A stretch of 33,396 bases of DNA from Clostridiales bacterium (GTDB lineage Bacteria > Bacillota > Clostridia > Christensenellales > Aristaeellaceae): assembly GCA_016930575.1 (NCBI GenBank), contig JAFGGL010000056.1, positions 1 through 33,396 of the forward strand, given 5' to 3'. The translations under genes and the position numbers were made by a program. Of this stretch, positions 1 through 33,396 are shown in pieces. Below the pieces are notes generated by a model. The model was not told the DNA's origin. It saw nothing but the letters and a program-made list of their open reading frames with translations, and made no database searches. The first letter of the stretch is position 1. Every line of letters starts with the position of its first letter.

Positions 1-1256
1 ATTGTCGTTGATGCCCTGCACCTGCGCCCGGACATAGGGTGTATTGAGCGCACGGCGATCATCATCATCACAGAAATATTCTTCTACTTCCGTTAAACTC
101 AACAGAAATACTTGGTCTTGGGTATCTAATCCGCCGTCAGTGCCGAATAAAAAGCTGTCTTCATTGCTTATCGTAGCCGTCACGATGCTCTCCTGTTCCT
201 GCTGTGTAAATGCGGTGTTCAGGAAGTCATTGTTGAGCCAAGAACGCAGCGTAGCGTTCTCCCATGTAACGGCTTCGAACTGTTCGTGATATTTTCCGCA
301 GTCCAGGTTGTATACCGAAATCAACAATGCTTTGTTTTCATCCGAATCCAGGACGCGCCATGTAATGTATTCCATTCCATTACCATTGTCATTGTCTTGC
401 TCATATTGGCCAAACAAGACCAGCTCTCCCACGGAAGGTCCCTGTTTAGGGACTGCAGTTTCTGATGCAAGGCCATTGTTCTCCGTTAACAGGGTTGTTG
501 TTTCCACCGGGTTTGATTCCACTGATACCGGCGTTTCATCGAGAGTGGCAGTTTCGATGCCCGTCATGGTTGTATTTTCCCGGTCTCCGAAGGAGCTTTC
601 GGCGCCTAGCTTGATGTATAAAGCAGGGCGAATGGCATTGGTTAAATCGACGTCATTACCAGCTGACATGGCACAAAACAAGTTGCTCATATAGCTCGCC
701 TTGTCCGAATCTTTACCGGGCGAGCGCAGCCACCAACTTCCATATCCGTCCCAACCAACGGCGCCCTGCGCTTGGGCATAGGGTGTGCCCAGCGCATGGC
801 GATCATCATCATCATAAAAATACTCTTCTACTTCCGCCAAGCTCAACAGGAATACCCTGTCTTGGGTGTCGGGCCCGCCGTCAGTGCCGAAAATGGAGTT
901 ATCTTCATTGCTTATCACGGTAGTCATGATGAGCTCCTGCTCCTGCTCCGTGAAGGCGTTGTTCAGGAAGTCGCTGTTGAGCCACGTTCGGAGCGTTGCG
1001 CTCTCCCAGGTAACGGCTTCGAGCTGCTCGTGATATTTTCCGCAGTCCAGATTGTATACCGAAATCAACAATGCTTTATTTTCATCCAAATCCAGGACGC
1101 GCCAGTAAATAGCCTCCGCTCCGTTTGTCATGTCGTTGTCCTGTTCATAATGGCCAAAAGCAATCAGATCACCCGGGGCAAATTTCTGCGTAAGGCCTGC
1201 AGTTTCTGATGCAAGGCTATCGTTCTCCGTTAGCAGGCTTGTTGTTTCCACTGGAT
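1..1256 (-). repeat. In-frame 744-nt tandem repeat units inside the DUF6273 gene
   Basis: Sequence at 1-512 recurs at about 745-1256 with a constant offset of 744 nt (248 codons). Examples are the 22-23 nt blocks ending in CCGCAGTCCAG at 284-306 and 1028-1050, and the blocks starting AGTTTCTGATGCAAGG at 457 and 1201. The right copy is a complete unit of about 513-1256 (linker plus one DUF6273 module). The left copy continues beyond the window. Divergence is clearly lower than between either copy and the first module at about 1790-2360, so this duplication is younger. Confidence 0.85.
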
Positions 1257-2484
1257 CCATCCCCACTGTAATAAAAGGATTTCCAAGGAAATCAGCGGTT
1301 TGGGCATAACCGAACACTTCCAGAAAACCTTCAAACCCGGATTCTTCGTTTGACGACCATGTTTCGGGGCTTGAGTCCTCCACAGCATAACGTCCTGCAG
1401 GCAGCTCGATCCCTCCTATGTCCACAACCCAGTAAGCGTTTTTCACATCACCTTGCCCATCCGCGCCGATCGCCTGAAACGGACCCCATTGCAGCCCCGT
1501 TTCCGCATACAGCATCAGTTTTCCCGGCATCGCGCCGCCGCTGAGGTAATGGCAGGTTCGAATGAAGGTCACAACCGTAGCCTGTTCCAATTCGAAAAAC
1601 ACATAACATGCTTTCGCACCGTTCTGTACCGTATGGAAATTAACGTTTGACCATATTACCTCACTTTCATTTGCTTTTGTTTCAATGCCGGACTGTAATA
1701 CGGACGTGGAAGGCGCTGCAGGAGCCTCGTTCGCAGAAAAAGCGCTTTTCTCGAATTCCTGCGCGTCAACGAGATCGAGCAATTGTTGTATATTGACCCA
1801 CAAAGCAGGCCTCACTGCACGGTCTGCTTTATGGGCGCCGCGACCGCCGCGGCGGACAGAGCCAGTGCCGATCACGGTTGCCGCAGTGCTTTCGCGATCC
1901 CCGGGCGAACGCAGCCACCACCCTCCGAACCCTTCTTCCTCATAGGCTCCCTGCGCTTTTGCATATGCGGTATTCTTCGTCCGACGGGCGTCGTCGTCTT
2001 TGAAATAATCCTGTGCCTCCGCAATGCTGAGAAGAAATATCCGGTCTTGCGTATCTCCTCCGCCGTTTGTGCCATACTTCGGATTGTCATCGTTTTTTAC
2101 CGCAGTAGTCCGGACGATTTCTCGTTCTTCCTCCGTAAACGCAGTGTTCAGAAATTCGCTGTTAAGCCAATTTCGCAGCGCGCAGGTCTCCCATGTATAA
2201 CTCCCTTCCTCCGGGTTGAACGCTTTGCAGTCCAAATTGCTCTGGCTGATCAGCAGCGCCCTGTCACCTTCCACAACCAAGACTTCCCATGGAATGGATT
2301 CCATTCCATTACTCTGGTCATTGTCTTGTTCATAGTAACCAAATAAGATTTGGTCTCCTGCTGAAATGCCCTGAACATACTCGGCCGCAGATACCGTATA
2401 CAGGCACGGGGCGCTGAAGATGAGGGCCAAAGCGAGAATAATCGGGCGCACAAAGGGACGAAGACCGGATTGCGTGAACTTCAT
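1..2484 (-). CDS. Secreted multi-domain DUF6273 repeat protein, 3' end outside window
   Basis: The frame stays open for 828 codons from an ATG at 2484 down to base 1, so the C-terminus is missing. AGGAGGTG lies about 5 nt upstream of the ATG. Residues 1-34 form a signal peptide with cleavage near VSAA. Three DUF6273-type modules are visible at about residues 42-232, 438-626 and 686-828 (cut). Each has the family pattern: ALLIS, an LDC followed by TWE and a LRxWLN block, FGTDGG/YGTNGG, DTQDR(I/V)FLLS, and GxWWLRSPG, with RPAL at the end. Between modules 1 and 2 (residues about 245-420) is a beta-rich linker domain, followed by a VETT-LLTEN-type linker that recurs before module 3. DUF6273 proteins are typically extracellular and of unknown function. 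I infer a surface or secreted adhesin- or lectin-like role, but nothing here proves it. The LuxR-type gene just upstream is a candidate regulator. Confidence 0.88.
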   Translation of the reverse strand, partial: MKFTQSGLRPFVRPIILALALIFSAPCLYTVSAAEYVQGISAGDQILFGYYEQDNDQSNGMESIPWEVLVVEGDRALLISQSNLDCKAFNPEEGSYTWETCALRNWLNSEFLNTAFTEEEREIVRTTAVKNDDNPKYGTNGGGDTQDRIFLLSIAEAQDYFKDDDARRTKNTAYAKAQGAYEEEGFGGWWLRSPGDRESTAATVIGTGSVRRGGRGAHKADRAVRPALWVNIQQLLDLVDAQEFEKSAFSANEAPAAPSTSVLQSGIETKANESEVIWSNVNFHTVQNGAKACYVFFELEQATVVTFIRTCHYLSGGAMPGKLMLYAETGLQWGPFQAIGADGQGDVKNAYWVVDIGGIELPAGRYAVEDSSPETWSSNEESGFEGFLEVFGYAQTADFLGNPFITVGMDPVETTSLLTENDSLASETAGLTQKFAPGDLIAFGHYEQDNDMTNGAEAIYWRVLDLDENKALLISVYNLDCGKYHEQLEAVTWESATLRTWLNSDFLNNAFTEQEQELIMTTVISNEDNSIFGTDGGPDTQDRVFLLSLAEVEEYFYDDDDRHALGTPYAQAQGAVGWDGYGSWWLRSPGKDSDKASYMSNLFCAMSAGNDVDLTNAIRPALYIKLGAESSFGDRENTTMTGIETATLDETPVSVESNPVETTTLLTENNGLASETAVPKQGPSVGELVLFGQYEQDNDNGNGMEYITWRVLDSDENKALLISVYNLDCGKYHEQFEAVTWENATLRSWLNNDFLNTAFTQQEQESIVTATISNEDSFLFGTDGGLDTQDQVFLLSLTEVEEYFCDDDDRRALNTPYVRAQVQGINDN

Positions 2485-2671
2485 TGTGACACCTCCTTGA
2501 AAAAACGGTGTTCATTTTCCTGATTCAATATTACAGAATAATGCCGTGCGGCACACCACATCAGTATGTAGTATTTGAGTGAAATCCTGTTAACTTCCCG
2601 CTTTTTGTTATACGGAAACAAGCCTTGCGTATCCTTGTGATAAATCGATAGCTTTCATGACGCTTCTGGTC

Positions 2672-4105
2672 TTATGCGTCCGGTTTGATCTTCTCAGCCA
2701 TTACGGCGTTGATAAACTCCGCCCGGCTGCGGACGGCATACTTGGAGTATATATTCTTGACATGGAATCTGACCGTATTCTCGCTGATATGCAAATCCGA
2801 GGCGGCCGTGCGATACGTTATCCCCCGGGTCAACAGTAAAGCTATTTCTGTTTCTCTTGCCGTAAGCTTCCCTGCCATGGCGGATTCGCTGATCAGGCGA
2901 TTGCGTTCCTGCCGCGATATTCCGGAAAACTCCGTCAGGTATTCGTGAGTTCTCAGCAAGCCGGTAAGCCGCGCATACAGCGGCGGAAGCATGACGAGCG
3001 TCACGCATACGATGGCGAGCGCCAGCAGCGAAGGATAATCTCGCCCGCTTCCGAGCGCGCCCGCGATCAGCTCGCCCAGCAGTATGCCCAGAACATTGGC
3101 GAAGAGCCCGGATCCCATGATCCTGGCAGAATTCTCGTGAAATTCCAGCATCTCGCCCAGCATGGTCCACCAGAACAGATTGAATATGCCGACCGCGCCG
3201 AACATCAGCGTGTGCACGAAAAGATAGCTTAGCGCTGAGCGATCAAGCAGCATGAAGCCGATAAAGGAAAAACCGGTCATAGCGATGGCGGCGTAGAGAA
3301 TATGGGCGCGCTTTACCCTGCTCGGAAGATAGCGGACAACCATCACACCCGCGATATAGGGAACCGCCCAATACCAGCTGGTGAGCTGCTCAAGGTGTGC
3401 GAAAGCAGGAAACTGGACCTGATACATCAGCCCAACGTTTATTGCAACGATTACGATGAACAGGCACAGAAAGAATAAAGGCTTTCCAATACTCACATGG
3501 TTCTCCTGCGATCGGGCAGCCTGTCGGCTCTGCGTATCCCCATGCGGCGGAAGCCGCAGGCACAGCAAAAACATAATGCCCAACGGCAGAATTGCGAGCG
3601 CTACTCCCACTTGCGCGGAAACGGCTATGGATGCCTTGACGAGCAGGAGTAGCAGAATATAGCTTAAGGCCAGCATTTCCGCTATGGTTTTGCTGCGCTG
3701 GGTTTTCGGCGTCCCGCTTTTCAGAAAATATCCCCAGGACGCTACGCAGAATCCAGCCGTAAACGAGGATGAAAAAAGCGCGGCGTACCACCAATTCGAG
3801 GGCGGAAAGAAGAAAACGGCGGAAGCCACGGCACAGTAGGCTATGGATATCAGCATCAGCCGCTTTGCTGAGCGCATGGATTTTACAAAAAAACCGCAGA
3901 GCAGAAGCCCGGCGGAATGAGCGACGATGGAACCCAAAACGAACGGAAGAGAGGAAACCTGATAGCGATCCAGAAGCGCGTAGAGTATTTTGCCTTCGAA
4001 AGGAATGGTAAACAGCCATGCGGCAAAAAAAGCCAGGACGAGGACTGAAAGCCTTCGGACATCCAGCATGAAAATATTAAGCTTTTTATGCTTCACAGTA
4101 TTCAT
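2672..4105 (-). CDS. Membrane-bound LuxR-family transcriptional regulator with transporter-like N-terminus
   Basis: The product has 477 residues. Residues from about 15 to 390 are a string of roughly 12 hydrophobic segments resembling an MFS-type fold. The C-terminal residues 413-470 form a LuxR/GerE helix-turn-helix: LTARETEIALLL, then a recognition helix with ISENTVRFHVKNIYSK. I chose the ATG at 4105, which has GGAAGAAG about 7-9 nt upstream. A TTG at 4204 would add 33 residues with no better ribosome site. Such one-component regulators, common in Eggerthellaceae and some Clostridia, are thought to sense a small molecule or membrane state and act on nearby genes. The nearest downstream gene, 187 nt away on the same strand, is the DUF6273 protein, which is the obvious candidate target (inference). 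Confidence 0.85.
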   Translation of the reverse strand: MNTVKHKKLNIFMLDVRRLSVLVLAFFAAWLFTIPFEGKILYALLDRYQVSSLPFVLGSIVAHSAGLLLCGFFVKSMRSAKRLMLISIAYCAVASAVFFFPPSNWWYAALFSSSFTAGFCVASWGYFLKSGTPKTQRSKTIAEMLALSYILLLLLVKASIAVSAQVGVALAILPLGIMFLLCLRLPPHGDTQSRQAARSQENHVSIGKPLFFLCLFIVIVAINVGLMYQVQFPAFAHLEQLTSWYWAVPYIAGVMVVRYLPSRVKRAHILYAAIAMTGFSFIGFMLLDRSALSYLFVHTLMFGAVGIFNLFWWTMLGEMLEFHENSARIMGSGLFANVLGILLGELIAGALGSGRDYPSLLALAIVCVTLVMLPPLYARLTGLLRTHEYLTEFSGISRQERNRLISESAMAGKLTARETEIALLLTRGITYRTAASDLHISENTVRFHVKNIYSKYAVRSRAEFINAVMAEKIKPDA

Positions 4106-4222
4106 GGTTTCGCTTCTTCCGATGAGCCGCCATATAGCGCTTTTCTCCGTACCGTTCGAATAACCAATTGCCTTTATTCTATATGACAATGGGGATTTAC
4201 GCAATTCTTTCGGCAGCCCCGC

Positions 4223-4671
4223 TCAGACGTTCAGGCTTTCAAAGAACTGAACGGCGCCCTGTATATCTTCCGCATTGGGCCTGCCCTTGTTCACGCCGCC
4301 CACCAAGCGGAGGGGCCGAAGGTATCCAGCCCGACGCTCCAGTAAAAGCCGCAGGGTTCAAAGCCCTGGTCGCGGAGCAGGGCCGTGAAGCGCTGGCCGT
4401 ACTTGGCGCCCTCGTCGTCGCCGCAGGTGTAGACGGCAAACGCTTTGCGCCCGTCCCCCTGCAGGCCGCTGAGCGCTTTTCACACGCTGCGGTGCGGCTT
4501 TCCGGCGTACACGCCCGAGGCGATACCGACGGTGTCGAACTGTGCGATATCGAAGTCGTCCTCGCCCGCCTTTGCCAGCACCACATCCGGATCTGCCTGA
4601 ACGATTGCGTCCAGCAGCTTTTTGGTGTTCCCGTGATGGGGAGAGCGGTAGAGTATGATAGTCTTTGGCAT
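4223..4671 (-). pseudogene. Flavodoxin-family protein, broken by a stop and a frameshift
   Basis: An ATG at 4671 has AAAGGAG about 7 nt upstream. The protein begins with a flavodoxin FMN-phosphate loop (ILYRSPHHGNTKKL) and continues to the GVYAGKPH segment. An in-frame TGA then sits at 4480-4482. Beyond it the same frame goes on as KALSGLQGDGRKAFAVYTCGD, so reading through is clearly homologous. A second lesion lies at the G run 4312-4315 (C run on the coding strand): one base is missing between FGP and RLVGGVNKG, and the natural end is the TGA at 4223-4225. The repaired length of 149 residues is normal for this single-domain family, whose members are FMN electron carriers. It follows dppA by 41 nt and may once have been co-transcribed with it. 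Two sequencing errors are possible but less likely than decay. Confidence 0.8.
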
Positions 4672-4712
4672 ATGACTGCTCCTTTCACAAAACCCGAACG
4701 AAAACAAGGCGT

Positions 4713-5510
4713 TTACAGCAGCCAGAAAAACATCTTCATAACGTCCATATAGTCATCCGCTTCGTATACGACGGTCGTATCATCCTTGTGTGCGATGCCG
4801 GGGTAGTTCAGGGCCTTGGCTGCCATAGCGTGTTCCTTGTAGCAGATCTCGATACGGAAGCGTTCCGGCATGGGGCAAAGGCCGGCTTTTTTATACCCTT
4901 TCACCGCGTTTTCGACCGCTTCGCGGATTTTGACGATGGCCGTATGCGGATGCAAGCACACCGCGCCGCCGCCGAGCCCCTCGTTGACCGCCACCGTGTG
5001 AATGCCCGGATACGCGGCCTTTGCCGCTTTGCAAAGCCCGGCGTCGCCCGATACGAAAAGAACGGGAACCTTGTAATACGCGGCGGTCATTGCGTTGATG
5101 TCGAATTCGGAGAGGGGTTCGCCGTTGCACGTGACGGATTGCAGCTTCGGGTTCATGGTATGGGACAACGGGCTGGCGTTTGAGCCCGCGGCGGCATGAT
5201 AGCCGATGAAAACCGCGCCGTCATATCCCTCATCGATGCCCGCCACCATCATCTCCGGGGCCTCCGTCCAGCCGCGCAGCAGCTTCGTTTTCTCCGGAAG
5301 CATATCGGGGATGATATTGCGTGCCGTATAATGCGCGTCCTTCACCAGCACCTCGTCCGCGCCCGCGGCCAGCGCGCCTTCGCAGGCGGCGGCGACTTCT
5401 TTGGTCATTTGCTCCTGAAAATACCGGTATTCCGGCTGATCGGCCGAGCCCTCGTTCCAATGGATGGAGCCGGTGATTCCCTCGATATCGGCGGACAGAT
5501 AGATCTTCAT
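4713..5510 (-). CDS. dppA: M55-family D-aminopeptidase (DppA-like)
   Basis: The 265-residue product matches the zinc D-aminopeptidase family in length and motifs. It opens with MKIYLSADIEGITG, giving metal ligands D8 and E10. KDAH ends at H60, FIGYH gives H105, SHTMN follows at 116-120, and NGEPLSE carries a candidate Glu at 135. These correspond to the D-E-H-H-E zinc set known from Bacillus DppA. No Cys is seen in the active-site stretch 110-120, where Bacillus DppA has one. The enzyme cleaves D-Ala-containing dipeptides, probably from peptidoglycan turnover. No signal peptide is present, so it is cytoplasmic. The ribosome site AAGGGGGCG precedes the ATG. The dpp transporter genes that often accompany it are not in this window. 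Confidence 0.9.
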   Translation of the reverse strand: MKIYLSADIEGITGSIHWNEGSADQPEYRYFQEQMTKEVAAACEGALAAGADEVLVKDAHYTARNIIPDMLPEKTKLLRGWTEAPEMMVAGIDEGYDGAVFIGYHAAAGSNASPLSHTMNPKLQSVTCNGEPLSEFDINAMTAAYYKVPVLFVSGDAGLCKAAKAAYPGIHTVAVNEGLGGGAVCLHPHTAIVKIREAVENAVKGYKKAGLCPMPERFRIEICYKEHAMAAKALNYPGIAHKDDTTVVYEADDYMDVMKMFFWLL

Positions 5511-5712
5511 AGATACGCCCCCTTTTCCAGCCGTAGTTCGCTGCGAAAGCGAGCTTTCCCTGCCTCTATTCCCAGCCGAAACAAGACGATGAAGATACGC
5601 ATCGGCATATGTTACGGCGGTAATCGGCTACGGGCATAGAAGGACGAACGGCTGTACGCTGCATATGCCGCCGTACGCCGCGGATGATTTACAAAGAATT
5701 TTACCGCGAGTG

Positions 5713-5741
5713 TTGCAAAAATATTACAAATTTGTTATATT
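5713..5741 (+). promoter_or_regulatory. Sigma-A-type promoter of the reductase/secreted-protein operon
   Basis: TTGCAA (5713-5718) and TATATT (5736-5741) are separated by exactly 17 nt, in an AT-rich island inside GC-rich flanks. It lies about 40 nt upstream of the reductase start. The rest of the 5511-5782 gap shows no gene. Confidence 0.65.
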
Positions 5742-5782
5742 TAGAGGGATGAAAGGAGCGCCGCGCACGCGGCATCATCAAA

Positions 5783-6625
5783 ATGAGAGATATCGCGATA
5801 CTCGGAAAAGGCCCTGCTGGACTCAGCTGCGCCATCACGGCGCGGATGCGCGGCCTGGACGCGCTGATGATCGCGCCGAAAATCAACCTGAGCTGGCTTG
5901 CGCGCACCGACCGCGTGGACAACTATCCGGGATTGAAAGAAGTATCCGGCGCGGATCTTCTCAAGGCCTTTGAGGACCAGGCGGCCTCAATGGGCGCCCA
6001 GACCATGCACGGCACGGTGCGCCAGATCCTGCCCACGGACAGCGGCTTCATGCTGCTGGTGGAAAACGACGTGGTGGAAGCTAAAACCGTCGTGCTCGCC
6101 ATGGGCGCCGCCAAACCCAAGCTGCTCCCCGGAGAGGAAGAACTCATCGGCGCGGGCGTCAGCTACTGCGCGACCTGCGACGGCCACTTCTACAAGGGCA
6201 AATCGATCGCAGTGTTCTCCGAAAACGACCAGGGAGTCGAGGAGGCTGAATTCCTGCGGGATATCGTGGGCAAGATGGATTATTATCCGGTAAAGAAGCA
6301 CGACGTTCCCGGGGACTTCAACGTGATCGACGAACGTCCGACGGCCCTGTATCAAACGGACGGCGGCGTCGGCGTCGAAACGAAAGAAACCAAACGAAGC
6401 TACGACGGCGTATTCGTCTTCCGTACGGGCATGCCCCTGAGCATGCTGCTGGAAGGGCTTGCCATGCAGGACGCAGGCATCGCCGTGGACCGCAGTATGC
6501 GAACCAACATTCCGGGGGTATTCGCCGCAGGGGACTGCACGGGCAAACCGCTGCAGGTGGCAAAGGCCGTGGGCGAGGGCAACGTCGCCGCGATCGCCGC
6601 CGCGGAGTATATCCAAAAAGGATGA
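5783..6625 (+). CDS. Thioredoxin-reductase-like flavoprotein lacking NADPH motifs
   Basis: The product has 280 residues. The N-terminal FAD fold shows GKGPAG (8-13), and the C-terminal FAD motif is AAGDCTGKPLQVAKAVGEG (248-266). The redox disulfide is CATC at 129-132, as in low-molecular-weight thioredoxin reductases. The middle domain is about 30 residues shorter than usual. Where NADPH-dependent enzymes have GGGxSA and an HRR cluster, this one reads SENDQGVEEAEF and YYPVKK. It should therefore bind FAD and reduce a disulfide partner but probably does not use NADPH. Ferredoxin-dependent flavin thioredoxin reductases of clostridia are the known precedent, so that is my best assignment (inference). 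No thioredoxin gene lies nearby. The ribosome site is weak; the ATG was chosen because GKGPAG follows at the normal distance. Confidence 0.85.
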   Translation: MRDIAILGKGPAGLSCAITARMRGLDALMIAPKINLSWLARTDRVDNYPGLKEVSGADLLKAFEDQAASMGAQTMHGTVRQILPTDSGFMLLVENDVVEAKTVVLAMGAAKPKLLPGEEELIGAGVSYCATCDGHFYKGKSIAVFSENDQGVEEAEFLRDIVGKMDYYPVKKHDVPGDFNVIDERPTALYQTDGGVGVETKETKRSYDGVFVFRTGMPLSMLLEGLAMQDAGIAVDRSMRTNIPGVFAAGDCTGKPLQVAKAVGEGNVAAIAAAEYIQKG

Positions 6626-6695
6626 AACAGACAATCCGAACCGTATGATGGATGACGGCGGCAACGATCCGCCGGAGAAATGGGAGGAAACCTTC

Positions 6696-7736
6696 ATGAA
6701 GAAACGCGCATTCCGTACAGTACTTGCTTTCGCGTTTACCCTTTGCCTGCTGGCGGGTATAACCGGCGCCTATGCCATGGAAGATGTCAGCGGCGCTGAT
6801 TATCTGGCGATGCGCCCGGTGATGGACCTGGTGGCGAGCGCCGCGATCAGCGCCAGCGATTTTCCGACAGTGGTCAGCGACGAGATGAGCACGCTGGACC
6901 AGAACTTCGTAACCTTCTTCTTCTCCAACGGTTTGAAAGCCTCGCTTTTAGGCATTACGGACGCTACGCTTTCAGACGTCGCGCTGCAGGAGCAGTTGCT
7001 CAAGAGCGTGTTCTCCGCAAAGCTGCCCGCGCTGGATGCGATCACCCCGGTGGAAACCTCGGATGATTATACCGGCTTCCTGCCCGTGAAGCGGGAAACG
7101 GCGGATAACGGGGATGTCTACCTGATCGGTGAAGTGTATCGCGGATCAATGCCCATCGGGCAGATGAGCGCCGTGGAGTATCCGACGCTTGCGTGGGAAG
7201 ACCGCGCGATCTATACCCTGAGCGCCGATGATACCGCGCTTGGCGGATACAGGGTAGACGGGTTCTCCGTCGGCTCTGAACTGCTGATGGAGATGCAGTT
7301 GCAGGATTATACCAACGCGATCCTGATGGAGTATATCAATACCAAACTCGGGTTCTCCATCCTGTATCCCAGCCTCTTCACCGACCAATATGTAATCGAG
7401 AGCGCGGACGGCGCCAGCGCGGCCCTGCCCGACGGCAGCGCTAGCTTTTTGATCAAGCGCATGGATAACGCAAGCAACGCGACCCTGGACGAGTACGCGT
7501 GGGAAATGGCGGCCGTCGCCGGAGACGCGCGCGTGAACATCAACGAGATGTTCTCGCAGGTGACCATCGCCTATGAGACCGAAGCCGGAAACTCGGTGTT
7601 TACGGTGTATGTCGTCACCGACGACTATATCTACATGGCGCAGCTTGCCTACCCCACGAACCAGTCCGTAATCTACAGCATGTATACCGAGTACCTGGAA
7701 AACTCCTTTGTCGTCAACGAGGTCAGCGTAGGATAG
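6696..7736 (+). CDS. Secreted protein of unknown function
   Basis: The ATG at 6696 follows GGGAGGAAACCTTC. An upstream in-frame ATG at 6459 lies inside the reductase gene and is rejected. The 346-residue product starts with a signal peptide (KKRAFRTVLAFAF, hydrophobic core, cleavage near AYA-ME). There is no Cys in a lipobox position, and the mature part has no Cys. The C-terminal half (from about 210) contains GFSILYPS, a pattern seen in extracytoplasmic PsbP-like or DUF-type domains that begin with a description of a beta sheet, followed by alternating beta segments. I do not recognise the family. It lies 70 nt after the reductase with no terminator between, and 9 nt before another secreted protein, so the three are probably one operon. 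Confidence 0.75.
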   Translation: MKKRAFRTVLAFAFTLCLLAGITGAYAMEDVSGADYLAMRPVMDLVASAAISASDFPTVVSDEMSTLDQNFVTFFFSNGLKASLLGITDATLSDVALQEQLLKSVFSAKLPALDAITPVETSDDYTGFLPVKRETADNGDVYLIGEVYRGSMPIGQMSAVEYPTLAWEDRAIYTLSADDTALGGYRVDGFSVGSELLMEMQLQDYTNAILMEYINTKLGFSILYPSLFTDQYVIESADGASAALPDGSASFLIKRMDNASNATLDEYAWEMAAVAGDARVNINEMFSQVTIAYETEAGNSVFTVYVVTDDYIYMAQLAYPTNQSVIYSMYTEYLENSFVVNEVSVG

Positions 7737-7745
7737 GTGCGACTG

Positions 7746-8495
7746 ATGAAGCGGTTCCTGAGCGTTCTTTTGGCGCTGTTGATGCTGCCCGTAGCGGGCG
7801 CATTGGCGCAAAGCGAACAGCCGGATTCCTCCCTGCTCGGCGTGGTGTATTACCCGCGCGGAAGCACCGAGGAAACGGCTTCGTTTGCGTTTCGCTACCG
7901 TCTGCCGCAGTTTTCCGCCGAACAGCCGCAATACGAAGCCGTTAACCAATACTTCGCGTCTTATGCGGCGGACGTCGTGGAGACCCTGATACCCGCGACG
8001 ATCGGCGCGCTGGACGAACTTCCGGCAAGCGGTGAACCGGAGTATTATGTGGACCTGGATTACCGGATCACGGCCAGTACCGGGGATCACCTGAGCGTTC
8101 TTCTCAACAGCCAGCAGTTTCTGGGGAATACGCTGACGGAACAATGGGTGTCCGTCGTATTCGCGCAGGACGGCATCTACGCCGGACAGCCGATCTCGCT
8201 TTCCCAGGCCATGGGGCTTGAGCAGGAGAGCGGCGCCGGGGATGTGGCGTCGGAACTGGTTTACGGGCTGGTCTGGCAGATCATCCGCTATGAAACCGAC
8301 GCGATGCGGGGCGCATATTTCCCCGATCTGACGGAGGAGGAATACCGCCTCGCGTTCTCGCCGCAGGACGATTTCTATTTCGACGAGGACGGGAATTTCG
8401 TCTTTTTCATCCAGGCGGGCACCGTAGCCGGCGAGGTGGAAGGCGTGCTGACCTATCCGTTTTCCCTGGCCGAACTCCTGAGTGGAATTGTTTAG
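7746..8495 (+). CDS. Secreted DUF3298/RsiV-like protein
   Basis: The product is 249 residues from the ATG at 7746. A GTG at 7737, directly after the upstream stop, would add three residues. A signal peptide (MKRFLSVLLALLMLPVAGALA) is followed by a mature domain with the layout of DUF3298 (RsiV C-terminal) proteins. These are RYRLPQF..., a central beta strand with LSVLLNSQQFLGNT, the FAQDGIYAGQPISLSQAMG turn, and a closing FYFDEDGNFVFFIQAGTVA...YPFSLAEL. In RsiV this fold binds lysozyme, but many family members are uncharacterised and no sigma factor gene is near. No Cys and no membrane anchor apart from the signal. Last gene of the operon that starts with the reductase; a terminator follows. 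Confidence 0.72.
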   Translation: MKRFLSVLLALLMLPVAGALAQSEQPDSSLLGVVYYPRGSTEETASFAFRYRLPQFSAEQPQYEAVNQYFASYAADVVETLIPATIGALDELPASGEPEYYVDLDYRITASTGDHLSVLLNSQQFLGNTLTEQWVSVVFAQDGIYAGQPISLSQAMGLEQESGAGDVASELVYGLVWQIIRYETDAMRGAYFPDLTEEEYRLAFSPQDDFYFDEDGNFVFFIQAGTVAGEVEGVLTYPFSLAELLSGIV

Positions 8496-8509
8496 CAGCT
8501 GTGCGGATA

Positions 8510-8545
8510 GAAACGACGCCAATTTTACAGTATTGGCGTTGTTTC
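8510..8545 (+). terminator. Intrinsic terminator-like hairpin after the secreted-protein operon
   Basis: The arms GAAACGACGCCAAT and ATTGGCGTTGTTTC pair over 14 positions with one G-U, around a short loop of about 8 nt. It is followed by only a short T-containing tail, so termination may be incomplete. Confidence 0.6.
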
Positions 8546-8661
8546 TGTTACTAGCAATTTGCGTTGAAAAGTGGTTTGCATATTCTTGCCGTACAGTTGT
8601 CAACAATTTCACGGAATAATGGAATAACATACGAAGAAATCTGCTGCCAGGAGGAGATATT

Positions 8662-9162
8662 ATGTGGGGAAAAGCCTTGGTGATCATCGATATTCAAAAT
8701 GACATCACAAAGAATTACAAGGACGTTATCGGCAATATCAATCAAGCGGTTGATTGGGCAGTCAATAGCAATATTCATGTTGTTTATATACGGCATGAAA
8801 ACCTATCGGCCGGTACAAAGACGTTTAAACCCGATACACGCGGATCTGAACTGGTTTCAGACTTGAAAATCGTATCCAAAAACGTATTTACGAAATACAA
8901 AGGAAACGCGTTAACCAGCGAAGAATTTGCAGGCTTTGTTCGTAAAAATGAAATTGGCGATTTCTACATAGCGGGAGCGGACGCCGTTGCCTGCGTGAAA
9001 TCAACCTGTTACAACTTGCGCAAGGAAAACTACGCCGTTACTGTCCTGTCAGATTGCATTACCAGTTATGACAAACGAAAAATCGACGGGATGCTACGCT
9101 ATTATGAAAGGCAAGGCTGTAGAATCATTCGTTTAAACGACTTGTTGCCCGATCATAGTTAA
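8662..9162 (+). CDS. Cysteine hydrolase, isochorismatase-like family
   Basis: The 166-residue product is slightly short for the family but complete. The catalytic triad is visible: D10 in ALVIIDIQND, K78 in VFTKYKGNAL, and C111 in AGADAVACVKSTCYNL. Family members hydrolyse amides such as nicotinamide or N-carbamoyl compounds, or isochorismate. The substrate cannot be told from sequence. CCAGGAGGAG lies 6 nt before the ATG. Its base composition (AT-richer, more AAA/AAT codons) differs from the GC-rich neighbours, which suggests later acquisition. It stands alone, between the operon terminator and rpmB. Confidence 0.85.
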   Translation: MWGKALVIIDIQNDITKNYKDVIGNINQAVDWAVNSNIHVVYIRHENLSAGTKTFKPDTRGSELVSDLKIVSKNVFTKYKGNALTSEEFAGFVRKNEIGDFYIAGADAVACVKSTCYNLRKENYAVTVLSDCITSYDKRKIDGMLRYYERQGCRIIRLNDLLPDHS

Positions 9163-9199
9163 AAAAGCACAGGAGCACTAGAAAATTAACCCGTACCTC

Positions 9200-9228
9200 T
9201 TGTCAAACGTGTAAAACGATGATAAAAT
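9200..9228 (+). promoter_or_regulatory. rpmB promoter
   Basis: TTGTCA (9200-9205) and TAAAAT (9223-9228) are separated by 17 nt, about 45 nt before the L28 start. A GGAGGTG ribosome site follows at about 9260. Confidence 0.7.
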
Positions 9229-9273
9229 AGTTAGGCTGTGATGATTTAACTCTCCCGTTAGGAGGTGTAGCAA

Positions 9274-9498
9274 ATGGGTAAGTTCTGTGAAGTTTGCGAG
9301 AAGGGGAAGATGAACGGCAATCTGGTCAGCCATTCCAATCGCAAGACCCATCACATGTGGGCACCGAACGTGCAGCGCGTCCGCGTGGAGATGAACGGTC
9401 AGGTGAAGCGCATCAATGTCTGCACCCGCTGCCTGCGCAGCGGAAAGGTACAGCGCGCGCTGCCGACCAAATCGGAGGAAGCCGTACCGGAAGCGTAA
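9274..9498 (+). CDS. rpmB: 50S ribosomal protein L28
   Basis: The 74-residue basic protein begins MGKFCEVCEKGKMNGNLVSHSN and contains RTHHMW-like and RVRVEMNG segments typical of bL28. It carries two CxxC pairs (C5/C8 and C50/C53), the zinc-binding C+ form of this ribosomal protein. The tail KSEEAVPEA is acidic and probably flexible. GGAGGTG precedes the ATG. It is monocistronic, with its own promoter and a terminator just downstream. Confidence 0.95.
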   Translation: MGKFCEVCEKGKMNGNLVSHSNRKTHHMWAPNVQRVRVEMNGQVKRINVCTRCLRSGKVQRALPTKSEEAVPEA

Positions 9499-9521
9499 AC
9501 CGATCCCTATGCAATTGAAAG

Positions 9522-9543
9522 CCCGATAATATCGGGTTTTTTT
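9522..9543 (+). terminator. rpmB intrinsic terminator
   Basis: CCCGAT (9522-9527), a 3-nt loop, ATCGGG (9531-9536), then seven T residues. Confidence 0.85.
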
Positions 9544-9554
9544 GATATAGCTTA

Positions 9555-9563
9555 TGATATAAT
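9555..9563 (+). promoter_or_regulatory. Extended -10 promoter for the QueG-like gene
   Basis: TGA-TATAAT matches the extended -10 form (TGn before a perfect TATAAT). No good -35 is seen, because the upstream position is occupied by the rpmB terminator T run. It lies about 40 nt before the next ATG. Confidence 0.55.
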
Positions 9564-9605
9564 AGGCAAAACTGTTTCTGTTTGGGTTTGGGGGGTGAAG
9601 TTTCG

Positions 9606-10292
9606 ATGAAGGAAGAGATTCGGGCGCTGGCGCTGTCGCTGGGCGCCGACGTTTGCGGTTTTGCGGAGACCGGGCGCTTTGCGGACGCTCCGGCAGGGTT
9701 TTCGCCGCTGGATGTATATAAAGACTGCCAAACGGTGATCGTGCTGGGGATCGCGCTGCCCAAAGGCCTGACGAAGATCAAACCAAGGCTGGTTTACAAC
9801 CACTTCAACGAACCGGTCATCGGCGCCCTGTTGGATCAGGTTTCACTGCGGCTGGCCCGGGAGACGGAACGGCGCTTCGGCTGCTGCGCCGTGCCTGTGC
9901 CCTGCGATACCCCCTATGAATACTGGGACGCGGAGCATATGGAAGGCCGCGGCCTGATCTCCATGAAGCATGCGGCCGTACGCGCGGGCCTGGGGACGCT
10001 GGGGAAAAACACGCTGCTGCTCAACAGGGAGTACGGCAATATGCTCAATCTGGGCATGGTGCTGACGGACCTGTCCATTCCGTCCGATCCGCTTGCGAAA
10101 AGCATCTGCATCGCCGGGTGCACAAAATGCGAAGACAGCTGCCCGGCAAACGCGATCCGAAACGGGGTAGTGGACCAAAAGTTGTGCCGGGAGCATTCCT
10201 ATTCACAAAAAACGGCAAAAGGATACGATACGACGGAGTGCAACCTCTGCCGTACCGTGTGTCCCGTTGTTTTCGGGTTAAAAACAGGTTAA
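9606..10292 (+). CDS. QueG-like protein with double [4Fe-4S] cluster domain
   Basis: The product is 228 residues from the ATG at 9606, which has GGGGGGTG about 8 nt upstream. The C-terminal part holds two cluster motifs: CIAGCTKCEDSCPANAI and CNLCRTVCPV. Upstream are the CDTPYEYW and GLGTLGKNTLLLN stretches that resemble the cobalamin-interacting core of epoxyqueuosine reductase. QueG is usually 310-380 residues with an additional C-terminal region, so this is a short relative and may not be the true tRNA enzyme. It more likely belongs to the broad family of epoxyqueuosine-reductase-like iron-sulfur proteins. It converges with tatD; the two stop codons overlap in TTAA at 10289-10292. Confidence 0.8.
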   Translation: MKEEIRALALSLGADVCGFAETGRFADAPAGFSPLDVYKDCQTVIVLGIALPKGLTKIKPRLVYNHFNEPVIGALLDQVSLRLARETERRFGCCAVPVPCDTPYEYWDAEHMEGRGLISMKHAAVRAGLGTLGKNTLLLNREYGNMLNLGMVLTDLSIPSDPLAKSICIAGCTKCEDSCPANAIRNGVVDQKLCREHSYSQKTAKGYDTTECNLCRTVCPVVFGLKTG

Positions 10293-11053
10293 TTCAGGTT
10301 GAAGAGCCGCGCGGTGTTTTCCGCTGCCCTTGCGGCGAGTTCGTCCGCCGGCATGCCCCGCAGTTCGGCCACCTTCTCCGCCACGAAGCGCACGTAAGCG
10401 GGTTCGTTGCGCTTGCCGCGCACGGGCACGGGCGCCATATACGGGCTGTCGGTCTCGATCAGCAGGCGGTCGATCGGCACGAAGCGCGCGACCGCCTGCA
10501 GGTTTTTGGCGTTTTTAAAGGTGACCGAACCGGAAAAGGAAATATAAAGCCCAAGATCCAGATATATTTTCACGCTTTCCAGGCTACCCGTGTAGCAGTG
10601 CATCACGCCCTGCGGCAGGTAGTTTTTTCTGGCGCGCAGCATATCGGTAAACTCGCCGTGCGCGTCCCGCACGTGGAACACGGCGGGCGCTTTTTTGCGG
10701 TATGCGTAATCAAGTTGCGCCACCAGCGCCTTGCGCTGCGCGTCTCTAGGCGAGTGGTCGTAGTAGTAATCCAGCCCGATCTCCCCGACGCCGACGATGC
10801 GTGGCATGGACAGCCATTCATCCATGCGTTCAAATATCGACTCTGTAAACGTGCTCGCCTCGTGCGGATGCACGCCGACCACGCCGTATACGTTTTCGTA
10901 TTGCTCCGTCAACTTGGCGATGCGCAGGCTCGTCGCCTCGTCGCTGCCCGCCAGGATGCAGCGGGTAACATTCACGGCCTTCATCCTTTTGAGCGCCTGG
11001 TCCACCTCGCCCGCGAAGCGGTCGTCCTCCAGATGGCAGTGGCTGTCGATCAT
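10289..11053 (-). CDS. tatD: TatD-family metal-dependent deoxyribonuclease
   Basis: The 254-residue protein has all the family motifs: MIDSHCHL at the N-terminus (H5, H7), GVVGVHPHEA, VGEIGLDYYYD, a central VFHVRDA, GVMHCYTGS, and LLIETDSPYMAP before the C-terminal PAYV segment. TatD/YcfH proteins are TIM-barrel metal-dependent 3'-5' exonucleases, often found next to metG in Bacillota. Here the start ATG overlaps the metG stop by 4 nt (ATGA at 11050-11053), so it is translationally coupled and under the metG T-box. It ends against the QueG-like gene with overlapping stops and no terminator. Confidence 0.95.
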   Translation of the reverse strand: MIDSHCHLEDDRFAGEVDQALKRMKAVNVTRCILAGSDEATSLRIAKLTEQYENVYGVVGVHPHEASTFTESIFERMDEWLSMPRIVGVGEIGLDYYYDHSPRDAQRKALVAQLDYAYRKKAPAVFHVRDAHGEFTDMLRARKNYLPQGVMHCYTGSLESVKIYLDLGLYISFSGSVTFKNAKNLQAVARFVPIDRLLIETDSPYMAPVPVRGKRNEPAYVRFVAEKVAELRGMPADELAARAAENTARLFNLN

Positions 11054-12990
11054 CTGACGATATCTCCGTCCGCTGCGCCGGGTTCCGGCGTTACGATCGT
11101 AAGCTGTTTATCATCCTTGTCCGAGGCGCACAGGATCATGCCCTCGCTGAGCACGCCGCGGATCTTGACGGGCTGCAGGTTCTTCACCAGCACCACCTGC
11201 TTGCCGACCATGTCCCCTGGCGCATAGAACTGCGCAATGCCGCTTAAAACCGTGCGCTCGGGCTCGGCTTCGCCAAGCGACAGGCGGAGTTTTAGAAACT
11301 TGTCGCTCTTCTCCAGCTTCTCGGCCTCCAGCACCCGCGCGACGCACAGCTGCACCTTCTCAAAATCGTCGATGGCGATCTCCGCTTTTCTCTCCGGTTC
11401 TTCTGCCGGAACGTCTTTGGGTTCGGGGACGACATCCTTGAGCTCCTTCTCCACGTCGATGCGCGGGAACAGCGAGTCGCCTTTTTCTACTTTCGTGCCG
11501 GGTTTGATCTTGCCGAATACGTAAAGCGAATCTAGCGTCTGCAAATCAGGCTCCGCTACACCAAGCTGCGCAAAAAGCTTTGCGGGCGTGCGGGGCATGG
11601 TGGGTGCGATGAGTACACCGATATGGCGCAGCACTTCACATAGCACATACAGCACCGTTTGCAGGCGCTGTTTGCCCTCGTCCGTCTTGGCGAGCACCCA
11701 CGGTGCGGTTATATCGATATAACGGTTGGCTTCCCCGATCAGCGCCCAGAGTTCGGTCAGCGCGACGGAAAACTGCATGCCCGCCATCTGACGCGCGACC
11801 TTTTTCGGGGTTTCTTCAGCCAGCGCGATCAGGGTTTTGTCAACGTCTTCATATGTGTTGGGTGAGGGAATGCTTCCGGCGAAGTATTTCTCCACCATCG
11901 CGACGGTGCGGCTCAGGAGGTTTCCCAAATCGTTGGCCAGGTCGGCGTTGATGCGCTTGAGCATCGCCTCGTAGCTGAACTGCCCGTCTGTGCCAAACGT
12001 CATCTCCCGCATCAGATAATATCGGATGGCGTCGCTCCCGTAACGATTGGAAAGCGACACGGGGTCCACCACGTTGCCCATGGACTTGGACATCTTCACG
12101 CCCTCCACCACAAGCCAGCCGTGCCCGAAAACCTGTTTTGGCAGCGGCAATCCCAGCGCCTTGAGCAGGATCGGCCAGATGATGGTATGGAAGCGGATGA
12201 TATCCTTGCCGACCAGGTGGATATCCGCGGGCCAGTAACGCCGGTACAGGGAATCGTCTTGGGAACCTTGCCCCAGCACGCTGATGTAGTTGGTCAGCGC
12301 GTCCACCCACACGTAAACGGTATGCGCGGGATCGAAATCCACCGGAATGCCCCACTTGATTGTGGTCCGGCTGACGCACAGGTCGTTAAGCCCGGGCTTT
12401 AAAAAGTTGTTGACCATCTCGTTGCGGCGCGAATCCGGCTGGATGAATTTCGGATTCTTTTCAATATAATCCAGCAGCCAGTCCTGGTACTTGCTGAGCT
12501 TGAGAAAATACGCTTCCTCCGAGGTTTTCTCCACGGGACGGCCGCAGTCCGGGCACTTGCCGTCCACCAGCTGCAATTCGGTAAAGAAGGTTTCGTCGGG
12601 AGTACAATACCAGCCCTCGTACCGGCCTTTGTAGATGTCTCCCTGCTCGAAAAGCTGCTTGAACGCGCGCTGCACGCACGCCACGTGCCGCTGGTCCGTG
12701 GTGCGGATAAAGTCGTCGTACTCCACGTCCATCAGCTTCCACAGGCCCTTGATGCCCGCGACGATCTCATCCACGTAGGCAATGGGGGATACACCCTTTT
12801 CCTGCGCCTTGCGCTCGATCTTCTGGCCGTGCTCGTCGGTGCCGGTGACGAAGTAAACGTCCAGGCCTTCCTGCTTCTTGTAGCGCGCCATGGTATCGGC
12901 GGCAACGCTGCAGTAGGCGTTTCCGATATGCAGGTTGTCGCTGGGATAATAGATCGGCGTGGTGATGTAGAACGTCTCCTGTTTGGGCAT
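11050..12990 (-). CDS. metG: Methionyl-tRNA synthetase with C-terminal tRNA-binding domain
   Basis: The 646-residue protein is a class I synthetase that charges tRNA-Met. It has HIGN at 21-24 and KMSKS at 299-303. A zinc-knuckle insert contains CPDCG and WYCTPDE. The anticodon-binding helical domain follows, ending in a PAEEPERK linker. The last 105 residues form the EMAPII/Trbp111 OB-fold module (FEKVQLCVARVLEAEKLEKSDKFLKLRLSLGE ... GMILCASD), which boosts tRNA binding. GGAGGCC lies 5 nt before the ATG. It is the first gene of the metG-tatD operon and is preceded by a T-box leader. Confidence 0.97.
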   Translation of the reverse strand: MPKQETFYITTPIYYPSDNLHIGNAYCSVAADTMARYKKQEGLDVYFVTGTDEHGQKIERKAQEKGVSPIAYVDEIVAGIKGLWKLMDVEYDDFIRTTDQRHVACVQRAFKQLFEQGDIYKGRYEGWYCTPDETFFTELQLVDGKCPDCGRPVEKTSEEAYFLKLSKYQDWLLDYIEKNPKFIQPDSRRNEMVNNFLKPGLNDLCVSRTTIKWGIPVDFDPAHTVYVWVDALTNYISVLGQGSQDDSLYRRYWPADIHLVGKDIIRFHTIIWPILLKALGLPLPKQVFGHGWLVVEGVKMSKSMGNVVDPVSLSNRYGSDAIRYYLMREMTFGTDGQFSYEAMLKRINADLANDLGNLLSRTVAMVEKYFAGSIPSPNTYEDVDKTLIALAEETPKKVARQMAGMQFSVALTELWALIGEANRYIDITAPWVLAKTDEGKQRLQTVLYVLCEVLRHIGVLIAPTMPRTPAKLFAQLGVAEPDLQTLDSLYVFGKIKPGTKVEKGDSLFPRIDVEKELKDVVPEPKDVPAEEPERKAEIAIDDFEKVQLCVARVLEAEKLEKSDKFLKLRLSLGEAEPERTVLSGIAQFYAPGDMVGKQVVLVKNLQPVKIRGVLSEGMILCASDKDDKQLTIVTPEPGAADGDIVR

Positions 12991-13019
12991 GGTATGGCCT
13001 CCTTGTCATTGGCGGCAAT

Positions 13020-13056
13020 AAAAAAGCCGCCGCTTCCGGTATTGGAAGGGGCGGGC
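13020..13056 (-). terminator. T-box-controlled terminator
   Basis: The coding-strand arms CCGCC-CTTCC and GGAAG-GGCGG pair with one internal C-C mismatch around a short loop, followed by six T residues. It lies 30 nt before the metG ATG. Confidence 0.8.
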
Positions 13057-13236
13057 ACAGCCCGCGGTACCACCCTTGATTTATCGCTTGATTGCAGCGG
13101 TAACGGCGCCTGCCGCCCTGCCCTACAATATCGAACAGGGACGCTCCCGGGCCATGTTCCCGTGCTCTCCCGCGCCGCATTTCACCAGCCGCGGCTCTCT
13201 TTGGCGGGTCGGTTCCGGTACTCTCCCGTTCATCGC
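13020..13236 (-). promoter_or_regulatory. T-box riboswitch leader of metG
   Basis: On the minus strand the conserved T-box AGGGTGGTACCGCGGG occupies 13061-13076. The Stem I start GATGAACGGGAGAGTA is near 13221-13236. The specifier region reads GGGAACATGGCCCGGGAG; the ATG at 13153-13155 fits a methionine codon. Downstream is a terminator ending in a T run at 13020-13025, which competes with an antiterminator that includes the T-box. Uncharged tRNA-Met should allow readthrough into metG and tatD. Specifier assignment is by position and product, not by folding software. Confidence 0.88.
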
Positions 13237-13242
13237 ACTTCT

Positions 13243-13270
13243 ATTATAACGATTTGCCCGCTCTTGTCAA
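13243..13270 (-). promoter_or_regulatory. metG promoter
   Basis: Perfect TTGACA (13265-13270 on the minus strand) and perfect TATAAT (13243-13248), 16 nt apart, immediately upstream of the T-box leader. Confidence 0.85.
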
Positions 13271-13429
13271 TGCGGGGAACGCTTTTGGCAGCATGCATCC
13301 ATAATTTACCAGTTATGCCATATTATACATTATAGATGATGGCAAACCCAAACATGGCAATCGCTTGTATGCATTGGAATGGACAGGAGTTTGTTAAGAA
13401 AATACTTAGTGGATATTCGCCATTATACA
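13271..13429. other. AT-rich intergenic stretch between metG and AbrB-type gene
   Basis: No gene is seen. It contains ATTATACATT at 13322-13331, repeated exactly at 13422-13431, 100 bp apart, with the second copy overlapping the -35 of the AbrB-type gene promoter. This could be a regulator-binding pair or chance in AT-rich DNA. Confidence 0.4.
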
Positions 13430-13458
13430 TTGACAACACATGAATAATCTGGTAAAAT
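13430..13458 (+). promoter_or_regulatory. Promoter of the AbrB-family gene
   Basis: TTGACA (13430-13435) and TAAAAT (13453-13458) with a 17-nt spacer. The start codon is about 57 nt further on. Confidence 0.75.
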
Positions 13459-13515
13459 TACGCTTGAAAGATTCCATTATTTGATAGTAGGAGTGACTTC
13501 TTGGGGGGCGTGCGT

Positions 13516-13761
13516 ATGAAATCTACCGGCATTGTTCGGAAACTGGACAACCTGGGAAGGGTTGTCATTCCTATCGAATTGCGGAAAACCTATGACATTG
13601 CCATCAACGATACGCTGGAGATCTTCACAGAGGGCGATAAGATCATCATGAAGAAATACCACCCGGCCTGTGTATTCTGCAATGACGCCAGAGATGTGCG
13701 GCTGTTCAAGGACAAACTGGTATGCGAGAAGTGCATACGGGAGCTCAGCAAGGGGAAATAA
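13516..13761 (+). CDS. AbrB/SpoVT-family transcriptional regulator with zinc-knuckle tail
   Basis: The 81-residue protein starts MKSTGIVRKLDNLGRVVIPIELRKTYDI, the swapped-hairpin AbrB DNA-binding domain, with the family's STGIVR and GRVVIP motifs. Residues 55-75 add CVFC and CEKC pairs, a C4 zinc-knuckle found in AbrB-type regulators of Clostridia. GGGGGG precedes the ATG at 13516. Family members such as Bacillus AbrB and SpoVT control transition-state and sporulation genes as tetramers. It has its own promoter and terminator. AbrB regulators often repress themselves. True target unknown. Confidence 0.92.
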   Translation: MKSTGIVRKLDNLGRVVIPIELRKTYDIAINDTLEIFTEGDKIIMKKYHPACVFCNDARDVRLFKDKLVCEKCIRELSKGK

Positions 13762-13780
13762 CTTGGCAGGATGAAACGCG

Positions 13781-13804
13781 AGCCTCATTTTAATGAGGCT
13801 TTTT
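13781..13804 (+). terminator. Terminator of the AbrB-family gene
   Basis: AGCCTCATT and AATGAGGCT pair perfectly with a 2-nt centre, followed by TTTTTG. The loop can open to the inner AT pairs. Confidence 0.85.
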
Positions 13805-13840
13805 GTGTGCCCGAACACATCGGGCGAATAGCATAACAAC

Positions 13841-13867
13841 ACTGCCGCATGCGTTGCATGCGGCAGT
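13841..13867 (-). terminator. Hairpin downstream of secF
   Basis: ACTGCCGCATGC (13841-13852) and GCATGCGGCAGT (13856-13867) are perfect 12-bp arms around a 3-nt loop. It lies 12 nt after the secF stop on the minus strand. The T tract on that side is weak (GTTGTTA), so it may act as a 3'-end stabiliser as much as a terminator. Confidence 0.65.
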
Positions 13868-13879
13868 CTGTTTGTTGGT

Positions 13880-14797
13880 TTATCTGCGGCGTTTTTTCGC
13901 CTTTTTGCGCCGTATCCCGCGTTCCTCCAGGAACGCCCATACGTAGCCGTTGATCATATTGGCTGAGTAGAGGCCGGAGATGATGCCGATGATGATCGGC
14001 AGGCTGAACTCGCGGATGGACGCCACGCCCAGCACATACAGCGATACGATGGTTACCAGTGTGGTAAGCGTGGTGTTCACCGTGCGCCCCAGGCTTTCGG
14101 AGATGGAGATGTTCACGATCTCGTCGCGCGGGAGGCTGTGGTAGGCGGGCTTTGTGTTGTTCTCGCGGATACGGTCAAAGATCACGATGGTGTTGTTGAT
14201 GGAGTACCCCACGATCGTCAGCATCGCTGCGATGAACGAGGAATTCATCTGAATGACGTTTCTGAGGATGACCATGAAGGAAAGCATGATCAGCACGTCG
14301 TGCAGCAGCCCGATCACCGCCGCCATGCCCGAGAATAGATCGAAGCGGAACGCGATGTAGATCAGCATCAGCGCCGAGGCGATCAGCACGCTCAGGATGG
14401 CGTTTTTAATCAGCGTCGCGCCCGCGGTGGGGCCCACGTAGCTCGCGGTGGCGTTGTCGGTATTCATATCGGGGTATTTTAGCAGCAGCTCTTCCTCAAG
14501 CCCCGATTGTAGGTCCTGAATCTCTTCGTTTGATTCAAGCTTGGGGATTCGGATGCTCAGCGTTGTGCCGTCCGCGCCCGTCGTTGATACCTTGAAATCC
14601 GAGATGCCCTGGTTGCTGAGCGCGGTTTCGATATCGCCCTGCTCAAAGGTGGTGTTCATGTTGTATTCGATGGACAATCCGCCGGCGAAGTCGATACCGT
14701 AGTTGATGCCGCAGCCAAAGAGCGTCATGACCAATGCCGTCAGCATGATGACGGAGGAGATGATCGCGCAGAGTTTCAAACGATTCTTGATAATCAT
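13880..14797 (-). CDS. secF: Protein translocase subunit SecF
   Basis: The 305-residue membrane protein partners with SecD in the SecDF complex, which uses the proton gradient to pull secreted proteins off the SecYEG channel. A first TM helix is followed by GIDFAGGLSIEYNMNT (the conserved SecF P1 start). Five further TM helices include the SINNTIVIFDRIREN motif of TM4-TM5. The basic tail is RRKKAKKRRR. The gene begins 1 nt after the secD stop, so they are co-translated. The length is normal. Confidence 0.96.
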   Translation of the reverse strand: MIIKNRLKLCAIISSVIMLTALVMTLFGCGINYGIDFAGGLSIEYNMNTTFEQGDIETALSNQGISDFKVSTTGADGTTLSIRIPKLESNEEIQDLQSGLEEELLLKYPDMNTDNATASYVGPTAGATLIKNAILSVLIASALMLIYIAFRFDLFSGMAAVIGLLHDVLIMLSFMVILRNVIQMNSSFIAAMLTIVGYSINNTIVIFDRIRENNTKPAYHSLPRDEIVNISISESLGRTVNTTLTTLVTIVSLYVLGVASIREFSLPIIIGIISGLYSANMINGYVWAFLEERGIRRKKAKKRRR

Positions 14798-14798
14798 C

Positions 14799-16172
14799 TT
14801 ACTTCGCCTCCTCTGCCGCGGTCACGGCGGTTTTAGCCGTCAGTTTCTTCGGCGTCATGTAGAGCTTTGGATTCTTCACGATGCGCGCCATATGCGTGAG
14901 CAGGAAGCGCGTGATGACGATCGCCGTGATCATGGACGCGATCACGCTTAGGAGCAGCGTGGTCGCAAAGCCCTGCACCGAACCGGTGCCGAAGAACAGC
15001 AGCACGATAGCGGCGATGATGGTGGTGATATTGGCGTCCACCACGGCGCTCATCGCGTTTTTGAAGCCAATGCGCACCGCGTGCAGGATGGGCCGGCCCG
15101 CGAGCGCTTCTTCCTTCACGCGTTCAAAGATCACGACGTTGGCGTCGACCGCCATGCCGATGCCCAGGATGATGCCGGCGATGCCGGGCAGGGTTAGCTG
15201 GATGCCCGGGACGACGGCGATGAACAGGAATAGAAGAATGATGTAGATGCACAGCGCCCAGTCGGCCAGCAGGCCGGAAAGGCGGTAGCGGACCGCCATG
15301 ATGATCATCACCAGCAGGATGCCGATGATGGCCGCGTTGACCGACGAACCCAGCGCGTCGTCGCCCAGTGTGGCCGATACGGTGTCAAGCCTGTCCTGTC
15401 TGAGGTCCAGCGGCAGCGAGCCGCTTTGCAGCTGCAGGGCGTAATTGTCGGCCTGCTCCTCGGTGAACGAACCCGTCACCATGATGCTGCCGCCGTAGAT
15501 CGCCTCGTGCACGTTCGGGCTCATCAGCACTTCGCCGTCCAGTTGGATGGTGATGGTCTTGCCGATGGATTTGGCGGTCATGTCGCCGAAGATCTGCGCG
15601 CCCTCGCTGGTCAGCTGGAAGCTGATGGCGGGTTTGGAGTTCTCGTCGACCGTGCGTGTGGCGGTTTTCAGGTAGCGGCCTTCCAGAAAGACGTTGCCGT
15701 TATAATCCAGGAACTCCAGTTTCGCGGGGGAGCCGATCAGATCCAGCACCGCCGCGGGATCGGTGACGTCGGGAATCTCCACGCGGATGCCCGCCGTGCC
15801 GAGTTCGGAAACCGTGGCTTCGGTGAAGCCCTTGTCGCTCAGGCGGCGGGCGATGATCTCCATGGTGTTGTCCAGCAGCTGGTTGAAGTTGTAGCCCTCG
15901 GCTTTCAGCTCGTCGGACATGGACGCTTCATATTCCACAAACACGCCGCCCTGCAGGTCCAGCCCCAGCGGGATGGACGCGGGCCATGTGTCCTTGGTGA
16001 CGTTTGTCTGCGGTATCCAGGGCAGCAATTTGTATAAACCCCGGCTGTCAAGGTTCATGCCGTTGAGGCCGACATACCCCGCAAAGACGGTGACGGCGAG
16101 CAGGATGCTCAGCGCGATGATCGAGGCCGCGCGCTTGGAAAGCTTTACCCGCCGGCGGTTATTGACTTTCAT
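14799..16172 (-). CDS. secD: Protein translocase subunit SecD
   Basis: The 457-residue protein has one N-terminal TM helix and a periplasmic P1 domain starting at IPLGLDLQGGVFVEYE. Its P1 head region includes LEFLDYNGNVFLEGR, and five C-terminal TM helices carry the conserved GMAVDANVVIFERVKEE motif, whose Asp is essential for proton-driven function. It is shorter than the E. coli protein (about 615), as is usual for clostridial SecD. It is preceded by AAGGAAGAG, about 11 nt before the ATG, and by a small membrane protein gene 90 nt upstream. No yajC is present nearby. Confidence 0.96.
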   Translation of the reverse strand: MKVNNRRRVKLSKRAASIIALSILLAVTVFAGYVGLNGMNLDSRGLYKLLPWIPQTNVTKDTWPASIPLGLDLQGGVFVEYEASMSDELKAEGYNFNQLLDNTMEIIARRLSDKGFTEATVSELGTAGIRVEIPDVTDPAAVLDLIGSPAKLEFLDYNGNVFLEGRYLKTATRTVDENSKPAISFQLTSEGAQIFGDMTAKSIGKTITIQLDGEVLMSPNVHEAIYGGSIMVTGSFTEEQADNYALQLQSGSLPLDLRQDRLDTVSATLGDDALGSSVNAAIIGILLVMIIMAVRYRLSGLLADWALCIYIILLFLFIAVVPGIQLTLPGIAGIILGIGMAVDANVVIFERVKEEALAGRPILHAVRIGFKNAMSAVVDANITTIIAAIVLLFFGTGSVQGFATTLLLSVIASMITAIVITRFLLTHMARIVKNPKLYMTPKKLTAKTAVTAAEEAK

Positions 16173-16210
16173 TTATCAGTCTCTTCCTTTCTCTTGTTTC
16201 GCACAATAAA

Positions 16211-16244
16211 CCACAGAAAACCATGGCGTGCGGTTTTCCCTGTG
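16211..16244 (-). other. Hairpin between the small membrane gene and secD
   Basis: CCACAGAAAACC and GGTTTTCCCTGTG can pair with a small bulge around a 9-nt loop. The tail has few T residues on the minus strand. It may be a weak attenuator or processing site inside the operon. Confidence 0.35.
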
Positions 16245-16262
16245 TATTTTTGTGATTTGATA

Positions 16263-16607
16263 TCAGCCGCAGGCGAATTCCTGCTTAAATACCGGATGAT
16301 AACTGCGGATATAGCTGCGCCTGCTCAGCACGCGGCCGTTGGCGTCGCAGGTGCAGTGCAGGCGGGGAAGGAGTACGATCGCGGCCGTAAACAGCGCCGC
16401 CGCCCTGAGCCAGGCGCCCGGCGGCAGCGCGAAACCGGACGCGGGGGTTGGCGGCATGCCTGCGAACGCCGTTATCGTGTGAGCGACCGGCAGTTCGGCG
16501 GGGGCGGCGTCCTCCTCAACGGGGGTTTGAATCAGTGCGGACAGCAAAAGCAGCGCGCCCAGCGCGCAAAGCAGCACGACCCAAAACACAAACAGGCGGC
16601 GGCGCAT
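16263..16607 (-). CDS. Small membrane protein of unknown function, upstream of secD
   Basis: The 114-residue protein has a TM helix at about 5-27 (RLFVFWVVLLCALGALLLLSALI) and a Pro/Ala-rich loop. A second TM helix lies at about 66-82 (WLRAAALFTAAIVLLP). The C-terminal segment HCTCDANGRVLSRRSYIRSYHPVFKQEFACG has a CxC and a terminal Cys. GGAAGGATGG precedes the ATG by about 6 nt. It shares the promoter and direction with secD-secF. I do not recognise a family. Its place first in the secDF operon suggests a role at the membrane, but this is only context. Confidence 0.65.
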   Translation of the reverse strand: MRRRLFVFWVVLLCALGALLLLSALIQTPVEEDAAPAELPVAHTITAFAGMPPTPASGFALPPGAWLRAAALFTAAIVLLPRLHCTCDANGRVLSRRSYIRSYHPVFKQEFACG

Positions 16608-16642
16608 GCTTTTCCATCCTTCCGCGAAATGAAACTGAGCCT

Positions 16643-16671
16643 ATTATACCCGTACGGCGGTCTGCCGTCAA
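16643..16671 (-). promoter_or_regulatory. Promoter of the small membrane protein-secD-secF operon
   Basis: TTGACG (16666-16671, minus strand) and TATAAT (16643-16648) with a 17-nt spacer, 36 nt before the ATG at 16607. It is divergent from guaA. Confidence 0.78.
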
Positions 16672-16768
16672 CAGAAGTTCCGGTAGAATTCATGGGGGCT
16701 TACTCTTGCGGCAAATGAGAGTTTGTGGCACAATATATTGTATCCTTTGGGATGTGAAGGAGGCGCCT

Positions 16769-18316
16769 ATGCAAAAGCCGCAATGCGTTGTGATTTTGGA
16801 TTTCGGGGCCCAGTATACGCAGCTGATCGCCCGCCGCGTGCGCGAGTGCGGCGTGTTTTCGGAAGTTCTGCCCTACACCGCGACGGTGGGCGAGATCATG
16901 GCAAGGGAGCCAAAGGGGCTGATCCTGTCCGGCGGCCCGGCCAGCGTGTTGGCGGAGGACGCGCCCAAATGCGATAAAGAAATATTTGAACTCGGCATTC
17001 CGGTGCTTGGCATCTGCTACGGCATGCAACTGATGGCCTACCTGCTGGACGGCAGGGCCGCGGCCTGCGAGCAGCGCGAGTACGGGCGCACGCCCGCCGT
17101 AATGGACAAACGTGACGGTGGATTGTTAAATGGCCTGCGCGGCGAAAGCCACTGCTGGATGAGTCACACCTTTCAGGTGGTCGGTCTGCCGGAGGGTTTT
17201 GAGCGCCTCGCGCACACCGATTGCTGCCCATACGCCGCCATGGCGGACGATACGCGCAAACTCTACGGCGTGCAGTTCCATCCCGAGGTCACACACACCG
17301 AGGAAGGCTGCCGGGTGCTGAGGAATTTCCTTGTCGACATCTGCGGCCTCAAGGGCGACTGGAACATGGAAAGCTACGTGGAGATCGCTGTGCGCCGGAT
17401 CCGCGAGCAGGTGGGGGAGGACGGCACGGTGCTGCTGGCGCTTTCCGGCGGCGTGGATTCCTCCGTGGCGGCGGCGCTTTTGCACCGCGCGATCGGCGAT
17501 AGGCTGACCTGCGTGTACGTCGACCACGGCTTCATGCGGCAGGGGGAAAGCGAGCAGGTGGTTACGGTGTTCACCGAGACCTTCCCCGTCAAGCTCGTGC
17601 ACGCCGACGCGGGCAAGCAGTTTTTCAGGGAGCTCAGGGGCGTGGCCGATCCCGAGGAAAAACGCAGGATCATCGGGAAGAACTTCGTGGACGTATTCAA
17701 GAAGGAAGCCGCGAAACTCAGCAAGCTGGATTTCTTCGCGCAGGGCACCATCTACCCGGACGTCATCGAATCCGGCTCCACCAAGGGCAGCGCTGTGATC
17801 AAAAGCCACCACAACGTGGGTGCCTTGCCGAAAGAATTGGGCTTTGCAAGCCTCGTGGAGCCGCTAAGGATGCTGTTCAAGGACGAGGTCCGCAAACTCG
17901 GCGTCGCGCTCGGGCTGCCCGAAGGCCTCGTGATGCGCCAGCCCTTCCCCGGCCCGGGGCTTGCCATCCGCGTCATCGGCGAGTTGACGCCCGAAAAGGT
18001 GGGGATCGTCCGCAAGTCGGATTTCATCCTGCGCGACGAGATTCAAAAGGCGGGACTTGACACGGGGATTTCCCAGTACTTCACGGTGCTCACCGGCGCG
18101 CGCAGCGTGGGCGTGATGGGGGACGAACGCACCTACGCCTATGCCGTCGCCGTCCGCGCCGTGACGACCGACGATTTCATGACCGCCGACGTGGCGCAGA
18201 TCCCCTATACCGTCCTCGGCAGGATCGCCACCCGCATCGTCGGCGAGGTGCAGGGCGTCAACCGTGTGCTCTACGACATCACCACCAAGCCTCCGGCGAG
18301 TATCGAGTGGGAGTAA
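16769..18316 (+). CDS. guaA: GMP synthase, glutamine-hydrolysing
   Basis: The 515-residue enzyme converts XMP, glutamine and ATP to GMP. The N-terminal class I glutamine amidotransferase has C83 in GICYGMQLM and H171/E173 in VQFHPEV. The ATP-pyrophosphatase domain has the P-loop SGGVDSS at 226-232. The C-terminal dimerisation domain carries QPFPGPGLAIRVIGE and ends KPPASIEWE, the usual terminus. The ATG at 16769 has GAAGGAGGCG 3 nt upstream. The open frame extends to 16448 without a better start. It forms a purine salvage neighbourhood with the importer and xpt downstream. No guanine riboswitch is seen in the leader. Confidence 0.98.
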   Translation: MQKPQCVVILDFGAQYTQLIARRVRECGVFSEVLPYTATVGEIMAREPKGLILSGGPASVLAEDAPKCDKEIFELGIPVLGICYGMQLMAYLLDGRAAACEQREYGRTPAVMDKRDGGLLNGLRGESHCWMSHTFQVVGLPEGFERLAHTDCCPYAAMADDTRKLYGVQFHPEVTHTEEGCRVLRNFLVDICGLKGDWNMESYVEIAVRRIREQVGEDGTVLLALSGGVDSSVAAALLHRAIGDRLTCVYVDHGFMRQGESEQVVTVFTETFPVKLVHADAGKQFFRELRGVADPEEKRRIIGKNFVDVFKKEAAKLSKLDFFAQGTIYPDVIESGSTKGSAVIKSHHNVGALPKELGFASLVEPLRMLFKDEVRKLGVALGLPEGLVMRQPFPGPGLAIRVIGELTPEKVGIVRKSDFILRDEIQKAGLDTGISQYFTVLTGARSVGVMGDERTYAYAVAVRAVTTDDFMTADVAQIPYTVLGRIATRIVGEVQGVNRVLYDITTKPPASIEWE

Positions 18317-18353
18317 GCGTTTCAGTCCACACGGATAAAAAACAAGATAAATA

Positions 18354-18380
18354 CAGCACCCGAATCGGGTGTTGTGTTTC
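18354..18380 (+). terminator. guaA terminator
   Basis: CAGCACCCG (18354-18362) and CGGGTGTTG (18366-18374) pair around AAT, followed by TGTTTCTCTTTC. Confidence 0.8.
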
Positions 18381-18503
18381 TCTTTCAGGCGGATAAGCGT
18401 TTTGTGCAAACCCTATAAAATCAAGCGGTTTTGCGGGCGGCGGCAGTTTGGATGAAAGCGGCGCGGTTTCTTTGAACACAGGGACGAATGTCCATATGTA
18501 GTA
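18381..18503. other. Gene-free stretch before the nucleoside importer
   Basis: The whole gap from 18317 to 18642 holds only the guaA terminator, this unassigned 120 nt and the importer promoter. No ORF with a ribosome site and no conserved purine-aptamer core is seen. Confidence 0.5.
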
Positions 18504-18532
18504 TTGACAAAGCATAGCAAACACAGTATCTT
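18504..18532 (+). promoter_or_regulatory. Promoter of the BMP importer operon
   Basis: A perfect TTGACA (18504-18509) and TATCTT (18527-18532) with a 17-nt spacer, giving a leader of about 100 nt before the binding-protein ATG. Confidence 0.65.
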
Positions 18533-18642
18533 GAAGTGTGTAAAATCCATGTAAGGGCTCCGAAAACGCCATAGGCAGTCACGATCGATTCATGTCCGCA
18601 GGGTTCATCGGCAGAACCAAACCAACAGATGGAGGATGAAAC

Positions 18643-19857
18643 ATGAAAAAGATTATCACCTGGTTGCTCACACTGTCCCTCGTATTTGTGTTTACGGCTG
18701 CAACGGTGGCGTCAGCCGGGGATGCCGTAAAAATCGGCGTCATTCTGATTCACGACGAAAACACCGGCTATGACTTCGCCCATATCCAGGGCATCCAAAA
18801 AGCGGCGGCGGCCGTCGGCATTGCGGAAGACCAAATCATCTGGAAGTACAACATCGGCGAAAACGAAGTCTGCTACGATACCGCGACGGATCTTGTGGAT
18901 CAGGGCTGCGGTTACATCATCTCCGACAGCTACGGCCACCAGAGCTATATGCAGCAGGCCGCCAGCGAAAACCCGGGGACGGTATTCATCGCCATGACGG
19001 GCGACCAGGCGGCGCTTTCGGGGCTTGCCAACTTCAAAAACGCGTTCAACTACACCTTTGAGTCCCGCTACGTATCCGGCATTGTCGCGGGCATGAAACT
19101 GGCCGAGCTCGTAGCCGACGGCGTGGTTGCCGATAGCAACATGGACGTCGACGGCAACATCAAGATCGGCTATGTCGGCGCGTTCCCGTACGCGGAAGTG
19201 GTGTCCGGTTACACGGGCTTCTACCTCGGCGTGAGGTCCATCGTGCCCAATGTGATGATGGACGTGACCTACACCAATTCCTGGTACGATCCGACCGCCG
19301 AAGCCGAAGCGGCCAACGCGCTTGTTTCCTCCGGCTGTATCATCATCAGCCAGCACGCGGATTCCACCGGCGCGCCTTCCGCCTGTGAAGCGCTGCTTGC
19401 CGGCGGCACGCCCGTGTACTGCGTAGGCTACAACGTGGATATGCTTGCCGTAGCGCCCACGGCCGCGCTGACCAGCGCGCAGAACGACTGGAGCGTGTAC
19501 TACACCTACGTGTTCAACTGTGTGAAAAACGGCGAAGAGATCATGACTGACTGGGCCGAAGGCTATACCCAGGGCGCCGTAATGATCTCCGCGCTTGGCG
19601 GGAGCTGCGCGGCAGGCACCGCCGAGAAAGTTGCGGAAGCCGAAGCCGCTATCAAGGACGGCACGCTCAACGTGTTTGACACCTCCACGTTTACCGTAGG
19701 CGGCGATACCGTGACCAGCTACCTGGCGATTGATACCGACGGCGACTGGGCGGGCGATACCGGCGAAGCCATTTCCAACGGCGTATTCCATGAGTCCACG
19801 CTCCGCTCGGCGCCGTACTTCGGCCTTCGTATCGACGGCATCACCGAACTGAACTAA
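18643..19857 (+). CDS. BMP-family ABC transporter substrate-binding protein (nucleoside/purine)
   Basis: The 404-residue extracytoplasmic protein matches the BMP/PnrA-type binding proteins: VKIGVILIHDENTGYDFAHIQGI, a GYIISDSYGHQ segment, FESRYVSGIVAGMKLAEL, KIGYVGAFPYAEVVSGYTGF, SWYDPTAEAEAANAL, and a late WSVYYTYVFN. Such proteins bind nucleosides or purine bases. GGAGGATGAAAC precedes the ATG. The signal peptide (cleavage near VASAGD) contains no Cys, so it does not become a lipoprotein, unlike most Gram-positive relatives, and how it stays at the cell surface is unclear. It is first of the four-gene importer operon and next to guaA and xpt. Confidence 0.92.
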   Translation: MKKIITWLLTLSLVFVFTAATVASAGDAVKIGVILIHDENTGYDFAHIQGIQKAAAAVGIAEDQIIWKYNIGENEVCYDTATDLVDQGCGYIISDSYGHQSYMQQAASENPGTVFIAMTGDQAALSGLANFKNAFNYTFESRYVSGIVAGMKLAELVADGVVADSNMDVDGNIKIGYVGAFPYAEVVSGYTGFYLGVRSIVPNVMMDVTYTNSWYDPTAEAEAANALVSSGCIIISQHADSTGAPSACEALLAGGTPVYCVGYNVDMLAVAPTAALTSAQNDWSVYYTYVFNCVKNGEEIMTDWAEGYTQGAVMISALGGSCAAGTAEKVAEAEAAIKDGTLNVFDTSTFTVGGDTVTSYLAIDTDGDWAGDTGEAISNGVFHESTLRSAPYFGLRIDGITELN

Positions 19858-19876
19858 GCGGAAACCCATACTATGA

Positions 19877-19918
19877 AATGGAAAGAGCCACCTCCAAATC
19901 CGGGTGGTTCTTTCCATT
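19877..19918 (+). terminator. Attenuating hairpin between binding protein and ATPase genes
   Basis: Arms at 19877-19892 and 19903-19918 pair over 16 bp with one G-U, around a 10-nt loop. The tail is short in T residues. Placed inside the operon, such hairpins stabilise the upstream message and lower downstream expression. Confidence 0.7.
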
Positions 19919-19938
19919 ATTTCCGGGGGTAAGCGACA

Positions 19939-21489
19939 ATGCAAAGCGGCACGGCGGCGGTCAGTATGCGCGATATCGTAAAGGCGTTCGGCCCGGTCGT
20001 CGCAAACGACAAGGTGGATCTGGATATCTTCAGCGGCGAGATTCTGGCGCTGCTGGGCGAAAACGGCAGCGGCAAGACCACGTTGATGAACATCCTCTCC
20101 GGCATCTATTATCCCGACGCCGGGCATGTGTCGGTCAACGGCAGGGAGGTTTCCATCCGCAGCCCGAAGGACGTGTACGATCTGGGCATCGGCATGGTGC
20201 ACCAGCATTTCAAGCTGGTGGACGTGCTGACCGCGGCGGAAAACATCATCCTGGGTATGCCCGGTGAAGGGAATCTGGATATGAAGGCCGTCGGGCGGAA
20301 GATACTGGATATCTGCGCACTGTACGGCTTTAGCGTCGACCCCGGGCAGAAGGTATACGATATGTCGGTGTCCCAGAAGCAGACCGTGGAGATCGTCAAG
20401 GTGCTCTACCGCGGCGCGAAGATACTGATCCTGGACGAGCCCACCGCCGTGCTGACCCCGCAGGAGACCGAAAAGTTGTTCCGCGTGCTTCGCAATATGA
20501 AAAACGACGGCAAAGCGATCGTGCTGATCACGCACAAACTGCACGAGGTGGAGGAGATCTCCGACCGCGTCGCTGTGCTCCGCCGCGGCAAGAACGCGGG
20601 CGAACTGGTCACGAAGAATACCGACGCCGCCGAAATGACCAACATGATGGTCGGGCGCGCCGTGACGCTCAATATCGCGCGCCCGGAGCCCAAGGACCCA
20701 AAGCCGCGCATCGTCGTGGATCGCCTCACGCTCAGGGACGAGGAAGGGATTATAAAGCTGAACGAGGTTTCCTTCACGGCGTATTCCGGGGAAGTGCTGG
20801 GCATCGCGGGGATATCCGGCTGCGGGCAGAAGGAACTGCTGGAGACGATCGCGGGGCTGCACCCCCTTAAGTCCGGCAGCGTCACCTATATCAAGCCGGA
20901 AACGGGTGAAAAGATAGATATGGCGGGGCTTGACCCGCGCGAGATCTTTTCTTTGGGCGTGATGCTTTCCTTCGTGCCGGAGGACAGGCTGGGCATGGGG
21001 CTTGTCGGCAATATGGACTTGACCAACAACATGATGCTCCGGTCGTTCCGGCGCGGGAAAAGCGTGTTCACCGACAGAAAAACGCCGCGTAATCTGGCGC
21101 GCAGCGTGGTGGACGAATTAAGCGTGAACACGCCCGGGCTGACGACACCCGTGCGCAGGCTGTCGGGCGGCAACGTGCAAAAGGTGCTGGTCGGGCGCGA
21201 GATATCGTCCTCGCCGACCGTGCTGATGACGGCCTACGCCGTGCGCGGGCTGGACATCAACTCCTCCTACACCATCTACGATCTCATCAACCAGCAGAAG
21301 GAAAAGGGCGTCGCCGTGATCTTTGTCGGCGAGGACCTGGACGTGCTGCTTGAACTGTGCGACAGGATACTCGTGCTTTGCGGCGGCAGGGTATCGGGCA
21401 TCGTTGCGGGCAGGGGCGCGGACAAGAACGAGGTCGGCCTGATGATGACGAAACACGGGAAGGAAACAACACATGAATCCGACGCATAG
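19939..21489 (+). CDS. Double-NBD ABC ATPase of nucleoside importer (NupO-like)
   Basis: The 516-residue protein has two fused nucleotide-binding domains that power a BMP-type importer. NBD1 has Walker A GENGSGKTT (40-48) and Walker B ILILDEPTA. NBD2 has the degenerate Walker A GISGCGQKE normal for this family and the signature LSGGNVQKVLVGRE. Two departures stand out. The NBD1 signature reads MSVSQKQ rather than the family's LSVGxQQ. The NBD2 Walker B region reads VLMTAYAVRGLD where relatives have QPTRGLD or EPTRGLD. The start ATG has GGGGGTAA upstream. The end overlaps the first permease by 17 nt. Confidence 0.93.
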   Translation: MQSGTAAVSMRDIVKAFGPVVANDKVDLDIFSGEILALLGENGSGKTTLMNILSGIYYPDAGHVSVNGREVSIRSPKDVYDLGIGMVHQHFKLVDVLTAAENIILGMPGEGNLDMKAVGRKILDICALYGFSVDPGQKVYDMSVSQKQTVEIVKVLYRGAKILILDEPTAVLTPQETEKLFRVLRNMKNDGKAIVLITHKLHEVEEISDRVAVLRRGKNAGELVTKNTDAAEMTNMMVGRAVTLNIARPEPKDPKPRIVVDRLTLRDEEGIIKLNEVSFTAYSGEVLGIAGISGCGQKELLETIAGLHPLKSGSVTYIKPETGEKIDMAGLDPREIFSLGVMLSFVPEDRLGMGLVGNMDLTNNMMLRSFRRGKSVFTDRKTPRNLARSVVDELSVNTPGLTTPVRRLSGGNVQKVLVGREISSSPTVLMTAYAVRGLDINSSYTIYDLINQQKEKGVAVIFVGEDLDVLLELCDRILVLCGGRVSGIVAGRGADKNEVGLMMTKHGKETTHESDA

Positions 21490-22570
21490 GGAACCGTGGA
21501 TCCGCATCGCCAGGCGGGATTCGATCGCCGCATGGCACGGCTGGCTGATCCGCCTGGCCGGGCTTTTGCTTGCGCTCCTGGTCAGCGCGGTCGTGATCTA
21601 TTTGATCGTGCGCCTCAACCCCATCAAGGTCTATTCGGCGATGTTTGAGGGCAACTTCGGCACCAACCGCCGCATGTGGGTGACGTTCCGCGATATCGCG
21701 ATGCTCCTGTGCATCGGCATCGGGCTTGCGCCCGCGTTCAAGATGCGGTTTTGGAACATCGGCGCGGAGGGGCAGGTTCTGGTCGGCGGCATCGCGACCG
21801 CCGCGGTGATGATTTATTGCGGTAAGTTCATGCCGACCTGGGCGCTGCTCATCGCGTCCCTTCTGGCAAGCCTCGTCGCGGGCGCGGTCTGGGGCGGGAT
21901 ACCGGCGGCGTTCAAGGCGCGCTACGGCACGAACGAAACGCTGTTCACCCTGATGATGAACTACGTCGCCATCCAATTGACCTCGTACTTCGTCGCCGTC
22001 TGGGAGAACCCCTTCGGTTCCAACACCGTGGGCATCATCAACCAGCGCACGCAGACGGGCTGGTTCCCGCCGCTGCTGGGGCAGAAGTATATGTTAAACG
22101 TCCTTTTGGTGCTTGTGCTGACCGTCGCGATGTTTGTGTACCTGCGCTACTCCAAACACGGGTATGAGATCGCGGTGGTCGGCGAATCAAACAAAACGGC
22201 GCGCTATATCGGCATCAGCGTGAAACGGGTGCTGATCCGCACCATGATGCTCTCCGGCGCGGTCTGCGGGCTGGCGGGGTTCATCGCGGTCGCGGGCGCG
22301 TCGCACACCATATCCACCAGCACGGCGGGGGGCAGCGGCTTTACGGCCATCATCGTGGCGTGGCTCGCCAAATTCAACACCTTCGTGATGGTGCTCGTGG
22401 CGGGGCTTCTGGTGTTCCTGGAAAAGGGCGCGATACAGATCGCCTCCCAGTACAACCTGAACGATTACGCCTCGCAGATGATTACGGGCATCATATTGTT
22501 TTTTATCCTCGGCAGCGAGTTCTTCACACGCTACAGGGTCATCTTCCGCGGTAGAAAGGGGGGCAGGTAG
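21473..22570 (+). CDS. ABC importer permease, NupP-like
   Basis: The 365-residue membrane subunit has 8-10 hydrophobic segments. It shows NIGAEGQVLVGGI, GTNETLFTLMMNYVA, GYEIAVVGESNKTARYIGISVKRVL (the conserved cytoplasmic loop that touches the ATPase), and SAGGSGFTAIIVAWLAKFN-type motifs near the end. These belong to the branched-chain/BMP permease family that carries nucleosides. It starts inside the ATPase gene, so translation is coupled, and stops one base before the second permease. Confidence 0.94.
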   Translation: MNPTHREPWIRIARRDSIAAWHGWLIRLAGLLLALLVSAVVIYLIVRLNPIKVYSAMFEGNFGTNRRMWVTFRDIAMLLCIGIGLAPAFKMRFWNIGAEGQVLVGGIATAAVMIYCGKFMPTWALLIASLLASLVAGAVWGGIPAAFKARYGTNETLFTLMMNYVAIQLTSYFVAVWENPFGSNTVGIINQRTQTGWFPPLLGQKYMLNVLLVLVLTVAMFVYLRYSKHGYEIAVVGESNKTARYIGISVKRVLIRTMMLSGAVCGLAGFIAVAGASHTISTSTAGGSGFTAIIVAWLAKFNTFVMVLVAGLLVFLEKGAIQIASQYNLNDYASQMITGIILFFILGSEFFTRYRVIFRGRKGGR

Positions 22571-22571
22571 C

Positions 22572-23543
22572 ATGGCGCAGGTTCTGTCCTTATTGCAGGC
22601 CGCGATCGTGTTCGGCACGGTGATCCTCTTCGGCGCGGTGGGCGAGATCCTGACGGAAAAATCCGGCAACCTGAACCTGGGCGTGCCCGGCATCATGTAC
22701 CTGGGCGGCATCGCGGGGCTGGGCGGCGCGTTTCTGTACGAAACGAGCGTCGCAGCGCCCGTGCCGCTGGTCGGCTTGATTATCGCGCTTTTTTGCGCGC
22801 TGCTGGCTTCGGTGCTGGCCGGGTTCATCTACAGTTTCCTCACCATCACGCTGCGCGCAAACCAGAACGTCACCGGTCTGACGCTGACGATCTTCGGTTC
22901 CGGCGTAGCCAATTTCCTCGGCGGCGCGATGAACAAGATGGCCGGCGGCGTGGGGCAGATCTCCGTATCGGCCACGAGCAGCGCCTACCGCGCGACCTTC
23001 CCGTTCCTCTCGGAGGTCGGGGTGCTGTCCTCGCTCGGGTTCATGACCTATCTTGCGATCGTTCTGGCGTTCATCATGAGCTGGTTCCTGCGCAAGACCC
23101 GCAAGGGGCTCAACCTCCGCGCCGTGGGCGAGAACCCTGCCACGGCGGACGCGGCGGGCATCAGCGTGACGAAATACAAATACCTGTCCACCTGCGTGGG
23201 CGCGGCGGTCACGGGGCTCGGCGGGCTGTACTACGTGATGGACTACATCAAGGGCACCTGGGCCAACGACGGCGGCATCGAGAAACTCGGCTGGCTGGCC
23301 GTGGCGCTGGTGATTTTCGCGCGCTGGAAGCCCAGGCACGCCATATGGGGTTCGTACCTGTTCGGCGTTTTATTCTGGCTGTACTTCTATATCGGCGGGC
23401 TGACCCGCTCCTCGCAGGAGCTGTTCAAGATGCTCCCGTATATCGTCACCATCCTGGTTCTGATCGTGGTGTCTATGCGCCGCAAACATGAAAATCAGCC
23501 GCCCGCAAGCCTGGGGCAGCCGTATTTCCGCGAGGACAGATAA
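22572..23543 (+). CDS. ABC importer permease, NupQ-like
   Basis: The 323-residue membrane subunit, shorter than its partner as is typical, has GEILTEKSGNLNLGVPGIMYLGG (the family's N-terminal motif) and the RAVGENPATADAAGISVTKYKYLSTCVGA cytoplasmic loop. The end is a hydrophobic LPYIVTILVLIVVSMRRKHE. Together with the larger permease it forms the channel for a nucleoside or purine. It is the last gene of the operon. It converges with xpt, leaving only 3 nt between stops and no terminator. Confidence 0.94.
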   Translation: MAQVLSLLQAAIVFGTVILFGAVGEILTEKSGNLNLGVPGIMYLGGIAGLGGAFLYETSVAAPVPLVGLIIALFCALLASVLAGFIYSFLTITLRANQNVTGLTLTIFGSGVANFLGGAMNKMAGGVGQISVSATSSAYRATFPFLSEVGVLSSLGFMTYLAIVLAFIMSWFLRKTRKGLNLRAVGENPATADAAGISVTKYKYLSTCVGAAVTGLGGLYYVMDYIKGTWANDGGIEKLGWLAVALVIFARWKPRHAIWGSYLFGVLFWLYFYIGGLTRSSQELFKMLPYIVTILVLIVVSMRRKHENQPPASLGQPYFREDR

Positions 23544-23546
23544 ACC

Positions 23547-24119
23547 TTAATTCCGGAATTTCACCGTGCCGTCCTTCATGCTGTCGATGATGGCAAGGCT
23601 CTGGATGTTGTAGCCCGCCTTGCGCAGGGCGTCCCCGCCGCCCTGGAAACCTTTTTCGATCACGACGCCGATGCCCGCGACCTCCGCGCCCGCCTGCCTT
23701 GCGATATCAAGCAGGCCTTTTTGCGCTTTGCCGGTCGCCAGAATATCGTCGATGATCAAAATCCGGTCGCCGGGCGAGAGGTAGCGCTGCTCGAGGATCA
23801 CCGTGTAATCCCTGCCTTTGGTAAAGCTGGTGACCGTGGTGCGGTATACCTCGCCGTCGATGTTCTTGCTCTCGGACTTCTTGGCGAACACCAGCGGAAC
23901 CTGGAACTGCAGCGCCGTAAAGCAGGCGATGGCGATGCCGCTGGCTTCGATGGTGATGACTTTGGTGATCTTCTCGTCCGCGAACAGGCGCCTGAATTCC
24001 TTTGCGATCTCATCCATCAGGCAGATATCGATCTGGTGGTTGAGAAATCCGTCCACCTTGATGATTTGCTCGTCCTTGACCCGGCCGTCCCGCAGGATGC
24101 GTTCTTTAAGAAGATCCAT
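23547..24119 (-). CDS. xpt: Xanthine phosphoribosyltransferase
   Basis: The 190-residue enzyme converts xanthine and PRPP to XMP, which GuaA aminates to GMP. It has the classical Xpt start MDLLKERILRDGRVKDEQIIKVDGFLNHQIDI, the KSESKNIDGEVYRT segment, and the PRPP-binding loop ILIIDDILATGKAQ. The start at 24119 has GGAG nine nt upstream. The frame extends to 24251 without homologous sequence, so that longer start is rejected. The leader is short (about 30 nt) and holds no room for a purine riboswitch, unlike many Bacillota xpt genes. Confidence 0.96.
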   Translation of the reverse strand: MDLLKERILRDGRVKDEQIIKVDGFLNHQIDICLMDEIAKEFRRLFADEKITKVITIEASGIAIACFTALQFQVPLVFAKKSESKNIDGEVYRTTVTSFTKGRDYTVILEQRYLSPGDRILIIDDILATGKAQKGLLDIARQAGAEVAGIGVVIEKGFQGGGDALRKAGYNIQSLAIIDSMKDGTVKFRN

Positions 24120-24153
24120 TCCAACATCTCCGTCTGTTTGATTATTGTGTTCT

Positions 24154-24159
24154 ATTATA
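24154..24159 (-). promoter_or_regulatory. xpt -10 element
   Basis: Perfect TATAAT on the minus strand, 35 nt before the xpt ATG. The -35 is weak (TTCCAA at a 17-nt spacing). Confidence 0.5.
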
Positions 24160-24301
24160 CCCGCATTTCCGTGATTTTGGAACGAATAATGCAAAGAAAC
24201 ATGATTTATGCAACTTCTCGGCGTTTCAGTACGGATTCGCGGCGATATCATGTATACTATAAGGGTACTCTTTGATTTTCGGGAAACGGGGAGGAATAAC
24301 C

Positions 24302-24556
24302 GTGAGTTGCAACTATATCATCGGGATCAAGATGGACAACCGGGCCGCCAACGCCATGGCGTTCCAGCAAGCGCTCACCAAAAACGGCTGCAGCATCAAA
24401 ACGCGCCTGGGCATGCACGAGACCGGCGAGGACAATTGCGCCAACTACGGCCTCGTCGTGCTCCAGCCCTGCGGCGAAAAGGCGGAAGTTGAGAAGCTGG
24501 TGAAGGACCTGAACGAGCTGGACGGCGTTACGGCGAAGCTGATGGATTTGAATTAG
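24302..24556 (+). CDS. Small ACT/NikR-C-like protein
   Basis: The 84-residue protein starts with a GTG that has GGGGAGGAATAACC just upstream. A longer frame from 24272 has no such site. The layout is beta-alpha-beta-beta-alpha-beta: YIIGIKMDNRAANAMAF, GCSIKTRLGMHE, NYGLVVLQPCG, EVEKLVKDLNELDGVTAKLMDL. This resembles the ferredoxin-like (ACT/NikR-C) fold of the iron-only-hydrogenase system regulator family (TM1266). H39, E40, C46 and C57 could bind a metal, but that is inference. No hydrogenase gene is near. It is monocistronic with a terminator. Confidence 0.7.
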   Translation: MSCNYIIGIKMDNRAANAMAFQQALTKNGCSIKTRLGMHETGEDNCANYGLVVLQPCGEKAEVEKLVKDLNELDGVTAKLMDLN

Positions 24557-24573
24557 CAAGATCCGCTGATATC

Positions 24574-24604
24574 AAACCGTCGCTGCTATAAACAGCGACG
24601 GTTT
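24574..24604 (+). terminator. Terminator of the ACT-like gene
   Basis: AAACCGTCGCTG and CAGCGACGGTTT are perfect 12-bp arms around a 7-nt loop, followed by TGTGTTG. It also lies after the converging beta-propeller gene and could serve both strands. Confidence 0.8.
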
Positions 24605-24633
24605 TGTGTTGTAGTGGCCAGCGTTGTTTACGG

Positions 24634-26295
24634 CTACTGCTCCTTGTAGATGTGGAACAGCCCCGCCGAGCAGGCGAAGTAGACGTTGTCGTCTTCGCCT
24701 ACGACCACGGAAGGGGCGTCGACGGGAAGGGATGTGGCAAACACCGTAACCTCGCCCTCCGGCGTGACCTTGTATAGGACCGATTCGGGATTCAAGTATA
24801 GCCAGAGGTTCCCGTCGGGGGATACGCGGAACGCGCCCATACCGCCCGGCGCCGTACAGGACAGCATGGCGACCTCCGTACTGGCGAGCTTATTCAGGTC
24901 GATCTTCGCAAGCCAGGGGCCGGTGGTTGAATTGTCCATACGCCCGATATAGGAGTAGAGCGAGCCGTCGGACGCGAAATCGATGCGGTATTCGTGCGCG
25001 TCCCACGGCACCTTGACGTTGTACATCGTCACCAGGCCGTAGATGTCGAACTCGTAAATCGGCTTTTCCCTGAACAGCGAGATAAAGGCGTGCTGGTTTT
25101 TCGGGTTGATCGTCAAAGCCATCACCATATCCTGCGGCATGCCCGGAATCTCCTTCTGCACGCCCTTTTCCGGGTTGATGAACAGCAGGTGGTATCGGCC
25201 GTCATACTTCGTGACCGCGTACAGGTAACCATCGGGCGTGAAGGCGATAAATTCGATACAGCCGCGGATGTTGCCAAACAGCACAGATTGCGTACCGTCG
25301 TCGCTGATCCGGCGGATCTGCCCGGAGCTGTTGCCGGTGTCGGAAACGCCGATATACAGCGCGCCGTCCGGCCCGATATCGGTAGCGTAGGTGGAACTGA
25401 TATTCTGTACAATAAGCCCGTTTGTACCGGCGTTGATATCCGCCCAGCTGAAATGGTCGCCCGTGATTACGATCTTGCCGGGCTCGATGAAAACGAAGTC
25501 GTTGGGGTTGACGATAATCTCATTGTAGACGTTGGGGATATTCGTCAGTTCGCCTGTCTCCATCTCCACCCGCTTGAGACCGTACGTACCGGCGGAGTTC
25601 AAGTACAGCTGCCCGTCGAAATCCAAGCCCAGGTTGGCAAAGTCCCAGGGCATGACGCTTTCCACCAGAACGCGCTTCGTGCCGTCCTGCTCGACTCGCA
25701 CCACGTTGCCCGTATCCCATTCATAGACGAAGAGGACGCCGTCTTCAGTAACGCATGCGTTATAGATATTGTTGAAATCGGAAGCAATCAAGCGCTTCGA
25801 ACCGTCCTGATAAAGTTCGTACAGGCTGCTTCCGTTCATGGATTTCCCAAACATACGCCCGCTGGGCATGTATGCCACGATAAAGATATCGAGGAATGTT
25901 TGCCAGACCGTGTACGTTCCGTCCGGGTAGAATTGCCATACTTCCGCGCCTACGAGCATAAATGCGGTATCGCCGGGCCCGCCGAGGATATCGCTTGTTT
26001 CTATGGTGGGAGGGATGGAAACCAGCTTGGTTACCGTTCCCGTATTCACATCAATCATCGACACGCCCGCTTCTGAACCGATTGTCCTCAAATATACCGT
26101 GCCGTCCTCGCTGCAGGCCACCCCGCCGTTGAGGCCGACCGGTGACAGCCACAGCGCTTCACAGATGAACGGGGCTGCCAGCCCCCATAGTTGCGAATAC
26201 TGGGAGCTGTCATCCATAGCAGTTGCCGATAGCGGGAAGACGCTGCTTGCAAGAACAATGACCAAAACAATCATACTCATGATACGCCGGCGCAT
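24634..26295 (-). CDS. Secreted beta-propeller protein
   Basis: The 553-residue protein starts at the ATG at 26295, which has GAAGGAGGAATTATT upstream. An ATG at 26346 has no ribosome site. A signal peptide (RRRIMSMIVLVIVLASS, cleavage near ATAMD) is followed by about ten short repeats. Each has a strand ending in a DG turn (EDGTVYL, PDGTYTVW, EDGVLFVY, FDGQLYL, PDGALYIG, PDGYLYAV, SDGSLYSYIG, PDGNLWLYL, EDDNVYFAC), the signature of an NHL/SMP-30-like or six- to seven-bladed beta-propeller. No Cys pattern or anchor is seen apart from the signal. Function unknown; it may bind or process sugars or scavenge ligands outside the cell. It stands alone, with its own promoter. Confidence 0.85.
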   Translation of the reverse strand: MRRRIMSMIVLVIVLASSVFPLSATAMDDSSQYSQLWGLAAPFICEALWLSPVGLNGGVACSEDGTVYLRTIGSEAGVSMIDVNTGTVTKLVSIPPTIETSDILGGPGDTAFMLVGAEVWQFYPDGTYTVWQTFLDIFIVAYMPSGRMFGKSMNGSSLYELYQDGSKRLIASDFNNIYNACVTEDGVLFVYEWDTGNVVRVEQDGTKRVLVESVMPWDFANLGLDFDGQLYLNSAGTYGLKRVEMETGELTNIPNVYNEIIVNPNDFVFIEPGKIVITGDHFSWADINAGTNGLIVQNISSTYATDIGPDGALYIGVSDTGNSSGQIRRISDDGTQSVLFGNIRGCIEFIAFTPDGYLYAVTKYDGRYHLLFINPEKGVQKEIPGMPQDMVMALTINPKNQHAFISLFREKPIYEFDIYGLVTMYNVKVPWDAHEYRIDFASDGSLYSYIGRMDNSTTGPWLAKIDLNKLASTEVAMLSCTAPGGMGAFRVSPDGNLWLYLNPESVLYKVTPEGEVTVFATSLPVDAPSVVVGEDDNVYFACSAGLFHIYKEQ

Positions 26296-26500
26296 AATAA
26301 TTCCTCCTTCGATGTGCTCCTGTGCCTGGATAGGAGTGATATCCATACCCCTCCGTGTTGTAAATTTTCATCATAAAGTCATTTTCAAAAAATCGCCGGT
26401 ACATGTACGCGATAGGCACGAACAAGAGCAGGCATTACTTTTTATACTTTTACGATGGTATGCAATTGGACGCTACTGCTGGAATACGGAACTTTCCATG

Positions 26501-26529
26501 ATTATACCATTTGAAGGATCAAATAACAA
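26501..26529 (-). promoter_or_regulatory. Promoter of the beta-propeller gene with long 5' leader
   Basis: TTGTTA (26524-26529, minus strand) and TATAAT (26501-26506) with a 17-nt spacer. The inferred start near 26494 gives a leader of about 200 nt to the ATG at 26295. The rest of the gap 26296-26500 has no gene. Confidence 0.7.
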
Positions 26530-26551
26530 GCAGTATTCCGCAATGCCCATG

Positions 26552-26583
26552 AAAAACCACCCCGGCTTTTGCTGGAGCCGGGG
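26552..26583 (-). terminator. Terminator of the zinc-ribbon gene
   Basis: CCCCGGCT (26560-26567) and AGCCGGGG (26576-26583) pair around an 8-nt loop. On the minus strand a run of five T residues follows at 26552-26556. Confidence 0.85.
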
Positions 26584-26603
26584 CGGCGGTCGGATCGCCA
26601 GGT

Positions 26604-26747
26604 TTATTTCTCCGCCTTCGTCCAGGTCTTATTGCCGCAGCGCGGGCAGACCGGAAGGGCGTCGGAATCGTTTTCCAATACGATCTCCTTGCCGCACTTC
26701 GTGCACTTGTAGGTTCCTTTGCCGGGGGTATAGCCGGTGTTATACAT
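26604..26747 (-). CDS. Small zinc-ribbon protein
   Basis: The 47-residue protein reads MYNTGYTPGKGTYKCTKCGKE, then VCPRCGNKTW. Two CxxC pairs spaced by about 17 residues form a rubredoxin-type zinc ribbon. AAGGAGAG lies 5 nt before the ATG at 26747; the frame extends to 26825 without a ribosome site. Such proteins are common and conserved in Clostridia, but their role is not known. A probable promoter (TATAGT on the minus strand) lies just after the ABC permease stop, so it may also be transcribed by readthrough. Confidence 0.85.
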   Translation of the reverse strand: MYNTGYTPGKGTYKCTKCGKEIVLENDSDALPVCPRCGNKTWTKAEK

Positions 26748-26847
26748 GAAAACTCTCCTTTTCATCTTGTCGGGCGGAGGGTGCGGATAGTACAGGGAGG
26801 CGGCTGCTTGCCGGATTAACCTCACTATACCATATCAAGGAGAGAAA

Positions 26848-27561
26848 CTAAAGCAGCTTCCTTGTAAACCGCCTGTACAGCGCCCAGATCCATGCCGCCG
26901 ATACGAATATCGCAGGAAGCAGGGCAAGGTAGTTTTGCGTCATAAACAGCTTCGCAATCCAAAACGATGGCAGCCAGGAGAACAGATATTGAAATCCATT
27001 GGTCAGGAAAAACGGGATGGGAAGGCCGAACAGCACCAGGCCGGAAAGCTTCGCCAGCGCCATGCCCTCCACGCGGTTGTGCGCGTATACCACCACCAGC
27101 ATGCCGACGGGGATGCATAAAAGCACCGACAGCAGGCATGCCAGCAGTAGGTTCCAAACCGACCAGTCCGTCAGCGCGCAAAGGGAAAGCAGCGCGGCGG
27201 AAACGGCGACCGAGAGCAGCGCCGGATACAAAAGCCGGGAGACGATATAACCCCTTTTGCGGATGGGCGTCACGGCCAGATAGGCGGCGACGTGCTCGTC
27301 GATCTCCGAGAGCATGACCATCGCGGAAATAAACACCAGGAAGTACGGCGCGAACATCGCCAGGAATAGATCAAACAGCAAATAGTACTCCGAAAGCACC
27401 GCGCTCCTTTGGAGCACCGAGCGAAGCTGCCCTTCCGCAAACGGGATGCCGAAGCGGAACACCGCGGCGATCAGCGGCGGCAGGAAGCACATCATCAGCA
27501 GCATGCTGTCGCCCTTGATCTGCGTAAAAAACATCCGCATGGAACGCAGGTTGGCCCTCAT
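26848..27561 (-). CDS. ABC-2-type exporter permease, second subunit
   Basis: The 237-residue membrane protein has six hydrophobic segments. It starts MRANLRSMRMFFTQIKGDSMLLMM and has the ISAMVMLSEIDEHVAAYLAVTPI loop and a late VEGMALAKLSGLVLFGLPIPFF segment. These patterns match permeases annotated as fluoroquinolone-export type (Rv2686c-Rv2687c family of mycobacteria), which is a family comparison and not proof of substrate. The start at 27561 overlaps the first permease by 4 nt (ATGA). Last gene of the TetR-ABC operon. Confidence 0.85.
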   Translation of the reverse strand: MRANLRSMRMFFTQIKGDSMLLMMCFLPPLIAAVFRFGIPFAEGQLRSVLQRSAVLSEYYLLFDLFLAMFAPYFLVFISAMVMLSEIDEHVAAYLAVTPIRKRGYIVSRLLYPALLSVAVSAALLSLCALTDWSVWNLLLACLLSVLLCIPVGMLVVVYAHNRVEGMALAKLSGLVLFGLPIPFFLTNGFQYLFSWLPSFWIAKLFMTQNYLALLPAIFVSAAWIWALYRRFTRKLL

Positions 27562-28241
27562 AGCTTGATCCCTCCCACGGACAGGAGCATTTTTTTGACG
27601 GTTTTCACGGCGAGGAAGTACAGCAAAGCTGTCCAAGCCAGCAGCGACAGCAGCGCAAGCGGCTGGGCGCCGCGCCCCGAGCACGCCATCAGCATGCTCA
27701 CCCCGGGATGCAGCACAAGGACGTCTGCTTTCCACCAGAACATCCACAGGATCGCCGGAACGACGGTCAATAGCTCCAACGGAACGGTGGCGACGATAAA
27801 CTGGTTGAGCGTTTTAATCTTGCAGGCTACGATCAGCCCCATCGCGGAAAACAGGCACGAACACAGGAAGACCGAAACCAAAAACGTAAGCGGCGCACGG
27901 ATCACGCCTGCGCCCAGCCCGATCAGAAGCGCGACCAGCGCGGAAATCAGCCCGATGGAAACGAGCTTGGACAGCACGTACTCCCACGCGCCGACGGGGG
28001 AGACGGCGATACTGTCCAGCACCCGCTCGTTCTTTTCAAACAGTACGATCGCGCCCATGAAAAACAACCCCATCGCCGCTGGATCGGTGAAGATCATGAT
28101 CGCCGCCGCATCATTGCGCCAGGCGTCCGGCAGGACAAATAAAAGTCCGATATACAGCAGCGTAAAGACGGCGTAAAGGGAATAAAACCCGTACCGGAAC
28201 TGAAAGCGGATATCGCTGAGAATCAAAGCTTTGGTCCTCAC
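27558..28241 (-). CDS. ABC-2-type exporter permease, first subunit
   Basis: The 227-residue membrane protein with six TM segments begins MRTKALILSDIRFQFRYGFYSLYAVF. It has the conserved FFMGAIVLFEKNERVLDSIAVSPV amphipathic segment after TM2 that is typical of this permease family. It overlaps the ATPase gene and the second permease by 4 nt each, so all are co-translated. Together with the neighbouring ATPase it should form an exporter; substrate unknown. Confidence 0.86.
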   Translation of the reverse strand: MRTKALILSDIRFQFRYGFYSLYAVFTLLYIGLLFVLPDAWRNDAAAIMIFTDPAAMGLFFMGAIVLFEKNERVLDSIAVSPVGAWEYVLSKLVSIGLISALVALLIGLGAGVIRAPLTFLVSVFLCSCLFSAMGLIVACKIKTLNQFIVATVPLELLTVVPAILWMFWWKADVLVLHPGVSMLMACSGRGAQPLALLSLLAWTALLYFLAVKTVKKMLLSVGGIKL

Positions 28242-29086
28242 TGCAGCCGCCTCCCCGTGATCTCAACGAACACGTCGTTGAGCGTCGGTTCGGCGGAATG
28301 GATGGACGCAAGCTTTCCGTCGCCGATCAGCTGTCGCAGGGTAGCGTCGCCCCCGGTTTGCGTAAGCGGCACGCTGCGTTCCTCAAGCCCGCCGTCCGGT
28401 GATTCAAAGGTATAGGTCAGCTGCACCGCGCGCTTTTTCGTCATCAGCGCTTTGGGCGTATCCAGCGCCGCGATCGCGCCGTCCACGATGAACGACACGT
28501 GGTCGCAAAGCTCCGTGGCGTCGTACATGTTGTGGGTTGTGAGGATGACGGTTTTGCCTTCCGCTTTCTCCTGAAGGATCATATCCTTCATCACGCGGGC
28601 GTTGGACGGGTCCAGCCCGTTGGTCGGCTCGTCCAGAAACAACAGCTTCGGGGAGTGCAGCAGCGCCTTGATGAAGTTGAGCCGTGATTTCATCCCCTTG
28701 GAATACTCAGATACCTTCTTGTCAGCGTCCATATGCAGCCCGATGGCTTTAAGCAGCGCGTCGATATCCCTGTGCCGTCTGTACAGCGACGCGAAAAACC
28801 TGAGGTTCTCCCGCCCCGTCAGCTTTTCGTAGAGGCTCGGGAACTCAAAATCCACGCCGATGTTCTGGTAGAATTCCTTGCCGGCGCGCTTCGCCTCCGT
28901 GCCATCCACCGTCACGCTGCCGCCGTAGCGGGGCAGAAGCCCGGTCAGCAGCTTCTGCAGCGTGCTCTTGCCCGCGCCGGACGGGCCGAGGAAGCCGAAG
29001 ATCTCGCCGTCCCGCACGCTGAAGTTCATGGTTTCGATAAAGGGTTTTTCCGTGTAGCTGAACACCAAATCTTTTACGGTAATCAT
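28238..29086 (-). CDS. ABC exporter ATP-binding protein
   Basis: The 282-residue ATPase has Walker A GPSGAGKST (34-42), a degenerate signature YSKGMKSRL, Walker B LLFLDEPTNGLDPSN, and the H-loop TTHNMYDA. A C-terminal extension of about 60 residues follows HVSFIVDGAIAALDTPKALM, as in drug-export-type ATPases. It is the only catalytic subunit of the exporter, so two copies are expected to pair with the two permeases. It starts 2 nt after the tetR stop. Confidence 0.93.
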   Translation of the reverse strand: MITVKDLVFSYTEKPFIETMNFSVRDGEIFGFLGPSGAGKSTLQKLLTGLLPRYGGSVTVDGTEAKRAGKEFYQNIGVDFEFPSLYEKLTGRENLRFFASLYRRHRDIDALLKAIGLHMDADKKVSEYSKGMKSRLNFIKALLHSPKLLFLDEPTNGLDPSNARVMKDMILQEKAEGKTVILTTHNMYDATELCDHVSFIVDGAIAALDTPKALMTKKRAVQLTYTFESPDGGLEERSVPLTQTGGDATLRQLIGDGKLASIHSAEPTLNDVFVEITGRRLQ

Positions 29087-29088
29087 GG

Positions 29089-29682
29089 TTATTCTCCAAA
29101 CATCTGAATAATAACGCCCCGGACGATGACACGGAGCATATCGTCGAAGCGGTCGTATGCGATTTCTTTCTTGTGCAGCAACAGCAGGAAGGCGCCCCGC
29201 AGCGCGGCGGAAAACAACGCGCTTTTCGCCTTGTCCGTTCCCGGGAACAGCGCCATCAGTTTATCCACCATCATCTCGTCGTCCAGGGTGTTCGCCTGTA
29301 CGAAGCCCGGCGGCGCTTTGCGCATCAGCAGTTCAAGCTCGCCGTTTTCCACAAGCTTCAGCAGAAACGATCCGTCCAGAGACTTGTACAGGCAGAAGAC
29401 GATATCCGTGAGTTTTTCTGCGTCCGGCTTTTTCCGCATGCCGGATATCTGCCCGATCAATTTATCCTGTATTTCCGTGTTGTACTTCAGAATCACGTCG
29501 AAGATCAGCGCTTCCTTGGATTCGTAGAACAGGTAGAACGTCCCCTTGGGGATTTTCACCCGGCGCACGAGTTCGTCCACGGTCGTTTTCCGGATGCCGT
29601 AAAGGGCGAGGCAGGTTTCGGCCTCCTGCATCAGCAGCTCCCTGATGTAGGTTTTCTCGGATTCCGAGAAGGATCTGGGCAT
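29089..29682 (-). CDS. TetR-family repressor
   Basis: The 197-residue protein has an N-terminal HTH (ESEKTYIRELLMQEAETCLALYGIRKTTVDELVRRVKIPKGTFYLFYESKEALIFDVI), with the family's KGTFYLFY segment. The rest is a helical ligand/dimer domain. GGAGGTGAATCCC precedes the ATG at 29682. A GTG at 29691 overlaps that ribosome site and is rejected. It heads the exporter operon. A 26-bp palindrome lies directly on its promoter, so it probably represses its own operon until a substrate of the exporter binds. Confidence 0.93.
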   Translation of the reverse strand: MPRSFSESEKTYIRELLMQEAETCLALYGIRKTTVDELVRRVKIPKGTFYLFYESKEALIFDVILKYNTEIQDKLIGQISGMRKKPDAEKLTDIVFCLYKSLDGSFLLKLVENGELELLMRKAPPGFVQANTLDDEMMVDKLMALFPGTDKAKSALFSAALRGAFLLLLHKKEIAYDRFDDMLRVIVRGVIIQMFGE

Positions 29683-29706
29683 GGGATTCACCTCCGATGA
29701 TACCGT

Positions 29707-29732
29707 ATGACTAAATTAGCGAATATAGTCAT
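29707..29732 (-). promoter_or_regulatory. Candidate TetR operator
   Basis: ATGACTA (29707-29713) and TAGTCAT (29726-29732) form a perfect inverted repeat with a 12-bp spacer. It touches the -10 of the tetR promoter and covers the likely start site. Confidence 0.7.
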
Positions 29733-29759
29733 AATAAAATGAAGACCATATTTTGTCAA
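29731..29759 (-). promoter_or_regulatory. Promoter of the tetR-ABC operon
   Basis: On the minus strand TTGACA (29754-29759) and TATTAT (29731-29736) with a 17-nt spacer. Confidence 0.8.
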
Positions 29760-29770
29760 TACCCTTCGGC

Positions 29771-29803
29771 AAAAAAACGCGCGCAGTGTTTCCGCGCGCG
29801 TTT
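29771..29803 (-). terminator. Terminator of the exopolysaccharide gene pair
   Basis: ACGCGCGC (29777-29784) and GCGCGCGT (29794-29801) pair around a 9-nt loop. Seven T residues follow on the minus strand, 30 nt after the nucleotidyltransferase stop. Confidence 0.85.
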
Positions 29804-29832
29804 GGTATGATGATGGATGGCTATTTTACATC

Positions 29833-30738
29833 TTAAAACAGGCGATCGGGATAAACCCCGCTTTTGTGCATGGCCTTCAACTGCCGCTGTACAAAGGGCT
29901 TATCCTCCTGGTAGGTGATGCCGAACCACTTGGCGTGCGTGGTCAGCACGTCCACCGTCAGGCCGTCGGACTGCATCATCCGGTCGGTCAGTGTGGACAG
30001 CACGTATTCCTTCTGCAATTCGTCCGGCGGCAGCCCTTTCAGAAAGGCGTTGAGGCGTTTCTCCGCGATTTCAAGAAACCAGGGGGTGAAACCGAAGAGG
30101 TTCATGCTTACCAGGCTTTCCGGATCAAGCGCAACGCCGCCCGGGTCGGTGTTGGTATCGCGGATGGAACCGTCGGGGAACTTCTGGATCTTATAGGTTT
30201 CGGTCAGGCGCGTAAGCTTGCCCCTGTCGTCGGCCTGGCAAACGCCGCGCGTCACGTAGCCGTATTCGCTCACGGTGTTTTTCAGGCGGTAGCAGACCAT
30301 GCAGGCCTCTTTTTCCGGCTTCAGGGCATGGATATGATGAAGGATATCGCGGTACGGCTCGCGGCCGTAGTAATCATCGGCGTTGACGACGATAAACGGC
30401 TCGTTCAGCACATCCTTTGCGCAGAGCACCGCGTGCACGGTGCCCAGCGGGCGCGTGCGCTCTTCCGGCACGGCGTACCAGGACGGGAGCTTATTAAACT
30501 CCTGATAGATATACTCCACCTTCGCGCGGCGGCTGAGTCTATCGCCGATCAGCGCGCGGATACGCTCCTTAAAATCGCGCTTGATGATGAACACGACCTT
30601 GTCAAAGCCGGCCTCCAGCGCGTCGTATACCGAGTACTCCAGCAGTATTTCGTTATGCGGGCCCATTCCGTCGATCTGTTTGTCCCCGCCGTAACGGTTT
30701 CCCATTCCTGCCGCCATGATTACCATGGTATTGTGCAT
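29833..30738 (-). CDS. Nucleotidyltransferase (sugar-phosphate type)
   Basis: The 301-residue protein has the NTP-transferase start VIMAAGMGNRYGGDKQIDGMGP (a variant of the GxGTRL nucleotide loop), PLGTVHAVLCAKDVL, the metal-binding VNADDYYGREP, and a SEYGYVTRG segment. It should join an NTP to a sugar phosphate to make an activated sugar, although the first loop is unusual (GNRYGGDKQ) and the substrate is unknown. The second half is longer than in simple UDP-glucose enzymes and contains TDPGGVALDPESLVSMNLFGF. It lies 15 nt after the sugar transferase, so they form one operon, probably for exopolysaccharide. Confidence 0.85.
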   Translation of the reverse strand: MHNTMVIMAAGMGNRYGGDKQIDGMGPHNEILLEYSVYDALEAGFDKVVFIIKRDFKERIRALIGDRLSRRAKVEYIYQEFNKLPSWYAVPEERTRPLGTVHAVLCAKDVLNEPFIVVNADDYYGREPYRDILHHIHALKPEKEACMVCYRLKNTVSEYGYVTRGVCQADDRGKLTRLTETYKIQKFPDGSIRDTNTDPGGVALDPESLVSMNLFGFTPWFLEIAEKRLNAFLKGLPPDELQKEYVLSTLTDRMMQSDGLTVDVLTTHAKWFGITYQEDKPFVQRQLKAMHKSGVYPDRLF

Positions 30739-30753
30739 GCGTCGGTCTCCGTT

Positions 30754-32166
30754 TCAGTTATTTGCGTTTCGTTTGGGTTTCGGGCGGATGCGCATTGTAA
30801 GCGTCCCCGGCTTCTGCGCCGTATGAAAGCCTTCCGCGCTGTCGGGGCGGAAAAACACGGTGATGGTGCGCAACATCAGCTTGATATCAAGCAGCAGCGA
30901 AAACCGGTGGATATACATGAGATCCAGTATGACCTTATCCTTGGGGGAGGTGTTGTATTTCCCGTCGATCTGCGCAAGCCCCGTGATGCCCGCCTTCATC
31001 TTCTGGCGGTATTCGAACTCCGGCACATCGCGCGTATAACGGTCGACGTTTTCAAGCATCTCCGGGCGCGGGCCCACGATGCTCATATCACCCATGAACA
31101 CGTTGAACAGTTGGGGGAATTCGTCAATGCGGCACCTGCGCAGCACGCGCCCGACTCCGGTGATGCGCCCGTCGTTCTTCGTTGCGGATTGGTGCGGGCG
31201 GGACGGATCATGCGCGAACATCGTGCGGAACTTGATGATGGTAAACACCTTACCGTTTATGGTCGCACGTTCTTGTTTGAAAAATACGGGCCCCTTATCG
31301 GAGCACTTGATGACGGCTGCGGTCACGAGCATGACCGGGCTTAATACAATGATGCCGAGTACGGAGAGGATGATATCCATCCCGCGCTTCAAGAAGCGCT
31401 GGATGAGCGACGGTTCTGCACGGTGCGTGTACAGAAACGGCGTATCGTCGATCACGACCTGGGCGGAGGAGGAGATGATTACATCTTCCAATTCGGCGGC
31501 CAGGTACATGGCCTTGCCGTGCTTGTAGCAAAAGGTTTCGATGCCCGCTTCTTCGGTATCGGGGATGCCGGCAAGAAATACGACGTCGTATTCCACGATC
31601 GTGTCGTAGATGTCGTCGCAGTGATAATGCAAAACGTCGCAAAGCTGATATTTCCGCGAGAAAGAGCCGATCTTCTCCGCGACATGGTCCGCCTGCTCCT
31701 GCGAAGAGGCGATGATGCAGCAGCGTTCCGGCGGATTGATTTTATAGTAAACGTAATCTCCCAGATGCACGAACAGGGAAATAACGCCGGTTTGGATGAG
31801 AACGCTTGCACAAAGCAGCAAAAAATCTTCGCCGAAGAGGATCAGGCGCGGATTGTTGGCCGGGTTTACGTTCATGATCTGCAGTTGGACATAGGTTACG
31901 ATATCCGTCAGCACAACGGAGATCAGAATGGCGAAAAACACCGAACGCGCTTTGCGCTCGCCCATCCTGTACCCGCCGTATACGTTGGTCAGAAGAAGGA
32001 GAACGATGGCGAACGTAGCCATTGTAATGGCGGCGGTACGGCTGTAGCCGATGATCTGCGGGTTTGTGATCGCCTGCAGCAGGAAAAACGACGCGAAAAC
32101 GAGCAGGTAGAGCACGGCCTGGGAAGCCATCGTAACCAGCTGCGACTTGAAATCCCGCTTCTTCAT
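30754..32166 (-). CDS. Polyprenyl glycosylphosphotransferase (exopolysaccharide initiation)
   Basis: The 470-residue protein has the architecture of an exopolysaccharide priming enzyme. Four or five TM helices (about 10-130) are followed by a cytoplasmic Rossmann-like middle domain. A reentrant helix (RGMDIILSVLGIIVLSPVMLVTA, about 257-280) precedes the bacterial sugar transferase domain with KGPVFFKQERATINGKVF, FRTM, RRCRIDEFPQLFNVFMGDMSIVGPRPE and GITGLAQIDGKYN. It moves a sugar-phosphate from a nucleotide sugar to undecaprenyl phosphate. The start at 32166 has GGAGGCGAAT upstream. An upstream in-frame GTG-like extension to 32208 is rejected. No flippase or polymerase gene is in the window. 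Confidence 0.94.
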   Translation of the reverse strand: MKKRDFKSQLVTMASQAVLYLLVFASFFLLQAITNPQIIGYSRTAAITMATFAIVLLLLTNVYGGYRMGERKARSVFFAILISVVLTDIVTYVQLQIMNVNPANNPRLILFGEDFLLLCASVLIQTGVISLFVHLGDYVYYKINPPERCCIIASSQEQADHVAEKIGSFSRKYQLCDVLHYHCDDIYDTIVEYDVVFLAGIPDTEEAGIETFCYKHGKAMYLAAELEDVIISSSAQVVIDDTPFLYTHRAEPSLIQRFLKRGMDIILSVLGIIVLSPVMLVTAAVIKCSDKGPVFFKQERATINGKVFTIIKFRTMFAHDPSRPHQSATKNDGRITGVGRVLRRCRIDEFPQLFNVFMGDMSIVGPRPEMLENVDRYTRDVPEFEYRQKMKAGITGLAQIDGKYNTSPKDKVILDLMYIHRFSLLLDIKLMLRTITVFFRPDSAEGFHTAQKPGTLTMRIRPKPKRNANN

Positions 32167-32258
32167 ATTCGCCTCCGCTGCAAAACCGTGCCCCGCACCA
32201 TGATACAATGCAGGGCTTCATGGCGCGTTCCGATGAAACGATCGAAACGACCACCCGC

Positions 32259-32287
32259 AGAATATCATAAAACCTGCGTACAGTCAA
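32259..32287 (-). promoter_or_regulatory. Promoter of the exopolysaccharide gene pair
   Basis: On the minus strand TTGACT (32282-32287) and TATTCT (32259-32264) with a 17-nt spacer, and TGA directly before the -10 (extended form). The leader is about 85 nt. Confidence 0.7.
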
Positions 32288-32316
32288 GAAAACCAAACCG
32301 TCTTGGGCACACCGCG

Positions 32317-32874
32317 TTACAGCTGCAATACGACGCCAAGCACCGCGCCCACGGCGATATAGGCGACGGGATGAATGCGCTCAAGCCGCTTTACCCTCAG
32401 CAGCACAAACAGGATAACAAACAGCGTGAGCGCGATCCACTGGAACGACGTAACGCCGTCCTGCACGGAGAATAAAACAGATTTGAGCACCGCGTATCCC
32501 GCGGCGGCGATCAGGCCCGTGACCGCCGGGCGCATGGCTTCCATGCCGCCCGCGATACGGCGGTTGGTCTGGAAGCGGTCCAGCACGCGCACGACGATCA
32601 GGATCGTCAAAAACGCCGGCAGGATCAGCGCGAACGTCGCCGTGACCGCGCCCGGGATGCCCGCCACGTGGAAGCCGACATACGTGGCCATGTTCACGCC
32701 GATGGGCCCCGGAGTGGATTCCGAGATCGCGACCATCTGCATCAGCTCGTCGACGGAAAACCACTGCGGATAGGTCTGGGACGTCTGCATCAGAAACGGC
32801 AGCGTGGCCAGGCCGCCGCCCACGGCGAACAGCCCCGCCTTGAAGAATTCGAACGCAAGCTGCAGATAGATCAC
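32317..32874 (-). CDS. Chromate-transporter-family protein, second half
   Basis: The 185-residue membrane protein starts at a GTG (32874), which overlaps the upstream gene by 4 nt (GTGA). It carries the CHR motifs AVGGGLATLPFL and SESTPGPIGVNMATYVGF and five to six TM helices. A longer frame to 33030 only repeats the other gene in a different phase. Bacterial ChrA usually joins two such halves; here they are separate genes. The family is described as chromate/sulfate antiporters, but many short-chain members have no proven substrate. Confidence 0.9.
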   Translation of the reverse strand: MIYLQLAFEFFKAGLFAVGGGLATLPFLMQTSQTYPQWFSVDELMQMVAISESTPGPIGVNMATYVGFHVAGIPGAVTATFALILPAFLTILIVVRVLDRFQTNRRIAGGMEAMRPAVTGLIAAAGYAVLKSVLFSVQDGVTSFQWIALTLFVILFVLLRVKRLERIHPVAYIAVGAVLGVVLQL

Positions 32875-33396
32875 GCCTTGCGCCTCCTTCCGAACCACAA
32901 GGCGCCGAACGCCGCAAACGCGAGGGAGACGTAGATCGGCGAGAAGTGCAAGAGCGCGACCGTCACAAAGCCCAGTACGGCGATCGCGGCCTTCAATAGG
33001 GTGCGCGCGTTCTTCCTGGCCAGGTTCCATACGGTGGAAGCGATCAGCGCGCTGACCGCGATGCGGATTCCGGCAAAGGCATGCTGCACCCAGGGAATAT
33101 CGGAGAAGTTGGAAAGCACCGCGGCAATCGCCGTGATGATGATCAGCGACGGCAGCACGACGCCGACCGTCGCGGCCACAGCGCCGGGGAATCCCTTCCT
33201 GCGGTAGCCCATGAAGGTGGAAATGTTCACGCAGATGACGCCCGGCGTGGCCTGGCTGACTGCGAAGTAGTCCAGCATTTCATCCTCGGTAATCCATTTT
33301 CGTTTCTCCACGATTTCACGCATCAAAATGGGAAGCACCGCGTATCCGCCGCCGAACGTGATGCTTCCGATCAGGAAAAACGTGGAGAACAGGTTC
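32871..33396 (-). CDS. Chromate-transporter-family protein, first half, 5' end outside window
   Basis: The frame is open from base 33395 to the stop at 32871 and reads NLFSTFFLIGSITFGGGYAVLPIL at the right edge, so the true start lies beyond the window. The GTG at 33338 is internal. It has the FGGGYAVLP motif, SQATPGVICVNISTFMGYRRKG (the CHR loop) and five TM helices, ending FGALWFGRRRKA. It is paired with the second half in one operon. Confidence 0.88.
   Translation of the reverse strand, partial: NLFSTFFLIGSITFGGGYAVLPILMREIVEKRKWITEDEMLDYFAVSQATPGVICVNISTFMGYRRKGFPGAVAATVGVVLPSLIIITAIAAVLSNFSDIPWVQHAFAGIRIAVSALIASTVWNLARKNARTLLKAAIAVLGFVTVALLHFSPIYVSLAFAAFGALWFGRRRKA

Follow-up and report, generated by a model that had tools for sequence, protein, structure and literature searches.

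A clostridial-type thioredoxin reductase that probably draws its electrons from ferredoxin in an uncultured lineage of Aristaeellaceae

The gene at 5783..6625 (+ strand) of the analysed window, that is, of the whole 33,396-nucleotide stretch of Clostridiales DNA, very probably encodes a clostridial-type, tail-less ferredoxin-dependent flavin thioredoxin reductase (FFTR) that takes electrons from reduced ferredoxin; we put the probability of this reading at about 0.87. Homology and fold comparison identify the 280-aa product as FFTR-type, and the gene is a further member of a known family. The original FFTR structure paper reportedly dates from 2018, and the work on C. pasteurianum is said to go back to 1983. 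The initial annotation of this DNA had rightly seen a precedent in the clostridial enzymes, but it implied more novelty than there is, because the FFTR family has already been described and crystallised. The presence of FFTRs in Clostridia is established (PMC10880999, PMC12796991, PMC8469568, PMC9025218). By analogy with the characterised FFTRs, the electron donor, the activity, the conformational cycle, thioredoxin as the substrate, and a homodimeric state would apply to the window protein as well.

The open reading frame runs over 280 codons from ATG to TGA with no internal stops, and its frame has been kept, as 45 further homologues align with it at 32-66% identity. The translation contains the FAD-binding GxGxxG motif as GKGPAG (residues 8-13; 5804..5821, +), the redox-active disulfide CATC (residues 129-132; 6167..6178, +), and the C-terminal FAD motif AAGDCTG (residues 248-254; 6524..6544, +), so that the elements described as intact in the initial annotation are all in place. 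Among the 46 aligned rows, both CATC cysteines are present in every one, as are G250, D251, and G254 of the C-terminal motif, while G8, G10, and G13 are found in 46, 45, and 41 rows, respectively. The same annotation had reported that GGGxSA and the HRR cluster were missing and that the middle domain was shortened, and the alignment with the NADPH-type thioredoxin reductase (NTR) 4gcm agrees on each point. SENDQG (residues 146-151; 6218..6235, +) stands at the place of the NADPH motif GGGDSA. YPVKKH (residues 168-173; 6284..6301, +) stands at the place of HRRDELR (HRRxxxR) and, judging also from the lengths, is followed by a shortened loop. The matched region covers 276 residues of the window protein against 299 of 4gcm, which leaves the window protein 23 residues short, and most of the gaps fall in the middle domain; for the FFTR 6gna the corresponding figures are 275 and 277. 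According to the translation and the model, the protein ends with YIQKG straight after the last helix (259-279), and the C-terminal Trp tail of the cyanobacterial FFTR/DTR subtype, which was looked for in the window protein, is absent. The string AAAGGAG at 5752-5758 was rejected as a ribosome-binding site, since it occurs 5 times in the window against 2.87 expected, which is no better than chance.

Sequence searches and phylogeny separated the window protein from the NTRs. The best full-length PDB matches in phmmer were the FFTRs 6gnc (E 3.8e-54), 6gna (2.1e-53), and 6gnd (5.3e-52), and the NTR 4gcm (1.9e-41), Gloeobacter 5j60 (3.4e-33), and Desulfovibrio TRi 5nii (3.9e-28) came later. TIGR01292, the NTR family, was the best NCBIfam match, but its 199.8 bits did not reach the curated cut-off of 343.45, and with the NADPH motifs absent as well, the window protein does not class as an NTR. 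The main tree, built with the NADPH-motif columns taken out, comprised 46 FFTR-type rows (the window protein and 45 selected homologues), 19 NTR-type rows (18 loci and 4gcm), and 2 crystal FFTRs. It split the 46 FFTR-type rows together with 6gna and 6gnc (48 in all) from the 19 NTR-type rows with support of 100/100 and in 100% of 200 bootstrap trees. In the alignment, GxGxxA/G was found in 1 of 46 FFTR rows, 19 of 19 NTR rows, and neither crystal FFTR; the corresponding counts for an HR or RR pair were 1 of 46, 15 of 19, and 0 of 2. These motif counts are partly circular because the FFTR and NTR labels were assigned after the motif strings had been seen, whereas the tree is free of this circularity because the motif columns had been removed. 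The NADPH motifs have thus been lost, as the initial annotation stated, but this is an old loss common to the FFTR group and not a recent event in the window gene; a freshly decayed NTR is ruled out by the shared FFTR group and the intact frame.

Within the FFTR part of the main tree, the window protein belongs to a supported six-row set (100/99) made up of its genus and near relatives. The crystal FFTRs lay on another supported branch in an earlier tree that contained one misframed NTR row (L080). They are therefore not the nearest kin of the window protein, and the transfer of function runs between FFTR branches and not within one. In addition, L032 and similar loci of Oscillospiraceae and Ruminococcaceae (e.g., L037-L040) code for FFTR-type proteins of 270-290 aa that have GGGEEA, resembling an NADPH site, and no HRR; these proteins are a possible intermediate in motif loss. 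FFTR-type homologues also occur in records outside Bacillota, namely Calditrichales bacterium MX18-03 (L016, 47% identity) and two Coriobacteriia (L024 and L030, 40-41%), which suggests gene transfer, a wider distribution, or mis-binned contigs. The closest named records are metagenome-assembled genomes labelled as Christensenellaceae, Eubacteriales, and Clostridiales bacteria, and the match figures of L003, L004, L005, and L008 coincide with those of the loci in G002, G005, G003, and G001, all placed in the window's genus; the window therefore probably stems from an uncultured clostridial anaerobe.

The predicted fold pointed in the same direction. The AlphaFold2 model, computed for a single chain without cofactor from the 46-row alignment, had a pLDDT of 92.4 and a pTM of 0.80. 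In Foldseek it superposed on 6gna with a TM score of 0.90 (rmsd 2.3) and on 6gnc with 0.83 (rmsd 3.3). The NTRs listed gave TM scores of 0.50-0.59 with rmsd of 11-16, including 4gcm (0.58, 15.5) and 5mh4, an NTR in the FR form (0.59, 11.6). Similarly, VIA-align ranked 6gnc (Z 32.8, rmsd 3.3, 280 residues aligned), 6gna (Z 32.5, rmsd 2.2, 279 aligned), and 6gnd (Z 31.4) above 6xtf (29.2), 5nii (28.7), and the NTRs listed (27.8 or less). The Gloeobacter oxidoreductase 5n0j, which we take to be DDOR, stood further down the list (Z 27.0, rmsd 15.7). Since TM score, Z, and rmsd all favour FFTRs over NTRs, the predicted arrangement of the two domains is that of the open FFTR crystals. Structure prediction against both types of reductase was the check proposed in the initial annotation, and the model fits the ferredoxin type.

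In the proposed mechanism, pyruvate:ferredoxin oxidoreductase (PFOR) or similar enzymes would charge 2[4Fe-4S] ferredoxins. The enzyme would expose its FAD in the open, flavin-reducing form and take up one electron from each of two such reduced ferredoxins. The CATC domain would swing in so that FADH2 could reduce the CATC disulfide, and would then swing out so that dithiol-disulfide exchange could reduce a WCGPC thioredoxin. This is modelled on the characterised FFTRs, in which, according to PMC12796991, ferredoxin reduces the FAD of the open form in two one-electron steps, and the dithiol passes electrons to thioredoxin after a domain movement. Candidates for each of these components were found in the genome of the window (G000; 2.35 Mb, 95.2% complete, 4.97% contamination). 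There were 31 matches to Fer4_10, including stand-alone 2[4Fe-4S] ferredoxins of 66 and 56 aa. A PFOR-like gene lies in a 1179-codon frame, in which the POR, EKR, and PFOR_II domains match a stretch of 987 aa. PF00085 gave 4 matches, of which 2 are classical WCGPC thioredoxins of 103 and 105 aa and the other 2 are weaker.

Other thioredoxin reductases were searched for in the same genome. TIGR01292 matched it 16 times at E ≤ 0.01, never over the cut-off, and 2 of these matches are parts of the FFTR itself. None of the best 4 of the other 14 (L117-L120) has a CxxC at the place seen in thioredoxin reductases; three of these open reading frames lack a CxxC altogether, and the only CxxC of the fourth is close to its C-terminus. 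The FTR beta subunit had no match in the genome, in a search that was positive in only 2 of 14 control genomes. Judging from these searches, the FFTR is probably the only thioredoxin reductase in the window's genome. Its role as the only one in the cell is supportable but unproven.

The neighbourhood of the gene was compared with that of related FFTR-type loci, of which 95 were taken, 88 were distinct, and 87 had at least 400 bases downstream. In 24 of these 87 loci, the FFTR gene is followed, no more than 400 bases downstream and in the same orientation, by a gene for a WCGPC thioredoxin. The 24 include four loci of the window's family that belong to other genera (L097, L098, L103, and L105) and none of its own genus, and the FFTR genes of the window and of its congeneric loci have no thioredoxin gene next to them. 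These downstream genes link the FFTR family to thioredoxin, and the window gene by kinship only. In the window, the FFTR gene is followed by two genes for secreted-looking proteins, 6696-7736 (+) and 7737-8495 (+), which recur in related FFTR loci with 14 and 19 distinct homologues, respectively. The first product had no Pfam match and has one cysteine, inside its signal-like stretch; the second had only two sub-cut-off matches (PdaC and DUF3298) and has no cysteine. Given these missing or sub-cut-off matches and the scarcity of cysteines, the two proteins are not obvious redox partners, and a co-transcribed redox partner in the window was ruled out on the grounds that both look secreted and have one cysteine or none.

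The initial annotation had also noted a broken flavodoxin gene nearby and suggested it as a possible partner. The gene is indeed broken: in the flavodoxin-domain pseudogene at about 4223-4671 (- strand), an in-frame TGA follows the first 63 codons, and a frameshift comes further on, ahead of the C-terminal part. The genome has 3 flavodoxin-domain matches over the cut-off elsewhere, and an apparently intact gene for a 165-aa flavodoxin-domain protein lies on contig C28. Neither the fragment nor the C28 protein had a homologue among the open reading frames of at least 60 aa in 96 related loci (blastp, E 1e-3), a search without a profile that a diverged flavodoxin could escape and in which some loci offered only about 1.5 kb of flank. 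Since the window gene is broken and the search of the related loci was empty, the flavodoxin was rejected as a partner, and that suggestion found no support. Beside the pseudogene, a 510-aa open reading frame at 2672-4204 (- strand) combines an MFS-like part, whose Pfam match stays below the cut-off, with a LuxR-type HTH (GerE) at the C-terminus, and its product is therefore perhaps a membrane-integral regulator.

Two other readings concern the source of the electrons. The protein could be a pyridine-nucleotide-independent reductase of the kind found in Desulfovibrio vulgaris (DvTRi, 5nii), with flavodoxin, another flavoprotein, or free flavin as the donor in place of ferredoxin. DvTRi has the same fold, works independently of NAD(P)H, and is described as having an unidentified reductant (PMC5627308); it comes next after the FFTRs in the structure list, and the flavodoxin-domain proteins encoded elsewhere in the genome would be available. 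However, 5nii is far behind 6gnc in the sequence search (3.9e-28 against 3.8e-54) and superposes with an rmsd of 4.5, compared with 2.2-3.3 for the clostridial FFTRs. Moreover, the only flavodoxin gene nearby is broken and has no counterpart beside the relatives, and in a tree of which DvTRi itself is no row, the window protein groups with the crystal FFTRs, apart from the NTRs. We consider this reading unlikely. Alternatively, the enzyme might still depend on NAD(P)H through a rearranged and unrecognised nucleotide site. The Rossmann-like middle domain is retained, and Pyr_redox_2 and TIGR01292 still match the window protein; a degenerate nucleotide site would be compatible with the sequence, and we counted it against the FFTR reading. 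Yet both nucleotide motifs are absent in the window protein and each is seen in 1 of 46 FFTR rows, the nucleotide part is shortened, and the characterised FFTRs cannot use NADPH, as reported in PMC12796991, which makes continued dependence on NAD(P)H very improbable. The view of the initial annotation that the enzyme works without NADPH and takes electrons from another donor can be retained for ferredoxin, in line with the sequence, the tree, the fold, the neighbourhood in relatives, and the genome content, but not for flavodoxin.

We are less sure of the substrate than of the kind of donor, because Ala replaces the contact Arg/Lys and neither the window nor its congeneric loci have a thioredoxin gene next to the FFTR gene. 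The motif GR/KG is described as a thioredoxin-contact motif (PMC9025218). At the place of its Arg/Lys, which 27 of 46 aligned rows retain, the window protein has Ala124 (6152..6154, +). It reads GAG and HF where 6gna and 6gnc have GRG/GKG and PL, the second string standing at the place of FF. Ala124 could weaken or alter the recognition of thioredoxin, and loci of the window's genus have Met or Ala at this position. The residues at this position and the gene neighbourhood speak for a reading in which the protein is a ferredoxin-dependent, FFTR-fold disulfide reductase that acts, in this genus, on another protein or a small disulfide and not on classical thioredoxin. Against it, position 124 varies widely over the 46 rows (R 24, Q 9, M 4, K 3, and A, S, and N 2 each), too much across the FFTR group to be decisive, and the genome codes for two WCGPC thioredoxins for which no other reductase was recognised. 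We regard a different substrate as improbable, marginally more so than the DvTRi-like donor; as it shares its donor with the main reading, the odds of the two are not exclusive. Reduction of thioredoxin by a ferredoxin-dependent FFTR is still the reading that we prefer.

The distribution of FFTRs was surveyed in 60 genomes of the window's family, including its own, all at least 90% complete, with an FFTR profile and TIGR01292 at E ≤ 1e-30. The classes were well separated: with the FFTR profile, FFTR-type proteins reached 324 bits or more, against a maximum of 214.1 for everything else listed; with TIGR01292, NTR-like proteins reached 248 bits or more, against a maximum of 205.4 for FFTR-type proteins. 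FFTR only was found in 18 genomes, both types in 22, an NTR-like protein only in 14, and neither in 6 (G062, G063, G068, G072, G074, and G091). These figures call for caution, as a stop codon interrupts 4 of the 40 FFTR matches, the NTR-like match of G067 is incomplete, and the assemblies are fragmented. Three genera were FFTR-only in every sampled member (g24, 3/3; g58, 2/2; g66, 2/2), and seven mixed FFTR-only with other states: g14, g29, g30, g56, g59, g63, and the window's own, with 1 of 4. By a crude binomial with 10% missing sequence, which assumes independence and an NTR expected in each genome, FFTR-only in 18 of 40 is unlikely to arise (1.3e-8).

At E ≤ 1e-20, 4 of the 5 other genomes of the window's genus had an NTR-like match, and there was none in G002, which is only 60% complete. 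These NTR-like genes are divergent, coding for proteins of 407-408 aa with GSGDAA or 541-549 aa with GAGFAA, both without HRR. The shorter ones (L137, L138, and L139, from G003, G004, and G005) also have CATC, and AANTG at the place of the aromatic pair that follows CxxCD in NTRs. A literature search returned no paper combining thioredoxin reductase, Christensenell- names, and ferredoxin-dependent. We give a little better than even odds to the idea that a substantial minority of the family's species, that of the window included, reduce thioredoxin solely from ferredoxin.

Among known systems, the closest in structure are the FFTRs of C. acetobutylicum (6gna and 6gnc, with 6gnd as the complex with thioredoxin). 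They have 284-287 residues against 280 in the window protein, share 35-37% identity with it, and likewise have CATC, no NADPH motifs, and no C-terminal Trp tail, with the open arrangement also predicted in the window model. CaFFTR2 is described as tail-less in PMC8469568. In contrast, the window protein has Ala124 for Arg/Lys and lies on a different branch of the FFTR group, and its gene is followed by those for the two secreted-looking proteins and not by a thioredoxin gene. TrxB1 and TrxB4 of Clostridioides difficile, FFTRs by sequence, are similar as described in PMC10880999, where they group with clostridial FFTRs and have no NAD(P)H motifs. According to the same source, their genes are in operons with trxA and the genomes also have NTRs, whereas the window has no adjacent thioredoxin gene and its genome no NTR-scoring gene that we could find. 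The FFTR/DTR of Gloeobacter violaceus (5j60 and 6xtf) resembles the window protein in fold (Z 29.1-29.2) and is assigned to the NADPH-independent, ferredoxin-dependent group (PMC12796991). However, the cyanobacterial FFTR is described there with a C-terminal tail whose Trp stacks on the FAD, and the window protein stops at residue 280. Finally, the D. vulgaris TRi is reported as an NAD(P)H-independent, low-molecular-weight thioredoxin reductase (PMC5627308), and is more distant in both sequence and fold.

Our results add an uncultured lineage of Clostridia to the range of an already described enzyme family; the enzyme itself is ordinary. They also point to species in which a ferredoxin-dependent enzyme is the sole thioredoxin reductase that can be recognised, whereas according to PMC10880999 NTR and non-NTR types occur together in most Negativicutes and Clostridia. 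If these species have indeed no NADPH-dependent and no iron-sulfur reductase, the redox state of their thiols would be coupled directly to the fermentative reduction of ferredoxin, a link reported for Gloeobacter and Prochlorococcus. If confirmed, the FFTR-only species would be clean systems for thiol homeostasis without NADPH input.
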